In this document: piece by piece, positions 1 through 64,000 of the stretch
How the letters are laid out: every line of letters begins with the position of its first letter
How positions within the stretch are numbered: the stretch's first letter is position 1
Source of the DNA: Dehalobacter sp.
Lineage (GTDB): Bacteria; Bacillota; Desulfitobacteriia; Desulfitobacteriales; Syntrophobotulaceae
Assembly (NCBI GenBank): GCA_023667845.1
Contig: JAMPIU010000206.1
Span: 186,001-250,000, forward strand
Length of the DNA stretch: 64,000 nucleotides
Direction: 5' to 3'
Made by a program: the position numbers and the translations under genes
The notes under the pieces: generated by a model
Database searches by the model: none
What the model saw: only the letters and a program-made list of their open reading frames with translations
Told to the model about the DNA's origin: nothing

Positions 1-401
1 TATTAATTGATACGGTTCGTAATACAGCTGTGCTGGGAGCAGCAGCGGTGATCATGGTTTCCCCTTCGATTGAATCCGTGCGCCTGATAGATCTGGCAGA
101 AATCATAACCAGGCTGGAAATGCTTGTTATTACTATATTATTAATTGCAATGTTCATAAAAGTAAATGTTATGTATTATGGCGCAGTATTAGGGATAGCC
201 CGATTATGTAATTTACGGTCCTATAGGCCACTGGTACTTCCGATTGGAAGTATCATTGTTAGTTTATCCATTATGACATTTGATACTCTGGCACAAAGCA
301 ATGATTTCGCAACTAGGACAGGGCCTATTTTCACCCTTGTGTTTGAGTTTTCGCCTGTAATAACCTTACTTGTAGCAAAAATACGAAAGTTACCAAAATA
401 A
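1..401 (+). CDS. Spore germination permease, GerAB/GerKB family (C-terminal part)
   Basis: The reading frame is open from the left window edge (base 3 onward), so the gene is 5'-truncated by the window and only about 130 C-terminal residues are visible. It shows the last membrane helices of a GerAB-type endospore germination permease: a SPSIESVRL segment, a long hydrophobic helix ending in YYGAVLGIARL, then another helix pair and a basic tail. In the family this subunit of the germinant receptor sits in the inner spore membrane and senses nutrients. It implies an endospore former. The next small gene starts 11 bases later. An ordinary amino-acid permease is the alternative, but the tail is GerAB-like. 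Confidence 0.8.
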   Translation, partial: LIDTVRNTAVLGAAAVIMVSPSIESVRLIDLAEIITRLEMLVITILLIAMFIKVNVMYYGAVLGIARLCNLRSYRPLVLPIGSIIVSLSIMTFDTLAQSNDFATRTGPIFTLVFEFSPVITLLVAKIRKLPK

Positions 402-412
402 CAGGAAAGGAA

Positions 413-634
413 ATGGCCGTGATTTTTTTATTAACGATAGCTTTTGTCGCCATAGGATTATTTGAAGTCCCTGCTCTTGTCAAAAACAAGCACTGGCGGG
501 AACTTACCGTCTTTTCGGTCTTATTTCTGTTAGCGTTTATACTGGCTCTATTACAAGCAGCAGATGTCAAAATACCCAGTCCAGTCAAAGGCGTGGAATA
601 TTTGATTAAGGATATATTAAAAATTAGTTATTGA
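413..634 (+). CDS. Small two-helix membrane protein downstream of gerAB
   Basis: A 73-aa protein starting at an ATG preceded by AGGAAAGGAA. It has two hydrophobic segments (residues 3-20 and 32-48) separated by a charged KNKHWRE stretch and ends in a short basic tail. It lies 11 bases after the germination permease and on the same strand, so it is probably co-transcribed with it. Small membrane proteins of this kind often accompany clostridial ger operons. I recognise no catalytic motif, and a role in germination is inferred only from position. Confidence 0.6.
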   Translation: MAVIFLLTIAFVAIGLFEVPALVKNKHWRELTVFSVLFLLAFILALLQAADVKIPSPVKGVEYLIKDILKISY

Positions 635-686
635 TACTAGAAATCAAAGAAACTCCACCAAAATTTGCTATATTTGAAATATTCCT

Positions 687-715
687 TTGACATATACTTT
701 CATTCCAGTTATACT
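687..715 (+). promoter_or_regulatory. Sigma-A-type promoter for the zinc-ribbon gene
   Basis: TTGACA at 687-692, a 17-base spacer and TATACT at 710-715. The predicted 5' leader is about 105 nt long and contains a short hairpin (GGGAAG...CTTCCC, about 774-797) before the TGGAGG ribosome site of the gene at 827. Confidence 0.65.
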
Positions 716-826
716 AAAGCAGCTCGTTCATTTTGTGGATTTACTAATAACCTCTCCATTGCCTAAAGCTCTGGGAAGCTATGAATTCTTCCCATAAAGC
801 GGGTAATATATTTTGGAGGTTTTTTT

Positions 827-1129
827 ATGTTTGAAGACAAAGTTTTAACCTGTAAGGACTGTGGAAATGAGTTTTCCTTCTCCGTTTCCGAACAAGAATT
901 CTACGCAGAAAAGGGATTTACCAATGAACCTGGCAGATGTCCGGAATGCCGCTCTGCGAGAAAGGCACAGGGTAGATCCAACAACCAATACGGTCGTCCG
1001 CAACGAGAAATGTTCCCAGCCGTCTGTGCTACTTGTGGAAAAGAAACTCAAGTCCCTTTCCAACCCTCAGGTGACAAACCGGTTTATTGTCGTGATTGTT
1101 ATCAACCACGCACACGAAATAATTGGTAA
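827..1129 (+). CDS. Zinc-ribbon protein with two CxxC pairs
   Basis: A 100-aa cytosolic protein with CKDC and CPEC in the N-terminal half (about residues 10-40) and CATC and CRDC in the C-terminal half (about 67-91). These are two treble-clef or zinc-ribbon knuckles of the CxxC-x17-CxxC type seen in many short Firmicute proteins. The middle and the tail are rich in Arg, Gln and Asn, suggesting nucleic-acid contact. It is monocistronic, with its own promoter, a good ribosome site (TGGAGG) and a strong terminator. No specific function can be assigned. Confidence 0.8.
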   Translation: MFEDKVLTCKDCGNEFSFSVSEQEFYAEKGFTNEPGRCPECRSARKAQGRSNNQYGRPQREMFPAVCATCGKETQVPFQPSGDKPVYCRDCYQPRTRNNW

Positions 1130-1141
1130 GTATTTGAAAGA

Positions 1142-1178
1142 AGCCTTCCTAGTACACACACTAGGGAGGCTTTTTTAT
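1142..1178 (+). terminator. Intrinsic terminator of the zinc-ribbon gene
   Basis: A stem of 12 bases on each side (AGCCTTCCTAGT at 1142-1153 and ACTAGGGAGGCT at 1160-1171, one mismatch) with a 6-base loop, followed by a T-rich tract. Confidence 0.85.
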
Positions 1179-1234
1179 TTCGGGTCTTCTTATACCATAA
1201 GCAGCCCATAAGGATATTTTTGCGCTATATTGGC

Positions 1235-2128
1235 TCATGCGGACACTTTAAATGGTTGTATTCTTGATAATTCATAGAATAGTGGCGATTTATAACCCAA
1301 TGCTGAATGAAGCCTTCGGCAATTGTAGTAAATATTAATCCATTGCTTAAGTCCAATCTGAGCTTGCTCAATACTCTGAAAGTATCGCTTGTAAACAAAT
1401 TCTGTCTTCAAGGTTTGAAAGAATGATTCCATTGGAGCATTGTCATAAGGATTCCCTTTACGGCTCATACTGCCGAGAATTTTGTGCTTATCCAGTAACT
1501 CCCGGAATGCCTTGCTAGTATACTGACTGCCACGATCTGAATGATGAATAAGTCCTGGAGCAGGCCGCTCCTTGGCAATTGCCAAGGAAAGAGCCCGACA
1601 AACCAATTTGGCATTTGGCTTCGTTCCAAGTGCCCAACCTACTATTTTTCTACGGCACAAATCCATGACAGCTGCGAGATAAGACCATTTTCCGTTTGTT
1701 CTGATGTAGGTAATGTCGGCTAGCCAAACTTTATTAATCTCTGTAACTTTAAACTCTTGGCCCAGCAGATTGGGAAATGCCTGTTCATTGGGATCAGCCT
1801 TCGTGGTTTGCGGCTTGTACTTGCTCTTGATCTTCGCTTTAATGCCATTCTGATGCATAATCCTTTGAACTTTGCTCCGGCCGCACTTGACGTTATGTTC
1901 CTTGTTCAGAGATTCATAAACGCGCTTGACACCGTAGTTATGATCATTATCCCGTTCAATCTTTCTGATCTTGGCAAGGACCACGGCGTCTTTATCCTGG
2001 TGACTCGGACAGCCGGAAGCCACCCACTGATAATATCCGCTTCGGGAAACTTCTATGACTTGGCATAACTTCTTAACAGCATATTTGAAGCGGTATTTAT
2101 AAATAAAGGCGTATTTTACTTGCTGTTC
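1235..2128 (-). CDS. IS3-family transposase, OrfB (DDE integrase part)
   Basis: The HTH_21 segment and the rve integrase core are present. The catalytic residues can be seen: D in WLADITYI, D in HHSDRGSQY and E in NAPMESFFQTLK. The first in-frame start codon (GTG, 2021-2023) lies inside the HTH_21 region, but the frame is open upstream to 2128 and encodes a normal YKYRF...SRSGYYQW segment. OrfB is therefore most likely made as an OrfAB fusion by -1 frameshifting near 2125-2131 (AAAGAAC), where orfA ends at 2116. The frameshift is inferred from the overlap and family behaviour; the A-run is shorter than usual. The stop codon (1235-1237) lies just outside the inverted repeat. Confidence 0.85.
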   Translation of the reverse strand, partial: EQQVKYAFIYKYRFKYAVKKLCQVIEVSRSGYYQWVASGCPSHQDKDAVVLAKIRKIERDNDHNYGVKRVYESLNKEHNVKCGRSKVQRIMHQNGIKAKIKSKYKPQTTKADPNEQAFPNLLGQEFKVTEINKVWLADITYIRTNGKWSYLAAVMDLCRRKIVGWALGTKPNAKLVCRALSLAIAKERPAPGLIHHSDRGSQYTSKAFRELLDKHKILGSMSRKGNPYDNAPMESFFQTLKTEFVYKRYFQSIEQAQIGLKQWINIYYNCRRLHSALGYKSPLFYELSRIQPFKVSA

Positions 2129-2459
2129 TTTGCGAAGTATGCCGTGGCTTTTTTTAGGATCTCGACCTCTTCTTCAAGTTCTTTAATACGTCTTTGGGCT
2201 TTCTTTAACTCAGCGTCTTCAGGTTTGAGGTTCCCTGATCCAGGGAAGGCATTTTCAGGATCTGTTTTGAATTGTTCAGCCCATTTATATATGGTATTAA
2301 CATGCAATCCCAGTTCTTCTGCTAGGCTTGTAGCTGTTCTTCTTCCTTCAAGATAGACCTGGGTAATTTCTCTCTTGAATTCCGGATCAAAATTCTTTCT
2401 TGTACTCATTTTCTGACACCTCTCTGGCTTTATTATACTAGCCATTTGCGGTGTCCACA
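1238..2459 (-). mobile_element. IS3-family insertion sequence
   Basis: About 1.22 kb carrying orfA and orfB on the minus strand. Imperfect terminal inverted repeats start with TG: TGCGGACACTTTAAATGG at 1238-1255, and on the other strand TGTGGACACCGCAAATGG ending at 2459. No short direct target duplication is visible (TCA before 1238, AAA after 2459), so the insertion may be old or the outermost bases altered. Both reading frames look intact. Confidence 0.85.
2116..2409 (-). CDS. IS3-family transposase, OrfA (helix-turn-helix subunit)
   Basis: A 97-aa protein from an ATG at 2409 with GAGAGGTG upstream. A helix-turn-helix (FKREITQVYLEG ... LGLHVNTIYKW) occupies residues 8-50. A leucine-zipper-like helix at about residues 60-95 (RRIKELEEEVEILKKA) mediates multimerisation in this family. 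It overlaps the upstream end of orfB in the -1 frame, the classical IS3 arrangement. Confidence 0.9.
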   Translation of the reverse strand: MSTRKNFDPEFKREITQVYLEGRRTATSLAEELGLHVNTIYKWAEQFKTDPENAFPGSGNLKPEDAELKKAQRRIKELEEEVEILKKATAYFAKNSK

Positions 2460-2613
2460 AAATCCATTACGGGGCATTTGGAACGTATAATTTTTTTCAA
2501 CCTTTTACCATTTTATAAAAATGTTTATGGATATTAATTATAGCTTTATTTTACAAATGAAGCTTATTAGAAGCTTATTAATTTATTAACCATTAATTCA
2601 TTGACATTAATCA

Positions 2614-2642
2614 TTGACATACATTTTTATAAATGATAAAAT
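2614..2642 (+). promoter_or_regulatory. Promoter of the carD-like gene
   Basis: TTGACA at 2614-2619, a 17-base AT-rich spacer and TAAAAT at 2637-2642, about 65 bases before the start codon at 2710. It lies beyond the right end of the insertion sequence, so the IS did not separate the gene from its promoter. Confidence 0.65.
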
Positions 2643-2709
2643 AATTGATTTGCTATATATCACTTTCTATGATATGCTTAATTAGCTACTGACTCAGGGA
2701 GGTGAATAT

Positions 2710-3228
2710 ATGTTCCAAGTTGGTGATCAGATTGTCTATCCTATGCATGGAGTGGGAACTATTGAAGCTATTGAAGAAAAAGAAATCTTGGGGAAAAAAA
2801 GAATTTACTATATTGTCAACGTACCCCAAACCAGGATGCAAATGATGATTCCCCAGGATAAAGCTGAAAGCTTTGGCATCCGGAAGCTGGTTGAATCCTC
2901 TATCTTTGAGGAGATTCTGGAAAATTTTAATGAGGGAATTACTGATCCCCTGCTTTATAAAAACCAGAAATACTGCACTGATTTAAATACGAAAAAGATG
3001 AGAAGCGGCGATATTTTCAAAGGGACAGAAATAATCCGTGATTTAACGCGAAAAAACCTCCTTGGTAAATTGGGAAAAGAAGATTCCAAAATGTTGGAGG
3101 GCGCCCGTAATATATTTATCAGTGAACTGATGCAAGTAAGATGTATGACTAAAGAGAAAGCAACAGATTTATTAGATTCAGTGTTAGCAGCCAACGTATT
3201 AGATGTAGAATTTCAGGAGGTAAAATAA
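2710..3228 (+). CDS. CarD/CdnL-family transcriptional regulator
   Basis: A 172-aa cytosolic protein. Residues 1-60 form the RNA-polymerase-interaction (TRCF/Mfd-like Tudor) domain: FQVGDQIVYPMHGVGTIEAIEE, then a beta-rich stretch ending in a MMIPQDKA motif. The rest is helical and basic, matching the DNA-binding domain. CarD proteins bind the RNA polymerase beta subunit and stabilise open promoter complexes. The length is typical of clostridial members. The start has a strong site (GGGAGGTGAATAT-ATG). A small gene follows after 1 base. Confidence 0.85.
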   Translation: MFQVGDQIVYPMHGVGTIEAIEEKEILGKKRIYYIVNVPQTRMQMMIPQDKAESFGIRKLVESSIFEEILENFNEGITDPLLYKNQKYCTDLNTKKMRSGDIFKGTEIIRDLTRKNLLGKLGKEDSKMLEGARNIFISELMQVRCMTKEKATDLLDSVLAANVLDVEFQEVK

Positions 3229-3229
3229 T

Positions 3230-3394
3230 TTGAAACCATATACTTGGTATGATTTTAGTTATTTATCGAAAAAACAAAAACTTCAGTTTCTGATCGACAT
3301 AAAACCATCAGCAGAAAAAAATGGCAGATTTGATCTAATCTTATACAACAAATACGCAGAGCAGTTTGGTTTAGACAAAACCAAAGAAGCTTAA
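3230..3394 (+). CDS. Small protein (54 aa) co-transcribed with carD
   Basis: It starts at TTG 3230, with CAGGAGG inside the end of carD 9 bases upstream, so it is translationally well placed. The product is basic, aromatic-rich at the start (KPYTWYDFSYL) and has no cysteine cluster or membrane segment. The terminator at 3444 follows, so it is the last gene of a two-gene unit. I do not recognise the family. Confidence 0.6.
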   Translation: MKPYTWYDFSYLSKKQKLQFLIDIKPSAEKNGRFDLILYNKYAEQFGLDKTKEA

Positions 3395-3443
3395 ATTATA
3401 CCACACCACCAGCGATTTTAAGTATATTCATAGCTCTTTTCCC

Positions 3444-3476
3444 AAGACCCTGGGTTTAAAATCCAGGATCTTTTTT
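3444..3476 (+). terminator. Terminator of the carD unit
   Basis: AAGACCCTGG at 3444-3453 pairs with CCAGGATCTT at 3463-3472 (one mismatch), followed by six T. The remaining bases to 3622 show no gene. Confidence 0.8.
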
Positions 3477-3622
3477 AATAGGGGCTGATAGAGGGTGTCT
3501 TAGCCCTAAGTCTGGACCATATTAACCCCTGAAAACAATAACCTAAAAGAAAAATAAACCCCTTAGAAGGCCGTTGAAAAGCTTAAGAAACTGTATTTTT
3601 CGGCAAAAAGAGTTAAGGAGCT

Positions 3623-4795
3623 TTATAATGCAGCTTGGTAGATATTAATGATATCTTCAACCGATCCCTGCCTGGGGTTTGTTAACGTGCAAATATCTTT
3701 TATCGCATTATTGGCCAGTTTTTCAATATCACCTTCCTTAAGACCCATCATAGATAGTTTTTCGGAAATACCAATTACAGAAGACAAATGTTTAATCGAT
3801 TCGATAATAATATTTATTGCTTGCTCCTTACGATGTGTAACCGTCCCCATAGCTTCGCATAATTTCAGAATCCGATGCTCCGGTATCGCCGTAGAATTGA
3901 ATCTAAAAACATGAGGCAGTAGAGCAGCATTATTGAATCCATGAGCCCCATTATAAAAACCGCCCAGCTGATGCGCCATTGCATGCACATAGCCCAGACC
4001 GGCGCTATTAAAGGCAAGTCCTGCCATAATATTTGCATACATCATTTTTTCTCTGGCTTCCAAATCATTGCCGTTCTCATAGGCTCTCGGTAAGTACTCA
4101 AATGACAACCTCAGTGCATCCAAAGCCAAAACATCTGTAATCGGAAATGCTTCTGTCGAAACAAACGCTTCTATCGCATGCGAGACAACATCAATTCCAG
4201 AACTAGATGTTACTTCCTTCGGCATCGTGGTCATAAAAATTGGATCGTTTACGGATATAAACGGTGTCAATAAAGCTGAAGTGATTACCATTTTCACCTT
4301 TCTTGTATTGTCCGTGACGATTGCGGTATGTGTTACTTCTGCTGCGGAACCAGCCGTTGTGTTGATTGTAATAAGAGGGATCATCGGTTTGGTTATTTTG
4401 TTATATCCTTCATAGTCTGTAATGGAGCCACCGTTTACAGCGACTGCAGCAATCGCTTTTGCACAATCATGATTTGTGCCGCCGCCGATAGAAATGATTA
4501 ATTTATAGTCTCGTTTAAAGACATTCCAGCCGTGCTTAAAATATCTTAATCCGTCCTCAACAAAAGGTACTGTCGGATTGGGATGTAAAATCCCGTCAAA
4601 AATATCGTAGGAAATAAATAGACTCTTCAGTATCTTTTCAATATTTTCAACATACCCAAGTTTGATCATATTCTTATCAGTCACAATCAACGCTTTACTT
4701 AATTTCCAGGACAATAATTGATTAGGAAGATCCTTAATTGCCCCAACGCCGATTAAATTGGTTTTAGGGATAAAAAAATTATGGGTATTTTCCAA
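3623..4795 (-). CDS. Iron-containing alcohol dehydrogenase
   Basis: A group III (Fe-type) NAD(P)-dependent alcohol dehydrogenase of about 390 aa, the usual length. Visible motifs are the nucleotide-binding GGGTNHDCAK, the TTAGSAAEVT segment and the metal ligands in GIDVVSHAIEAF, HAMAHQLGG and GAHGFNN. I place the start at TTG 4795 (LENTHNFFIP), because AAGGTGG lies 6 bases upstream and the protein then begins as family members do. Upstream TTG codons would add 8 residues. The GAHGFNNAALLPH stretch departs slightly from the usual HGxANALLLPH. It follows pflBA on the same strand, which suggests reduction of acetaldehyde or another aldehyde during fermentation; the substrate cannot be read from sequence. 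Confidence 0.85.
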   Translation of the reverse strand: MENTHNFFIPKTNLIGVGAIKDLPNQLLSWKLSKALIVTDKNMIKLGYVENIEKILKSLFISYDIFDGILHPNPTVPFVEDGLRYFKHGWNVFKRDYKLIISIGGGTNHDCAKAIAAVAVNGGSITDYEGYNKITKPMIPLITINTTAGSAAEVTHTAIVTDNTRKVKMVITSALLTPFISVNDPIFMTTMPKEVTSSSGIDVVSHAIEAFVSTEAFPITDVLALDALRLSFEYLPRAYENGNDLEAREKMMYANIMAGLAFNSAGLGYVHAMAHQLGGFYNGAHGFNNAALLPHVFRFNSTAIPEHRILKLCEAMGTVTHRKEQAINIIIESIKHLSSVIGISEKLSMMGLKEGDIEKLANNAIKDICTLTNPRQGSVEDIINIYQAAL

Positions 4796-4828
4796 GGCCA
4801 ACCACCTTATACTTTGCAAAATAAATTA

Positions 4829-5308
4829 TTAGGGAACCATTTTCTCTCTGCTTTTACCATCGACGAAATGGTTCCATTTTAAAAATGCCCAGGTAGCAAC
4901 CGAAAACCAGACCGTAAAACCAATCAGCGGCAGAATTAATCTGCTGAAAGCTTCGAAAATCCCTATATCAAGCAATAGATTATAGTATAAGATCGAAGCA
5001 AACACTCCTGCTGCGATAGAAATATAATAAAACGGCTTTTGTCTTGGTAAATAATAAAAATAGATGATGAAAAACGCCGTCCAGGCAATGTTGGCAAAAA
5101 GATGAACACCGATGAAGCCAAAAGGACCAAAATTCGTCCAATAAAATAATCCAGTAAAATACCCGAAAGCGTGGACAATAGAATCCATCATTCCACCTAA
5201 AACGACACCAAACAAAGATAATCGTCGAATATCTTTTTTAGGTACAATGACGATTAAGAGCAAAGTAAAAGTCACAGCATAAAACGGATGCAACAAAAAA
5301 ATTGGCAT
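4829..5308 (-). CDS. Membrane protein of unknown function between adh and pflA
   Basis: A 159-aa protein with about five hydrophobic helices, including FYAVTFTLLLIVIV, WTAFFIIYFYYL and LILPLIGFTVWFSVATWAF, and a basic C-terminal tail. The start is ATG 5308 with AAGGGGA 8 bases upstream; the longer frame to 5464 overlaps pflA and lacks a ribosome site. Charged or aromatic positions within helices (DSIVHAFGYFTGLFYW) might line a pore or bind a cofactor. It sits 33 bases before adh and 91 after pflA, so it is probably in the same transcript. Function not recognised. Confidence 0.65.
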   Translation of the reverse strand: MPIFLLHPFYAVTFTLLLIVIVPKKDIRRLSLFGVVLGGMMDSIVHAFGYFTGLFYWTNFGPFGFIGVHLFANIAWTAFFIIYFYYLPRQKPFYYISIAAGVFASILYYNLLLDIGIFEAFSRLILPLIGFTVWFSVATWAFLKWNHFVDGKSREKMVP

Positions 5309-5399
5309 TACTGCAATCCCCTTTATATTATATGCAAGCTTAGGATATCCATTAAGGCATTTAATTATTCGGATATTAGAAGAGCTCCGTTTAACGTTT

Positions 5400-6167
5400 T
5401 CATTTTTTAATAGCCCGGAACAGTTCCGGCAGTTCTTCCAAACAATACTCCAGCAGCTTGGCAAGTCTTCCTTCTCCGAGTTCCTGAACCTCGGCTAGCC
5501 GGTATGACAGTCCCAGTAGCTTATATTTTTCAATACCCATCTTGTGATAAGGTAGCAGTTCCATTCGTTCCACAGCTACTCCGCTATCATAAATAAGACT
5601 GCACAGGCTGACGATATCATCTTTCTTGTCGTTGATGCCCGGTACTACCACATGCCGTATCCATATCCGGCAGCCTGCCGCCGAAGCCGCATGCAGAAAA
5701 TTCATTGTCGTACTTAGACTGCCTCCGATATATTGATCATACCGCTCTTGATCCGGCATTTTGATATCCAGCAGAACCGTGTCGGTATTTGCCAGCACCT
5801 TGGCTACATCCTCCGACGGTATTGTGCCGGCAGTATCCAGAGCCGTGTTGATATCAGCCTTTTTAAGCTGTTTGAACAGTTCTGCCGCAAAAAGGGGCTG
5901 CATAAGCGGCTCTCCGCCGGAAAGCGTGACACCGCCTTCCCGGCCAAAGTAAGTGCGGTAATGCATCGCTTTTTGCACCAAAGCTTCCGCAGTGAACTCC
6001 CTCCCCCCATTCCTATCCCAAGTATCGGGATTATGGCAATAGATACAGCGCAATGGACATCCCTGCATGAAAATAACCATTCTCAATCCAGGTCCATCCG
6101 CTCCTCCAAGGGTCTCAATGGAGTGTATCCTTCCCGTCTTTTCTATTTCTTCCGTCTTGCCGCTCAT
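5400..6167 (-). CDS. pflA: Pyruvate formate-lyase activating enzyme (radical SAM)
   Basis: A 255-aa radical SAM enzyme. Cys37, Cys41 and Cys44 (GCPLRCIYCHN) bind the 4Fe-4S cluster, and the SAM-binding GGEP motif follows at about residue 83. It uses SAM to install the glycyl radical on PflB. The N-terminus (IHSIETLGGADGPGLR) is typical for PflA, with no ferredoxin insert, so it is the short PFL-AE type rather than a choline- or glycerol-lyase activase. The start lies 12 bases downstream of the pflB stop, so the two are an operon. Confidence 0.95.
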   Translation of the reverse strand: MSGKTEEIEKTGRIHSIETLGGADGPGLRMVIFMQGCPLRCIYCHNPDTWDRNGGREFTAEALVQKAMHYRTYFGREGGVTLSGGEPLMQPLFAAELFKQLKKADINTALDTAGTIPSEDVAKVLANTDTVLLDIKMPDQERYDQYIGGSLSTTMNFLHAASAAGCRIWIRHVVVPGINDKKDDIVSLCSLIYDSGVAVERMELLPYHKMGIEKYKLLGLSYRLAEVQELGEGRLAKLLEYCLEELPELFRAIKK

Positions 6168-6179
6168 CTGCTTACTGCC

Positions 6180-8414
6180 TCATAGCCTTTCATGGTAGGT
6201 CCTGTTGATGACCTCCTGCTGCTGCTGGCGGCTTAGCTTGTTGAAGTTGACTGCATAACCCGATACGCGTATCGTCAGGTTAGGATAACGTTCCGGATGC
6301 TCCATAGCGTCAATCAGTTGTTCACGGTTCAAAACGTTAACATTGATGTGATGGGCCTTCATATCAAAATAACCGTCTAAGACCGCTACCAGGTTGCTCT
6401 TCTGTTCCTCACAGTTCTTGCCGATGGTGGAAGGAGTTATGGAAAAAGTACAGGATATCCCGTCCCGGCAGGCTTCATACGGAAGCTTTGAAACAGAATT
6501 CAACGATGCAAGCGCCCCGTTTGCCTCTCTGTTATGCATCGGATTAGCACCGGGAGCAAACGCTTCGCCCTTTTTCCTTCCGTCCGGGGTTGCACCTGTC
6601 TTTTTACCGTAGACCACATTGGAGGTAATTGTCAACACCGAAAGGGTGTGCACGGCGTTCCTGTAAGCAGACGTCTTTCTCAGCTCCCCGATAAAATCCT
6701 CTGTCAGCTCTGCAGCAATCAAGTCCACACGGTCGTCATCATTGCCGAACCGTGGGTATTCTCCATCTATTTCAAAGTCCTGGATCAGGCCTTTTTCGTT
6801 TCTGACTGCCCGGACCTTGGCATATCTAATCGCACTCAAAGAATCCGCAACCACGGAAAGTCCGGCGATTCCGAAAGCCATGAAGCGTTCGACATCCGTG
6901 TCATGCAATGCCATCTGCAGCTTTTCGTAGGCATACTGGTCATGCATATAATGGATGACATTCATGGTATTAACATACAGCCTGGTGAGCCATCCCTGAT
7001 AAAAAGCGAACCGCTTCATGACATCCCCGTATTCCAGTAAACCGGCCTTAACCCCTTCGGATACAGGCCCGACCTGTTTGCCGGTGATTTCATCCCTTCC
7101 GCCGTTTAAAGCCATAAGCAACATCTTTGGCAGGTTGCAGCGTGCTCCGAAATACTGCATTTGCTTGCCTATCTTCATCGCCGATACGCAACAGGCGATC
7201 CCATAGTCATCCCTATATAAAGTGCGCATTACATCGTCGTTCTCATACTGTATAGAGTCGGTATCGATAGACACCTTGGCGCAATAACGTTTAAAAGCCT
7301 CCGGCAGCGCCGCGGACCACAGCACAGTTAGGTTAGGCTCGGGTGCCAGTCCTAGATTATATAGCGTATGCAAGAAACGGTAGGACATTTTAGTAACCAG
7401 CGTCCTTCCGTCCTCGCCCATACCTCCGATAGCCTCCGTGATCCACATGGGATCCCCGGCAAAAAGCTCATTGTATTCTGGTGTCCGAAGATGCCGGGCC
7501 ATTCTCAGTTTAATGATGAAATCGTCTATGATCTCCTGGACCTGCCGTTCAGTCAATCTTTGCTGATCAATATCCCGCTGAGCATAGATATCCAGAAATG
7601 TGCTAACCCTTCCCAGGGACATGGCGGCACCGTTCTGCTCCTTAATCGCGCCAAGATAGCCAAAATATAACCACTGAACCGCCTCTTTAAAATCTACGGC
7701 CGGTTGGGATATATCGAAACCGTAAAGCTCCGCCATCTTTTTAAGCTTTTCTAAAAAATCGATCTGCTTGTACAATTCCTCGCTTACTTTGATATTCTCC
7801 ATGTCCATCAGCAACTGACCCTTTTTACGCTTATCTTCTTTTTTCCCTGCAATCAGCCTGTCAACGCCATATAGTGCTACACGCCTGTAGTCGCCGATGA
7901 TCCTTCCGCGTCCATAGGCATCCGGCAGTCCAGTAATTATTCCGCTCCTGCGGGCTTCCTTCATTTCATCGGTGTAGACACGGAAAACACCGTCATTGTG
8001 CGTCGTCTTGTAAAAGAACTCTCTTTCGATTTTCTCATCCATGGTATAACCATAGGCCTTGCAGGCCTTCCTGGCCATATTGATCCCGCCAAAAGGATTG
8101 ACTCCTCTTTTTAACGGCCTGTTGGTCTGAATGCCAACGATGAGTTCCTTTTCCTTGTCCAGATAGCCCGGGGCATAGCTTAGCAATGAAGAAACCGTTG
8201 AGGTATCGATATCCAGCACGCCGCCGAATTCCTTCTCAAGCTTTTGCAGCCTTGAAAGTTTCTCTAGAATATGCTGAGTCCGGTTCGTTACCTCCGTTAA
8301 AAAAGTTTCATCTCCTTCATAAGGCTGGTAATTTGCTTGTATGAAATCCCTGACATCAATTTCCTGCTGCCATCTGCCGTCTTTGAAGTTTTCCCATCCT
8401 GTATTATTCATCAT
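6180..8414 (-). CDS. pflB: Formate C-acetyltransferase (pyruvate formate-lyase)
   Basis: A 744-aa glycyl radical enzyme. The active-site pair Cys408-Cys409 (IACCVSA) and the radical glycine Gly719 in RVSGYAV near the C-terminus are present. It converts pyruvate and CoA to acetyl-CoA and formate under anoxia. Two adjacent cysteines identify a true PFL rather than a diol dehydratase-like homologue. Transcription starts upstream of a ZTP riboswitch (8469-8566), so synthesis of formate, the precursor of 10-formyl-THF, should respond to ZTP. pflA follows directly. The start has GGGGGGTT and then ATGATG; either ATG is possible. Confidence 0.97.
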
Positions 8415-8468
8415 TTTAACCCCCCTAATTTGCCAGATTCTGAATTTTATGAGGGTGACTCAGAAAAT

Positions 8469-8566
8469 AAAAAAACCTGGACAATATTTATACTGCCCAG
8501 GCGGTCGACGTTTGAATTCTTCCAATCCCTTATGGTTAAACCCATATGTCCGCCAGTCTTGGAAGC
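8469..8566 (-). ncRNA. ZTP riboswitch ('pfl' RNA motif) of pflBA, with terminator
   Basis: On the minus strand, TTCCAA (P1), GACUGGCGGAC, a hairpin AUGGguuuAACCAU, the closing UUGGAA and, after a linker, the hallmark CCGCCUGGGCA. The CCUGGGCA half then pairs with UGUCCAGG, followed by seven U: an expression platform in which the pseudoknot strand competes with the terminator. It lies 54 bases before pflB. Known biology: ZTP/ZMP binding signals 10-formyl-THF shortage and permits read-through. The order and motif match the family closely. Confidence 0.92.
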
Positions 8567-8574
8567 TTACCGAT

Positions 8575-8604
8575 ATTCTATTACGGATGTAATGACTTTG
8601 TCAA
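8575..8604 (-). promoter_or_regulatory. Promoter of the pflBA riboswitch transcript
   Basis: On the minus strand TTGACA (8604-8599), an 18-base spacer and TAGAAT (8580-8575), directly before the riboswitch start. Confidence 0.75.
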
Positions 8605-8653
8605 TTACCCGTTTATATGGAGCTATGTTTATTCAAAGTGCGAACAGAATACG

Positions 8654-9376
8654 CTATTCAAGTACGTCAAAAGGGACTGGATCATTGTTTTTTAGGTCTA
8701 TATGTAATGTGCCGTCATAATCAAGAGACCCCAGTAATACTTCTTGCGCCGAATTAACCTTTTGTTTCTTCAATTCATGAGTTAACCACTTTTCATCCCG
8801 GTTCACAAGGCTGAGATGTTTTTTTAAGACTGTTCCGTCAATAATCAGGTTGGCAGCAATGCCTTTAGCGGAAGTATTTATATTCATATCTTCAGGTGTT
8901 ATAGGTTGTCTTTGTGCTTTAAGTTGAATACTGACTTGGCCGCTTGTCTCAAGGATTGCGTTTTCTACATCGCTAATACTAAATGCACCTTTGTTCCTGC
9001 ATTCCTCCATTACTTCATTGATATGAAATCTGGCTTTCTTTAAGTTTTGTTCGATCAATTTGCCATTCTGTATTAAAATTGTCGGCACTCCACATAAAAA
9101 CTTTCTGGCACGGATACTTCTCCGGGATACATAAGAAGACAGTAATACAAAGCTACCATAAATAAGAATTCCGAGTATTCCATGTAAATAAGGAATTTCA
9201 TTATCGATTGCTAAAGATGCAGCAATAGAACCAATAGAAATGCCTATTGTGTAATCAAAAAAACTTAATTGAGAGAGTTGTTTTTTTCCCAATAAGTGAG
9301 TTAACAAAAATAAGATAATAACTGAAAGTATGCTTCTGAGCACAATATCTAAAATACCGATGATATTATCGTTCAT
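8654..9376 (-). CDS. YetF/DUF421-family membrane protein
   Basis: A 240-aa protein. Three N-terminal helices (about residues 5-85) include the LLGKKQLSQLSFFDYTIGISIGSIAA motif typical of DUF421 (YetF/YcaP). The cytosolic C-terminal domain has the GxPTILIQNGKL signature. The start is ATG 9376, with AGGGGGCG 7 bases upstream; a TTG 30 bases earlier is less likely. Family members are often sporulation or stress-associated; the molecular role is unknown. It ends 50 bases before the pflBA promoter and reads toward it. A second ZTP riboswitch lies about 400 bases upstream with an intron fragment between. Confidence 0.85.
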   Translation of the reverse strand: MNDNIIGILDIVLRSILSVIILFLLTHLLGKKQLSQLSFFDYTIGISIGSIAASLAIDNEIPYLHGILGILIYGSFVLLSSYVSRRSIRARKFLCGVPTILIQNGKLIEQNLKKARFHINEVMEECRNKGAFSISDVENAILETSGQVSIQLKAQRQPITPEDMNINTSAKGIAANLIIDGTVLKKHLSLVNRDEKWLTHELKKQKVNSAQEVLLGSLDYDGTLHIDLKNNDPVPFDVLE

Positions 9377-9469
9377 AGTAGCCGCCCCCTGTATAACTCG
9401 ACCCAATTATTATGCGTATTATACATTCAAAGACAGAGAATTATACACCAAATGCCTTATCAATCCACC

Positions 9470-9763
9470 TTTTATTTTTTTCACCTGTTGCTTCAATGTA
9501 CAAACGGCAGTAAAACAGAACGCTTACAATGCTTTCAAGCTTCTTAAACGGCAAACCAGGAAAAAGGTAGTTTTACATATTCGTGACGATATCCCGACCC
9601 AAAAGCTCCGCTTATGTCTGTCCGAACATCCTTTTGGCACTTCTGTTGATGCGCTTCTACACACAGATTTCTCTCTACTCAGGCATCCTAGCTACGGGGC
9701 GCCCTGGCGCTTACCCCGACTGGACTTTCACCAGCTAGATAATGCGTGCTTAGCTGGGCACGC
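9470..9763 (-). mobile_element. 5' fragment of a group IIC intron (domain I), no maturase
   Basis: The minus strand from 9763 reads GCGUGCCCAGC, then UGGUGAAAGUCCA and GUAGAAGCGCAUCAACAGAAG. This is the order of motifs in the 5' part of group IIC introns (compare GUGUGCCCGGC, GGGUGAGAGUCCC and GAAGGAAGCGGAC in the Oceanobacillus intron). It starts just after the U-tract of a terminator, the favoured IIC insertion site, and exactly where the two ZTP riboswitch copies stop matching. No maturase gene or domain V is visible, so it is a dead remnant. The inner end (about 9470) is approximate. Confidence 0.6.
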
Positions 9764-9771
9764 CAGAAAAT

Positions 9772-9867
9772 AAAAAACCTGGACAATATTTATATTGCCC
9801 AGGCGGTCGACATTTTAACTCTTCCAATCCCTTATGGTTAAACCTATATGTCCGCCAGTCTTGAAAG
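9772..9867 (-). ncRNA. Second ZTP riboswitch copy
   Basis: Nearly the same sequence as the pflBA riboswitch: P1 (UUUCAA/UUGGAA with a G-U pair), GACUGGCGGAC, a hairpin with loop GGUUUAACC, CCGCCUGGGCA and the terminator hairpin CCUGGGCA/UGUCCAGG plus six U. All conserved positions are kept, including those changed in P1. The first gene downstream is the DUF421 gene about 400 bases away, behind an intron fragment, so its current target is doubtful. Confidence 0.88.
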
Positions 9868-9876
9868 CTTAGAGAT

Positions 9877-9905
9877 ATTCTATATGGTTGTAATGGCTTT
9901 GTCAA
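9877..9905 (-). promoter_or_regulatory. Promoter of the second ZTP riboswitch
   Basis: TTGACA (9905-9900), a 17-base spacer and TAGAAT (9882-9877) on the minus strand. The arrangement matches that of the first copy, so the duplication includes the promoter. Confidence 0.7.
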
Positions 9906-10194
9906 CTACCATTTTATGTAAGCTGTATTTATTCTGTGATATTTTTTAGTTTCATCTTTGATGAAGCTTTTTTCCATTATGGTCAGACTGTCCGAAAAGT
10001 CAAGTAAAATAGCTTAAAACAAAGCCCTTAAAATCCATATAATGGTATAAAACGCTACCAACATCAACCGAAAAGCATATTTTTATCTTGTTTTTTTATT
10101 TATTGTTGGTATCAATCTACAATGAATAAATTATTTTCCATGATTAATTTGTCTTCATTAATCAGAGAATATTTAGAAAAGGAGGATGATTACT

Positions 10195-10728
10195 TTGCTG
10201 AAAATAAAAGATCGGGAAACACTTGCAATTGTTTCAGGCATTATTGGTTTGGTAGGAATGACTCTTGTTGATGGAATTTCCAGGCGAGCACGAATATCTA
10301 AACGATCATATCGGGAAGCTGCGGCAGGAATGTTTTTATCGAAGAGTCAAGCAAAAAGCGTGAAAGGACAGGCTCTTGGCTTAATTATGAACTCTGCCGT
10401 TAGCATCATCGGAGCTAATTACATTATTAAGCGTTTGACCCAAAGCGGTCGCGACAAACTTGTGACTAAAGGAATCGTATCTGGGACTGCTATCGGCGCA
10501 ATCGCTACGGCCATTCCAAATGTTGTTCCCAAGAATCGTGTTAAACCTAAAGATGCGGCAAGCAATCTATCCTATGTTGCTAGTAATATTGTGTACGGAA
10601 TGCTTGCCACTATCGCAGCTGCTATATTTGGACATGATTCATTATTCGATGCTCCCCCTCAAAATGACTACTTAAAACCGACTGACAAGACGAGTGAGCA
10701 AGTGAAATTAGCTGGTGTAGTAGGCTAA
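10195..10728 (+). CDS. Hypothetical protein with hydrophobic segments
   Basis: A 177-aa protein starting at TTG 10195, 9 bases after AGGAGG (the in-frame ATG at 10186 touches the ribosome site and is unlikely). Hydrophobic, glycine-rich stretches occur near residues 8-25 (IVSGIIGLVGMTLV), 60-75, 90-105 and 130-150, with basic segments between (SRRARISKRSYREA). This is consistent with a small membrane-associated protein. It stands alone on the plus strand between minus-strand operons. No family recognised. Confidence 0.6.
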   Translation: MLKIKDRETLAIVSGIIGLVGMTLVDGISRRARISKRSYREAAAGMFLSKSQAKSVKGQALGLIMNSAVSIIGANYIIKRLTQSGRDKLVTKGIVSGTAIGAIATAIPNVVPKNRVKPKDAASNLSYVASNIVYGMLATIAAAIFGHDSLFDAPPQNDYLKPTDKTSEQVKLAGVVG

Positions 10729-10922
10729 ACTTCTATTCGAGTATAGGAATTCTCTCCTAAATTTTGAGGAATTCCTATACTCTTTAAAATCTCTGTGTAA
10801 ACCTTTGACATTTCTATTACAAAAACTCTATCACCCATTTTTAACAAATCTATTCTGAATGGTAATCGACTTTTACCTAGTAATAACCATTTGTACGTGG
10901 AGTTTGAGAACTCTAATTGCAC
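10725..10922 (-). CDS. Possible small protein after phosphomannomutase (doubtful)
   Basis: A 65-codon frame from GTG 10922 that overlaps the last codons of the phosphomannomutase gene and ends within the stop region of the convergent gene at 10728. The product (GKSRLPFRIDLLKMGDRVFVIEMSKVYTE...) has a plausible composition, but there is no ribosome-binding site and no recognised family. It may be a non-coding intergenic frame or a remnant. Confidence 0.25.
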   Translation of the reverse strand: MQLEFSNSTYKWLLLGKSRLPFRIDLLKMGDRVFVIEMSKVYTEILKSIGIPQNLGENSYTRIEV

Positions 10923-12322
10923 CCGTTTCTGGCATAGTCAATTCCTTTATTTAGTAGTTCCTGCAACCGCTGGGGATTATTAGACTCTGCGTAGATACGT
11001 ACAACAGGCTCTGTTCCTGATGCTCGAAACATCACCCAGCTGTCCTCCAAATAAAGCTTGCATCCATCCGAACTATTGCTTGCCAAGACTTCCAGCCCAT
11101 CCAGCGTCTTCGGTGGATTATCAGCCAGCTCCTTCATCAGCCGTACCTTTTTATCTGTTTCCAGGTGCAGGTCTTCGCGGTCATAATAGCACCAACCCAG
11201 TTCCTCCATCATCTCATTAAGCAGTTGCCCCAATGTCTTGCCATAAGCAGCCACTATCTCAATCAAAAGAAATCCCAACAGTAATCCATCCCGTTCGGGG
11301 ATATAATTTTTTAATCCTATACCGCCCGACTCCTCACCACCGATTAGAATATCTTCGTTCAGCATCAATGTCGTGATGTACTTAAAGCCAACCGGTGTTT
11401 CGTAAAGTTTCAGACCGTGCTTTTTGGCCATTCGCTTCACCAGTTCGGATACCGTCAGCGTCTGCGCCACACCGCCGTTCCATCCACGCTTCTCGACAAG
11501 ATATTTTATCAAGAGGGCCATAATTTGATGGGGATTGATGAAGCGGCCATCAGCATCCATTGCTCCGATACGATCACCGTCGCCGTCGGTCGCCAGGCCG
11601 ATACTGGCCTTATGTTCTTTCATCGCCTGCCTCAGGGCATCCAGGTTCTTCTCTATGGGCTCCGGGTTTATACCGCCAAAGGAAGGATTGAACTCGCTGT
11701 GCACCTCGACCATATTCAGCCCGTAGCTTTTTGCCAGTTCGTTCGGATAACCCATTGCGGCACCATGCATGACGTCGAAGACAATTTTCCCTTTAAAGCC
11801 GGCCATCATCTTTGGGTTCAGCATGGCCTTAACATGTTCCAGATAGGACTCCCAGGGTGAGAAATATTCCACATCTGACGACAAGGCAACCTTGGAAAAT
11901 GTTTGTCCGCCAGCTTCCAGTTGGCGGATACACTTTTCAATCTCCATGATGATTTCAGGAGAAGCAGAACCGCCATAAGAAGCCTTGAATTTGAGACCGT
12001 TATACTCCCCTGGATTATGACTGGCAGTTATCATCACCCCACCGGCAGCTGCACAATCTTTGACCTTCCAACTTAGCGCCGGCGTCGGCAGGATACTGTC
12101 GGCTAGCCAGACCTTAACCCCTTTGCTGGCCAGCACAGCCGCACAGTCACCCGCATACTCCGCTGACAAAAAACGCGCATCATATCCAACAACGATGCCT
12201 TTGCCCGCTTCTTCACGACCGTTCACATAGTTTGCTATTCCTTCGGCGACCAGGCGCACATTATTAAAGGTAAAATCTTCGCTTATAATCCCCCGCCAAC
12301 CGTCTGTTCCAAATCGTATCAT
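10913..12322 (-). CDS. Phosphoglucomutase/phosphomannomutase
   Basis: A 469-aa alpha-D-phosphohexomutase. Motifs in order are the FGTDGWRG start, the phosphoserine loop TASHNPGEYNG (about residue 100), the metal loop TDGDGDRIGAMD, the sugar loop GGEESGGIG and the phosphate-binding RASGTEPVVRIY. It interconverts hexose 6- and 1-phosphates. Next to manC it most likely makes mannose-1-phosphate for GDP-mannose, though glucose cannot be excluded. The start is ATG 12322 with GAGGGGG 6 bases upstream. Last gene of the mannose operon. Confidence 0.92.
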   Translation of the reverse strand: MIRFGTDGWRGIISEDFTFNNVRLVAEGIANYVNGREEAGKGIVVGYDARFLSAEYAGDCAAVLASKGVKVWLADSILPTPALSWKVKDCAAAGGVMITASHNPGEYNGLKFKASYGGSASPEIIMEIEKCIRQLEAGGQTFSKVALSSDVEYFSPWESYLEHVKAMLNPKMMAGFKGKIVFDVMHGAAMGYPNELAKSYGLNMVEVHSEFNPSFGGINPEPIEKNLDALRQAMKEHKASIGLATDGDGDRIGAMDADGRFINPHQIMALLIKYLVEKRGWNGGVAQTLTVSELVKRMAKKHGLKLYETPVGFKYITTLMLNEDILIGGEESGGIGLKNYIPERDGLLLGFLLIEIVAAYGKTLGQLLNEMMEELGWCYYDREDLHLETDKKVRLMKELADNPPKTLDGLEVLASNSSDGCKLYLEDSWVMFRASGTEPVVRIYAESNNPQRLQELLNKGIDYARNGCN

Positions 12323-12333
12323 TCCAAACCCCC

Positions 12334-13584
12334 TCATTTTATACAAGCACTTTTCCCGGTCACTACTTTTTCTTTAGGTACTTTCCTCGATTCATTGGCT
12401 TGGAAGCTGGCTGCAAAACCGTGCTGGTTACAGAGAGCATACCTGCCCAAATTCTGTGAACACTTCTTTGCTAAAACCTCAATCATCTCGTCAAACGGAT
12501 GGTTGAATTTTTGGACGCCTTCTTGCTCGAGTTGCTGGGTTACCTTTTCGATGTTGATGCCGAGCGCCGACAATCGCAGCAAAACCCTATTGGCTCCCTT
12601 GATATCTTGTTCGAGGCGGGCTTTTGGTTCGCCGTGGTCGCGGTAGGCATCGAAGGTTTCGACCGGGATCGTGTCCACCGTGTTTGCTCCTATGAGCGCC
12701 TCAACATATTTAACATCGCTGTATTCCGGGTTCTTCGTACCGGTGCTGGCCCAGATCAACCGCTGCACACCGGCACCCTGGTCAGCCAATCTTTTAAAAC
12801 GATTACTACCGAAGGTTTCCTTATAGATTTGATAGGCAGCCTTGGCGCTGGCAATGGCAACTTGCCCGTGAACCTGCTTCGCAAGCTGCGTCTTATCGCC
12901 CCCTTGCGCAATTATTTCTTCCAGCAGCGGATCCACCAGTGTATCAATTCGACTTACAAAGAAACTTGCCACAGAGGCCACACGCTTCACAGCCTTTCCC
13001 TGGGCCAGACGCGCTTCAAGGCCGGCGATGTAAGCTTCGGCAGCCTGTCGATAGCGAGGCAATCCAAAGAGCAACGTCACGTTGATGTTGATTCCCTCGC
13101 TAATGAGTTGTTGGATCGCTTGCAGCCCTTCTGTCGTTGCCGGGACTTTGATGAAGACGTTAGGGCGATTCAAGGCAGCCCATAAACGGCGAGCTTCAGT
13201 AATTGTGCCGTTAGTATTGTATGCCAGATGCGGATTGACCTCCAAGCTGACATATCCATCTTTGCCGTTAGTCTCGTCGTACACAGTCCGAAACTCAGCG
13301 GCTGCACTCTGCACATCACACCGGCTGAGAGCTTCATAAATTTCCATGCTGTCTTTTTCATCTAGAGCCATGCTCCTAATGTCCTCATCGTAATCATGGC
13401 TGCCCGTAATCGCCTTTGCAAAAATAGCTGGATTCGAGGTCATCCCCCGCAACCCATCTTCTTCAATCAGGCACCGAAGCTCACCGCCGGTGATCAGATC
13501 GCGGCGGATATCATCCAGCCAGATGGGCTGGCCGAGCATTCCCACTTGTTTTAAATGATTTTCTTTAATAAGACTAGTCATCAT
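12334..13584 (-). CDS. tal: Transaldolase
   Basis: A 416-aa enzyme of the pentose phosphate pathway. The N-terminal QPIWLDDIRRDLI and GMTSNPAIF segments and the Schiff-base lysine in NVFIKVPAT are visible, followed by INVTLLF. This is the long transaldolase subfamily, usually about 365-380 aa. The extra 35-40 residues after VQKFNHPFDEMIEVLA form a basic tail without recognisable motif. Start ATG 13584 or 13581 after AAGGAG. It lies 8 bases from manC and 11 from the mutase. Its place in a mannose operon suggests supply of hexose phosphate from pentoses. Confidence 0.9.
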   Translation of the reverse strand: MMTSLIKENHLKQVGMLGQPIWLDDIRRDLITGGELRCLIEEDGLRGMTSNPAIFAKAITGSHDYDEDIRSMALDEKDSMEIYEALSRCDVQSAAAEFRTVYDETNGKDGYVSLEVNPHLAYNTNGTITEARRLWAALNRPNVFIKVPATTEGLQAIQQLISEGININVTLLFGLPRYRQAAEAYIAGLEARLAQGKAVKRVASVASFFVSRIDTLVDPLLEEIIAQGGDKTQLAKQVHGQVAIASAKAAYQIYKETFGSNRFKRLADQGAGVQRLIWASTGTKNPEYSDVKYVEALIGANTVDTIPVETFDAYRDHGEPKARLEQDIKGANRVLLRLSALGINIEKVTQQLEQEGVQKFNHPFDEMIEVLAKKCSQNLGRYALCNQHGFAASFQANESRKVPKEKVVTGKSACIK

Positions 13585-13592
13585 TTTTCTCC

Positions 13593-15011
13593 TTATACCC
13601 CTACGGAAATTTCTACGGCCCGATCCGCATCCTCTCGGCCATAGATATCTTCAAACCGTACAATATCATCCTCTTCCAGGTAACCGCCATTCTGTAGTTC
13701 AATAATTTCCAGCAATAACTTCCCAGGATTTTCTAGACGATGCTTTGTCGTTTGCGGAATAAACACGCTTTCATTCTCATGTACCATCTGTTCTGTTTCC
13801 CCAATGGTCACCTTCGCGGTGCCACCGACGACGATCCAATGTTCACTGCGATGGTAATGCATCTGTAAACTGAGTATCTGCCCCGGGTTGACAGCAATTT
13901 TTTTCATTTGATATCCTCGTCCGCCGGACAGCAAAGAATATTGTCCCCAAGGCCGAAATACTGTGGTATGTTCGTCAGCTATCGTCCGGCCATCTGCCTT
14001 GATCTGGTTCACCAGATCCTTTACCTTCTGCGACTCACCCTTTTTGGCTACCAGAATCACATCGTCCGTCTCTATTACCAGCAAATCTTCCAGTCCGATG
14101 CCGGCAATCAGACGACTTTGTCCCATCATCAATGTATTCTTACAATCAAGTGAAATACAGTCCCCTTCAAAGGCATTACCATCCGTATCTTTATCCAAAA
14201 TGTCATAGATCGCATCCCAAGACCCGATGTCGCTCCATTTCGCACAGAGTGGCAGCAATACCACCTGCTTGGATTTCTCGATCACTGCATAATCAATCGA
14301 AATATTGGGCATTTCTTCAAAATTTTCTAGTATTTCATTCAGGCTCTTGTCAGCAAGATCATAAATATCCGGCTGATGAATCCGCAGTTCGTTCATCATA
14401 CAATTGATGGTGAAGGCAAACATGCCTGAGTTCCAATAGTAATTACCGGCTGCAAGGTATCCTTCTGCGGTGATCTTATCCGGTTTTTCATGGAAGGAAT
14501 TTACTGCAAAGCCACTGCCAAAGGGCGGCCCGACCTGAATATAGCCATAACCTGTTTCTGGACAATGAGGTTCTACCCCAAAGGTCACAATCCTATCCTG
14601 GTTTGCCATGCCCTCCGCCAAATGCGCAGTAGAAGCAAAGGCCTCTACCGGACTGATGACATGGTCTGAGGGCGTTACTAACATCACCTCATCCAATCCG
14701 CATCCCAGCCGGTCAACACAATACCGAAGTGCCAAGGCAATAGCCGGCGCAGTGTTCCGTGCCAAAGGCTCTAAAAGAATATGCGCCTGACCCGCCTGGG
14801 CGGCGACCAGCTCAGCTCTTACGTGGTAAGCATATTCTTGATTGGTAACGATAACCATATCCGCCGGTTGAACCAGTACCAGAAACCGCTCTATGGTCTG
14901 TGTTAGAAGAGATTTGCCGCCATTAAAGTTTAGAAACTGCTTAGGGAATTTTGTCCGCGATAGGGGGAATAGACGGTTTCCCCCGCCACCCGCAAGGATA
15001 ATTACCTTCAT
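13593..15011 (-). CDS. manC: Mannose-1-phosphate guanylyltransferase / mannose-6-phosphate isomerase
   Basis: A 472-aa bifunctional type II enzyme. The N-terminal nucleotidyltransferase domain (residues 1-350) starts with the GGGGNRLFPLSRTKFPKQF signature and contains FHEKPD and YYWNSGMF. The C-terminal cupin (about 355-465) has RPWGQY and HYHRSEHWIVVGGTAKV, with metal-binding histidines. It makes GDP-mannose from mannose-1-phosphate and GTP. It overlaps the preceding gene by 4 bases, a tight operon. Confidence 0.95.
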   Translation of the reverse strand: MKVIILAGGGGNRLFPLSRTKFPKQFLNFNGGKSLLTQTIERFLVLVQPADMVIVTNQEYAYHVRAELVAAQAGQAHILLEPLARNTAPAIALALRYCVDRLGCGLDEVMLVTPSDHVISPVEAFASTAHLAEGMANQDRIVTFGVEPHCPETGYGYIQVGPPFGSGFAVNSFHEKPDKITAEGYLAAGNYYWNSGMFAFTINCMMNELRIHQPDIYDLADKSLNEILENFEEMPNISIDYAVIEKSKQVVLLPLCAKWSDIGSWDAIYDILDKDTDGNAFEGDCISLDCKNTLMMGQSRLIAGIGLEDLLVIETDDVILVAKKGESQKVKDLVNQIKADGRTIADEHTTVFRPWGQYSLLSGGRGYQMKKIAVNPGQILSLQMHYHRSEHWIVVGGTAKVTIGETEQMVHENESVFIPQTTKHRLENPGKLLLEIIELQNGGYLEEDDIVRFEDIYGREDADRAVEISVGV

Positions 15012-16072
15012 CTGAGAATCACTTTCCTTTCCAAACCGACGAAATCTGTTTTATATTTTGCCAAGGCCAGATTGGCGATACAGTACCCAATGATACTTTC
15101 GGCCCCCTGGTTAAAGTTGAAGCCTTTAGCGGTGATGCCATCAAGACATCCTCCGGTCTCCCCATCAATCAGGCCTTCGTTTTGAGAGTTATTTCCCAGA
15201 TACCAGGCAAAACTCTGTTGGGCCAGTTCCAACATCCTCTGCTCGCCGGTGGCTTCATAGGCGGCCAAATGAGCCAAAGCAGCGGTGCTTGCCTCGAGAG
15301 GCTGCTCGTCATACAATGTCGGTTTCGAACCTCGCAGCAGCCATCCTTTGCAGCCAACCGCCCGAAAATAACCGTCACGAAATGAAATCTTATCAAAAAA
15401 CTGTAAACTCTCTTGCGCTACACGAAGCATATGCGCTTGTCGAAGCCGCCTGTAAGCTACAAACAATGCCCACGGTAACACCGCATTGTCATAAGTAAGG
15501 CTGTTCTCAAACCATTGCCAATCCTTATCTCCGGCATCGTGTTCAAAACGACTGATCAGGGAATCAGCTAATCCTGTCAGGAGAATCTCGGCTTGGGAAC
15601 CTTCAATATGGCCAAGACCTATCATCGCATAGGCTTGGCCGCGCAGTCCGAAAAGGTTATTGATATTGGGCAGGGCCTTAAGTATTGCAGCGGCACAGGC
15701 TTCTTTAATGCCATGAGGCATTACTGACGAGGCTTGTGTAAAACTGAGAGCCCATAAACAGCGGCCAAAACAATCCTCAGATCCTTCCTTTTCCGTGAAT
15801 TGACGACCGTATGTCATAAAATTCCTGAATACTCCGTTTTCATTCTGAGCATGCAGTATGAATGCCAGATAGCGGTAGACAAGCGCCAGGTAAGTGGTTT
15901 TCTTGCCTTGCTCATAGAGCATCACCGCCATGATCAGTGCCCGGGCATTATCGTCCGTGGTGTATCCCTCCGTTAGGTTGGGCAGGCTAAACCGCGCATG
16001 TTGGAACATACCTGTGTCATCGGTCATTCTGAAAATATGTGCATCATTCAACGTGATTGCAAATTGATCCAT
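15008..16072 (-). CDS. Six-hairpin (alpha/alpha barrel) glycoside-active protein
   Basis: A 354-aa cytosolic protein without signal peptide. The repeated helical pattern, with LTEGYTTDDNARAL near residue 35, FENSLTYDNAVLPWALF near 190 and DEQPLEASTAALA near 255, fits an (alpha/alpha)6 glycosidase or epimerase-like fold. Such proteins often accompany or are fused to GT4 mannosyltransferases. It is immediately next to the GT4 gene (stop and start abut) and overlaps manC by 4 bases. The conserved acidic residues (TTDDNAR, YDN, YDEQP) suggest carbohydrate binding or hydrolysis; activity unknown. Confidence 0.65.
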   Translation of the reverse strand: MDQFAITLNDAHIFRMTDDTGMFQHARFSLPNLTEGYTTDDNARALIMAVMLYEQGKKTTYLALVYRYLAFILHAQNENGVFRNFMTYGRQFTEKEGSEDCFGRCLWALSFTQASSVMPHGIKEACAAAILKALPNINNLFGLRGQAYAMIGLGHIEGSQAEILLTGLADSLISRFEHDAGDKDWQWFENSLTYDNAVLPWALFVAYRRLRQAHMLRVAQESLQFFDKISFRDGYFRAVGCKGWLLRGSKPTLYDEQPLEASTAALAHLAAYEATGEQRMLELAQQSFAWYLGNNSQNEGLIDGETGGCLDGITAKGFNFNQGAESIIGYCIANLALAKYKTDFVGLERKVILR

Positions 16073-17281
16073 TTATCCTACCAGCACTCCTCGCCCCATC
16101 GGTTGATCCATCGTTTGATCTATCTTTGTCTCCATCGCTGCCTCCATCATGTTGAAAGCCAGCTTCGTATAGCGCCCGGCAACCTTAGCCCAAGTCATCG
16201 TCTGTCCGACCGCAAAGGTCTTTCTTTCCATTTCTTTCTTTCGCAGGGGACTCTCAAGTACATCTCGGATGCATGACGCCAGAGAGTCGGAATCACTAAA
16301 TTCGGCGAGCATTCCCCGGCCATTTCCAAGCAACTCCTGGGCATACCGGTACGGAGTCGATACGACAACCCGCCCGCACCCCACGGCATACGCCAATGTC
16401 CCGCTGACTGCCTGCTCTTTAGACAGATACGGCGTCATATAGATGTCCGACAGTTTGAGGTAAGTCATGACTTCTTCTTTCGTTAGATACTTATCAATAA
16501 ACCGTATATTATTCCCTACACCCAGGCGCTGTGCCAAAGTAATCAGACTTTCCCGATAACTTTCGCCATTTTGCGCCTTGACGCAGGGATGCGTTTTACC
16601 CAGAACAAGGTACACCAGGCTTTCATGTTCCGACACAACTTTGGCAACAGCTTCTATCCCATATTCAAGCCCCTTCGCCGGGCTTAGGAGACCGAAACTG
16701 CTGATGACCTGTTTGTTTTCTAAGCCATGCCTAACTTTTAGCTCTTCCCGCGACTTAATAATCAGGCTTGGAACTCCGTGGGCAATGACCGTTATTTTAC
16801 TCGGCTCGATGCCGTACGTTCTTATCAACAACGGGACCGCGCTTTCTGCCATCGTCACCACCATCGCGCTGAGTCGACCAAGCTCATGCAAAACTATCCG
16901 TTGTTTTGGGGATGGGTTCGTCAGTACAGTGTGTGTCGTGATGATAAAAGGTATTGTCAAATTCTTGGCTAGATCCAGAATGTATTCGCCACACTCCCCG
17001 CCAAATATGCCATATTCATGCTCAATAACCAGCAATCCGGTATGCGTGTTTGCCCAGCGGGCAGTCTGGAAATAGCTGGCGCGGTCGTGTTGACTCAGTT
17101 TGGCTGCCACCCGCGAATCCTCATATTCTTCCGTATTCGTGACCGCAATCACGTTCGGTCTGAATGAGCCTATTTTATCGATTTCGTTCATCAAGTCCTC
17201 CGTAAATGTGGCCAACCCACATTCTCGCGGCGGATATGTGCTTAAAAATGTCAACTTCCTTGTTTGGTATGTCTTTTCCAT
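16073..17281 (-). CDS. Glycosyltransferase family 4 protein (probable mannosyltransferase)
   Basis: About 402 aa, GT-B fold. The N-terminal FLSTYPPRECGLATFTEDL segment and the C-terminal GRVVVSTPYRYAQELLGNGRGMLAEF segment, with an SDIYMTPYLSKEQAVSG acceptor/donor loop, are typical of GT4. Start ATG 17281 (MEKTYQ) lies 9 bases after GGGAG; an ATG at 17287 is possible. No signal peptide, so it is cytosolic. Neighbouring manC supplies GDP-mannose, so a mannosyltransferase is inferred. Confidence 0.8.
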   Translation of the reverse strand: MEKTYQTRKLTFLSTYPPRECGLATFTEDLMNEIDKIGSFRPNVIAVTNTEEYEDSRVAAKLSQHDRASYFQTARWANTHTGLLVIEHEYGIFGGECGEYILDLAKNLTIPFIITTHTVLTNPSPKQRIVLHELGRLSAMVVTMAESAVPLLIRTYGIEPSKITVIAHGVPSLIIKSREELKVRHGLENKQVISSFGLLSPAKGLEYGIEAVAKVVSEHESLVYLVLGKTHPCVKAQNGESYRESLITLAQRLGVGNNIRFIDKYLTKEEVMTYLKLSDIYMTPYLSKEQAVSGTLAYAVGCGRVVVSTPYRYAQELLGNGRGMLAEFSDSDSLASCIRDVLESPLRKKEMERKTFAVGQTMTWAKVAGRYTKLAFNMMEAAMETKIDQTMDQPMGRGVLVG

Positions 17282-17376
17282 CTTCATGATCTCCCTTTTT
17301 TCTTTTTTTGTTATCATTCATATCATTTTTGCCGGTAATTCTATCCTCTTACATCATTTCCTCAAAGCATGTCTTC

Positions 17377-18366
17377 TCAACAAATATCCATTTCCCTCGA
17401 TTCCGGACATTTTCGAATGTATTCCAGTATGTCGTTGATAGATGCCGTAGCCAAAGCAATGCATGTGTCCGCCCCCCCGTAGTACATTTTTAGCAGTCCT
17501 GTCTTATCGTCCAACACCCATCCACCCGCAAAGACCACATCGGCTACATCTCCCTGCCGTTCATACTCCTCTACCGGGCCAAAGACCCATTCATCGCTCC
17601 GATGCAACACTTTAAACGGATCGTCTAAGTCGAGCAGGGCCAAGCCAAGCCGGTAAATTGCCCCGGCAGCGGTCTGGCGCACCCCATGGTATAACATAAG
17701 CCAGCCTTCAGCTGTTTCCAAAGGCGTAGCACTAAGACCAATTTTACTGCCATCCCACCAGCTGCCTCGGCGGGCGTACATCAGCACGCGGCTATTGCTC
17801 CAATGAACCAGATCGTCGGAATACGACAGCCAGATGTGCGCCCCTGGTACGTAGTCAGTGACAATCGGCCGGTGAATAAGCGCCCATTTCCCGTCTACCT
17901 TGCGCGGAAAAAGTGCGGCATCTTTGTCTTCCGGCGGCATCACCGATCCAAGCCGCTCGAAATGAATAAAGTCGTCCGTTAGCGCCATCGCCACGAGGGG
18001 CCCACCACGGGAAAATGCAGTATAGGTAATAGCCCATTTGCCTAATTCATCGAGCCTAGTAATCCGCGGATCTTCAATCCCCCACAGTTCTTCAGGATGG
18101 TTGTCCGGTTCCGGCTCCAGCGTCGGTATGTCGTCAATTTGCCAGTTTCTAACCCCGTCTTCGCTGATGGCCTTGGTAAAGTGAGAAAACCCCCGTCTAT
18201 CCTCCACTCGGGCAAGCAGCAAAATTTTGCCCTGAAAATGAGTTACCCCTGGATTGAACACTGTATTTACGGGATATGGCCAGCTCTTGGCTGTTAATAT
18301 CGGGTTGTTCGGATTCCGTTGGAAAAGCTCTTTATAGGTATTGTCCTGACTTTTTAGCTTAGTCAC
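17377..18366 (-). CDS. GH130-family glycoside phosphorylase/hydrolase (beta-1,2-mannoside type)
   Basis: A 329-aa five-bladed beta-propeller enzyme. The GH130 signatures are the NPILTAKSWPYPVNTVFNPG start, GIEDPRITRL with the catalytic Asp, and YYGGADTCIALATA near the end. Family members phosphorolyse beta-mannosides such as beta-1,2-oligomannosides; some are hydrolases. It has no signal peptide. It is first in the mannose operon, suggesting turnover of a manno-oligosaccharide made by the neighbouring GT4. The GTG start at 18366 lies 27 bases after the only AGGAGG (18394-18399), and the frame is open between them (ATT/ATC codons), so the true start may be a rare ATT or ATC. Confidence 0.82.
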   Translation of the reverse strand: MTKLKSQDNTYKELFQRNPNNPILTAKSWPYPVNTVFNPGVTHFQGKILLLARVEDRRGFSHFTKAISEDGVRNWQIDDIPTLEPEPDNHPEELWGIEDPRITRLDELGKWAITYTAFSRGGPLVAMALTDDFIHFERLGSVMPPEDKDAALFPRKVDGKWALIHRPIVTDYVPGAHIWLSYSDDLVHWSNSRVLMYARRGSWWDGSKIGLSATPLETAEGWLMLYHGVRQTAAGAIYRLGLALLDLDDPFKVLHRSDEWVFGPVEEYERQGDVADVVFAGGWVLDDKTGLLKMYYGGADTCIALATASINDILEYIRKCPESREMDIC

Positions 18367-18436
18367 AAATTTATTATTATTATTGATAATAAGCCTCCTA
18401 AGTGATTAATCGGCGCTGCCGACCGGTGCGTTTGAA
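18302..18436. repeat. Direct repeat copy A (GH130 5' end and upstream region)
   Basis: The segment CGGGTTGTTCGGATTCCGTT...TCTTTAT and, 50 bases on, TCCTAAGTGATTAATCGGCG...GTGCGTTTGAAT recurs at 21563-21661. Copy A is the functional GH130 start region. The matching blocks mark a tandem duplication. Confidence 0.8.
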
Positions 18437-18446
18437 TACTAATTCC

Positions 18447-18498
18447 GGTGAATAGGAAGCAGCAGAATCCCTGATGCAATTCCTATTCCACATGTTCT
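18447..18498 (-). pseudogene. Remnant of a DUF948 gene
   Basis: The minus strand reads GTGGAATAGGAATTGCATCAGGG and CTGCTGCTTCCTATT (Gly-Ile-Gly-Ile-Ala-Ser-Gly...). This nearly repeats codons 17-30 of the intact DUF948 gene at 22904-23359. Everything else of the gene is missing, and the start codon is fused to the end of the YtxH remnant. Confidence 0.7.
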
Positions 18499-18956
18499 TC
18501 ACTCTGCAGATTTATTAAATTCTTTAGAAATATTTTTGGTAGTTTTATGAATATCCTTTGTGATTTCCTGGTATCCGCTCTTAAAGTCCTTTTTTACACT
18601 TTCCGCTTTTCCATGAAAGTCTTTAATGACATGAATTACTTCCTGTGCAGCATGAGCCGCAGAATCCTTTACTAGCTCTACCTCCTTCTGGGCAATATCC
18701 ATATTTGTTTCGGCAGTTTTATGAATTTTCTGTGTTACATCATGATAACCGTCCTGAATATCATTTTTTACATCTTCCGTTGTTTCATGAACGTCTTTGA
18801 TGACATTACGTACTTCCTGCGCAGAATGAGCTGCGGAATCCTTCACCAACTCTACCTTCTTCTGGAGCGTATCCTTGATATTTTCTACAGTCTTAACAAC
18901 ATTTTTTTCATATTTTCACGTGTTTCCTTTCCTGATTTTGGAGCAAATAGAATGGT
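18499..18956 (-). pseudogene. Broken YtxH-domain gene, duplicate of the one at 23.4-23.8 kb
   Basis: Residues ILFAPKSGKETREN are encoded right after the sortase stop, without an N-terminal half. A one-base shift in an A-run near 18908 then puts the rest (VKTVENIKDTLQKKVELVKDSAAH...) in another frame, which stays open to 18499; the last 116 codons (18499-18849) could be translated from an internal GTG. The product is an amphipathic 11-mer-rich helix with two 57-residue repeats beginning VELVKDSAAH. Comparison with the 23.4 kb copy shows loss of the start and a frameshift. Confidence 0.7.
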
Positions 18957-19571
18957 TTATTCACTTTTTACTAAAGCCGCTGAGACGATATAGCGATCTG
19001 GAAAATAGCCAGGAGTATTGAATGGATAACATGTGGTCATCGTCAGCACGGCATGGTCGGTAGGTACGATCACTGTTTTGTCGTCTTCATGGACGATTCG
19101 CGTGTCATTCACCTCATAGGTAAATGTACCGGCCGAAGTTTGCACAATTAGCTGATCCCCAATCTTCAGCCGGCCTATTTGTCTGAAGACCGTTTCTCGA
19201 TGTCCGGAAAGAACACAATTATCTTTTTCCCCAGGAAGTACGCTTTGAATGAAGTGTCCAACGCCTTTTTCCAATTCCTTCACATCAGTACCTTGGTAGA
19301 TGGGCCATTTCAGCTTTAAGGTCGGAATCGTCAGGATCCCAATATTGTCACCCTCCGCAGGATATACAGGGTAAAGGATTTTATCTGGTGCAAGCAGGAC
19401 GAGGGAAGGAGCCGTTTCCACCGGTGCCACCGAGGCCACGGCATAAGAATTGGATGGTACCCACATACGAAACATTGCCCAAAAGATACTTCCTATCCCC
19501 AAACCCATAAATCCTATGGATAGAGCGGTAACCAAGATAAAATTGCTCCGTGATCGTTTTACATTATTCAT
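18957..19571 (-). CDS. Class D sortase
   Basis: A 204-aa membrane-anchored transpeptidase. An N-terminal signal anchor occupies residues 12-36, followed by an external sortase domain. The catalytic His is in LSGHRETVF, the Cys in TMTTCYPF and the Arg in PDRYIV. Sortases cleave an LPXT(G) motif and attach surface proteins. The gene overlaps the end of the LPKTS-bearing surface-protein gene by 8 bases, so they are a dedicated pair. Its stop codon is in frame with the YtxH remnant behind it, marking a recombination joint. Confidence 0.92.
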   Translation of the reverse strand: MNNVKRSRSNFILVTALSIGFMGLGIGSIFWAMFRMWVPSNSYAVASVAPVETAPSLVLLAPDKILYPVYPAEGDNIGILTIPTLKLKWPIYQGTDVKELEKGVGHFIQSVLPGEKDNCVLSGHRETVFRQIGRLKIGDQLIVQTSAGTFTYEVNDTRIVHEDDKTVIVPTDHAVLTMTTCYPFNTPGYFPDRYIVSAALVKSE

Positions 19572-21393
19572 AACGCTTTCTGTTTCTCCAGCAAATGTCT
19601 CCGACCAGCGTTAGAACAGCGCCGATAATAAGCACCTCATACAAAGGAGTGGACGTTTTCGGGAGCTGCCCGCCGGTAACAGTATTGGTGACCGTTACTA
19701 TGACCGTTGCGAACGCGACATCGGTTGCCGTCATACCATTTGCGCTGCCTTTGACAGTGGCAGTGTTCATCGTGGTTGCACTGAGATTCATCTTGCTGGT
19801 GTAGATCCATGTCTCATTGGCTTGAAGCAGGTTGTCATTGTTGACGTCACCGGAAACATAGTTCACGGGACTGACCATATCATCGCTGACACTAACTTCA
19901 CTTAATGCAGCTGTGCCGGGGTTGGTTACTTTATAGGTGTATGTGACCGAGCCCTGTCCCGAAGTCAATGCCAGCGGTTCTGGTGTCTTTACTACGTTGA
20001 TTAATGGCGGAACAGTTGGTGTGCCGGATACAACAACTGTTACTATCGCGATATCGGTTGCTGACATACCATTTGCGTTGCCTATGGCCGTGGCGGTGTT
20101 TGTCGTGGTTGCGCCGAGATTCGTCTTGCTGGTGTAGATCCATGTCTCATTGGCTTGAAGCAGGTTGTCATTGTTGACGTCACCGGAAACATAATTCACA
20201 GGACTCACTTTATCATCGGCGACACTAACCGCACTTAATGCGACTGTGCCGGGGTTGGTTACTTTATAGGTATATGTGACCGAGCCCTGTCCCGAAGTCA
20301 ATGCCAGCGGTTCCGGCGTTTTTACTACGTTGATCAATGGTGGGTAGACCTGAACCGATTCGTCGCCCCCCGATCCGCCCCCGTTACTGCTAGGCGTATA
20401 GGTATTCGTAATGGCAGCTGTTGCCGTAGCTCCGTCTAAGACAGGAATCGTTGTTGTCGGGAGAATTTGATTCGTCCAACCAAGTCCGAGATTATCCTCG
20501 GTGATGGTATAATTACCAGTGGGAAGGTTCTCCCAAGTCTGAGTCCAGCCATTGACTGCATTGAAGGTTTTGGGGGATTGACCGTTGATTCTAATTACGA
20601 CGGGAGAAGGAGTCGTCGATGCACTAAAGACCTTGGTAACTCTCAGCGCCCCACAAAACCCATTTGTAATGGTATTGCTGTCTAGCGTGACTGCGCCATT
20701 TCGTGCTAACAACTGCCCTTGCACCGTTGCACCGGTATTCGCTGTGATGGATGTCAAAGCGAAGATGTGTCCCACGAAATGAGAGGTCGTTCCTAATGTC
20801 GCGGAGCTTCCGATCTGCCAAAAGGTTCGGCAGTAACGAGCACCGTTGATGAGGTTAATATCACTGCCTGATGCTGTGATAAGCGTGGCGCCCACCTTAA
20901 ATATGAATACGGGATCGGTTTCACCCAGGCCGTCGAGAGTAAGCGTTCCCGTCAACTGAGCCGATGTGCTAAATGAGTAGACACCAGGGGTGAGTGTTAA
21001 TCCGCCTAGATCCTGACCAGTCAAGTCCACATCGACCGGCCTACCGAAGGCGTCATTATATGCGGTTGTCAGGGCGTCCTGAGCCCCACTTGCTAAAGCA
21101 TCAGCCGCATGTATTGCCCCATTTGACACTATCCCAGGCGGAAATCCAGTGACTGCAGAGCCCGGAGACAGCCCAATATTTCCACCTGTATTGGTGATAA
21201 CATCTCCGTTGATTGTGGTCGATCCGGTATTGCTGATTCCTGAGCCGGCTAAAACCGCAAAACTGGAGGCATTTCCAAGATTCACTGTCAGCGGAGTAGG
21301 GGCTGCTATACTCATTATAGGTACCGCCATCATCACTACGAGTAATAGCGCAAGTACGAATGGTATCAATCGCATTTTATTAAATATTCTCAT
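19564..21393 (-). CDS. LPXTG-type surface protein with DUF3494 (ice-binding-like) domain and two repeats
   Basis: About 609 aa. A signal peptide (basic MRIFNKMR, hydrophobic core, cleavage near APTPL) leads into a DUF3494 beta-solenoid domain (about residues 35-245; LGNASSFAVLAGSGISNTG to VTLDSNTITNGFCG). A Cna-B/DUF5979-like beta domain follows (about 248-330), then a Gly/Ser linker, two near-identical repeats of about 108 residues resembling DUF11 (PPLINVVKTPEPLAL...), and a cell-wall sorting signal (LPKTS, hydrophobic helix, RNRKRYE). DUF3494 occurs in ice-binding proteins and in adhesins. Here an adhesin role is likelier. Start ATG 21393. Confidence 0.88.
   Translation of the reverse strand: MRIFNKMRLIPFVLALLLVVMMAVPIMSIAAPTPLTVNLGNASSFAVLAGSGISNTGSTTINGDVITNTGGNIGLSPGSAVTGFPPGIVSNGAIHAADALASGAQDALTTAYNDAFGRPVDVDLTGQDLGGLTLTPGVYSFSTSAQLTGTLTLDGLGETDPVFIFKVGATLITASGSDINLINGARYCRTFWQIGSSATLGTTSHFVGHIFALTSITANTGATVQGQLLARNGAVTLDSNTITNGFCGALRVTKVFSASTTPSPVVIRINGQSPKTFNAVNGWTQTWENLPTGNYTITEDNLGLGWTNQILPTTTIPVLDGATATAAITNTYTPSSNGGGSGGDESVQVYPPLINVVKTPEPLALTSGQGSVTYTYKVTNPGTVALSAVSVADDKVSPVNYVSGDVNNDNLLQANETWIYTSKTNLGATTTNTATAIGNANGMSATDIAIVTVVVSGTPTVPPLINVVKTPEPLALTSGQGSVTYTYKVTNPGTAALSEVSVSDDMVSPVNYVSGDVNNDNLLQANETWIYTSKMNLSATTMNTATVKGSANGMTATDVAFATVIVTVTNTVTGGQLPKTSTPLYEVLIIGAVLTLVGDICWRNRKRYE
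19690..20344 (-). repeat. Two tandem repeats of about 325 bp within the surface-protein gene
   Basis: Repeat 1 (about 20023-20344) and repeat 2 (about 19690-20014) share long identical stretches encoding PPLINVVKTPEPLAL and VNYVSGDVNNDNLLQANETWIY. They differ in a few codons. The number of copies could change by slippage or recombination. Confidence 0.85.
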
Positions 21394-21562
21394 CAATTTC
21401 TTTAATCCTCTCTATTCTCAACTTTTCATGAACGTGCACCATTCATGCTCATTATAATCTTTTTGCTTTTTTAAAATATGATTGATGATCGCTGATTAAT
21501 TGGGCGCCCTAGACACTTTTTATAATAAACGGCTTTCCGTGTTGTTTTTAATGTCCTTTGTG

Positions 21563-21661
21563 CAGCGGGTTGTTCGGATTCCGTTGAAAAAGTTCTTTAT
21601 TATTGCAGATAAAAAAAATCTCCTAAGTGATTAATCGGCGCTGCCGACCGGTGCGTTTGAA
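21563..21661. repeat. Direct repeat copy B (relic of a GH130 5' end)
   Basis: It matches 18302-18436: the codons for the GH130 N-terminus (CGGGTTGTTCGGATTCCGTT, TCTTTAT) and the upstream TCCTAAGTGATTAATCGGCG...GTGCGTTTGAAT block, with about 50 bases deleted between them. There is no gene body, so it is a relic. The rest of 21397-21795 holds nothing else I can identify. Confidence 0.8.
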
Positions 21662-21795
21662 TTCGCACCTGACTTTGAGATCTCGCAACAGTATGTTTTT
21701 TTGTCAGCGCTCCTCTCAAGTTAGCGCTAGCGGCTTGTGCCATTATTGTAATCCGCTTTGTGTCCTTAATTATTCGTTGGCTAAGTGCTCCAAAT

Positions 21796-22290
21796 TTACA
21801 TATTTATATTGTCACTATCAATTTTTTCAAGATAGTATTTATATTCAGTAACTTTTTGAACATAGTTATCACTCTCATAAGTGTCACTATTTTCCATAAA
21901 AACTTTGCAGCCTTCAATTCCTCTTTGTTTGGACAGCAACATTAGATTAAAAACAATCTCATCAGGAAATCCTTGCTCCGTCCAATAATCTCTATAATAA
22001 GCCAGTTTTTCAATGACTGCTTTGATGCTGTCAATTTGCATATTATTGTCGCCTTCTATTTGGAAAACTGCCAAAACCAACTCATACGACAGTTTATTCT
22101 TCTCACATAATTTCCAAATATCACGCTGTGTGTTTTCTGGAATAGGTATATTATAAACAGGTACTTCATAACCGATAGCAGAGCTTTCCGCTGCCTTTGG
22201 AACGACGAGAGGACAAATAATCAATATGAGGATAACAAGTGTAATAAGGGATAATAATAGATACTTAACCAATCCTCTTTTAATCTGCAT
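21796..22290 (-). CDS. Exported helical protein, unknown function
   Basis: A 164-aa protein with an N-terminal membrane helix (residues 8-30, LLLSLITLVILILIICPLVV). It has a mostly helical outer domain including TQRDIWKLCEKNKLSYELVLAVFQIEG, which loosely recalls the start of lytic-transglycosylase-like domains. The catalytic Glu context is not clear (FQIEG). The start ATG 22290 follows GGGGCGAG. It lies upstream of repeat B on the minus strand. Family not recognised with confidence. Confidence 0.6.
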   Translation of the reverse strand: MQIKRGLVKYLLLSLITLVILILIICPLVVPKAAESSAIGYEVPVYNIPIPENTQRDIWKLCEKNKLSYELVLAVFQIEGDNNMQIDSIKAVIEKLAYYRDYWTEQGFPDEIVFNLMLLSKQRGIEGCKVFMENSDTYESDNYVQKVTEYKYYLEKIDSDNINM

Positions 22291-22371
22291 AATTCTCGCC
22301 CCTTGTCTATCAATTTAACAATGATTTCCTCTGCATATGGTATATACGCTAACTTAACTAGGTATCACGCA

Positions 22372-22731
22372 TTACACTTGATCCTTATTCTGACTTCTCG
22401 TAAAGATAATAATTAGTTTAACTATTCCCCAAGCTACCAGGGCATAAACAATCATTGCAATCACTGTACTTGGTTCTAATACTGCATTGGTCTCAATGCC
22501 TTGCGTTGCCGCCGATCTAAAAATAGCTGTAAACGGAACTAAAAACACCTGTGAAAGCGAATAAATGAAAGATACAAAACCACTATTCGGGTTAGCCCCT
22601 AGAATCTTAAACACCAAGCGAAAAGCAAGCAAAATTTCTAAAATACCCAAGATATAATAAACTATTCTTCTTGCTGTTAAGCTTTCTTTACTTTTTCCTC
22701 TATTGGGTCTATTGATGATGTCAACACTCAT
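22372..22731 (-). CDS. YggT-family membrane protein
   Basis: A 119-aa protein with two hydrophobic hairpins. ARRIVYYILGILEILLAFRLVFKILGAN is the typical YggT first helix, followed by FVSFIYSLSQVFLVPF and a C-terminal pair. Start ATG 22731 (MSVDIINRPN) follows GGAGG by 9 bases; the longer frame to 22776 has no ribosome site. YggT proteins are integral membrane proteins of unclear function, linked to osmotic or division genes in other bacteria. It is grouped here with the DUF948 and YtxH stress-type genes. Confidence 0.8.
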   Translation of the reverse strand: MSVDIINRPNRGKSKESLTARRIVYYILGILEILLAFRLVFKILGANPNSGFVSFIYSLSQVFLVPFTAIFRSAATQGIETNAVLEPSTVIAMIVYALVAWGIVKLIIIFTRSQNKDQV

Positions 22732-22903
22732 TTTTTCAATCCTCCATAAATTTCTAAAGTATTTTACTAAATCCATTCTTGAAAGTTACTGTGATTTCAG
22801 CTTTGGTAGAGCTTAATTATTACTTGCTGAACATCGGCTGCTGTCGCATCCGTTAATCCGAATCCTACGGTATATCCTTTTACTATACCTAAATTTACAA
22901 TTT

Positions 22904-23359
22904 CTATTTGCTGGACGAAAGAGAGCGACTGATTATTCGAATTACTTCTTCCAGTATATGTAAATAATTTGCGATACTGGATGTTTCCTTCTGGTATGTT
23001 GCTAACGTTTCATTTATTCCGGAACCAATATTTTCTATCACGACATTTGTTGTTTCAAAGCTTCCTCTGGCCGCATGAGTAGCCTGCTCGACTTCTTGTA
23101 GAATCACCGGAACCGAGATTTTGAGCTTATCAGTCGTATCTCGGGCATTATTACTTATTTGTTCCGCATTCTCCAGTATTCCCGGCATTGTTCCGATACT
23201 CTGATTGATAAACTCCTGATTGGTTTCAAGCAGAGAGCGTAAGACACCCACCGCCTTTTTGATGTCCCTGAGAATAGGAAGCAGCAGGATCCCTGCTGCA
23301 ATGCCTATTCCACAAACCAAAAAAATAATTAGGTTCTGTAAAGAGAATTGAATGATCAT
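22904..23359 (-). CDS. DUF948-domain protein
   Basis: A 151-aa protein with one N-terminal membrane helix (residues 8-27) and a long amphipathic coiled-coil-like remainder (LRSLLETNQEFINQ...ARDTTDKLKISVP). It matches DUF948 proteins, which usually neighbour YtxH genes in Firmicutes. It begins 10 bases after the YtxH frame ends, so the two are an operon. A short relic of a second copy lies at 18447-18498. Confidence 0.78.
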   Translation of the reverse strand: MIIQFSLQNLIIFLVCGIGIAAGILLLPILRDIKKAVGVLRSLLETNQEFINQSIGTMPGILENAEQISNNARDTTDKLKISVPVILQEVEQATHAARGSFETTNVVIENIGSGINETLATYQKETSSIANYLHILEEVIRIISRSLSSSK

Positions 23360-23369
23360 CGTATGTTCC

Positions 23370-23558
23370 TCACTCTACCTTTTTATTAAGTTCATCCGAA
23401 ATATTTTCGGCAGTTTTACGAATATCCTGAGTGATTTCATGGGAACCATCTTTAATGTCCTTTTTTATATTTTCATTTTTCTCTTGAACGTCTTTGATAA
23501 CATTCCGTAATTCTTGTGCAGCATGCGCGGTGGAATCCTTCACCATCTCGACCTTCTT
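23370..23558 (-). pseudogene. C-terminal part of the YtxH gene, cut off by a TAG codon
   Basis: The frame continues without shift from the YtxH gene across a TAG at 23559-23561 and reads KKVEMVKDSTAHAAQEL... to a TGA at 23370. In the duplicate at 18.5 kb the same position is CAG (Gln), so this looks like a C-to-T nonsense change. Translation could restart at an internal ATG (MVKDSTAH). Read-through of TAG is possible but not supported by anything else seen here. Confidence 0.65.
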
Positions 23559-23774
23559 CTAAACCGTATCCTTGATGCTTTCTACAGCGTTAATCGCATT
23601 ATTTTTTATATTCCTACGTGTTTCCTTTCCCGATTTTGGAGCAAAAAGAATTCCTGTTGCAACACCTACAGCAACGGCTGCACCCATTCCGACAGCGATC
23701 TTCTGTGCCGCCTTTACTCTCTCTCTCTCTCTCTTCTCTTTGTTAACCAATAATAGTAAATCTTTAAAAATCAT
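23559..23774 (-). CDS. YtxH-domain protein (truncated by in-frame stop)
   Basis: 71 aa from ATG 23774 (GGAGG 5 bases upstream). A charged helix (VNKEKRERERVKAAQK) is followed by a Gly/Ala-rich membrane segment (IAVGMGAAVAVGVATGILFAP) and the YtxH signature KSGKETR. Full family members continue as a long amphipathic helix; here that part lies beyond the TAG. YtxH proteins are general-stress envelope-associated proteins. Confidence 0.75.
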   Translation of the reverse strand: MIFKDLLLLVNKEKRERERVKAAQKIAVGMGAAVAVGVATGILFAPKSGKETRRNIKNNAINAVESIKDTV

Positions 23775-23890
23775 TTTTACCTCCATATTATTTTTAATTT
23801 AATTGTTTATATTATTTAGAATATTATGAATATTTAAGATAAATTTCTTGGTAGAAACTGGAGCGTCTTTAAATGTCACATATCCATATT

Positions 23891-23932
23891 TAAAAAATGG
23901 CGACTCAAAATTCATTTTTTGAGTCGCCATCT
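23891..23932 (-). terminator. Terminator of the antitoxin gene
   Basis: A perfect stem ATGGCGACTCAA (23897-23908) / TTGAGTCGCCAT (23919-23930), extended by A-T pairs. On the minus strand it is followed by a run of T (opposite 23891-23896). Confidence 0.75.
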
Positions 23933-24065
23933 CATCCTATGAACTTGATTCTCCCATAACTACCATTACCTGTATCATTCTTTAATCAACCCTGAATTTT
24001 ATTTGCTTATCCCAAATCTGCGGCGAGGATATTCTAGAGCATACTTAACGATAATATCTATTGGT

Positions 24066-24350
24066 TCATTCTTCCAGATCATTCTTTAAATTACTCATGG
24101 AGTACATTTTCCTAACTCCCTCTTTTGGCAAAAAATCAATAACTTTAGAAATATCTTTTTCTTCAAGACTTTCCATGTACTCAATGAGTATTGATAGCCT
24201 TTGATATTCCGTGATAGAAAACAATACTGCATCGGGCTGATTGTTTTTTAAAACAAATACTTTACCTAAATTTTCTGCTTTTTCTCTGCAACTTTTATAA
24301 TTCTTTATCATTTCAGAGTTGGATACAATTGCTTTTGCTGGAATATTCAT
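24066..24350 (-). CDS. Phd/YefM-family antitoxin, no partner toxin seen
   Basis: A 94-aa protein. The N-terminal half (MNIPAKAIVSNSEMIKNYKSCREKA ... VFVLKNNQPDAVLFSITEYQRL) is the Phd/YefM DNA-binding fold; the C-terminal helix would wrap a RelE- or Doc-type toxin. No toxin gene lies directly up- or downstream; the gene ends at a terminator. The antitoxin could act alone as an autoregulator or serve a toxin elsewhere. Confidence 0.75.
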   Translation of the reverse strand: MNIPAKAIVSNSEMIKNYKSCREKAENLGKVFVLKNNQPDAVLFSITEYQRLSILIEYMESLEEKDISKVIDFLPKEGVRKMYSMSNLKNDLEE

Positions 24351-24483
24351 ACGGGTTACTACTTACCCCCTAGCTTTTTTTATGCGTTTAGCTCACCTTG
24401 AGTATATATCAATTAGTGTTATTTGTCAATAAATAATTCTAATAATATTTATAATAATTTTTATAATTTATTGTCTGATGCTT

Positions 24484-24730
24484 AACAAAAACTTCTGTAG
24501 CTTTACCATCAGGATTCTCTATATTCTCCACATTACGTGAATTGCCAAAATGTTCCAGTACTGTTTCATTATAGAAAACGGCATATTACACCCCTCCTGT
24601 TTTTCCTAAAGGACTGATTCTTCTCGAGTTCCTCTATGACCTTGGCTAAAGTATCCACAACATGGCTGATTTCTTCCATTGTATTATAACGGCCAAAGGT
24701 TTCTCGAATCTGGAATCCCTTTGGAAACAT
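24484..24730 (-). pseudogene. Fragments of cysteine desulfurase (nifS/iscS) and nifU/iscU genes
   Basis: On the minus strand FQIRETFGRYNTMEEISHVV followed by DTLAKVIEELEK is the C-terminal end of a NifS/IscS desulfurase. After a GGAGG and ATG, out of frame, comes FYNETVLEHFGNSRNVENIE, the N-terminus of a NifU/IscU scaffold. The desulfurase body and the rest of IscU are absent. A 53-codon open frame remains (24569-24730) but encodes no complete domain. The flanking bases 24351-24483 and 24731-24846 show no gene. Confidence 0.7.
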
Positions 24731-24846
24731 TTCTTATCATTATTTGACTGATAAATCCTGCAGCACCTCCTTATCCAATTTCAAAAGAATAACAACGTCT
24801 ATTATTCAACAGTTATTGCACTTACCGTTGTGTTCGTCAGTCCTGC

Positions 24847-26121
24847 TTATAGAACTCCCTTTAACAAATCAATAATAAGCAAAATCCCTGCTATGGCCAT
24901 GACTAGAACGATGACCCATCCTAAGATATTACTTATTCTCTTGTTTACATACTTACCCATAATCTTGTTATTATTAGCAATCAATATGATCAGTGTCATC
25001 AATGGTGGTGCTGCTAAACCATTTAAAACCGCTGAATAATATAGCGCCTTAATCGGGTCAATCCCCAACCAACTAATCACCATGCCAATGAGTGTAGAGA
25101 CCACAATAACCCCATAGAATCCCGGGGCAAGTCCGGCTTTTTTACTTAACCCCTCTTTCAAGCCAATCGTCTCAGCAACGGCATAAGCCGAAGAACCGGC
25201 TAATATCGGAACTGCCAGCAATCCTGTACCAATAATTCCAACAGCAAACAACAGATAAGCAAAATCACCGGCTAATGGCCTCAATGCCTCAGCTGCTTGT
25301 GTTGCCGTTCCAATATTGGTAATACCACTGGCATGTAGCGTTGCTGCCGTGGTAATGATGATAAAAAACATGATTGCCTGAGAAAAAAACATCCCTACGA
25401 TGGTATCCAAATCCATATTATTAACGTTTATCCTGGACACCACAGGTTCTTCAACGCCCATATCTGAAATTGTACCGTCAAAGATTTCCTCCTCAACCTC
25501 TTCTGATGCCTGCCAAAAAAATAAATACGGGGATATCGTGGTTCCTAAAATTGCCACAATATTGAGCAGATATTCTCTTGAAAAATGAAATTTTGGGAAC
25601 ACCGTGTTTTGTATTATGAGTCCCCAATCCAGTTTAATGATTAAGGCTGTCAAGACGTATGCCAACAGTGTCAAGGCCAGATACTTCAAAACTTTAGAAT
25701 AGGTTTTGTAGGTTACAAAAATCTCCAAAACAATGATCAATCCTGTCATGATGCATAGCCAAAAAAGGATAGGCAATCCCAGCAGCATTTGCGCCGCAGA
25801 AGCCATCGCTCCCAGATCCGCGCCAATATTAATTGTATTCGCAATCACTAACAAAGAAACCGATAAATATAACACCGGTTTAGAGTAATGGGCCAGAATT
25901 ACACCGGCCAGCCCTTTTCCGGTTACCATTCCGATACGGCCGCACATTTGCTGAATAACAACCATAAAAGGGAAAGAAAATAATGCCAGCCAAAGCTGGC
26001 TGAATCCGAATATCGCGCCTGTCTGTGAATAGGTAGCAATTCCGGAGGGGTCGTCATCAGCCGCGCCGGTGATAAAGCCAGGGCCAATTTTTTTAAATAA
26101 CCTTTTCAGGTAGTTCAACAT
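24847..26121 (-). CDS. NRAMP-related divalent metal transporter with altered ion site
   Basis: A 424-aa protein with 11 hydrophobic helices in the NRAMP order. Helix 1 reads GPGFITGAADDDPSGIATYS, keeping the metal-binding Asp but with DPSG instead of DPGN. Helix 6 reads GTTISPYLFFWQASEE, with the canonical MPHN replaced by SPYL. Loss of the methionine argues against manganese/iron selectivity and fits the NRAMP-related magnesium transporter (NRMT) branch. The start is ATG 26121 (MLNYLKR), 5 bases after AGGTGG. A structured leader (26146-26244) precedes it. Mg2+ as substrate is inference. Confidence 0.82.
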   Translation of the reverse strand: MLNYLKRLFKKIGPGFITGAADDDPSGIATYSQTGAIFGFSQLWLALFSFPFMVVIQQMCGRIGMVTGKGLAGVILAHYSKPVLYLSVSLLVIANTINIGADLGAMASAAQMLLGLPILFWLCIMTGLIIVLEIFVTYKTYSKVLKYLALTLLAYVLTALIIKLDWGLIIQNTVFPKFHFSREYLLNIVAILGTTISPYLFFWQASEEVEEEIFDGTISDMGVEEPVVSRINVNNMDLDTIVGMFFSQAIMFFIIITTAATLHASGITNIGTATQAAEALRPLAGDFAYLLFAVGIIGTGLLAVPILAGSSAYAVAETIGLKEGLSKKAGLAPGFYGVIVVSTLIGMVISWLGIDPIKALYYSAVLNGLAAPPLMTLIILIANNNKIMGKYVNKRISNILGWVIVLVMAIAGILLIIDLLKGVL

Positions 26122-26145
26122 ATGTACCACCTATAATTAATAATA

Positions 26146-26244
26146 GAGAGTGACGTACCTTAGCTAGATACTCACCCCGACATTTGACACGGCTCCATAA
26201 TAAACTACCAAGTATTAGTATCTAGTTAAAGTATTTCCACTCTC
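26146..26244 (-). promoter_or_regulatory. Structured leader before the NRAMP-like gene (possible riboswitch)
   Basis: Two nested perfect stems: GAGAGTG/CACTCTC (26238-26244 with 26146-26152) and CTAGATACT/AGTATCTAG (26217-26225 with 26164-26172). They enclose a 44-nt core containing GGAGCCGTG and GUCGGGGUG on the minus strand. The end lies 25 bases before the start codon, close to the ribosome site. It does not match the M-box, yybP-ykoY or NiCo consensus I know. Confidence 0.45.
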
Positions 26245-26575
26245 ATAAGTCATTCTTCTCCCATTCCGCAATGAATTTAGCAAGCTCCTTTTTCATTACA
26301 GGTATACGGCTGCCAGCCACGCCGCAGTTCAAACATATGTTATTTTTAAACCCTTGTGCGGTGCATTTATTAGAGACTTCCTGAGCACATCCATAGTTAG
26401 CGCACTCTTTGCACTTGAAAATAGGGTTTTTACAGAGATGTTCAGATTTTTCGCCCGAACATCTTGCAACATTATATTTTTCTTCTTCAGACATTTGAAT
26501 CGGACGTTTTTGATTTAGATAGCCGCCTCTCGCCCAATAGATGTTTTGATTTGGAACTACTCTTTGCCCTTCCAT
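26243..26575 (-). CDS. Cysteine-rich small protein
   Basis: A 110-aa cytosolic protein with ten cysteines, most in pairs: CKNPIFKCKECANYGC, CTAQ, CLNCG. This resembles a zinc or iron-sulfur knuckle protein. The N-terminus is basic and aromatic (NIYWARGGYLNQKRP). The C-terminus is a charged helix. It ends where the leader of the NRAMP-like gene begins, so transcription may run on. Family not recognised. Confidence 0.6.
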   Translation of the reverse strand: MEGQRVVPNQNIYWARGGYLNQKRPIQMSEEEKYNVARCSGEKSEHLCKNPIFKCKECANYGCAQEVSNKCTAQGFKNNICLNCGVAGSRIPVMKKELAKFIAEWEKNDL

Positions 26576-26947
26576 AATAAACTCTCCTCTGTAAAAGTTT
26601 CATTTCCCTTTATTTCTTTTATCACTGTATGTTAAATTGTCGTGAGCATATTACACAAAACCTAATTTGTTGATTTGAGTCCATTCAAATCTTATTTTTT
26701 TACAAACATGAGTTATATTTACTTATTACATCTTAATCTTATATCTATAAAAATTATTTGTCAACTAATTGTTCTAATTATATTTTGAATTATTTTTTTA
26801 ATAATTTTCAACATTTTGTTTCAATTTAACAGCTTACGTGATATGATGAGCACCCTAGGAGGAAAACGATTTCAATTGAAAATAATGAATTGTAGCTACT
26901 TTTTATACTCAAGGGTTGGGCAGATCTGCGTATGAGTCTGTTCAGCA
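26576..26947. other. AT-rich intergenic region without gene
   Basis: The region separates divergent genes. A lone AGGAGG at 26857-26862 is followed only by an 8-codon frame (ATT start, stop TAG). I see no convincing promoter pair, RNA gene or remnant. Confidence 0.4.
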
Positions 26948-29506
26948 ATGGAAGCTAAACAGCGCAAAAATAAGGAGGTTATCAATATAAAAAATCAAGA
27001 CACCAAAATTTTAGTTACAGGCGATATATGTATCAACACACTGTTGTGGAGTACATCTCCACAGGAAAATGATGGTTTGAACCGGCAAAATAATAATCTT
27101 CATAGTATATCAAAGCCAGGAGAAGCATTGCTTTTGGCCGAAATGACCACTTTAGCGACAGGAAAGCAAATTATTTCTCCATCTATTCCCAAGGACATCG
27201 GCTCTTTTACGAATCAGTTTTTACACTCATTTGTTGAGATCGAGCCTTTCCCCTCTTCTGCCGGCAGTAAAGAGGCTAAGGTCTACAGAGTGAGCAGATT
27301 TATGGGGTTTGCTGGCAAGGAAAGTGAAAAGCCGGTGCTGCTCCCTATTGATACCTCAGATGCCCAAACCGTTATTATAGATGACGAAGACAATGGTTTC
27401 AACAATGATGACAGCTACTGGCCGTTAGTGATTAAAGACACGGGAAAAACACCTATTATTCTTTATAAAATGAATAATCCAATTGGAGGAAGCGCACTTT
27501 GGCAGCACTTAGAACAGCATCAATTTGACAGGACTATCGTCATCATTAATGCCGACAACCTCCGTTCAAAAGGTGTCAATATCAGCAAAAGCCTATCTTG
27601 GGAAAAAACGGCGCTTGATTTTGTCTGGCAGCTTAGCAATAACCCAAACCTGTCCTTTTTGTCAACATGCAGACACCTTGTTGTCCTCTTTGGACTGGAA
27701 GGCGTTATTTATTATAAAAACGACGGTATCCCCGAAGCCTACTTATACTTTTTGCCTTACGAGTGCGAGGGGGATTTTATGCGCAACAACCTTGGGAAAA
27801 TGTTCGGGATTACTTCCGTTTTTGTCGCGGGGCTTTCGGCAGTCATTGCAGGTGGAGAAGCGACTGAGCTTTCAACCCTCATTTCCCAAGGCATTCACGA
27901 AGGGATGATTGCAATCAGAAAATACTTTGATTTTGGTTTCGGGGAAAATCCGGATTGTTGTCTTTTTCCAAATCCTTTAATATTTGAGCGAAACTCAAAC
28001 GATACGACTCTTCTGGAATATGTTCAGGATGTAAAGATTCCCAATATTTTAAACAGAGACCATCAGGACAGCTGGTTCATCTTACAGGGAAAAAGCTCGG
28101 CGAGTATTGCGCAAATGGCCTTTGACCTGGTTAAAAACGGAGAGGAAAACGTCCTTAAGCATATACCTACCGCTAGATTTGGCAAGCTGAAGACAGTCGA
28201 CAGGACCGAAATTGAGAGCTATCGGACAATACACAATTTGATTTCGGAATACATCTCATCCAAGAATGTCACCCGCCCCCTTTCCATCGCTGTTTTTGGA
28301 ACGCCCGGTTCGGGGAAATCCTTCGGACTTACAGAAATGGCCACCAGCACCTTCCCCGAAGACATTCAAAAGATAAATTATAACCTTTCCCAATTTCAAT
28401 CACCGCTTGAACTGCAAAAGACATTCCACAAAATCAGCGATATAAATCTTCTTGGAAAAATTCCGCTGATTGTATTTGATGAATTCGACTCTTTCTTTGG
28501 AGGAAACCTCGGATGGCTCAAACATTTTCTGTCGCCTATGCAGGATGGTGTTTACAGAGCTGAAGAAACCTTTCATCCGATCGGAAGGGCGATTTTCGTT
28601 TTTGCCGGTGGAACCAGCAGCTCCTTTTCTGAATTCTGCGGAGAGAAAATCGAAGACGAAGATGAAAAGCGGGTATTTTTAAAAGAGTTTAGGTCTACTA
28701 AGGGGCCTGATTTTGTTATCCGTTTGAGGGGTTATATCAATATACTCGGTCCCAATCAGAGCGATGATAACGACCAACTCTTCATGATTAGAAGGGCTAT
28801 GCTGATGCGTTCATTAATTGAACAAAAGCTTCCTCACTTAATCAACGAAAATGGAGAGGCACAAATAGACAACGATGTTCTTCGGGCAATGCTCAAAATA
28901 CCAAGGTACAAGCATGAGTCAAGATCGTTGGAAGTAATTATGGATATGAGCATTCTGACGCATGCAAAAAAATGGGTGCAATCATTTTTACCTCCAAAGG
29001 AACAGCTCAAGCTTCATCTTGATGAAAAATTGTTCTTGAGGTATATGATGCACGATGCTATTTTTGGTGAAAAAATCGATACGATTGCTCAACTTATAAG
29101 AGGAAAATTCAATGTTCTGGAAGGTGCTGTTTCTGTTAACGGTGACGATATTTCCTTGCCATGGAAGAAGCTTTGCGAACCGCAAAAAAACTTTTATAGG
29201 GATCACATTAAAAATATCCCTGAGGCACTTTTGCTAATACAATACGACGTCATGTATGTTGATGATAAAACAGAGAATTTGGTTTTTTCGGAAGATGAAC
29301 TTAAAGTACTTACCCAATTTGAGTATAAACGCTGCAAAAATTATATACAGGCAAAAGATATAAGCTCCGGACATGCCTGTGTACTCTCCACAGAGGAAGC
29401 CAAAACACAGATTTATCAGATGATCAGTCTCTGGTCCGCTGCTCTTGCCGAGTCAAATTTCAAGTTGGAAAAGCTCAAATTTGTAAACCAGTGCAATATG
29501 TTATAA
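26948..29506 (+). CDS. PfkB-like / AAA+ ATPase / RyR-like multidomain protein
   Basis: 852 aa, cytosolic. Residues 18-340 resemble a ribokinase/PfkB-like fold (ILVTGDICIN; TVIIDDEDNGFN; FDRTIVIINADNLRSKGVNIS; CRHLVVLFGLEGVIYY) without an obvious catalytic GAGD motif. Residues 430-700 are an AAA+ ATPase: Walker A GTPGSGKS (about 453-460), Walker B LIVFDEFDSFF (about 506-516), sensor-1-like AIFVFAGGTSS. The C-terminus (about 735-845) resembles a RyR repeat (RDHIKNIPEALLLIQYDV; DELKVLTQFEYKRC). The gene stands alone. An AAGGAGG lies inside the frame (26972-26978), 8 bases before an ATA at 26987, so initiation there rather than at ATG 26948 is possible. A sensory or defence ATPase is inferred. 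Confidence 0.75.
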   Translation: MEAKQRKNKEVINIKNQDTKILVTGDICINTLLWSTSPQENDGLNRQNNNLHSISKPGEALLLAEMTTLATGKQIISPSIPKDIGSFTNQFLHSFVEIEPFPSSAGSKEAKVYRVSRFMGFAGKESEKPVLLPIDTSDAQTVIIDDEDNGFNNDDSYWPLVIKDTGKTPIILYKMNNPIGGSALWQHLEQHQFDRTIVIINADNLRSKGVNISKSLSWEKTALDFVWQLSNNPNLSFLSTCRHLVVLFGLEGVIYYKNDGIPEAYLYFLPYECEGDFMRNNLGKMFGITSVFVAGLSAVIAGGEATELSTLISQGIHEGMIAIRKYFDFGFGENPDCCLFPNPLIFERNSNDTTLLEYVQDVKIPNILNRDHQDSWFILQGKSSASIAQMAFDLVKNGEENVLKHIPTARFGKLKTVDRTEIESYRTIHNLISEYISSKNVTRPLSIAVFGTPGSGKSFGLTEMATSTFPEDIQKINYNLSQFQSPLELQKTFHKISDINLLGKIPLIVFDEFDSFFGGNLGWLKHFLSPMQDGVYRAEETFHPIGRAIFVFAGGTSSSFSEFCGEKIEDEDEKRVFLKEFRSTKGPDFVIRLRGYINILGPNQSDDNDQLFMIRRAMLMRSLIEQKLPHLINENGEAQIDNDVLRAMLKIPRYKHESRSLEVIMDMSILTHAKKWVQSFLPPKEQLKLHLDEKLFLRYMMHDAIFGEKIDTIAQLIRGKFNVLEGAVSVNGDDISLPWKKLCEPQKNFYRDHIKNIPEALLLIQYDVMYVDDKTENLVFSEDELKVLTQFEYKRCKNYIQAKDISSGHACVLSTEEAKTQIYQMISLWSAALAESNFKLEKLKFVNQCNML

Positions 29507-29916
29507 AACAAACCTTTTCAAAGTCAGTACTGTTTTCATTTTTATAAGGCTCAATATCCCGAATATTTCAAAGTACATCAGAACTACACTCTCTACGTGC
29601 CTTGAGGATACAAAATTGATGTCGCTTAATGCTGTTGGCCCCTTGGCGGAAGCATGATTCTTTTAGATTTTTAATTGAAATACACTTTTATTCTCTATCT
29701 ATTGTTCATTTCTCCATCTATTGTTCATTTGTGATATGCAGAATTTTTCAAATCATCATTACAGAATTTTTTTGTCAATATTCCCGAATCGTCTTCATAA
29801 TCAACTTTCGATATAGGCTATTCCTATTTTGCATAATAGAAATTGTTCTTGATTAGCTCAAAATAACTGTCAAACTCTTTTGCATACTACATCTGCGTCA
29901 AGTACATCCCGGTTTT
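29507..29916. other. AT-rich intergenic region, no gene identified
   Basis: Low GC stretch after the 852-aa gene, with a direct echo (TCTATTGTTCATTT repeated at about 29698 and 29717). No intrinsic terminator, RNA or protein remnant that I can support. Confidence 0.35.
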
Positions 29917-30033
29917 TCAAAATCGCTGCTGGCCACAGGAGGGATATACAAAGTGGCTTAGCTGAGTCGCAAGGATATTTCTTGATATTTTAAGTGTATA
30001 ACAGTTTAGGATAAGGTCATTTTTCTTAGACAT
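29917..30033 (-). CDS. Possible 38-aa protein with a strong ribosome site
   Basis: ATG 30033 lies 5 bases after AGGGGAGGTG. The frame encodes 38 residues (MSKKNDLILNCYTLKISRN...) and stops at 29917. It contains two cysteines and no clear membrane helix. It runs divergently from the multicopper oxidase. It could be a real small protein or the first codons of a lost gene. Confidence 0.3.
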   Translation of the reverse strand: MSKKNDLILNCYTLKISRNILATQLSHFVYPSCGQQRF

Positions 30034-30099
30034 GTTTTCACCTCCCCTATGACTTATCCATAAAATATTGCGAGATATATTTTAGAAAGGAGAATCATT

Positions 30100-31902
30100 T
30101 TGGCAAATCCACTTGATCCAAACACGATACCCAAATTTGTAAATCAATTGGTTGTTCCCCCGGTCTACGAACCAACTGTGGTTAAATGCCCTAAAACCGG
30201 GAAAATTATAAGTCATGATTATACCGTAACAGTCAGCCAGTTTAATCAGCAAATATTACCGCAGGGTTTCCCGGAAACCACTGTGTGGGGTTACGGCGGT
30301 CAGGTTAAAGACCCTCAAACAGGCGAAATTATTCCCGATTTCCGCTTCTCTCCCGGTGCTACGTTTGAAGCGGTGCGCGACATTCCTGTGAATGTACAAT
30401 GGGTAAACAATCTTACCGGTCCCCATTTGCTTCCGGTTGATCCGACCCTGCATTGGGCCGATCCCAATGGTATGGGTATGCCTATGCCCCCATTTCCACC
30501 CTTCCCTCCCGGTTTTCCTTTGGCCCAAAGTCCTGTTCCCATTGTTACCCACCTGCATGAAGGCGAAACCGAATCAGCTTCAGACGGTCATCCAGACGCA
30601 TGGTTTACAGCAGGAGAGGTGATAAAAGGGCCCGCCTTTGTCAAATCCCTTTACCACTATTTCAACACTCAACCACCTACAACATTATGGTACCACGACC
30701 ATGCTCTGGGCATAACCCGTCTCAATGTTCTTATGGGACTTGCAGGTTTCTACCTGTTACGTGATCCTCATAATCCCCTCGATAAACACAGGTCAGTTTT
30801 ACCGAAAGGCAAATTTGAAATCCCAATAGCCATTCAGGACAGGTCATTTAACACCGACGGATCACTTAATTACCCCAATGTCGGTGTCAACCCTGATATT
30901 CATCCCTATTGGGTACCGGAGTTTTTCGGTGATACAATTATGGTTAATGGCAAAGTCTGGCCTAACCTGGATGTGGAGCCAAGACAATACCGCTTTAGAG
31001 TTCTAAACGGTTCTAACGCCCGGTTCTACAACCTGACGTTTTCCAACGGGATGCCGTTTGTTCAAATCGGCACTGACGCTGGCTATCTGCCAAGGCCCGT
31101 TCAATTATCCTCTTTGCTGATTGCCCCAGGCGAGAGAGCGGATATACTTGTGGACTTTTCATCATTATTACCTGGTACGAAACTAATTCTAGGCAACGAC
31201 GCTCCAACACCCTTCCCAACAGGGGATCTGCCCGATCCTCTTACTACAGGGCAGGTAATGCAGTTTACAGTTCTCGCCAAACCTGTTGTTGTTCCTCCCC
31301 GACTTCCGCGTCGCCTGAATTTTATAACGCCTTTGTTCCCAAACGCCAAAAAGCGAACGCTTGTGCTGGTTGAAGTTATGGGGCCAAACGGTCCTGTAGA
31401 AGTACTATTAGACGGCCAAAGATGGAGCGCTCCTATTTCCGAGCTCCCATTAGTCGGATCGACAGAAGATTGGGAATTGGTTAATCTTACAGCAGACACT
31501 CATCCTATTCATTTGCACCTGGTCTCATTCCAGTTAGTAAGTCGTCAAGCGTTCCTTGCTACTCAGTATACGAACGATTGGATAGCTCTAAATGGTATGC
31601 CGCCGCTCGATCACCCAACCAAGGTACTGCCGGTAAAACCTTATCTACTGCAAGGTCCTGTTGGTCCTCCTGCAAATGAGAAAGGTTGGAAAGATACAAT
31701 CAGGGCTAACCCTGGCGAAGTAACCACTATCCGGGTTCGGTTTGCTCCCCAAGATGCTTCGATATTTACTTTTCCCGGGCTCAATCTTTATCCGTTTAAC
31801 CCTTCAAAAGGACCCGGATATGTTTGGCACTGTCATATTCTTGAACACGAAGATAATGAGATGATGCGGCCATTGAAGGTCAGAACAATCTTTCCATTTT
31901 AA
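30100..31902 (+). CDS. Multicopper oxidase, CotA-like
   Basis: 600 aa, three cupredoxin domains. All four copper motifs are present: HLHEGE (about 152), WYHDHALG (about 199), HPIHLHL (about 468) and the C-terminal HCHILEHEDNEMM (about 576), with Met as axial ligand of the type 1 copper. There is no signal peptide, as in the spore-coat laccase CotA of Bacillus. TTG start with AAAGGAG upstream. A Met/Pro-rich insertion (residues 125-145, MGMPMPPFPPFPPG) lies just before the first copper motif. Laccase, bilirubin oxidase or Mn oxidase activity are all possible; a spore-coat role is the best guess. Confidence 0.88.
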   Translation: MANPLDPNTIPKFVNQLVVPPVYEPTVVKCPKTGKIISHDYTVTVSQFNQQILPQGFPETTVWGYGGQVKDPQTGEIIPDFRFSPGATFEAVRDIPVNVQWVNNLTGPHLLPVDPTLHWADPNGMGMPMPPFPPFPPGFPLAQSPVPIVTHLHEGETESASDGHPDAWFTAGEVIKGPAFVKSLYHYFNTQPPTTLWYHDHALGITRLNVLMGLAGFYLLRDPHNPLDKHRSVLPKGKFEIPIAIQDRSFNTDGSLNYPNVGVNPDIHPYWVPEFFGDTIMVNGKVWPNLDVEPRQYRFRVLNGSNARFYNLTFSNGMPFVQIGTDAGYLPRPVQLSSLLIAPGERADILVDFSSLLPGTKLILGNDAPTPFPTGDLPDPLTTGQVMQFTVLAKPVVVPPRLPRRLNFITPLFPNAKKRTLVLVEVMGPNGPVEVLLDGQRWSAPISELPLVGSTEDWELVNLTADTHPIHLHLVSFQLVSRQAFLATQYTNDWIALNGMPPLDHPTKVLPVKPYLLQGPVGPPANEKGWKDTIRANPGEVTTIRVRFAPQDASIFTFPGLNLYPFNPSKGPGYVWHCHILEHEDNEMMRPLKVRTIFPF

Positions 31903-31944
31903 CCATAAACACTTAGGTAACGTTATCATTGCTTTAACAATTAT

Positions 31945-31980
31945 GCACCTCCTCTTTTAGCAAGGGGGTGCTATTTTTTT
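31945..31980 (+). terminator. Terminator of the multicopper oxidase gene
   Basis: GCACCTCC (31945-31952) pairs with GGGGGTGC (31964-31971) around an 11-base loop, followed by ATTTTTTT. Confidence 0.75.
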
Positions 31981-32113
31981 CTTTGATAATACTTCAGCAG
32001 CGGTATGGGGGTCTATTTTCTTTCCATGTGGTTTTATAGCAACAATTCGGAGAAGGTTTAGGTTTTCACTCTCATCCGGGATTTATCTATGTCTATACAA
32101 TACGCTTAGTCGT

Positions 32114-32142
32114 TTTTCGACAAAAGTACGCAAATTTCGACA
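32114..32142 (-). promoter_or_regulatory. Two tandem Spo0A-box-like sites
   Basis: The minus strand carries TTTTGTCGAAAAA (around 32116-32122) and TGTCGAA (32136-32142), 20 bases (two helix turns) apart. Both fit the 0A box TGTCGAA; the first matches the extended consensus. No gene start lies close on either side, so the target is unclear. The rest of 31981-32270 holds no gene. Confidence 0.4.
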
Positions 32143-32269
32143 TGTTGCGTTTGAGAAAACATATCGACGGCTCGATTCTCTTAATAAATCAATATCAAGA
32201 ATGTGATTCGGTTAATACTTTGGTGTATTTACACAAAAAACTTGTTGAAAAATAGTGTAAAACGCATAT

Positions 32270-32301
32270 AAAAACAGTAAGCCCGCATGAATAGCGGGCT
32301 T
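32270..32301 (-). terminator. Terminator behind tRNA-Ala
   Basis: AAGCCCGC (32279-32286) pairs with GCGGGCTT (32294-32301) around a short loop. On the minus strand it is followed by ACTGTTTTTAT. Confidence 0.75.
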
Positions 32302-32313
32302 TTAGACGAATTT

Positions 32314-32389
32314 TGGTGGAGATGATGGGATTCGAACCCACGACCTCTTACATGCGAAGCAAGCGCTCCCCCAGCTGAGCTACATCCCC
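32314..32389 (-). tRNA. tRNA-Ala (CGC anticodon)
   Basis: A 76-nt cloverleaf with encoded CCA. The acceptor stem GGGGATG/CATCTCC contains the G3-U70 pair that identifies alanine tRNAs. D-arm GCTCAGCTGGGGGAGC, anticodon stem-loop CTTGC-TTCGCAT-GTAAG with anticodon CGC, T-arm with GGTTCGAATC. It reads GCG codons. Confidence 0.97.
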
Positions 32390-32642
32390 ACTGTTTTAAA
32401 ATGAAAAACAATTATTCAATTCACACGACTATTATTATACTGAATAATCCTAATTTTCGCTAGAGTTAGATAAATAAAAATTATGATTCCGGAACTGTTT
32501 TTTGATAAACACTTGATTCTGACGAGAAACGCAGATGTACTGAACTGTATCCGGCAACATTTAAAGGAAAACAGCAGGTCAGCGTGGAATATATTACCTC
32601 TTCAATGCTATAACTATTCTATTACACTCGGAGGATGAAAAC

Positions 32643-33962
32643 ATGCGTAAACGTCAAGGCCCCTTGTTCATTCTGCTTACTTTGATCCTGACCTTTATCT
32701 TTTGGTCAGTCAGCGAACCATTAAAGGATGTTACCCCAGTCAGACAATACTCCGAGATGGCTGCTTCGCTCATGCTGGTTTGCTTTGCCTGGGTCAATTT
32801 TATTTCAACCCGTCATCCGCTGCTGGACTCCCTGTTCCATGGCCTGGACAAAAGCTACCTTTACCATAAAGTTTTAAGTATCACAAGTGTTCTTTTGATC
32901 TTTGTGCATCGATTCATGCTCGACGCAGGTAAGGGAAATCATTATGGGGAGAACAGGGCGAATTTAGGACCGGGTCCAAATGGTCTGAATGGTCCGCCAC
33001 CGGGGGCGGACCATGGTCCGGAGCTTTTTTCCGGCATCGCTAACCTGAGCATGCTGCTTTTTATCGTCTTAATCCTGCTTGCCCTGTTCACCTGGAAAAT
33101 GAATTATGAGAAATGGAAAAACATCCACAAGCTCTTTTTTATTCCTTATATGATCGGAATCATTCATTATTACGGCAGTTCGGACTATGCCGTTACAGGC
33201 TTAAGCGCCCTGGGGCTGTGGCTGAATCTGGTCAATCTGGTCGGTCTGACTTCGGCAATCTACAGTATAGGATTTTACGAAAGAACAGCATTTCAGTTCG
33301 GCTATGTGGTAACGAACATCCGCACGGTCGCCAAAGATACCCTTGAGATCACCGGCAAAGCCTTTAAAAAAGGAATCCGCTATAAGGAAGGACAATTTAC
33401 TTTTATCAAGTTTACCGAGGAAGGCAAGCAGTTTCCTTCTCATCCGTTCACGATAAGCCAGTCTTTCCGAAAGAATGAGATACAGTTTGCGATCAAGGCT
33501 TTGGGAGATCACACCTCTGCTTTACTGGAAAACGTTCAGGAGGGAGATACTTTTGCCGTAACCTCCCCCCATGGCCGCTTCGATTATAAGGCCGGATCAA
33601 ACCGACAGGTCTGGCTGGCGGGCGGAATCGGCATTACGCCATTCCGCAGTTTTTACCAGTCTGCGATCCCTCCGCAATATTCCATTGACCTGTTTTACTG
33701 TTATAACAACGAGGCCGAAGGACCCTATTTGGATGAAATAAAAACCCTTGCAGCCGGAAGCGGTATTCGCGTGCATCTGCACGATCTTCAGACGAAAGGG
33801 TTTCTGAATGCCGAAGATATTTGCGAAGCGGTGCCCAAGACCGAAACTGTTGATGTCTATTTCTGCGGTCCGGAACCGATGAGGATCAAGCTGGAAAGAG
33901 AATTAAAGACCTGCGGCCTGTGTATCGGACATTTTCACTACGAGTTTTTTCAGTTCAAATAG
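32643..33962 (+). CDS. Ferric-reductase-like transmembrane flavocytochrome
   Basis: 439 aa. The N-terminal half is a six-helix ferric reductase/NOX membrane domain with haem-ligand candidates YLYHK...FVHRF (about residues 77-97) and NIHK...IIHYY (about 160-178). The C-terminal half is a ferredoxin-NADP reductase module: FAD-binding HPFTISQS (about 260), NAD(P)-binding AGGIGITPFRS (about 327-337) and YFCGPEPM (about 410). It would carry electrons from NAD(P)H across the membrane via FAD and haem. ATG start with CGGAGGATGAAAAC upstream. It converges with pabC with only 17 bases between stops. Confidence 0.85.
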   Translation: MRKRQGPLFILLTLILTFIFWSVSEPLKDVTPVRQYSEMAASLMLVCFAWVNFISTRHPLLDSLFHGLDKSYLYHKVLSITSVLLIFVHRFMLDAGKGNHYGENRANLGPGPNGLNGPPPGADHGPELFSGIANLSMLLFIVLILLALFTWKMNYEKWKNIHKLFFIPYMIGIIHYYGSSDYAVTGLSALGLWLNLVNLVGLTSAIYSIGFYERTAFQFGYVVTNIRTVAKDTLEITGKAFKKGIRYKEGQFTFIKFTEEGKQFPSHPFTISQSFRKNEIQFAIKALGDHTSALLENVQEGDTFAVTSPHGRFDYKAGSNRQVWLAGGIGITPFRSFYQSAIPPQYSIDLFYCYNNEAEGPYLDEIKTLAAGSGIRVHLHDLQTKGFLNAEDICEAVPKTETVDVYFCGPEPMRIKLERELKTCGLCIGHFHYEFFQFK

Positions 33963-33979
33963 GCGAGGAGCAGCGACGA

Positions 33980-34801
33980 TCATGGATGATCTAATGCTGC
34001 GATGCCATGGATGGCTAGGAGCAGCCGACGCCCAAGTGTTCCATCAAGCCGAAAAATTTTCCCTTCCATTTTGCTTACCGGCATGACTTCCATCAGGGAA
34101 TTGGTAAGGAAAATTTCATCAGCATTCAATAAGTCTTCAGGATAATAAACGCCTTCACTGAACGGTATAGCCAGCTCAATGGCTTTTTCTATCACAATCC
34201 TTCTTCTGATACCGGCCAGGCAGCCGCTTTCCAGGGAAGGCGTATAAAGATGCCCATTCTTTACAAAGAAAACATTGCTTCTAGTCCCCTCAATTATCTG
34301 GCCCCTGCTGTTCAACCAAATCCCTTCAAACGCACCACCGCCCTGCACCGCGCGCAGGGCAGCGGCAGTATCCAGAAGATCTGCAGATTTAATGTAGTTG
34401 AGCGGTATAGGGTCAACCCGGTGCTCTGGCATAAACAGGACCCGGACACCCTCTTCATATTGTTCACGAGTATAGGAAACTGCTCTAGTGCTGAAAAGCC
34501 ACTGGTTATTGTGATTATGATTTTGGCTTTGATCGGAAATCAGACTCGGATCTTTCCTGATTTCTGCTCTCAAAGCAAAAGGCCGCTGCTCAATTTTAGT
34601 TTCTTTTAGGTAAGTTTCGATCTTGTTCAGCCATTCATCATAAGCGGGAATGGTGATTCCAAGAAGCTTACCGCCCTTGCTCATCCTCTCCCAATGCAAT
34701 CCAGGTACGGCGATCCCGTCGGCAGTAACCTTTATCGTTTCAAAAATACCGACAGGCTCAATTTTACCGAAGCTTCTGTTTTTACTTTTCTGATTTCCCA
34801 T
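33980..34801 (-). CDS. pabC: Aminodeoxychorismate lyase (class IV aminotransferase fold)
   Basis: About 273 aa. PLP lysine in LNYIKSADLL, plus GIWLNSRGQIIEGTRSNVFFV and GCLAGIRRR, typical of PabC/BCAT class IV enzymes. It releases p-aminobenzoate and pyruvate from aminodeoxychorismate. The start ATG 34801 overlaps the end of pabAB by 20 bases; the longer frame to 34903 runs inside pabAB and is unlikely. A branched-chain or D-amino-acid aminotransferase is less likely given the neighbour. Confidence 0.88.
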   Translation of the reverse strand: MGNQKSKNRSFGKIEPVGIFETIKVTADGIAVPGLHWERMSKGGKLLGITIPAYDEWLNKIETYLKETKIEQRPFALRAEIRKDPSLISDQSQNHNHNNQWLFSTRAVSYTREQYEEGVRVLFMPEHRVDPIPLNYIKSADLLDTAAALRAVQGGGAFEGIWLNSRGQIIEGTRSNVFFVKNGHLYTPSLESGCLAGIRRRIVIEKAIELAIPFSEGVYYPEDLLNADEIFLTNSLMEVMPVSKMEGKIFRLDGTLGRRLLLAIHGIAALDHP

Positions 34802-36995
34802 CAAGCTTAACCCCCAAAACTTCCAGAAGCCTTCCCGCTTTATGGATCGTTTCTTCATATTCTTTTTTGGGGATCGAATCGGCAACAATCCCTCCCCCGG
34901 CATGAAGATACGCCGTTTTCTCTTTCAGCAGAATGGTCCGGATCACAATATTCAAATCCCAGGCCCCATCGAAGCCTATATAGCCGATACTCCCAGTGTA
35001 AATACCCCTATTGTACGGTTCAAGCTCATCGATGATTTCCATCGCTCTGATTTTGGGCGCACCGGTGATCGAGCCGCCCGGGAAAATGGCTTTGATCAGT
35101 TCTTCCGGTTTTAAGGATTTCTTGAGTTTCCCAACGACTGTGGCAACAAGGTGCCAAACAGTCGGATATTTTTCCAGAGTCAGCAGTTCTGTGGTAAGCA
35201 CTGATCCAAACTCACAGATCCTTCCAAGGTCATTGCGTTCGAGATCGATGATCATGGTAAGTTCAGCCCTGTCTTTTTCACTATTAACCAGCTTATCTGC
35301 AAGTTTCTGGTCTTCCTCCGGAGTTTCCCCCCTTGGCCGGGTTCCCTTGATTGGACGCGTTTCAATATTTCCGTCCGGTGTAATCTGAATAAACCGTTCG
35401 GGAGAGGATGACAGGATTTGAAAATCGGGATACGGCAAGAACGCAGCAAACGGAGCAGAATTCTTGCGATGAAGCTGTTCATACAAATCCCAGGGATCTC
35501 CTTCATACCTGACACTGAACACCTGAGTCAGATTCGCCTGATAAATATCACCGGCATAAATGTAATCAATGACCCGCTGCAGATCCCTGTAATATTGTTC
35601 CTGGGAGACAGCTTTATGGATTTCGGCAAAGGAAATACCGGAAACAGCTAATTCATTTCCCGCACAGGAGAGCTCCGCTGAACTATTAGCCAAATATTTT
35701 TCCTCTACATAATGCTGGAGAAGCTTCTCCAGTTTATCAAGTCTTTCCCGAGCAAGAGAGGGGTCGCAGCAGCCCTGATCCGTCATGCCGCAGGCCGTCA
35801 GACTGTAAGTCTCCGTTGCGTGTTCGTAGACAACAATCCCATCATACCAGGCCAGCCGCCAGAGCGGCATTCCAAGGTCATCTTTGACCCGAACAGGCAA
35901 TTCTTCAATTTCATTTTTCAGATCGTAGCTGAAGTATCCGACAGCCCCTCCGGCAAACGGAAAAGGTGCCGCGGAAGGAGCCTGATATTTCAAGACATAG
36001 TCGTTCAAAGTTGTAAGGCTGTACTGCCCTGCAGAATAAGTGATCAGTTCCTCATGTTTACAGTTCTTTGCGATAGCATACCGGTCTTTATAAGCACTGA
36101 TCTTTATAAAAGGATCCGCCCCGAAATAAGAATACTTCCCCAGCTCGGCATAACCGTCCCCGCTGTCCAAGAAGAAAGGATCTCTGGCATTTTTAAACAC
36201 CTGAAGCATCTCGAACGGCTTTAGATTCGTAATAAAAGGTCTAACCTGCCAGATATTCTGCTTGGTTTTATCTTTATCAGGCGTTCCCTGTGTTTCTGAT
36301 ATTTCTAATCCTAGTGTTTCCAATGACTTTACTGATTCCGGTATTCCTGGTTCCTGAATTGTTTGTAGCATTACTGATGGTTTTGATGCTTGAATCATCT
36401 TTAATTCGCCGTGTTCACTGAGCCACCTGCGGGCATCCTGTACTGCGTTCCGCAGCATTTGATGACCGTTTTCTGTAAGAATAGCCTCCGGATGGAACTG
36501 TACTCCTTCAATCGGCAAATAGCGGTGACGGATCCCCATCACCTGACCGTCTTCTGTTTCCGCGGAAATAATAAAGTCAGCAGGTATACTGTTTCTGCGC
36601 AGGGCCAGAGAATGGTAGCGGGTTACCGTAAACGGGCTGGCAATATCTCGGAATACGCCGGACCGGTCATGCGTGATGCTCGATACTTTGCCGTGAACCG
36701 GCGTCTTGGCTCGGACAACTTCAGCCTCAAAAACCTGCCCGATCGCCTGATGGCCAAGACAAATGCCCAGCAGCGGAATTTTTCCCTGAAAATGCCGGAT
36801 GATTTCCAGCGCAAAGACCGCTTCATTCGGTGAGCAGGGACCCGGAGAAATCACAATAAGCTCCGGTTCCTGCTGTTGGATCCAGGCAATCGTACACTCC
36901 TCAGGACGCCGAGCAAGTACTTCCTCGCCGAGATCTCCGAAATACTGATACAGATTATATGTGAATGAATCATAATTATCCAAGATGAATATCAC
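34782..36995 (-). CDS. pabB: Aminodeoxychorismate synthase, fused PabA-PabB
   Basis: 737 aa in two parts. Residues 1-190 are a class I glutamine amidotransferase (catalytic Cys in GICLGHQAIGQVF, His and Glu in GVQFHPEAI). Residues about 260-735 are the chorismate-binding component, with TRPIKGTRPRGETPEED and FPGGSITGAPKIRAMEIIDELE. Together they make aminodeoxychorismate for folate. The KGTRP lysine and the absence of a Trp-feedback LLES site favour PabB over TrpE. GTG start 36995, 8 bases after AAAGGAG. Confidence 0.92.
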   Translation of the reverse strand: MIFILDNYDSFTYNLYQYFGDLGEEVLARRPEECTIAWIQQQEPELIVISPGPCSPNEAVFALEIIRHFQGKIPLLGICLGHQAIGQVFEAEVVRAKTPVHGKVSSITHDRSGVFRDIASPFTVTRYHSLALRRNSIPADFIISAETEDGQVMGIRHRYLPIEGVQFHPEAILTENGHQMLRNAVQDARRWLSEHGELKMIQASKPSVMLQTIQEPGIPESVKSLETLGLEISETQGTPDKDKTKQNIWQVRPFITNLKPFEMLQVFKNARDPFFLDSGDGYAELGKYSYFGADPFIKISAYKDRYAIAKNCKHEELITYSAGQYSLTTLNDYVLKYQAPSAAPFPFAGGAVGYFSYDLKNEIEELPVRVKDDLGMPLWRLAWYDGIVVYEHATETYSLTACGMTDQGCCDPSLARERLDKLEKLLQHYVEEKYLANSSAELSCAGNELAVSGISFAEIHKAVSQEQYYRDLQRVIDYIYAGDIYQANLTQVFSVRYEGDPWDLYEQLHRKNSAPFAAFLPYPDFQILSSSPERFIQITPDGNIETRPIKGTRPRGETPEEDQKLADKLVNSEKDRAELTMIIDLERNDLGRICEFGSVLTTELLTLEKYPTVWHLVATVVGKLKKSLKPEELIKAIFPGGSITGAPKIRAMEIIDELEPYNRGIYTGSIGYIGFDGAWDLNIVIRTILLKEKTAYLHAGGGIVADSIPKKEYEETIHKAGRLLEVLGVKLDGKSEK

Positions 36996-37212
36996 CTATA
37001 ATTCTCCTTTGCTGATTGTCAATAAATAGTTAAATTATGCCGAAATAACACATTATTCAGGTAGAGATAATATATCACAGATTCCGTGGTTTTACAGCCT
37101 TACTCTAAAAAATTATTAATTAAGACACACCTAGGAATAGCTGTACTCGTAGAACGCTCTTCGAATAACCACACAAATAATAAGACTAGCCCAAAGACAA
37201 CTCTAGGATAAG

Positions 37213-37247
37213 AAAAGACGTCTCATATATGACCTGAGACGCCTTTT
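37213..37247 (-). terminator. Terminator of the nuo operon
   Basis: AAAAG.CGTCTCA (37213-37225) pairs with TGAGACG.CTTTT (37235-37247) with one internal mismatch. T-rich continuation on the minus strand 33 bases after nuoN. Confidence 0.8.
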
Positions 37248-37279
37248 GATTATCTAAAAAATTTTACTTAACACTTACA

Positions 37280-38710
37280 TTAGAAAGGAAAAATCGCATT
37301 TCCAGCCATATTCGCCAGCACTGACAGTGGTTCGGCATAGATACCGAGAACCAGCGTGAGGACCAGAATCAGCAGCAGGGTAACATTGGTTCCGACTGGA
37401 ACCTTGATCGGCGTGCCGGAGACAGGATCGTTCATATACATGGCTTTAACCACAAGCAAATAGTAATAGACGGAAACCATGCTCATAACCAGACCGAGAA
37501 TGACAAGCCATAAATAGCCCTGGTTGACGATCGAAGAGAACAAATAAAGTTTGCCGACAAAACCGGCGAGAGGCGGTATCCCTGCCATCGACAGAAGACA
37601 TACCGTCAGCACGGCGGCCATAAACGGTGAACGCTGGGCAAGCCCTGCATAATCTTTAATCTCTTCACTTCCCGTATTCTGGGAGAATGTGATGACAACC
37701 GCAAAGGCACCGATCGTCGCGAGGACATACACCATCGAATAGAATGCAACTGCTTTGATCCCAGCGGAACTCACGGCGATAATCCCCGTGATGATATAGC
37801 CGGCCTGCGCAATACTCGAGTACGCAAGCATTCTCTTTATATTGGTCTGCGGAATGGCAGCAATATTTCCGATGACCATCGTCATCGCAGCCATAAACGC
37901 TAGGATAAACGTCCATTGTTCGCTGTAGCCGGGCAGCGCTTCAATCAGAATGCGGGCCAGAGCTGCAAACGAAGCCGCTTTTGAACCGGTAGCCAGGAAA
38001 GTGGTGACAGGGGTCGGGGCACCTTCGTAGACATCAGGTGACCACATATGGAAAGGCACCAGTGACACTTTAAAGCCAAGCCCCGACAGCAGGAAAATGA
38101 TTCCGACAAGGATCGCCGGTGACAGTCCGTCCATCTGCCTTATGCTTTCGGCAATATCACGGATCACAAAGGTACCGGTCATGCCATAGACCAGGCTTAA
38201 GCCATACAGAAGAATTCCGGAAGAAACGGCACCGAGAACCAGGTATTTGATCCCAGCTTCAGAGGACTTGAGATCCGTCTTGTAGCCTGACAGAATATAA
38301 AACGAAATCGTCATGGTTTCCAAGGCTACATAAAGCGTCAGCAGATCTCCGGCGGAAGCCAGCACCATCATGCCGAGTGCAGCAACGAGCGTAATGACGT
38401 AGAACTCATAGTTACCGCCCATTTTTTTGACATAGACGGTCGAGGTCAGGATGACCAGAATGGCGGCTACCATAAAGAGCTGTTTAAAGAATACGGCGAA
38501 ATCATCGATGATAAACATACCGTCCATCACACTGGTATTCTGTCCGTAGCTTCCGAAGCTGTATACGAAGATCACAGCAAGCCCCACGGCAATGACGTAA
38601 CCAAGCCTATGCCGTTTTTCTTTGGTCAGGAACAAGCCGACAGCCAGGACCACCAGTCCAAGGAGTACAGTTGCAATTTCAGTGGTAAATAAAGACACGT
38701 TAATATTCAT
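37280..38710 (-). CDS. nuoN: NADH-quinone oxidoreductase subunit N
   Basis: A 476-aa membrane protein with about 14 helices, one of the three antiporter-like proton-pumping subunits. The conserved VPFHMWSPDVYEGAPTPVTTFLA motif and the lysine in SKAASFAAL are present. Last gene of the nuo operon; start overlaps the stop of nuoM by one base. Confidence 0.95.
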   Translation of the reverse strand: MNINVSLFTTEIATVLLGLVVLAVGLFLTKEKRHRLGYVIAVGLAVIFVYSFGSYGQNTSVMDGMFIIDDFAVFFKQLFMVAAILVILTSTVYVKKMGGNYEFYVITLVAALGMMVLASAGDLLTLYVALETMTISFYILSGYKTDLKSSEAGIKYLVLGAVSSGILLYGLSLVYGMTGTFVIRDIAESIRQMDGLSPAILVGIIFLLSGLGFKVSLVPFHMWSPDVYEGAPTPVTTFLATGSKAASFAALARILIEALPGYSEQWTFILAFMAAMTMVIGNIAAIPQTNIKRMLAYSSIAQAGYIITGIIAVSSAGIKAVAFYSMVYVLATIGAFAVVITFSQNTGSEEIKDYAGLAQRSPFMAAVLTVCLLSMAGIPPLAGFVGKLYLFSSIVNQGYLWLVILGLVMSMVSVYYYLLVVKAMYMNDPVSGTPIKVPVGTNVTLLLILVLTLVLGIYAEPLSVLANMAGNAIFPF

Positions 38711-40248
38711 TACAGCGTACCTCCTATCTGGGAACCGGCCTCGACCAGTTTTTCAGCAATAGGCTCTATTCCTGAATTGACCATATCCATCAATAACGAT
38801 GGGAACAAACCGAAGATTACGGTGAATGCGACCAGAACGATGACCGGAATCATATAGGAGCCTTTGATATCCATTTTTCCGTCCCATTCTGTCTTGCGTG
38901 GTCCAAACAGTACATTGGCTGCCATTCTCAGGACATAGACGGCTCCAATAATAATTCCCGTCAGGGCCAGAATCGCAGGAATCCTGATGGCAGGTTCGCT
39001 GAAAGCGCCCATAAATACGGTGAACTCAGGAACGAACGTGATTAAGCCCGGCAGTCCGGCCGAAGCCATCGTCGCTACTAGGAACACACCGGCTAGACGG
39101 GGCATCTGATGTGCAATCCCTCCGAGATCAGGGATATGTCTGGTTTTCGTTTCAGCATAGATATAGCCGACGACCGAGAAGAACAGCGCTGCCATTACAC
39201 CATGCGCGAACATATTGGCAACCGCACCGTTCAAACCGATCACATTAAGCGATGCGATACCGATCAGTACGAAACCCATATGGCTCACGCTGGAATATCC
39301 GACGACATATTTCATGTCTTTTTGGGCCAGGCTGATGAACGCCGCGTAAAGCACGTTGCAGACAGCCAGGATCGCAATCAGCGGTGCCCAGAATTTAGCA
39401 CCAAGCGGGAAGATAAAGATACCGATCCGGATAAGACCATAGCCGCCAATCTTTTTCAGAACACCGGCGTGAATCATGGAAACCGCAGTCGGCGCACCGG
39501 CATATCCGTCCGGGGACCATGAGTGGAACGGGAACATCGAGATCAGGGACGTAAAGCCCAGCGCCATCAAGCCAAAGATCGCAATCTGAAGATTTCTAGA
39601 GAAGTTCAGTGTCGCGAGCTTTTCAATATCAAAGGTCGGCGTTCCGAGCATATTGCCGGCCAATACATACATCCAAATCAGTCCGGCCAGAAGAAAGGCG
39701 CTTCCGATCAGTAGATAGATCGTCAGTTTCATACCGGCGTATTCTTTATTGACATCTTTGGTTTTGCTGCCGCTTCCCCAGATGATCACCATGATGTAAA
39801 TCGGAATGACCACCACTTCATAGAACAAGAAGAAGATAAACAGGTCTCTGGCAATAAAAGTTCCCATGACACCGGCAATCAGGATCAGCAGCAGGATATA
39901 GAACTCTTTGGCTCTTTTCTCGATACTCCACGAACGGGAAAACACTGCTGAAAAGCCAATAACGTTGGTCAACAGCAGGAGCGGCAGGCTCAGGCCGTCG
40001 ACCCCGAGCGAGTAGACAACGCCCAAATCCGTAATGAATGGAATGTCTTCTGTAAATGCAAATCCGCCGACAGCCAGGTTCTGCGTGTAGTAAATGTAAT
40101 ACACGAAAATGGATAGTGCCAGGGAAATGAACGTGGTGATACCGGCAACAGCTTTAATCGCATCGGATTTTTCTTTCGGAATAAAGACACTGATCAGCGC
40201 ACCAATGATGGGTGCCAGTAAAATGGTGGTTAAGACAGGAAAATTCAT
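38710..40248 (-). CDS. nuoM: NADH-quinone oxidoreductase subunit M
   Basis: A 512-aa, 14-helix antiporter-like subunit. FPFHSWSPDGYAGAPTAVSMIHAGVLKKIGGYGL carries the key lysines; the Glu of FFLFYEVVVIPIYIMV is the helix-5 glutamate. It shares one base with both nuoL and nuoN (TAATG), indicating coupled translation. Confidence 0.95.
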   Translation of the reverse strand: MNFPVLTTILLAPIIGALISVFIPKEKSDAIKAVAGITTFISLALSIFVYYIYYTQNLAVGGFAFTEDIPFITDLGVVYSLGVDGLSLPLLLLTNVIGFSAVFSRSWSIEKRAKEFYILLLILIAGVMGTFIARDLFIFFLFYEVVVIPIYIMVIIWGSGSKTKDVNKEYAGMKLTIYLLIGSAFLLAGLIWMYVLAGNMLGTPTFDIEKLATLNFSRNLQIAIFGLMALGFTSLISMFPFHSWSPDGYAGAPTAVSMIHAGVLKKIGGYGLIRIGIFIFPLGAKFWAPLIAILAVCNVLYAAFISLAQKDMKYVVGYSSVSHMGFVLIGIASLNVIGLNGAVANMFAHGVMAALFFSVVGYIYAETKTRHIPDLGGIAHQMPRLAGVFLVATMASAGLPGLITFVPEFTVFMGAFSEPAIRIPAILALTGIIIGAVYVLRMAANVLFGPRKTEWDGKMDIKGSYMIPVIVLVAFTVIFGLFPSLLMDMVNSGIEPIAEKLVEAGSQIGGTL

Positions 40249-42221
40249 TACTTGACACCTCCCAGCAGCCCAATATTTAGTTGACTGAAGTCTGCAGTCG
40301 TTAAAATCATGATCAGGACAATCACACCGACAAAGAAGACCATCGCATAGTGCTGAAGGTTTCCTGTATTAACTCTGCGGACAGCGTCACCCGAATCCCG
40401 GGTAAGACGTGCCAGACCATTGACAATGCCGTCGACGACAACCACATCGACCCACCACAAAATCCGGCCAAATCCATCGATGATGTGATGAATAACCCAG
40501 AGGTAAAACTCATCAATATAGTACTTATTCAGCGAAAGCTTGTACAGGAACGGTATCTTTTGGGCTACGGCTTCGGCTGAGAATGCCTTCTTCAGATAGA
40601 ACAGTGCAGCCGTTCCAATTCCGATCAACGCCAACGCTGTCGACAGGATAATCAGGAACCAGTTGGCCTCCACCTCGTGGAAATGACCCAACCGGACGAA
40701 ATAACCGAAAGCCTGCCCTTCTCCAAGTCCCGGCCAGCCTACCCAGCCACCGGCCAGAGAAAATACGGCAAGAATGATCAGTGGGATCGTCATGGTCTTC
40801 GGTGCTTCATGTGGATGGGCCTCGTGGCTTCTCAGTTCGCCATGGAAGCAGATGAAGAACATTCTGAACATATAAAATGCCGTCAGTAGGGCCGTCAACG
40901 CTGCCAGAATAAACAGGACCGTGTAGACGCCCTGGAACGGACCGGCAGCATGTCCCGATAACGACGAAGCAGCATAGGTGACTTCCAGGATCAGGTCCTT
41001 ACTGAAGAAGCCGGCAAACGGAAAGATACCGGAAATGGCCAGGCAGCCAACCAGCATGGTCCAGTAAGTAACCGGCATGTATTTTTTCAAACCGCCGTAT
41101 TTCGCAATGCTGGCTTCGTTGTGCATTGCATGAAGCACAGCGCCTGCGCACAGGAAGAGCAGCGCTTTGAAGAAAGCGTGGGTGAACAAATGAAACATAC
41201 TGGCGGTAAGGCTTCCTGCTCCGAGGGCCAGCATCATATAGCCAAGCTGGGAAACCGTCGAGTAAGCCAGGATCTTTTTCATCTCGGTCTGCGTTAACGC
41301 AATGGTGGCAGCAAAGATAGCGGTAAAGCCACCGATAATCGCCACAAAGACCATTGCCGTAGGAAGCGTAATGAACAGCGTAAGCGTTCTGCCAACCAGA
41401 TAGACCCCTGCGACAACCATAGTTGCCGCATGGATCAAAGCACTGACAGGTGTAGGGCCTTCCATGGCGTCGGGAAGCCAAACATGGAACGGGAACTGAC
41501 CGGATTTGGCCATAGGTCCGAGGAACAGCACGATCGCGATTGCCGTCATCGCACCAGCCGAAAGGGTCGTGTACTGCGCAAAATTCGGGATCATTTCAGC
41601 GAGTTCCTGCAGATCAAGCGTTCCAAAGTTCACCTGAAGTAAAATAATGCCCAGCAGCAGGCCAAAGTCACCTGCCCGGCAGGTAATGAAAGCTTTTTTC
41701 GCTGCTTCACGCGCTGAATTTCTTTCGTACCAGAAACCAATCAGCAGATACGAACACAGGCCAACAAGTTCCCAGAATACAAACATTTGCAGAAGATTCG
41801 GTGCAATGACCAGCCCCAGCATCGAGGCGGCAAAGAGCGAAAGATAGGAATAAAAACGGGAAAACCCAGGATCTCCGTACATATAGCCAAGAGAGTAAAT
41901 CTGAACTAAAGATGCGACCAGCGTCACCACGAAAAGCATCATGGCCGAGGTCGGATCGATCTGTGTTCCTACGTCGATCGCCAGTCCATGCATACTGAAC
42001 CAGGTAACAACGACTTTTAAAGGATGTTCTATTAAGAATTCGCCGCGTTGAAATACGCCTATTCCAATAGCAACCGACAGTACAAACGATACAAGGATGC
42101 CCAGAATGGAAATGAAAGCGCTTAGCTTTTGCGAGGGTTTCGTCACAAAGACGATCAGAGCAAAGGCCAACGCCGGCAACAACGGAATCAACCAGGCGTT
42201 ATTCAGAGCAAAATCAATCAT
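40248..42221 (-). CDS. nuoL: NADH-quinone oxidoreductase subunit L
   Basis: 657 aa. The largest membrane subunit, with FPFHVWLPDAMEGPTPVSALIHAATMV and the C-terminal lateral helix region after about residue 520. Helix-5 glutamate in FVFWELVGLCSYLLIGFW. It pumps protons. The start has only a weak, distant ribosome site (GCAGGTG). Confidence 0.95.
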   Translation of the reverse strand: MIDFALNNAWLIPLLPALAFALIVFVTKPSQKLSAFISILGILVSFVLSVAIGIGVFQRGEFLIEHPLKVVVTWFSMHGLAIDVGTQIDPTSAMMLFVVTLVASLVQIYSLGYMYGDPGFSRFYSYLSLFAASMLGLVIAPNLLQMFVFWELVGLCSYLLIGFWYERNSAREAAKKAFITCRAGDFGLLLGIILLQVNFGTLDLQELAEMIPNFAQYTTLSAGAMTAIAIVLFLGPMAKSGQFPFHVWLPDAMEGPTPVSALIHAATMVVAGVYLVGRTLTLFITLPTAMVFVAIIGGFTAIFAATIALTQTEMKKILAYSTVSQLGYMMLALGAGSLTASMFHLFTHAFFKALLFLCAGAVLHAMHNEASIAKYGGLKKYMPVTYWTMLVGCLAISGIFPFAGFFSKDLILEVTYAASSLSGHAAGPFQGVYTVLFILAALTALLTAFYMFRMFFICFHGELRSHEAHPHEAPKTMTIPLIILAVFSLAGGWVGWPGLGEGQAFGYFVRLGHFHEVEANWFLIILSTALALIGIGTAALFYLKKAFSAEAVAQKIPFLYKLSLNKYYIDEFYLWVIHHIIDGFGRILWWVDVVVVDGIVNGLARLTRDSGDAVRRVNTGNLQHYAMVFFVGVIVLIMILTTADFSQLNIGLLGGVK

Positions 42222-42258
42222 TATAGTAAATTACACCTGCCTTTATCTTGAATTAAGA

Positions 42259-42594
42259 CTACCATTTCATCGAATCGATATCATCCGCTTCAACCGACTT
42301 GTGCTGGCGGTAGACAGAAATAATCAAGGCCAAGCCTACCGATACTTCCGCCGCTGCCAAGGCGATCACAAAGAGTGCAAAGACGTGGCCGTGCAGAGCC
42401 GGAGCGGTGGTATATCTGTTGAAAGCAACAAGATTGATGTTGACTGAACTCAGCATGATTTCCATTCCCATGAGGATCGCAATCAGGTTTCTTTTGGCCA
42501 GAACACTGAAAAGTCCGATGAAGAAAAGAGTTCCGCTAAGAATCAGAAAATGCGGCAATCCAATATTGAATAAAAAATGGATGATACTACTCAT
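42259..42594 (-). CDS. nuoK: NADH-quinone oxidoreductase subunit K
   Basis: A 111-aa protein with three helices. The conserved membrane glutamates are in ILMGMEIMLSSVN and ALAAAEVSVGLAL. Start overlaps the nuoJ stop (ATGA). Confidence 0.95.
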   Translation of the reverse strand: MSSIIHFLFNIGLPHFLILSGTLFFIGLFSVLAKRNLIAILMGMEIMLSSVNINLVAFNRYTTAPALHGHVFALFVIALAAAEVSVGLALIISVYRQHKSVEADDIDSMKW

Positions 42595-43091
42595 GAGGAC
42601 TTTTTCACCTCTTTCACAATAACAATCGCGCCGAGCATGGCCACCAGCAACAGTACTGCGGTCACTTCAAACGCAACGACGTATTTTGTCAGCATCAGAT
42701 TGGCAATTTCCTTCGCTGTTGACTCCGGAGCTGTCATAGTCTTCAACGGCCACTTCGTTGTCAGGACCATGACTGCATTCACAACAATCATGATCAGCGA
42801 GAGCAGCGCTCCCGGAACCAGGTTCCTGGAGAACAAGTTTGTCGATTTCATATCCCCGCGTATGGTAAACATGATCGCAAAGACAACAAATATCGTGATC
42901 GCCCCGGCATAAATCAGAACCTGGGTGGCGGCCAGAAAATCAGCATGCAGCAGAACAAAAACCCCTGCAATACCCAAAAATGCTACCAGCATTAAAAGCG
43001 CACTGTGAAAGATATTTTTGCTGATGACCATCATAAGTGCCGAACCGAGGGTAACGATGGCAATTACGTAAAACATCACTGTAAAGCCCAT
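42591..43091 (-). CDS. nuoJ: NADH-quinone oxidoreductase subunit J
   Basis: A 166-aa protein with five hydrophobic helices, including the LLMLVAFLGIAGVFVLLHADFLAATQVLIYAGAI region with the conserved Tyr-Ala-Gly bulge that takes part in gating. It begins directly after nuoI and has AAAGGAG upstream. Confidence 0.93.
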   Translation of the reverse strand: MGFTVMFYVIAIVTLGSALMMVISKNIFHSALLMLVAFLGIAGVFVLLHADFLAATQVLIYAGAITIFVVFAIMFTIRGDMKSTNLFSRNLVPGALLSLIMIVVNAVMVLTTKWPLKTMTAPESTAKEIANLMLTKYVVAFEVTAVLLLVAMLGAIVIVKEVKKSS

Positions 43092-43505
43092 CTACGCTTC
43101 ACTCCTTTCAGCCTGAACCGACTGAGGCTCGGCTTTATAGAGGATTCTGTTAAGATCTTCCCGGAAGAAGACCGTCTGTTCAAAAGCTTGCGTATTGTAC
43201 AAAGCATCTTGAGGACAGGCCTCAACACAAAATCCGCAGAAAATACAGCTTTCCATCAGCATACGATACTGAGCCAGCTTTCTTTTGTTGTTCTCATCCT
43301 TATAGCTTTCAATCGAGATAATCCCGTTGGGACAGGCGTTGACGCAAAGTCCGCATGCCGTACATTTATCCGGGGTCAGTTCAAACCATCCCCGGGAACG
43401 CTTCGGCAGGTTAGGCTTTTGCTCCGGGTACATCTCCGTGACTTTCTTTTTGAAAAAGTGTCTGATTGATATGCTTAAGCCTTTTAAAAGTCCTTGTCCG
43501 TACAC
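43092..43505 (-). CDS. nuoI: NADH-quinone oxidoreductase subunit I (8Fe ferredoxin)
   Basis: 137 aa. Two 4Fe-4S motifs, CTACGLCVNACPN (about residues 53-65) and CIFCGFCVEACPQ (about 87-99), carry electrons in the peripheral arm. GTG start 43505 with AAGGTGG 7 bases upstream. In a complex without NuoEFG this subunit is a likely entry point for electrons from ferredoxin or another donor. Confidence 0.93.
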   Translation of the reverse strand: MYGQGLLKGLSISIRHFFKKKVTEMYPEQKPNLPKRSRGWFELTPDKCTACGLCVNACPNGIISIESYKDENNKRKLAQYRMLMESCIFCGFCVEACPQDALYNTQAFEQTVFFREDLNRILYKAEPQSVQAERSEA

Positions 43506-43517
43506 GATTTCACCACC

Positions 43518-44564
43518 TTAACCTGCAATCATCCGGTAGACGTAAACGCCAATGCCGGTGATCACAATATTAAATAAAGTAAGCGGGATCAGGAATTTCC
43601 AGCCGATATGCATCAAATGCTCGACTTTTACCCTGACAAATGTCCATCTGACCCACATGAACAGGAAAATCATCAAGTAAATTTTAATCATCATCCAGAT
43701 GAATCCCGGTATGAAGGTCAAGCCAAACGGTGCATTCCAGCCGCCGAGGAACACAACGGCTGCAATCGCCGAGACCGCAACCAGATGGGTATATTCAGCG
43801 ACCATAAACAACGCATAGCGGATACCCGAATACTCGACGAAGTATCCCGCAACCAACTCCTGCTCCCCTTCCGCCAAGTCGAACGGTCCACGGTTTGTTT
43901 CCGCGATGGAACAAACAAAATAAGCGAAGAAGGCAAGAATCTGCGGAAAGACAAACCAGACGTTTTTCTGGGCATCGACAATCTCGGTAAGGCTTAAGCT
44001 TCCGGTGATCATGACGATGCCGAGCAAAGAAAAGGCCAGCGGAATTTCATAGCTGATCATCTGAGCAGCCGTTCTCATCCCGCCGAGCAGCGCGTATTTA
44101 TTATTCGAAGCAAAACCGGCCATGACAAAGGCAATCGTTCCTGTAGAACCAATCGCAATAAAGTACAGTAGTCCGACATTCAAATCTTCCAGGATCATGC
44201 CTTTGCCAAGAGGAATAACGGCCCAGCCCATAATTGCCGTAAGGAATGCGCAGATACTGGCAATCTTAAATACCGGTCTGTCCACGTTTTCGGGAATGAT
44301 ATCCTCTTTCCCGAGCATTTTGACAATATCAACCGGGAACTGCAGAAAACCTGCAGGTCCAAGGCGGTTAGGGCCGACGCGGTCAGCGTAAAAAGCAGCA
44401 AACTTACGTTCCAGCCAGACCAGAACAATTAGGTTCGTTAGCACAAAGATAATGACAATTAAAACCAGAATGGTTTTAATCAATATTTCAGCAGGCAATG
44501 CCGGTATTCCAATCCCAACAAGCCACTGTCTGAACATATCGACCCAAACAAGAAATAGTACCAT
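43518..44564 (-). CDS. nuoH: NADH-quinone oxidoreductase subunit H
   Basis: About 348 aa, eight helices. The quinone-chamber motifs VWLERKFAAFYADRVGPNR and PFDLAEGEQELVAGYFVEYSG, with their conserved charges, are intact. Start ATG 44564 (MVLFLVW), 5 bases after GGAGG; the ATG at 44576 lies in the ribosome site. Confidence 0.93.
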   Translation of the reverse strand: MVLFLVWVDMFRQWLVGIGIPALPAEILIKTILVLIVIIFVLTNLIVLVWLERKFAAFYADRVGPNRLGPAGFLQFPVDIVKMLGKEDIIPENVDRPVFKIASICAFLTAIMGWAVIPLGKGMILEDLNVGLLYFIAIGSTGTIAFVMAGFASNNKYALLGGMRTAAQMISYEIPLAFSLLGIVMITGSLSLTEIVDAQKNVWFVFPQILAFFAYFVCSIAETNRGPFDLAEGEQELVAGYFVEYSGIRYALFMVAEYTHLVAVSAIAAVVFLGGWNAPFGLTFIPGFIWMMIKIYLMIFLFMWVRWTFVRVKVEHLMHIGWKFLIPLTLFNIVITGIGVYVYRMIAG

Positions 44565-44600
44565 ATTTTCCTCCATCTTCTGAATTCTTGTTTCTGTCTG

Positions 44601-45710
44601 TTAGCGGTCAATTTCTCCCAACACAATGTCTAAGGAAGCAAAAGCAACCACTGCATCCTGCAGATGCAAACCGACAGCCATTTCTTCAAAAATTGCCACA
44701 TTCACAAAACAGGGAGAACAAATCCTTAAACGGTAAGGTTTGGCTGTACCATCACTCACAATATGGAAACCAAGATGCCCTTTGGAATGCTCGATACGGT
44801 GATAGACTTCTCCGGCAGGAGGTTTAATTATTTTCGGGACCTTGGCCAGAACTGGACCTTCCGGAATTTCTCTATAAGCCTGTTCTAAAATTTTGACGCT
44901 TTCAGCCATCTCTTCCATACGAACAATATAACGATCAAACGTATCCCCAGTCTGACGGACCGGCACATTGAATTTGAAACGGTCATAAATTCCGTAGGGC
45001 TCGTCCCGGCGCAGGTCATAATCAATGCCTGAAGCCCTGGCCGAAGGACCGGATATCCCGTAAATCAAAGCTTTTTCGCGGGAAAGCGGGGCAACCCCCT
45101 TTGTACGGGCCTGGAATATCTCATTGCCTGTTAAAATACCGTGGTACTCTTCCATGCATTTCGGCATGATATCGAGCAGTTTGCGCAGGGCAGGCATAAA
45201 TTCTTCGTTCAGATCAGCAGCAACGCCACCAAACCGCATATAATTCGGCATCATGCGGCTACCGGTTGCCATTTCAAATAAATCTAGAATTGTGTCTCTC
45301 TCGCGGAACCCATAAGTCCAAGGTGTGAAACCGGCCATGTCCAGCGCCATCGAGGAATAAAATACCAGGTGGCTGGCAATACGCTGAAGTTCCGCCATCA
45401 TCACCCGGATATATTCAGCCCGTTCAGGAACCTGATCGGAAATACCCATCAATTTTTCCACCGCACGGACATAAGCCTCTTCATTCAATATGCCTGAAAC
45501 ATAGTCCAGCCGTCCGTTGTACGGAATAAACTGGGTATAGGTGCGGGACTCCGCTAATTTTTCAATGCCGCGGTGCAGATAACCGATATGGTTCACGCAC
45601 TTGGTAATATATTCGCCCTGCATCGTGAACACACCGCGATACACCCCGTGCGTACTGGGGTGCTGAGGACCAAAGTTTAAGTTCATCTCCTGGGTTCTTA
45701 TGTCATTCAT
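44601..45710 (-). CDS. nuoD: NADH-quinone oxidoreductase subunit D
   Basis: 369 aa. The 49-kDa subunit homologue related to [NiFe] hydrogenase large subunits, with FGPQHPSTHGVYR at the start (quinone-site His), RIEHSKGHLGFHIVSDG near the end and no hydrogenase cysteine pairs. Separate nuoC and nuoD genes, unlike the fused enterobacterial form. Confidence 0.95.
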   Translation of the reverse strand: MNDIRTQEMNLNFGPQHPSTHGVYRGVFTMQGEYITKCVNHIGYLHRGIEKLAESRTYTQFIPYNGRLDYVSGILNEEAYVRAVEKLMGISDQVPERAEYIRVMMAELQRIASHLVFYSSMALDMAGFTPWTYGFRERDTILDLFEMATGSRMMPNYMRFGGVAADLNEEFMPALRKLLDIMPKCMEEYHGILTGNEIFQARTKGVAPLSREKALIYGISGPSARASGIDYDLRRDEPYGIYDRFKFNVPVRQTGDTFDRYIVRMEEMAESVKILEQAYREIPEGPVLAKVPKIIKPPAGEVYHRIEHSKGHLGFHIVSDGTAKPYRLRICSPCFVNVAIFEEMAVGLHLQDAVVAFASLDIVLGEIDR

Positions 45711-45745
45711 TCTTACACCTCAAATTCTGTTTCGCATTTTGGTGT

Positions 45746-46207
45746 TTAATCAGCCTGCTGCGTAAAATCTTTGCGCAAAGGATGTCCGGCAAAGTCCTCC
45801 GGCAGCAGAATTCTTCTGAGATCAGGATGATCATTAAATAGAATCCCCATCAAATCGAAAACTTCCCTTTCGTGTACCTGAGCCGCTTTCCAGACAGAAC
45901 TGACCGACGGTACCCAGCAGGGATTCTCTTTGCTTATTTCCACTTTTACAGTCAAATAATGCTTATGCTCAATCGAAAACAGGTGATAGATCACAGTGAA
46001 GTTTTCCGGATAATCCACAGAGCTCAGATTCATCAGAACATCGAATTTGTACTGTGGATTTTCCCTAAGTTTCTGCATGGTCTCCACAAGCTTCAAGCGG
46101 GGTACTTTTATGGAAGCTTCCGTATTGTCCTCAAAGACTTCCGCTTGCGCATCCATCTTCTCATTAAGAAAGGCAACCAGCGCTTGACGATCAATCTTTT
46201 TATCCAT
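45746..46207 (-). CDS. nuoC: NADH-quinone oxidoreductase subunit C
   Basis: 153 aa. The 30-kDa subunit with the signature [22 protein letters not shown]-type stretch (about residues 112-133) and GHPLRKDF near the end. Start ATG 46207 overlaps the nuoB end by 8 bases. Confidence 0.94.
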
Positions 46208-46739
46208 TCTGCATGATCCTCTCCTTGTTGTTCTCAGCGAACTTTCTGGGATTCGTCACTTTTTTCCGCAGCTCGAGAAGTCCGTAGAACAGTGCTTCCG
46301 GTCTCGGCGGACAGCCCGGTACGTAGACATCTACCGGCAAGAACGTATCGGCTCCTTTCACAACACTATAGGAGTCTTTGAACGGACCACCGCTGATCGC
46401 GCAACTGCCCATTGCCAGCACGTATTTCGGTTCGGCCATTTGTTCATACAGTCGGGCAACAATCGGTTCCATTTTTTTCGTGACTGTGCCCGCGATAATC
46501 AGAAGGTCGCACTGACGCGGCGAAGGTCTGAATACTTCGGACCCGAAACGCGCGATGTCATAGCGGGCATCTCCGGCCGCCATCATTTCAAACGCACAGC
46601 AGGCCAGACCGAACGTCAGCGGCCAGAAGGACCGGGAGCGGCACCAGTTCAGCGCATCTTCGATCTTGCACATGATAATATTGTTTGGCATCTCATATTC
46701 CGGCACTTCAACTTTATAGTTTTTCTTAACTACATCCAT
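46200..46739 (-). CDS. nuoB: NADH-quinone oxidoreductase subunit B
   Basis: 179 aa. It binds cluster N2: the Cys-Cys pair in [10 protein letters not shown], the Cys in MGSCAISGG and the Cys in [10 protein letters not shown] are all present. ATG 46739 follows GGAGGG by 9 bases. Confidence 0.95.
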
Positions 46740-47086
46740 TCCAGAGCGCCCTCCTTCCAAGCATAGGCAAAGCCAAGAATGAGAATCGCAATGAAGATCA
46801 CCATCTCAACAATAGCAAACAAGCCCAGATTTTGGAATAACATGGCCCAAGGATAGAGGAAAATTGTTTCAACATCAAAAACCACAAAAATTAAAGCATA
46901 CATAAAGTAACTAATTTTGAAACGAATCCACGTATCCCCCTGGGTATCAAGGCCACACTCGTAAGTCAACAATTTTGCCTTGGTTGGATTGCTAGGACAG
47001 AGCAGCCTCTGAACCACCAGCAGAATTACTGGGAATACAATTCCCCACGCTAAAATTACTGCGATCCCTGCGTAGTTAATTAACAT
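46730..47086 (-). CDS. nuoA: NADH-quinone oxidoreductase subunit A
   Basis: 118 aa with three helices and the loop [19 protein letters not shown] containing the conserved Cys. First gene of the 11-gene operon. The upstream region 47087-47298 has no gene and should contain the operon promoter; I could not fix a clear -35/-10 pair. Confidence 0.94.
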
Positions 47087-47298
47087 TGTCTACCCCCTCT
47101 ATATATAAATGAAAATGAATTTAGATTCTCACCAGAGAATTATTGCAAGATGCGTGCCAGAAGTATCCGACACTCAACTTATAAAAATAAAGGCCCAAAT
47201 ACAGGCTTTTTCTCAAATTGTTAAAGCCTGGTAAAAACAAAATATCATTCCGAAAAATTCATAAGTGTACAATTTATTTTCAATTTGATCAATTGAAA

Positions 47299-47337
47299 CA
47301 AAAAAGAGATGGTAATCTCAGTCTTTATTATACCATC
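47299..47337 (-). terminator. Terminator of the fprA-dfx operon
   Basis: GATGGTA (47308-47314) pairs with TACCATC (47331-47337) around a 16-base loop. Then TCTTTTTTG on the minus strand. Confidence 0.65.
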
Positions 47338-47386
47338 CCTCTCCTATGATCTCATTATCAACTATTAAGAATAAAAAACCTTAGGT

Positions 47387-47767
47387 CTATTTTGTTTTCC
47401 AAAGCCCATGCAGATTGCAGTATTCCCTGACCTCGAGAACGGCTGCAATATCTACTGGGAAAAAAGCCTCAGGCTTCTGTCCTGGTTTTAGCTCGGCACG
47501 ACAGATTTTATCTGCAGTCAGAACTTCAATAAACTGAATAAAATGTTTTTCTTCCATGGGGTGCTCAATGCTGCCAACCGTTACTTTAATGCCCTTTTCT
47601 GTTGGCTGGACCATCGGAAGATGTTTTTCCAAACCCATATCTTCTGAACGTCCCTCAAGCTTTTCCATGGGCTGACCGCAGCATACCAAGGCCGGGGCCC
47701 CTGTGTGAACAATCTCCACAACATTGCCACAGACGTTGCACTTGTAGATCTCTCTTAAATTCGTCAT
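47387..47767 (-). CDS. dfx: Desulfoferrodoxin (superoxide reductase)
   Basis: 126 aa, two-iron (class I) type. The N-terminal rubredoxin-like centre uses CNVCG and VCCGQP. The catalytic iron site has its histidines in EKHLP, IEHPMEEKHFIQF and CNLHGLW, with the Cys just before the last His. It reduces superoxide to peroxide without releasing O2. Start overlaps the fprA stop (ATGA), so both are translated together. Confidence 0.95.
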   Translation of the reverse strand: MTNLREIYKCNVCGNVVEIVHTGAPALVCCGQPMEKLEGRSEDMGLEKHLPMVQPTEKGIKVTVGSIEHPMEEKHFIQFIEVLTADKICRAELKPGQKPEAFFPVDIAAVLEVREYCNLHGLWKTK

Positions 47768-48936
47768 AGGATATTTCCCTCCAATTTCTCTTTCATTTCT
47801 TCCAGTTGATCCTCTTCCGGAATATATTGGATCCTGATATTTTCCAGGGTTTCAAAACCGCAGTCCTTCAGATACTGCTCGACTTGCCCGATACTCTGGC
47901 CGCTCCAGCCATAAGAACCGAACGCCAGTCCAATTCTGTCTTTCGGAGCCAGACCCTTAAGATAGGTTAAGAAACTGGCTACACTCGGCATCAAATTATT
48001 ATTCAGGGTCGGTGAGCCGACGCAGATATATTTTGCTGTGATCACTTCAGTCATAATATCTGAAATATGGTTATTTTTTAGATCCATAAACCGGACGTTA
48101 TAGCCCTTTTTCTCAAATACATCGCTGATGCTCTCCGCAATGATCTCCGTTGCGTTCCACATCGTGTCATAGACGATCACGGCCTTTTTCTCCGTGGCAT
48201 TCGTGGACCATTTTTGATACTCACTAAGAATTGCCGGGATGTTGGAGCGCCAGATCAGTCCATGGCTGGTCGCAATTACCTCAACATCCAGTCCGCCTAA
48301 GGTTCCTAAAGCTTTTTGGACCTGACCGCCGTACGGCAGGACAATATTCGCGTAATATTTCCTGGCTTCTTCCAGGATGACCCCAAGCTGGAGTTCATCA
48401 TCAAATCTCTCGGTTGAAGCAATATGCTGGCCGAAAGCATCATTCGAGAACAGAATTTTATCTTCCTCAAGGTAGGTCACCATATTATCCGGCCAGTGTA
48501 CCATTGGGGTCTGGACGAAAGTTAGATTCCTCTTGCCGATATTCAGGACATCTCCTGATTTGACAATCCGATAGTTCCAGTCTTCCTGGAAATGCGCCTT
48601 GAGCCCTTTTTCCCCATTGGGGGACGTGACCAGGGTTGCCTTGGCGGCAATCTCCATGATTTCCGGCAAGCTTCCTGAATGATCCTGCTCGACATGATTG
48701 GAGATAACATAATCAATATCTGCTGGGTCAATTACGTCCGAAATCCGTTCCAGCATTTCGTCAAAAAGGTAATGTTTTACCGTATCAATTAATGTAATTT
48801 TCTCATCAATGATCAGATAGGCATTATATGTACTGCCCCTTTGAGTCAGATACCCATGAAAATTTCTGATGTTCCAGTCAATTCCGCCTACCCAGTATAC
48901 ATTCTCCTTAATTTGAATTGCTTTTATAGGAATCAC
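47764..48936 (-). CDS. fprA: Flavodiiron protein (A-type flavoprotein, O2/NO reductase)
   Basis: About 390 aa. The metallo-beta-lactamase domain (1-250) has the diiron ligands SNHVEQDHSG, HWPDNM and ATSHGLIW. A flavodoxin domain follows (about 250-390; VIVYDTMWNATE, SPTLNNN, FGSYGWSGQ). It reduces O2 to water or NO to N2O. The start is uncertain: homologues begin MKAIQIKENVYWVG, which aligns to an ATA codon (48925-48927) placed 6 bases after GAGGTG. GTG 48936 gives three more residues (used here); GTG 48975 is possible but unlikely. Confidence 0.93.
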   Translation of the reverse strand: MIPIKAIQIKENVYWVGGIDWNIRNFHGYLTQRGSTYNAYLIIDEKITLIDTVKHYLFDEMLERISDVIDPADIDYVISNHVEQDHSGSLPEIMEIAAKATLVTSPNGEKGLKAHFQEDWNYRIVKSGDVLNIGKRNLTFVQTPMVHWPDNMVTYLEEDKILFSNDAFGQHIASTERFDDELQLGVILEEARKYYANIVLPYGGQVQKALGTLGGLDVEVIATSHGLIWRSNIPAILSEYQKWSTNATEKKAVIVYDTMWNATEIIAESISDVFEKKGYNVRFMDLKNNHISDIMTEVITAKYICVGSPTLNNNLMPSVASFLTYLKGLAPKDRIGLAFGSYGWSGQSIGQVEQYLKDCGFETLENIRIQYIPEEDQLEEMKEKLEGNIL

Positions 48937-49184
48937 CTCATATCTTTGTCTTGATATTCCCTTCCTGGAATTCACATTTATTGATTATTTTTTCTTAAAA
49001 CTAGTTTATAATATTTTTATTATTTTTTCAATATCTTATTTATTAGGAATCATTATAACATAAAGTTATTTTTAGTCATTAGGCAAATTATTCAGTGAAA
49101 AAAGGAAATCATCACGCCCTTCAAGAATATATCTTCAAATACAATGGAAGACTCTATTTTTGCATGACAAAGGAGGATGAACAC

Positions 49185-49442
49185 ATGTCTTGTTTTAATC
49201 TTATGGCTGTAGCTGTTAACCATAGGGCGAAAAATGCTGCCGAAGTACAGGGCGTCTTGACAAAATATGGTTGTTTGATCACCGTAAGACTAGGTCTTCA
49301 TGAGGGCGGTAATGTATGTTCGGACTCAGGGTTAATCATTCTTCAGCTTTCCGGTACTCCCGAACAAACAGAATCTTTTGCTGGAGATTTGAACTCGATT
49401 CCCGGCGTCAACGCCAAATTTATCGAGATCTGCACCGAGTAA
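49185..49442 (+). CDS. TM1266-like putative iron-only hydrogenase system regulator
   Basis: 85 aa from ATG 49185, 8 bases after AAGGAGG. A small ACT/NikR-C-like fold: LMAVAVNHRAKNAAEVQGVL, RLGLHE, SDSGLIILQLSG, FAGDLNSIPGVNAKFIEI. It lacks a DNA-binding domain, so it probably senses a small ligand or regulates hydrogenase genes elsewhere. Its promoter region is shared divergently with fprA-dfx. Confidence 0.75.
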   Translation: MSCFNLMAVAVNHRAKNAAEVQGVLTKYGCLITVRLGLHEGGNVCSDSGLIILQLSGTPEQTESFAGDLNSIPGVNAKFIEICTE

Positions 49443-49565
49443 GAAACCTACTTTTAATCTTTTGTCATTTTTTACTTTTTTACAAATTATGCTAAATTAT
49501 TTACACCTTTTGTAATCAGATAAAGATACGAATACTACGATAGAGTCGAAAAGGAGGTATCATTT

Positions 49566-50399
49566 ATGTCGAAAACCCAAGTAAGCGAATTATTAAAAAT
49601 TCTTGACAGAGAAATTATGACAAAAAAAATACTCTCCGAACTGAATAATTATATCAATTTGAAAGACTCAATCATTGCGGTTATGAAGCATTTAAAGCAG
49701 ATCACTAATTGTGACGCTATCGGTATTCGCATATATGATGGCAAAGATTATCCCTTTTATGCCTGCGAAGGCTTGCCTGAGATGCGAATTTCTGAAGAAC
49801 CACCCCTGTGTTCCGTAAACCCTGAACTCAAAATCCTGAAGCTCTCTCAGGATGAATTCTGGTCTACAAAGTGTGTCTGCATGGATGTTATCCACGGAAA
49901 AGCAGACAGGAACATTCCTTTTTTCACTTCTCTGGGAAGCTTCTGGGCCAATGATCTGCCTTCTGTCCTTAAAACCAAGGATAAACATTGTATTGCGGCT
50001 GGCTTTAAATCTGTGGCTTTGATCCGTATCATGGCCAGGGATAACTGTATCGGTCTGATTCAGTTGTTGTGCAAGTCAGCGCCGTTTTATCTTGATATGA
50101 TTCTTTACCTCGAAATGGTAGGGACCTACATCGGCATGGCTATCAACAACAGTCTGACCTATGCCCGTATGAAGGAAGCCTACGATTCTCTGAATCAGCT
50201 CATCCCGATATGTTCAAGCTGCAAAAAAATTAATACGGAAGAAGAAAATTGGATCACAATTGAAGAATACCTATTCCAGCAGACTGGTTCTGAATTCACC
50301 CATACTATTTGCCCTGAGTGCATTGAAAAATTGTATCCTGCGCTCTATCATAAACTCAAGGAAAAGGAAAATAAAGAAGAAGCGTTTAAAGCTATGTAA
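49566..50399 (+). CDS. GAF-domain sensor with C-terminal zinc-knuckle-like motif
   Basis: 277 aa, soluble. A coiled-coil start (residues 1-30) is followed by a GAF domain (about 30-200; HLKQITNCDAIGIRIYDGKDYPFYA ... VALIRIMARDNCIGLIQLL). The tail carries ICSSCKKI, EEYLFQQ and HTICPECIEKLYP. This CxxCKK...CPEC tail is common in two-component sensor and regulator proteins of Clostridia and deltaproteobacteria, and may bind a metal. No output domain, so it probably acts through a partner. AAAGGAGG precedes the ATG. Cysteines inside the GAF domain (ACEGLP, CSVNPE, CVCMDV) could sense redox or bind a cluster. Confidence 0.75.
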   Translation: MSKTQVSELLKILDREIMTKKILSELNNYINLKDSIIAVMKHLKQITNCDAIGIRIYDGKDYPFYACEGLPEMRISEEPPLCSVNPELKILKLSQDEFWSTKCVCMDVIHGKADRNIPFFTSLGSFWANDLPSVLKTKDKHCIAAGFKSVALIRIMARDNCIGLIQLLCKSAPFYLDMILYLEMVGTYIGMAINNSLTYARMKEAYDSLNQLIPICSSCKKINTEEENWITIEEYLFQQTGSEFTHTICPECIEKLYPALYHKLKEKENKEEAFKAM

Positions 50400-50421
50400 T
50401 TACAATACCATTATGAAGGTA

Positions 50422-50521
50422 AGTCTGAGGACCACAATAGCCGCGTGCCACGGATGGCACAATACAAAAAGCCGCGCTCCGCATCGTGCTCCGCTCACAG
50501 CGGAACTGTGGCCCCCAGACT
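50422..50521. other. 100-nt multibranched GC-rich structured element
   Basis: An outer stem (AGTCTG...CCACA at 50422-50436 with TGTGG...CAGACT at 50507-50521) encloses at least two perfect hairpins, GTGCCA-cgga-TGGCAC and TCCGCT-cac-AGCGGA. The two GCCGCG blocks between them are direct repeats and do not pair. It is much more GC-rich than the flanks. There is no T-tract, so it is not a simple terminator. A small RNA, a structured 3' UTR or a small mobile element end are possible. Confidence 0.5.
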
Positions 50522-50598
50522 GATATCATAGGATAACTTGCTGAAAGCCCAGAGATTTTGGAATGTTAGCGAGGATTCCTGTTCAAATCTACACTACC

Positions 50599-50638
50599 CA
50601 AAAAAGAAAGACATCATATGAAATGACATCTTTCTTTA
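50599..50638 (-). terminator. Terminator of the rubrerythrin gene
   Basis: AAAGAAAGA (50603-50611) pairs with TCTTTCTTT (50629-50637), with inner TCAT/ATGA pairs. T-run on the minus strand. Confidence 0.7.
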
Positions 50639-50663
50639 GCCAAGCTTAGTTACCGTATAATGT

Positions 50664-51200
50664 TTAATAGTTCTGTGCAATCACTTCAAAGTACGCTTGC
50701 GGGTGGTCACAAACCGGGCAGGTCTCAGGCGCTTCAGTCCCTACATGAATATGTCCGCAATTACGGCATTTCCAGGCCGTATTTTGTTTTTTTGCAAATA
50801 CTTCCTTGTTCTGCAGATTCAGCAACAGCTGTTTGTATCTTTCCTCATGTTCTTTTTCTATTTTTCCAACGCCGTCGAATAATGCGGCAATGTCATCAAA
50901 TCCTTCTTCTCTGGCCTCTTCCGCCATTCTGGCGTACATGCTGGTCCATTCTTCTCTTTCCCCTGCGGCAGCTGCGACCAGATTTTCCGTCGTGCAGCCA
51001 ATTCCCTGGAGTTTCTTAAACCAAATCTTCGCATGTTCTTTTTCATTTTCTGCTGTCTCTAAAAAGATGGCGGCAATCTGCTCGTAACCCTCTTTCTTGG
51101 CAGCAGATGCGAAATAGGTATATTTGTTTCTCGCCTGTGATTCTCCGGCAAAAGCCTCCATTAAATTTTTCTCTGTCTTTGAACCTTTTAAATCTTTCAT
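50664..51200 (-). CDS. rbr: Rubrerythrin
   Basis: 178 aa. The N-terminal ferritin-like diiron domain has its Glu ligands in MEAFAGESQARNKY, ENEKEHAKIWF, AAAGEREEW and KIEKEHEERY. The C-terminal rubredoxin domain has CRNCG and CPVCDHPQAYF. It reduces hydrogen peroxide, completing detoxification after superoxide reductase. Start ATG 51200, 7 bases after AGGAG. Confidence 0.96.
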   Translation of the reverse strand: MKDLKGSKTEKNLMEAFAGESQARNKYTYFASAAKKEGYEQIAAIFLETAENEKEHAKIWFKKLQGIGCTTENLVAAAAGEREEWTSMYARMAEEAREEGFDDIAALFDGVGKIEKEHEERYKQLLLNLQNKEVFAKKQNTAWKCRNCGHIHVGTEAPETCPVCDHPQAYFEVIAQNY

Positions 51201-51388
51201 TTCATTACTCCTCTCTAACTTTTTCAACTGGCGCCAAGTACCTTGTCAACTCAGCGGGAACATGTAGATTTGGACTGATATGGTGCTAGACAATTGATCT
51301 AATATTTGAGGACCTAGAAAAAATTTTAAATGATTCAAAACAATTTTGCAATAGTTTTTTATAATAATTATCAATTTAATATGATTAT

Positions 51389-52147
51389 TTATACCACGTA
51401 ATTCTTCAACACACCTATCTTCTCAATATGAGCTTCTACCCTGTCTCCAGGGTTCATTGCTCCGATCCCGCCAGGTGTTCCGGTCATAATAACGTCGCCT
51501 GGCAGCAAGGTCATGATTGCCGACAGATATTCCACGAGCTCAAAACATCTGAAAACCAGATTCTTTGTGTTGGAGTTTTGGCGTACTTTCCCGTTCAGGG
51601 TAAGCTTGACGGCCAAGTTGTCAGGATTAGCGATATCAGTCTCAATCCATGGTCCCAGCGGACAAAATGTATCAAAACCTTTTGCTCTTGACCATTGACC
51701 GTCTTTATTTTGAAGATCCCTGGCAGTCACATCATTTCCGACCGTATAACCAAAGATATATTCAACGGCTTTGCTTTGCGCCACATTTTTTGCTTTTTTG
51801 CCAATCACGATCGCCAGCTCCGCTTCATAATGCAGGTTTTGCGTTTGAGGCGGATAGACAATATTCTCTTCAGGTCCAATCACACTCGTAGAAGGCTTAA
51901 GAAACAGCAAAGGTTCCGCAGGAATGGGCTTGCCAAATTCAATCGCATGATCCCGGTAATTCAATCCGACACATAATACCTTGGACGGTTCAACAGGTGC
52001 CAGAAGATGCACATCTTCCAGCGAACATATCCGGTCCGTTACCTCATAAACTCCAAAAATATCCCCTTTGACATAGCGGATCATCTGACCTGTCAATACG
52101 CCGTACCTAACCTGGTTTTCTGCATCCGTGAATCTAAGAAATTTCAT
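51389..52147 (-). CDS. Fumarylacetoacetate hydrolase (FAH) family protein
   Basis: 252 aa. A short N-terminal domain is followed by the FAH fold: VGLNYRDHAIEFGKPIP, metal-binding Glu residues in LHYEAELAIVIG, GYTVGNDVTARDLQ and VIMTGTPGGIGAMNPGD. Family members hydrolyse C-C bonds of acylpyruvates or decarboxylate oxaloacetate; substrate unknown. AGAGGGGAG upstream of the ATG. It follows the PAQR gene by 27 bases and may share its transcript. Confidence 0.88.
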   Translation of the reverse strand: MKFLRFTDAENQVRYGVLTGQMIRYVKGDIFGVYEVTDRICSLEDVHLLAPVEPSKVLCVGLNYRDHAIEFGKPIPAEPLLFLKPSTSVIGPEENIVYPPQTQNLHYEAELAIVIGKKAKNVAQSKAVEYIFGYTVGNDVTARDLQNKDGQWSRAKGFDTFCPLGPWIETDIANPDNLAVKLTLNGKVRQNSNTKNLVFRCFELVEYLSAIMTLLPGDVIMTGTPGGIGAMNPGDRVEAHIEKIGVLKNYVV

Positions 52148-52174
52148 GCGTCTTTACTCCCCTCTATGATTGCC

Positions 52175-52822
52175 TTAACCCATGACATACCGGTAAATAA
52201 AAAGATAATGCACGATACTCCCTGCTAATATAAAAAGATGAAATATTTCATGGAACCCAAACTTTCCCAGTCTGATCCGCTGAGGTTTCACAGCATAAAA
52301 AACCGATCCGACAGAATATAACAGTCCTCCTAAGATTAGAAGAAATAAGCCCTGGCCAGGCATAGCCAGAGAAATTGGGTAAATAAAGAATACGGCAATC
52401 CAGCCCAGAAGCAAATAAAAAGCGGTATATAACCAGCGGGGAGCATTGAACCAGACAAGCTTTAAGACGATCCCTAAAACGGCCAGCGTCCAGATCCCGA
52501 TCAGCAAGCCCATTCCCAGTGCACCCTGCAATGTGATCAGACAAATCGGCGTATATGTACCTGCGATCAGAACATAGATCATACAATGATCGATTTTTCG
52601 CAGCGTACGGATGACCTGTGCGCTGGAGACTACCCAGTGATAGATCATCGAAGCAGAATAAAGCAGAATAAGACTCCCCCCAAAGACCAGGGCAGAACCC
52701 AAATAGGCCATACTGTCATGTTCCAGCGACCGCAGTAGAAGCAGAACCAGCCCGGAAAGCGAAAGTACAGCCCCGAGCATATGGGACATTGAATTGATCG
52801 GTTCCCGAATTCTTAAAAACAT
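52175..52822 (-). CDS. Hemolysin III / PAQR-family membrane protein
   Basis: A 215-aa, seven-helix protein. N-terminal EPINSMSHMLGAVLS, the Ser/His/Asp metal site in SASMIYHWV and RKIDHCMIYVLIAGTYTP, and the C-terminal FGFHEIFHLFILAGSIVHY complete the zinc-hydrolase-like CREST signature. CGGGAG before the ATG. Function in bacteria is uncertain. Confidence 0.9.
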   Translation of the reverse strand: MFLRIREPINSMSHMLGAVLSLSGLVLLLLRSLEHDSMAYLGSALVFGGSLILLYSASMIYHWVVSSAQVIRTLRKIDHCMIYVLIAGTYTPICLITLQGALGMGLLIGIWTLAVLGIVLKLVWFNAPRWLYTAFYLLLGWIAVFFIYPISLAMPGQGLFLLILGGLLYSVGSVFYAVKPQRIRLGKFGFHEIFHLFILAGSIVHYLFIYRYVMG

Positions 52823-52881
52823 TTCTTACACTCCCGCTGAAGATTTATTCTGGTATAGAATGTCAAAAACTGTGTAGATAC

Positions 52882-52910
52882 AAAATGAGGCGGGAAACCC
52901 GCCTCATTTT
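52882..52910 (-). terminator. Hairpin behind agrD
   Basis: A perfect 13-base stem (AAAATGAGGCGGG / CCCGCCTCATTTT) with a 3-base loop, directly after the agrD stop codon. It ends the agr unit before the PAQR gene. Confidence 0.8.
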
Positions 52911-53033
52911 TTATTTTTGCAGTGACTTTGGTGTCTTTGGCTGATACGCCCAAAAACCACAGGCAAAGACAGAACTTGCAGTAGCGAGGAGTACGAGCAT
53001 GGACGCCATCAGTGTGTAGAGAATTTTCTTCAT
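52911..53033 (-). CDS. agrD: Cyclic lactone autoinducer peptide precursor (AgrD)
   Basis: 40 aa. An amphipathic/hydrophobic leader (MKKILYTLMASMLVLLATASS) is followed by the core ACGFWAYQP and a proline/lysine tail (KTPKSLQK). Cys25 would form the thiolactone; the YQPxxPKSLxK tail is typical of clostridial AgrD. ATG overlaps the agrB stop (ATGA), so it is translated directly after its processing protease. Confidence 0.92.
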   Translation of the reverse strand: MKKILYTLMASMLVLLATASSVFACGFWAYQPKTPKSLQK

Positions 53034-53617
53034 GTTGTTATCCCCCTTTTTTTATTAAATACAGGCAGAAGGGTCATCGTCTGGAAAACGATCCCCAATA
53101 CTGCACTGGTATTTACCAGGAAGTTATTACTGACTAACACTACACCAATCGTCAGGATAACGAAACCTATGGAAATAATCTTAAGTTTTCTTCTGAAATT
53201 TTGAGAGTGAATAGGTTTGGCCTCACAGTCCACCGGAGCAAGAATAGCAACTAGGGCTAAAGAAAACAGTAAAACGGCCAGGAGAACACCGGAACTCTGG
53301 AAACCGTAGTTAACAATTTCCTTGGCAATAACACCAAGACTAGAATAAACTACCGCCCCAAAAGCCAGACACTTTAGCGGCGTATCGAAATGAGCCCCAC
53401 CGGATACTCTCCGTAGAAATCCCCCGAAAACAGCAGCGATGACCGTGGGTACCAAGGCTTTAAAAAGAAAGGCCATTCCCATTATTGCCAGAAAACCCAG
53501 CACTGTTAAAACAAGTGACTCAATACCATAAGCTACGATTTCTTTTTTATCGTTATCAAAATCCAGTTCAGCTGTCATATTACGGGAAATACGCTCGCTG
53601 ATTTGAGAGAGATCCAT
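53030..53617 (-). CDS. agrB: Accessory gene regulator B (AgrB) peptide protease
   Basis: A 195-aa membrane cysteine protease. Catalytic His and Cys in RRVSGGAHFDTPLKC (about residues 69-83); five to six hydrophobic helices. It cleaves the AgrD tail and cyclises the peptide. GGGGGG before the ATG. The next gene upstream (53638) is a membrane protein 20 bases away. Confidence 0.94.
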   Translation of the reverse strand: MDLSQISERISRNMTAELDFDNDKKEIVAYGIESLVLTVLGFLAIMGMAFLFKALVPTVIAAVFGGFLRRVSGGAHFDTPLKCLAFGAVVYSSLGVIAKEIVNYGFQSSGVLLAVLLFSLALVAILAPVDCEAKPIHSQNFRRKLKIISIGFVILTIGVVLVSNNFLVNTSAVLGIVFQTMTLLPVFNKKRGITT

Positions 53618-53637
53618 TTTCTTCCCCCCTGGTATAC

Positions 53638-54090
53638 TTATCTTCTAACATGTTTTTTTACTTTTAAAATGATTAAACTCGCTATGAATAAAACAAATAC
53701 TTGAGGTAAAGTAATAAATATCCTTAATCCAACATCTGTGTTTAGCATCTCAGCTGAAACGTGAAATAATGGCATTAACAAAGCTAAACAAACTGTCTCA
53801 CTAATAATTAAGGCTAAAAAGCTAAGAAGGCTTGCTACCAAACCAGCATAAAAATTACTCTTACCCCAAACAAACAAAAGAACAAATAAAAAGACCAACA
53901 TAATCACAGTGTGTAAGCCAAACAGAATTGAAAAAACCCGAAGTAAATAAGAGGTCAAAGCCAAAATTATCCCCATGGAAACAATTTTTTTCCAAGCAAA
54001 AGGCATGTCTGCAATAATATAGGCTAAAGTGACAACAGCGATCTGCTCCGGTATTCCTTGCAAAATGAGTGCTATTATCGGAATTTTCAT
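53638..54090 (-). CDS. Membrane protein upstream of agrB
   Basis: 150 aa, five helices (IPEQIAVVTLAYIIADMPF; IVSMGIILALTSYLLRVF; HTVIMLVFLFVLLFVW; and two more). Strong AAAGGAGG before the ATG. The arrangement resembles the membrane sensor part of AgrC-type kinases, but no histidine kinase domain follows, so it could be a stand-alone receptor-like or export protein for the agr peptide. Unknown family. Confidence 0.65.
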   Translation of the reverse strand: MKIPIIALILQGIPEQIAVVTLAYIIADMPFAWKKIVSMGIILALTSYLLRVFSILFGLHTVIMLVFLFVLLFVWGKSNFYAGLVASLLSFLALIISETVCLALLMPLFHVSAEMLNTDVGLRIFITLPQVFVLFIASLIILKVKKHVRR

Positions 54091-54208
54091 TGATTTCCTC
54101 CTTTGGCATTATATGCATCTAAATTCTACAGCTTTGGTATTTTCCCTTTATTAATCTCAAAAATATTTCATAAGTCCTATAGTTTTTTGTAGTCCGGCAA
54201 CTCAATCG

Positions 54209-56041
54209 TTAGATCTGTTCATTTTCATTATTGCTATAATTATTAAGCGGGAAAGTAATAAAAAATGTGGTCCCCTCCTCTCCTGTCAAAAATTCAAGCC
54301 TGGCTTGATGTCTGCGCACAATACCTAAAGAAATCGCAAGGCCTAAGCCTGTCCCATTCTCTTTCGTCGTAACGAACGGTGTACCCAGAGTATCCTGAAC
54401 ACTCTGGGGAATCCCTTTACCATGGTCTTGGATTGCCAGAACGACCCCTTCCTGAACCTGGTACGTTTTGATGTAGACCTTTCCCTTCGTAGCAGTCTCT
54501 TCCAGAGCATTTCGGACTAAATTAAGGATAAGTTGTTTAATCTCTGACTCATTGAGATCAATGCTTGGAATATCATTCAATTCCAAAAGCAGCTCTTTGC
54601 CTGAACTATTCGCATCAGCCTGCAGCATTGGGTACAACCGGTTAATAATGTTGTTGATATTCTCCTCTTTTGTTCCTTCAGCACTAACTTTGGCCACAGA
54701 TAGAAAATCGGTAAGGATCTCATTGGCTCTGTCAATCTCCGTAATCATCAGATCCATGTATTCTATCTTAAGTTCCGAATCAGACTGGCCCTCCAGCAGT
54801 TGCAGAAAGCCCCTGACCGTACTCAGCGGATTTCTGACTTCATGGCTGATCCCTGCCGCCATTTGTCCGATCAGGTTGAGCCGCTCTAGACGCTGCATTT
54901 CTCTGTCTCTTTGTTTCAGCTCAGTGATATTCCTGACAAAAACTGTGAGGCCTTGTTTAAACGGGTAGGCATGATACTGAAAATATTTATTTTCCGGAGA
55001 GATATATTCCTCCCAATGCAGAGAGATATTCTCTTCTAAAGCCCGTTTCAGGTTGACATGCGTTGCAGAATCAGCTAACACACTGTAAACGTCCCAAATA
55101 TTTCTTCCAATCAGGTCTTCAAGATCGTGTCCCATGTTTCTCTTCATCTCTTTATTGACATAGGTAATGCACCACTCTCTGTCCAAAGCAAAGAATCCGT
55201 CACCAATGCCCTCCATGATGGTCAGGAGTTTGTCATTAGAGCTTTCCAATTCGATATTCAATTGATACAAGTTTTCCAGGTGATTTCTGATCTCTTCAAA
55301 TACCGGTTGAAGTTCCGGCAGCCTTTCCAGGTCCTCCACGTTTTCCAGACTGTTGCTTTTTATTGTATGGGCAAAGGACTCCAATGAAGCCTTGATTCTG
55401 ACAATATTCTTTTTAATAATGGCCAGAACAATGATCCAGAGAATAATGCTTGGGATCAGCACTTTAGCATATTTAAACGATGACAGATAAAAGATATTAT
55501 TGGTTCCCATCTCGGCCCAGGTGTAACCAATCACTGTATTCTTGTAATAAGATGGTATCGCAACCGCAACAATGCCTTGACCATTCCAATCAATGACGCC
55601 CGTTTGATTGACAAATTTCATAGTCCCGGATTGAAAAATCTTAGCGGAGATCCCAGCATCAAAGTGATTCGTAGCGACAGATTCCACACTAGGTGCAAAA
55701 ATAATATTCTGATCCATTTCCTTGTCAAAATAACCTATACGGATATTGGAATACTTCGCGGAAAGGTCAGCAATATCTTGTCCGAGCAACGTATTGATTT
55801 TTACTATCTTTTCTTCTGCTGAAAGATTGTCATTATTCTTATAAAGCTGGATATCCGTATATTGCGCCTGGATTTGATTTTCTAAAACTGATGCTACACC
55901 CATCAGTTCAAACTCCTTCTTTAAAACCTCTTCATTCCAGTAAATATTTGTAATAAAAAAATACAAGATAAGAAAGATACAGAACATAAGCAAAGTTATC
56001 TTAATCATCGTCGACTGAATAATTGATTTACTGAATCCCAT
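54209..56041 (-). CDS. PAS-domain sensor histidine kinase
   Basis: About 610 aa. TM1 (about residues 10-32), an external sensor domain (about 33-190), TM2 (about 195-215), a linker, a PAS domain (about 265-375; IMEGIGDGFFALDREWCITYVN), then HisKA with the phosphoacceptor in GISHEVRNPLSTVRG and HATPase_c (N box LILNLVRNALEE, DHGKGIP, GTGLGLAIS). This layout resembles sporulation-type kinases. No response regulator lies adjacent. ATG 56041 with AGAGG upstream. It is 118 bases before the agr-linked membrane gene on the same strand. Confidence 0.9.
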   Translation of the reverse strand: MGFSKSIIQSTMIKITLLMFCIFLILYFFITNIYWNEEVLKKEFELMGVASVLENQIQAQYTDIQLYKNNDNLSAEEKIVKINTLLGQDIADLSAKYSNIRIGYFDKEMDQNIIFAPSVESVATNHFDAGISAKIFQSGTMKFVNQTGVIDWNGQGIVAVAIPSYYKNTVIGYTWAEMGTNNIFYLSSFKYAKVLIPSIILWIIVLAIIKKNIVRIKASLESFAHTIKSNSLENVEDLERLPELQPVFEEIRNHLENLYQLNIELESSNDKLLTIMEGIGDGFFALDREWCITYVNKEMKRNMGHDLEDLIGRNIWDVYSVLADSATHVNLKRALEENISLHWEEYISPENKYFQYHAYPFKQGLTVFVRNITELKQRDREMQRLERLNLIGQMAAGISHEVRNPLSTVRGFLQLLEGQSDSELKIEYMDLMITEIDRANEILTDFLSVAKVSAEGTKEENINNIINRLYPMLQADANSSGKELLLELNDIPSIDLNESEIKQLILNLVRNALEETATKGKVYIKTYQVQEGVVLAIQDHGKGIPQSVQDTLGTPFVTTKENGTGLGLAISLGIVRRHQARLEFLTGEEGTTFFITFPLNNYSNNENEQI

Positions 56042-56235
56042 TTTTCTACCTCTTTCCACAAATGCCAATAACGTTTCAAAATATGCTCACTTGTGTAAAC
56101 AGCTAATTATATATTACTTGTTGATATTACTTTCCATTATTTCAGAACTTTGGCATTAATTCAATAAGTTTCTTAAGAATAAGAAGCAAGAAACTGCAAA
56201 TAATAACAGAAAAAAGTAACAAAGGAAGTATTTAT

Positions 56236-57168
56236 ATGGGATATTTTACAATAAAAAGTAGGAATTGGTCTACAAAATTATTCTGCTTTTTTATTATTTC
56301 TTTATTGTTGTTTCCGGGATGCAGCATGCTGAATAAAATTACAGGCAAGCAGCCCGAAGAATCGGTAAAGTCCGAAACAGTCCCTAAACAGCTCGAAGAC
56401 ATCGAGTCATCGATCGAAAAAATCTTTAGCGTTTTAAAAGGGCCATCCCTCATGGCGGAAGAAACAAAAGACCAGAATGAACAGACACAAGCCGGTGGAC
56501 AGAATCAAGCAGGTAGTCAGAGCCAAACGAACGGTAAGAGTCAAACCGAAGGAGGCAGTCAGCAGAAAGAGCAGTCGGGACAGGACACCTCCGGACAGGC
56601 AAAGACGACGAATCAGACCCCGGATCCGTTACAGCAGGCAGCACTCGAAATTAGCCAGCTCCATAATCTCTGGAATGAAGTTATGCCTAAAATCAATCAA
56701 AAAGGCGCTGCCAAAAAACTCATCGAGAATTTCAGCGATGCCCTGAATACTCTTACAGAATCCGTGATTACCAAAGACAAAATGAAAATCATGATGGCCT
56801 TAAATGCCCTATATGAGAAGATTCCGGATATTTATGCGCTTTATCAAACCAATACTTCTCCTCAAATCAAGAATATCATCTATTTCAGCCGAAGCTCCAT
56901 TTTGTTCGCCGAGTCTAAAGACTGGGAAAAAGCATCAGCGGCGATCAAAGAGCTTAAATCATCCTGGGCCATGTTCAATAACGCGCTGGAAGGAAAACAG
57001 CAGGATGATTCCAGCAAGCTTGACCTGTCCATTCTGGAGCTCGAAAAAGTAGTTCAGGAAAAAAATACGCAGCTGGTGCAAATCAAAGGGAAAATTACGT
57101 TGGCCAATATTGCCGCACTCGAAAAGTCCTTGCAGGCAGCAGAGCAGAGCAAAAAGCAAAAGAAATAA
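56236..57168 (+). CDS. Lipoprotein with Gln/Ser/Thr-rich linker
   Basis: 310 aa. Signal peptide with lipobox LLFPGC (Cys about 29). A low-complexity Q/S/T/G linker (about residues 75-130, TQAGGQNQAGSQSQ...) leads to a helical domain rich in Lys, Ala and Leu (about 130-310). Ribosome site AAAGGAAG. Exported and anchored on the outer face of the membrane. Unknown role. Confidence 0.75.
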   Translation: MGYFTIKSRNWSTKLFCFFIISLLLFPGCSMLNKITGKQPEESVKSETVPKQLEDIESSIEKIFSVLKGPSLMAEETKDQNEQTQAGGQNQAGSQSQTNGKSQTEGGSQQKEQSGQDTSGQAKTTNQTPDPLQQAALEISQLHNLWNEVMPKINQKGAAKKLIENFSDALNTLTESVITKDKMKIMMALNALYEKIPDIYALYQTNTSPQIKNIIYFSRSSILFAESKDWEKASAAIKELKSSWAMFNNALEGKQQDDSSKLDLSILELEKVVQEKNTQLVQIKGKITLANIAALEKSLQAAEQSKKQKK

Positions 57169-57466
57169 ACAAAACCCGTCGACAATAAATGGGTTTTAGA
57201 AGGCACCCTTCATATGTCTCCTCACGCTTAAGATCTAATAATTGGCGTATCCATTTGCGTTGCAAACAGGTTCCTCATCCCGCTGAAGCTTCCACGGGTT
57301 GAGATCCAAAGCAATATAGGCTTGTTTCAATCGTTTTGTATTCTGCTATTTTAACAAAAATTATTGGTAAAACTTCATCCATTTATATTTTAGACATAAT
57401 TGTCCATACAAAGGAAAATCATGTACAATTAATTCTGTATTCCGGTATTTTTTTTCTGAAGGACTT

Positions 57467-57493
57467 TTTACAGCACGCTCGATGCCTTATAAT
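57467..57493 (+). promoter_or_regulatory. Promoter of the pyruvate carboxylase gene
   Basis: TTTACA (57467-57472) and TATAAT (57488-57493), 15 bases apart; the spacer is short, so a TTTTTA at 57465-57470 with 17 bases is an alternative -35. The rest of 57169-57466 shows no gene. Confidence 0.5.
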
Positions 57494-57537
57494 AGTAGGA
57501 ATAAGATGATTGATTTCAAGGCCAAAGGAGATACCAA

Positions 57538-60500
57538 ATGAAAATACAGAATTTTAATAAAGTGCTGGTCGCAAACAGGGGAGAAATTGCGATCAGGGTT
57601 TTTCGGGCCTGCAAAGAGCTCGGGATCAGAACCGTTGCTATTTATTCGGAAGAAGACAAATACGCTTTGTTCAGAGCGAAAGCGGATGAATCCTACCTAA
57701 TTGGTGAGAAAAAGAAGCCGATCGAAGTATACTTAAGCATTGGTGAAATTATTAACCTCGCCCTAAAAAAGGGCGTCGACGCCATTCATCCCGGCTATGG
57801 CTTCTTATCCGAAAACCCGGAATTCGCGGAAAAGTGTGAGGAAGCCGGTATTGTTTATATCGGACCATCTGTTCATACACTTGAAAATCTTGGGGATAAA
57901 ATCAAATCCAAACTGCTGGCCCAAAGTGTAGGCGTTCCTGTCATTCCCGGCGTGGACAAACCGATGACTTCCGTAGACGAAGCTGTGGTCTTTGCCGAGA
58001 AATATGGATATCCCGTGATTCTGAAAGCGGCAGCAGGCGGCGGCGGCAGAGGAATGCGCGTCGTCTACAGTGAAAAGGACCTGGAGCGTGAATTTAATAA
58101 TGCCAGAACAGAGGCTAAGAAGGCTTTTGGCATTGAAGATATTTTTATTGAGAAATATCTGGAAAGACCCAAACACATTGAAGTTCAAATTCTGGCCGAC
58201 AAGTACGGTAATATCGTTCATCTGTATGAGCGGGACTGCTCCGTGCAGCGCCGCCATCAGAAAATTCTCGAATTCACACCAGCTTTCTCAATTCCGCAGG
58301 AAGTCAGAGATCGACTGTACCAGGATGCGCTTAAACTTTCCAGAGCTGTCAATTATGTTAATGCAGGCACTGCGGAGTTTCTGGTTGACAAGCACGGCAA
58401 CCACTATTTTATTGAAATGAATCCCCGGATCCAAGTCGAGCACACAATCACTGAGATGACGACAGGGATGGATATTGTTCAAAGCCAAATTCTGGTCGCT
58501 CAGGGCTACCCGCTAAATTCGAAAGAAATCGGAATTTCGTCCCAGGAATCGGTGGTTCCGCGCGGATACTCGATTCAGTGCAGAATTACCACGGAAGACC
58601 CGCTCTCAAACTTTATGCCGGATACAGGGAAAATTGACGTATATCGGACGAGTTCGGGTTTCGGTATCCGGCTCGATGGCGGCAACGGCTACACCGGTGC
58701 GAACATCTCACCTTACTATGACAGTCTGCTTGTTAAGATCATTTCCTGGGCCAGAACATTTGAAGGGACTACACAAAAAGCAATCCGTTCCGTTAAAGAA
58801 ATGAATGTCAAAGGGGTCAAGACCAACGAAGCCTTCCTTATCAATGTCATGAATCACGAGAAATTCTTAAGCGGAGAATGTGATACCCATTTTATCGATG
58901 ACACGCCGGAGCTTTTTGACATCAAACCCAAAAAGGATTACGAAACAAAGCTTCTGAAATATATTGGCGAAAAAATTGTCAACGAAGTCAAGAGCACCAA
59001 GAAAGACTATAACATCGCCCCAGTCCCAAAGATTGAACTGCCTTCCGAACGTGCAGGAATCAGAGGCATCCTGCAGCAGCGCGGCGCTGATGGCTTCGTA
59101 TCCTGGGTGAAAGACCAGGACAAACTACTGCTGACCGACACGACTTTCCGGGACGCGCATCAGTCCCTGCTGGCAACGCGGGTTCGGACCAAGGATCTTG
59201 TGTCAATTGCCGAAGCGACTTCCGTCCTGGCCAATGAGCTGTTCTCTATGGAAATGTGGGGCGGAGCCACGTTTGATGTTGCCTACCGCTTTTTACGGGA
59301 ATCACCATGGCGCAGGCTGCAAAAACTCAGACAGCTTATCCCGAATATCCCGTTCCAGATGCTTATCCGTGGCGCCAATGCCGTAGGCTATACCAACTAC
59401 CCCGACAACCTGATCAGAGCCTTTATCCAGGAAGCCTCAGTGCAAGGCATCGATATCTTCAGGATCTTTGACAGCCTGAACTGGCTGAAAGGTATGGAAG
59501 TGGCTTTTGACGAAGTGATGAAAACCGGAAAAATTGCGGAGGTTTGCTTATGCTATACCGGGGATATCCTCGATGAAAGCAGAGAAAAATACTCGCTGAA
59601 CTATTACCTGAAGATGGCGAAAGAAATCGAGAAGATGGGTGCCCATATACTCGGTATCAAAGATATGTCCGGCCTGTTGAAACCCTATGCCGCAGCTAAA
59701 CTGATCAAAGCCCTGAAACAGGAAATCTCCATTCCTATCCATCTGCATACGCATGATACCAGCGGAAACGCTGTCGCCACGATTCTGATGGCGGCAGAAG
59801 CAGGGGTGGACATCGTCGATGCGGCGCTCAGTCCAATGGCAGGAACCACGAGCCAGCCTTCCATGGATTCAATCATTGCTGCACTCCGCAATACCAAGAT
59901 GGATCCGGGAATGGACCTCGATGATATTCAAAAGCTCTGCAATTACTGGAGTGAAGCCAGAACGTTCTATGAGCAGTTTGAATCCGGACTGAAATCCGGA
60001 ACTGCCGAAATATACAAATATGAGATCCCTGGAGGCCAGTATTCCAATCTGAAGCCGCAGGTGGAAAGTTTCGGTCTTGGCCACAAATTTGATGAAGTCA
60101 AAGCGATGTATATAGAGGTCAACCAGATCCTCGGTGACATCGTCAAGGTTACCCCTACCTCCAAAGTGGTCGGAGATATGGCCATCTTTATGGTCCAGAA
60201 CGGACTTACCAAAGGAAATCTGCACGAAAAGGGAAAAACGCTTGCGTTTCCCGATTCGGTCGTCGACTATTTCAAAGGGATGATGGGCCAGCCGGAGGGT
60301 GGCTTCCCAGAAGAACTACAAAAAATTGTTCTGAAAGGTCAGGATCCGATTACCTGCCGGCCCGGTGAAATCCTCGAATCGATCGATTTTGAAAAAATTA
60401 ATCAAAAGCTCCAGGAAGAATTCCATATAGAGCCCAATATCCGGAACGCCCTGAGTTATGCGCTTTATCCGAAAGTATACAGCGATTACCTCAAATCCCT

Positions 60501-60972
60501 GGACGAATTCGGGCATCTCTATAACCTGGAAAGCCACGTCTTTTTCTACGGGTTGAAAGAAGGCGAGACCAGCGAAATCGAACTTGACGAAGGCAAGACC
60601 ATGATCTTGAAGTTGGTTGAAGTCCGCGATGTGGATGAAGAAGGTTATAAGACGCTGCTTTTCGAGATCAACGGCAACAGAAGAGAAGTACGAATCTTTG
60701 ACCGGAACTTTGAAGAAAAAGAAAAGGTCTCCGTCACCCTGATGGCAGACCCGAATAATCCAAAGGAGATCGCCTCATCGATCACCGGAATTATCTCCAA
60801 AGTATTTGTTAAAGAAAACGAAAAAATTGTCAATAAACAAAGTATGCTGATCATTGAGGCCATGAAAATGGAGACGAATATTATGGCCCCAACGGACGGA
60901 GAAATCGAAAGCATCCTGATCAGCGAAGGCCAACAGGTAAAATCCGGCCAGTTGATTATTAAACTCAAGTAA
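57538..60972 (+). CDS. pyc: Pyruvate carboxylase
   Basis: 1144 aa, the full single-chain length. Biotin carboxylase (1-455; VANRGEIAIRVFRACKELGI, ATP loop AAAGGGGRGMRVV), carboxyltransferase (about 530-800; LTDTTFRDAHQSLLATRVRT, metal His in HLHTHDTSG), and biotin carrier domain with the biotinylated Lys1110 in EAMKMET. It makes oxaloacetate from pyruvate. GGAGA before ATG. Terminated at 61023-61054. Confidence 0.97.
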   Translation: MKIQNFNKVLVANRGEIAIRVFRACKELGIRTVAIYSEEDKYALFRAKADESYLIGEKKKPIEVYLSIGEIINLALKKGVDAIHPGYGFLSENPEFAEKCEEAGIVYIGPSVHTLENLGDKIKSKLLAQSVGVPVIPGVDKPMTSVDEAVVFAEKYGYPVILKAAAGGGGRGMRVVYSEKDLEREFNNARTEAKKAFGIEDIFIEKYLERPKHIEVQILADKYGNIVHLYERDCSVQRRHQKILEFTPAFSIPQEVRDRLYQDALKLSRAVNYVNAGTAEFLVDKHGNHYFIEMNPRIQVEHTITEMTTGMDIVQSQILVAQGYPLNSKEIGISSQESVVPRGYSIQCRITTEDPLSNFMPDTGKIDVYRTSSGFGIRLDGGNGYTGANISPYYDSLLVKIISWARTFEGTTQKAIRSVKEMNVKGVKTNEAFLINVMNHEKFLSGECDTHFIDDTPELFDIKPKKDYETKLLKYIGEKIVNEVKSTKKDYNIAPVPKIELPSERAGIRGILQQRGADGFVSWVKDQDKLLLTDTTFRDAHQSLLATRVRTKDLVSIAEATSVLANELFSMEMWGGATFDVAYRFLRESPWRRLQKLRQLIPNIPFQMLIRGANAVGYTNYPDNLIRAFIQEASVQGIDIFRIFDSLNWLKGMEVAFDEVMKTGKIAEVCLCYTGDILDESREKYSLNYYLKMAKEIEKMGAHILGIKDMSGLLKPYAAAKLIKALKQEISIPIHLHTHDTSGNAVATILMAAEAGVDIVDAALSPMAGTTSQPSMDSIIAALRNTKMDPGMDLDDIQKLCNYWSEARTFYEQFESGLKSGTAEIYKYEIPGGQYSNLKPQVESFGLGHKFDEVKAMYIEVNQILGDIVKVTPTSKVVGDMAIFMVQNGLTKGNLHEKGKTLAFPDSVVDYFKGMMGQPEGGFPEELQKIVLKGQDPITCRPGEILESIDFEKINQKLQEEFHIEPNIRNALSYALYPKVYSDYLKSLDEFGHLYNLESHVFFYGLKEGETSEIELDEGKTMILKLVEVRDVDEEGYKTLLFEINGNRREVRIFDRNFEEKEKVSVTLMADPNNPKEIASSITGIISKVFVKENEKIVNKQSMLIIEAMKMETNIMAPTDGEIESILISEGQQVKSGQLIIKLK

Positions 60973-61022
60973 AAGCCATCGTTAATAAATAAACCTTAAG
61001 TAATAAGATTCCGTAAGAATTG

Positions 61023-61054
61023 CGCAGACAAACCTATTTTTGTCTGCGTTTTCT
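61023..61054 (+). terminator. Terminator of pyc
   Basis: CGCAGACAAA (61023-61032) pairs perfectly with TTTGTCTGCG (61039-61048), followed by TTTTCT. Confidence 0.85.
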
Positions 61055-61070
61055 TCATCCGAAAAAAAGA

Positions 61071-61143
61071 AAACCCGGCATAACAAAGTCCGAATAGCGA
61101 CACAATGTGTCCGCCTCGACATCTGTAATACCGGGTGTTTTTT
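61071..61143. terminator. Long bidirectional hairpin between pyc and the chemoreceptor gene
   Basis: ACCCGG/CCGGGT (61073-61078 with 61131-61136) at the base, GTC.GA/TCGAC inside and GACACA/TGTGTC at the tip. A-run on the left and T-run on the right, so it can stop transcripts from both directions. Confidence 0.65.
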
Positions 61144-61156
61144 CAATCATGGTTAT

Positions 61157-61978
61157 TTACAGTTTGGCAGCCGTTTCTTTAACCGTCTCTGCCAGCTTTC
61201 GCAAGTGATCGATCGTGGCTGCATTCTCCTGAGTGGCCGCAGCCTGCTGCTGGGCGATCTGTCCCGATTCTTCAGCTGCATTCGTCATGTCGGTGACCGC
61301 CGAAGAAATCGACTCAATGATCTGACGGACTTCTTCCGCTGCTTTTTTACTGTTTTCGGCTAACTTCCGGATTTCCTGGGCAACTACACCGAAACCGCGG
61401 CCGTGTTCCCCGGCCCGGGCTGATTCAATTGCCGCGTTTAAGCCAAGCATATTCGTCTGATTCGAGATGTTTGTAATGGTGTTGATAATGACTTCAGTTT
61501 CATTGATTTTCTGGTTAGACTCCTGCGCTTTCACTGTAAGGCTCTGACCGACTTCGGCCAGTCTTCCGGCTCCCATGGCGATCTCCTCGACTGCCGAGGC
61601 AATCTGATCAAGATAATCAGACAGCTGTACAGCGACCTCATTAACATCCTGCTGTTTTTTCCTTCCGCTCGCACAGATCAACGTTCCGACAGGAATTCCG
61701 TTCTCATCATGTATCGGTATATTAACTCCACGAAACAGGGTTCCTGTCCGGACATTAAATACGGTCTTCCTGTTCTCATTCACACATTTTTCGGTAGCCG
61801 TTCCAAAAACTTCATTACCGACTTCAATACCAATAGTAAGCTCTTCTCCTTCGGATGCCTGAAGATACTTTTTCCCATCCGTCACATATAAGGCCATATC
61901 AGGAGGAAGAGCCTTCACAACATAAGGCAATATGCCACAGAGTGCGTTAATTGCATCTTGTCCCTTGAACAATTCCAT
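61157..61978 (-). CDS. Soluble methyl-accepting chemotaxis-type protein
   Basis: 273 aa without membrane helices. Residues 1-110 form a small ligand-sensing domain ([45 protein letters not shown]). Residues 115-273 are the MCP signalling hairpin with the tip [38 protein letters not shown]. The signalling part is short. It is a cytosolic chemoreceptor or MCP-like regulator. The start follows a weak AGGGTGG. Confidence 0.88.
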
Positions 61979-62110
61979 TCTATTCCACCCTTACTCAAAC
62001 AAATATTTGTACTTTATTTGGTATTCGACGTAATTAAGCCAGATTCCTTTTTGTTAAATAAATAACTTGTATATCCAACTTTGCTTTTATTTATCAAAAT
62101 TTTGCGACAT

Positions 62111-62150
62111 AAAAAATACCCGCTTAAACTTCCTCTGCCTAAGCGGGCTC
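62111..62150 (-). terminator. Terminator of the phage module
   Basis: CCCGCTTA (62119-62126) pairs with TAAGCGGG (62140-62147). On the minus strand it is followed by TATTTTTT, just after the XhlA-like gene. Confidence 0.8.
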
Positions 62151-62155
62151 TTGGT

Positions 62156-62521
62156 CTAAGTGGGCCGTATTTGAATGTACCAGATAAAAAATCCCGCAAG
62201 CAGGAGGAATACTGTCGTGGCAGTCCATCGGAGAATAGACAGGACCCCTTTCACTGAACCGGCGAGACTTTCAAGATCTTTTTCTTTTTTGACACATTCC
62301 ATCTCCTGCTCTTTAATCCTTTCATCATGACTGCTGAGCATCTCCTTGATATCGAAGCTAAACTCCATCAGCTGCTCACACAGACTATCCATACGCTTGG
62401 ATTCCAGCACCGAGGAAGATTCCAGGATCGTCAGCCGTTCATCATGCTTTTTGAGCCTCTCTTCATGCTCTTTCAATCTTTCTTCAAGTCCTTTCTTACT
62501 CTTTTCATTTTCAGCCGTCAT
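62156..62521 (-). CDS. XhlA-like phage lysis/holin-associated protein
   Basis: 121 aa. Charged coiled coil (residues 8-75, LEERLKEHEERLKKHDERL) and one C-terminal membrane helix (about 98-115, TTVFLLLAGFFIWYI), the layout of hemolysin XhlA proteins that act with phage holins. Ribosome site AGGAAAGG. Last gene of the minus-strand phage module. Confidence 0.75.
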   Translation of the reverse strand: MTAENEKSKKGLEERLKEHEERLKKHDERLTILESSSVLESKRMDSLCEQLMEFSFDIKEMLSSHDERIKEQEMECVKKEKDLESLAGSVKGVLSILRWTATTVFLLLAGFFIWYIQIRPT

Positions 62522-62543
62522 GTCCTTTCCTCCCTTCGTTTTC

Positions 62544-62921
62544 TTATTGCAACACCTCGCTGATTAAAGCATTATCTTGGTCGTAAGTCAGGAGATAGGT
62601 CTTGATTACCTTGGCGGTCACGCCATCTTCGTGATAATAGGTATCCGTCCGCAAGGAATAATACGGCGGAGTTCCCCTGCTGAAGACCGACCGCTTGGCA
62701 AGCTTCCCATTCTCCCGTTTCCACTGCAGCTCAACAAAGACGCCAAAAGCGTCTTTGTCGAGCTTATACAGGCTTAAACATTCAAAATGTGCCATCCGAT
62801 CCGCAAAATGTTCCGTAAGCGCATTGTCGATTGCATCCAGGTTGTCGTTATAGTCTCTTGGCTCCACCTGTTCGGTTTCGGTGGGTTTTTTTAGATAGAA
62901 TTTTGGGGTGAAAAGTGGCAT
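62544..62921 (-). CDS. Phage tail-region protein
   Basis: 125 aa from ATG 62921, 8 bases after AAGGAGG. N-terminus MPLFTPKFYLKKPTETEQV, then a region with ALTEHFADRMAHFECL and a beta-rich end (YYSLRTDTYYHEDG). It lies in the tail/lysis module between XkdX and XhlA, as do structural or receptor-binding accessory proteins. Specific family not recognised. Confidence 0.6.
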   Translation of the reverse strand: MPLFTPKFYLKKPTETEQVEPRDYNDNLDAIDNALTEHFADRMAHFECLSLYKLDKDAFGVFVELQWKRENGKLAKRSVFSRGTPPYYSLRTDTYYHEDGVTAKVIKTYLLTYDQDNALISEVLQ

Positions 62922-63039
62922 TTTTTTAGCCTCCTTCAAAAACAATTGTCAGAATAAACATTATTTTGTCCCCTTCTTGGAACACTGTAAATTTTTCTAA
63001 AATAATAGATGATTATCCTGGCTTCGTCGCTATATAAGT

Positions 63040-63168
63040 CTATTGCGCAGTAATGTAATCATACTCTTCCTGAGTTATTTTTGATTCCGTAAGAAGGTTA
63101 TTCAATTTTTCAATGGTAACTTTTCCTGACGTATAAAGCCTCTTTAAACTCTCCACAAAAATACTCAT
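63040..63168 (-). CDS. XkdX-family small phage protein
   Basis: 42 aa with LKRLYTSGKVTIEKLNNLL and the characteristic end ITQEEYDYIT. XkdX proteins sit directly after tail-fibre genes in many Firmicute prophages. ATG overlaps the stop of the preceding gene (TGATG). Confidence 0.8.
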   Translation of the reverse strand: MSIFVESLKRLYTSGKVTIEKLNNLLTESKITQEEYDYITAQ

Positions 63169-63437
63169 CAGATGATGCCTCCATCAATAAGACTTAACGT
63201 ATATTCGTCGATGGCCTGTTCTTTAATTCCGTCTGCTGATGCTTGCCATACTGGATTGATACCAACGACACCGTCGATAAGCGTGTTTTTGAATGGTGCT
63301 ATTTCTAGGTCTGTTTCGGAAATGCTTAGATTCTGCTCAATATACACGCAACCATCACAGAGTATACCATTCTCTACTTGGCGTATATCTACGCCTTTTG
63401 CCACAACAACATTAAGTGGATTAAGAATAATTTTCAT
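63168..63437 (-). CDS. Small phage tail-associated protein
   Basis: 89 aa, beta-rich (NPLNVVVAKGVDIRQVENGILCDGCVYIEQN) without membrane helix. Two nearby cysteines (CDGC). AGGTACG before the ATG. Lies between a tail fibre-like gene and XkdX; unknown function. Confidence 0.55.
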   Translation of the reverse strand: MKIILNPLNVVVAKGVDIRQVENGILCDGCVYIEQNLSISETDLEIAPFKNTLIDGVVGINPVWQASADGIKEQAIDEYTLSLIDGGII

Positions 63438-63465
63438 AACGTACCTCCAAGTTAATAATCAGTAT

Positions 63466-64000
63466 TTAAGGCATATAAATTTGCACTTTTCCGTCTGTTA
63501 TTGCTGCACTTTTTGCTACACCATCAATAAATTCACCGCCTGCTGTGACAGCTGACAGTTTTTTCGCCTTAGAAGCCCCGGATACCATAGCAGCACATGA
63601 ATAATAGTTTGAATCATTGATATAAAAAACTAATACTGAATTATTTCCAACTGAACAAACAGAACCATATACGGGATTATTTGGTGATATACAAATCGCA
63701 ACCTTTTTCTGGATACTATTTATACCATACACACTAATTATTATTCCGTACGTCCATCCAGAGGCACCCCACTGATTAAACACAAATATTTGATTAGGAC
63801 TAATTGTCACACAACCCTTTGGAATAACAGTCGTCTCAGTAGACAGCGTTATTGGTATAGACCATGTAGTGAAAGAGGTTCCATCAAAGTAGAAAACCGT
63901 AGCCATCAAACATACTGAGCTAGCACCCCTATAAACAGCAATTATTCTATTGCCAGAAATTACTGCTGACTTTATATAGTCCGTTCTTTCATTAGCTGTA
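63466..64000 (-). CDS. C-terminal part of a phage tail fibre-like protein (runs off window)
   Basis: The frame is open to the right edge of the window, so the N-terminus lies beyond 64000; a TTG-ATG pair at 63904-63909 is internal. The visible 177 residues are beta-rich repeats (ATVFYFDGTSFTTWSIPI, QIFVFNQWGASGWTYGI, SVLVFYINDSNYYSC), suggesting a propeller or fibre domain. The end (VQIYMP) is followed 28 bases later by the next tail gene. Confidence 0.6.
   Translation of the reverse strand, partial: TANERTDYIKSAVISGNRIIAVYRGASSVCLMATVFYFDGTSFTTWSIPITLSTETTVIPKGCVTISPNQIFVFNQWGASGWTYGIIISVYGINSIQKKVAICISPNNPVYGSVCSVGNNSVLVFYINDSNYYSCAAMVSGASKAKKLSAVTAGGEFIDGVAKSAAITDGKVQIYMP

Follow-up and report, generated by a model that had tools for sequence, protein, structure and literature searches.

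The locus and its surroundings

The window, a stretch of 64,000 nucleotides from a Dehalobacter sp. contig, carries an open reading frame whose product joins an N-terminal PfkB/ribokinase-like fold, an AAA+ ATPase and a C-terminal tail derived from a RyR domain (Table 1). The coordinates and the 852-aa length given for this frame in the original prediction proved exact. The start is less certain: there is no clear Shine-Dalgarno sequence just upstream of 26948, and close homologues begin near residue 14-20. A strong AGGAGG lies about 90 bases 5' of the ORF (window 26850-26948) and is followed by a three-codon mini-ORF, ATG-AAT-TGT-TAG, an arrangement that may possibly reflect a leader peptide or a misassigned start.

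Five relatives of roughly full length were found in reference genomes (Megamonas, a MAG; three Megasphaera; and Parasporobacterium), with 59-71% identity to the window protein, and comparison of codons shows each of the three parts of the protein to be under purifying selection. Based on these homologues and this selection, the ORF is a real gene. It is the sole copy in its own genome. None of its flanking genes looks functionally tied to it, in agreement with the earlier claim that no partner gene adjoins it, and a synteny search for an empty site in the same genus found no close counterpart of the flanking NRAMP-like or multicopper-oxidase-like genes. Direct comparison of the window protein with Pfam, NCBIfam and PADLOC gave nothing useful, no PADLOC model matches it, and a sequence search against the PDB returned only noise. 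No effector domain (nuclease, protease or membrane part) was recognised in it.

Table 1. Features of the window gene and its neighbours, with positions in the window
Feature	Residues	Position	Strand	Basis or remark
ORF of 852 aa: putative PfkB-like pseudokinase, AAA+, RyR-derived tail		26948..29506	+	start codon uncertain
PfkB/ribokinase-fold domain	18-365 (fold call from 16)	26999..28042	+	AF2 model, Foldseek, VIA-align
GITSVF, at the site of the kinase GAGD motif	287-292	27806..27823	+	model helix start at residue 288
AAA+ ATPase domain	421-690	28208..29017	+	weak Pfam matches, conservation, Foldseek
Walker A, GTPGSGKS	451-458	28298..28321	+	invariant residues
Walker B, LIVFDEFD	507-514	28466..28489	+	invariant residues
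Candidate arginine finger	R592	28721..28723	+	invariant; role by motif reading
Candidate sensor-2 arginine	R659	28922..28924	+	invariant; role by motif reading
RyR-derived C-terminal tail with decayed ligand pocket	691-852	29018..29503	+	profile and alignment
EYKRC, counterpart of the E-H-x-x-W ligand motif; H and W lost	792-796	29321..29335	+	
NRAMP-like transporter		24847-26130		named by reading sequence
Small Cys-rich ORF		26243-26575		named by reading sequence
Multicopper-oxidase-like gene		30100-31902		named by reading sequence

A PfkB fold without its catalytic aspartate

AF2 was used to model the window protein from 17 sequences, which gave a structure of moderate confidence (mean pLDDT 64). 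In this model, residues 17-360 align to ribokinase by VIA-align with Z 17.1 (253 residues, rmsd 4.8), and Foldseek matches a fructokinase with probability 1.00, so the ribokinase-like N-terminal region that had been predicted is well founded. No PF00294 match is detectable in the PfkB part of the family. The structural matches from VIA-align include the PfkB-fold proteins of the plastid RNA polymerase.

The helix that bears the GAGD motif in true kinases starts at model residue 288, and the window sequence at this position is GITS. The catalytic Asp is missing here from every readable homologue in a set of 35 (L037 is masked, L039 and L040 are without the segment, and L041 is poorly aligned). 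The register was read by inspection and from where the helix lies. Alignment with a true ribokinase at the sequence level is too weak for proof, and hhalign paired only a beta-hairpin, which does not cover the motif. The absence of a GAGD motif had been remarked on from the sequence, and it holds across the readable homologues. Because the Asp is missing from all readable homologues, we infer that the PfkB part has lost kinase activity. D276 of the conserved EGDF was considered as a substitute catalytic base and rejected because this Asp varies, with G, R, E or H in its place elsewhere in the family.

A conserved AAA+ motor

The AAA+ ATPase and its Walker motifs were likewise confirmed. Among 22 relatives, G451, P453, G454, G456 and K457 of Walker A, D511, E512, F513 and D514 of Walker B, and both R592 and R659 are invariant, and S458 of Walker A is likewise invariant in a 17-row set. 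AAA+ Pfam matches in the window protein itself are weak and sub-threshold; PF00004 is above cut-off in relatives L040 and L042. The AAA+ part is the most constrained of the protein, with omega values of 0.16, 0.04 and 0.22 for the PfkB part, the AAA+ part and the tail (L002 against L004). Judged from its sequence, the motor is very likely active, and by analogy with the AAA+ family it would be expected to form a ring.

A RyR-derived tail that has lost its ligand pocket

PF02026 has no match above its gathering score in the window protein or in the isolated window tail. It is found in the tails of a Methylobacterium member (1.1e-14), L033 (1.8e-9) and L040 (7.7e-12); the orthologues that reach the gathering score are L033, L040 and P0002. 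The L033 orthologue is 54% identical overall to the window protein, and the two tails align over their whole length (4e-28); a profile of the family tails matches solved RyR structures at 1.6e-24. The predicted RyR-like C-terminus is therefore upheld through the L033 orthologue and the family profile rather than through Pfam on the window protein. Since PF02026 is found only in orthologues, the window tail is best described as RyR-derived, and is not recognisable as a member on its own.

RyR domains bind or cleave 2'/3'cADPR, and the phage protein RyDEP binds cADPR through H75, W78, H100 and D117 (PMC13232231). To map these ligand residues onto the family, we used the L040 tail, which matches chain 35tm_A colinearly. 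The chain is described only as a RyR-domain protein; its residue spacing agrees with that in the paper after a one-residue offset, and on this ground we take it for RyDEP. All four residues are kept in L040, L039 and the Methylobacterium member (L007), and the L033 type keeps three of four, with D117 replaced by Leu. The window protein has Y, C, a gap and I at the four positions and thus keeps 0/4, which leaves it without the RyDEP-type catalytic dyad H75/D117; a stretch of the RyR domain is missing from its tail as well. The same four residues are lost in its five closest relatives, a count in which L003 is near-identical to L002. On the AAA+ tree, the decayed form is a single branch nested beside the L033 type with support of 100/100.

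The loss of the pocket residues and of part of the RyR domain would fit a decaying relic without function. We consider this highly improbable, since the reading frame is unbroken, six genomes retain this decayed form, and the AAA+ region differs from that of Megamonas by 64.7 nonsynonymous changes against saturated synonymous ones. The decayed tail itself is still under purifying selection (omega about 0.13-0.22). With the RyR pocket lost and the tail kept under selection, the window clade probably either binds a different ligand or uses its tail for assembly.

One core with alternative tails

Behind the same PfkB-AAA+ core there is a RyR tail, a SLOG tail or, in P0003 and L041, no tail. In 19 relatives which form a sister clade, another domain of about 220 aa joins the core at the same point, past the AAA+ lid. 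Sequence searches of these tails against the PDB gave only noise, and the fold was settled by structure. A predicted model of the tail (pLDDT 86) matches YpsA at Z 15.3, DprA at 12.2, the MoCo carrier at 9.6, LOG at about 8.7 and TRPM2 at about 8, its Foldseek matches include the ThsA SLOG with 3'cADPR (prob 0.99), and a profile match (4.9e-17) shows the tail to be a homologue of the N-terminal part of a SLOG-SLATT protein. On this model, the sister-clade tail is confirmed as a SLOG fold. The AAA+ tree groups members by tail type, and the SLOG and the decayed-RyR forms each make up one branch.

RyR and SLOG are unrelated folds which both bind ADPR-type signals (PMC13232231; PMC9503650). Because the two are exchanged on one core, the tail can be argued to act as a nucleotide sensor in the family, and their alternation at one position is independent evolutionary evidence that both folds read a similar signal. 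SLOG binding of ADPR-type signals is also seen in ThsA structures. The C-terminal tail is thus the likely nucleotide sensor, and nothing specific points to sensing by the PfkB part, which the original prediction had proposed as the sensor.

For the window clade, it is possible, if doubtful, that the RyR tail serves only as an assembly or target-binding surface and that any sensing is done by the PfkB domain, a reading which concerns this clade alone and is compatible with the family being either a nucleotide-gated switch or a metabolic regulator, both considered below. Selection on a tail that has lost all four ligand residues, in the window copy and five relatives, is consistent with such a surface, as is the existence of members with no tail at all, and the plastid RNA polymerase proteins are a precedent for non-metabolic use of the PfkB fold. 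However, the loss is limited to one derived branch, and other members keep three or four of the four residues.

Relatives with four, three and zero ligand residues, together with the tail-less ones, make up a ready comparison set.

Distribution and gene neighbourhoods

The search covered about 660 genomes, most of them from one phylum. The family was found in 12/83 genomes of its own class, 8/398 sampled from the phylum and 19/63 of one other order, counts which include a few RyR-only matches without the full core. Distant relatives lie on Methylobacterium and Streptomyces plasmids, and the Methylobacterium one is named 'RyR domain-containing protein' by NCBI. Phage and viral collections contained no full-length relative, and none of their contigs carries the core; the phage matches of the L040 relative are confined to its RyR part. 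PADLOC gave for the relatives only an unconvincing mad8 P-loop match to L042.

No conserved partner gene was found across about 35 loci. Most hold a solitary gene amid unrelated, unremarkable ones, and neighbours recur only where close relatives share synteny or where the gene type is a common one. In three Megasphaera loci (L002, L003 and L004), a related gene of 420-450 aa ('NIGVGFVTGRK...', partial in L003) lies upstream; it is not present in the window.

Genes for NADases stand beside a few relatives. In L040 (7812-13066), a three-gene unit encodes a membrane protein with a C-terminal RyR domain, a TIR protein and the PfkB-AAA+-RyR protein; the TIR protein has a TIR match at 1e-12 and weak ThsB/SAVED-TIR PADLOC matches. 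In L039, the family gene is preceded by an RyR-bearing gene and followed by one for a DUF4062-NTPase-TPR protein, DUF4062 being a TIR-like antiphage NADase (PMC13174449). A 2082-aa SIR2-TPR protein is encoded about 1.4 kb away from the plasmid relative L007, and two small genes separate the two. Across 28 genomes, two family genes have a TIR or DUF4062 gene within 3 kb where about 0.05 would be expected by chance, a figure estimated by hand from genome-wide TIR and DUF4062 counts after both loci had been seen. The excess is only suggestive, as the test is post hoc and the two loci, L039 and L040, carry sister sequences and do not count as independent. An adjoining NADase was recognised at 0/19 SLOG-type and 0/6 decayed-RyR loci, with neighbours read mostly by eye and partly scanned with Pfam. 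No ThsB-like TIR gene lies beside the window ORF, and the TIR and DUF4062 genes of its genome are on other contigs. One of these contigs (G000, C144 76308-81523) has two TIR matches within 5 kb, one of them above cut-off.

The original prediction had looked to the neighbourhoods of homologues for a link to defence. Judged by these neighbourhoods, most loci lie among unrelated genes and show no conserved partner. Most are set in metabolic surroundings unrelated to the gene, where no defence island is seen. This would suit a role outside conflict, as an AAA+ regulator that responds to nucleotides and acts in NAD, nucleoside or stress metabolism: its pseudokinase would bind a metabolite, its tail would gauge NAD turnover by reading ADPR, and its AAA+ part would remodel a housekeeping target. 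That nearly all carriers have a single copy fits this picture too, and TRPM2-like and YpsA-like relatives of the SLOG tail read ADPR-type ligands outside immunity. We find such a regulator somewhat unlikely. The gene is patchy within genera, occurring in one of five genomes of its own genus, and the gene tree places the window protein with Megamonas, Megasphaera and a Lachnospiraceae genome, not with L039 from its own family. Both observations suit a transferred accessory gene better than one with housekeeping duties.

RyR, SLOG and TIR modules are also found together at other loci. An operon in L092:3527-7178 and L090:3162-6621 encodes a class III cyclase-like TPR-S protein, a standalone 95-aa RyR domain (PF02026 about 1e-30) and a protein that joins TIR to a right-handed beta-helix, and RyR-TIR adjacency is seen again, by domain matches only, in a third genome, G494 (L091, G494:C151). 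Such an operon might encode a TIR system that carries a dedicated RyR regulator. All three genomes also have a SLOG-type PfkB-AAA+ gene elsewhere. In L047:2497-11411 and L048:5486-12517, a membrane TrkA_N-RyR protein (PF02254 plus PF02026 in L047) stands beside SLOG-SLATT and TIR or DUF4062-type genes.

A proposed nucleotide-gated switch

Our preferred reading, held tentatively and with a little under half of our confidence, is that these proteins form an unnamed accessory family of single-gene, nucleotide-gated AAA+ switches which work in or near NAD-derived signalling. The protein would combine an active AAA+ motor with a pseudokinase of the PfkB fold and, at the C-terminus, a nucleotide sensor that can be exchanged. 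The RyR or SLOG tail of most members would bind an ADP-ribose-type signal from NAD-consuming enzymes (TIR, DUF4062 or SIR2), binding would change how the AAA+ ring assembles or hydrolyses ATP, and the ring would then act on a target held or chosen via the PfkB domain. We infer the ligand, the gating, ring formation, the target and a role in defence, the last of which is plausible for the family.

The original prediction of a dead-kinase sensor coupled to an ATP-driven switch stands as far as its architecture in a lone gene, and the idea of a sensor in the family is favoured by the exchange of RyR and SLOG and by the NADase neighbours of two relatives. For this copy, whose RyR ligand residues are gone, the idea is weakened. 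A bolder version of the switch, which we regard as improbable, would be a single-gene immune device in which the dead-PfkB AAA+ protein reads NAD-derived signals via a swappable RyR/SLOG tail, with the window clade re-tuned to another signal after phages evolved RyR-type enzymes and sponges against cADPR.

RyR domains were linked to cADPR immune signals only in 2026, for phage proteins.

Comparison with known systems

The architecture of a dead PfkB fold and an AAA+ ATPase with a RyR or SLOG tail appears to be undescribed so far: no description was found in the literature searched, mostly non-subscription papers. One of its close ties is to RyDEP and the RyR Repeat12 domain (PF02026), which is the same domain as the tail of RyR-type members and has all of its ligand residues in L040, L039 and the Methylobacterium member. 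RyDEP is a standalone phage protein, whereas here the domain is fused to PfkB-AAA+ in bacteria, L033-type members are without the catalytic D117, and the window copy is without all four residues.

In Thoeris, a ThsB TIR protein is paired with an effector, which may be ThsA (SIR2-SLOG) or another. The tail found in the sister clade matches the SLOG fold of the YpsA/ThsA type, and a TIR gene adjoins the L040 relative, though not the window gene. Instead of a SIR2, Macro or TM effector, the core of this family has an AAA+ ATPase and a putative pseudokinase, and the family points to an ATP-driven output that is not known in Thoeris. In Swarozyc, a DUF4062 TIR-like NADase, the resemblance lies in the DUF4062-NTPase-TPR gene that adjoins the L039 member, but DUF4062 is there in a separate gene and the window family has no NADase domain of its own. 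The RCK/TrkA_N-RyR proteins of L047 and L048 share the RyR and SLOG modules and neighbourhoods in the style of nucleotide signalling, but are membrane proteins without an AAA+ or PfkB part. With the PfkB/ribokinase family, including the plastid FLN/PAP proteins, the window family has its overall fold in common, and it differs in the replacement of the catalytic Asp throughout and in the fusion to an AAA+ ATPase.
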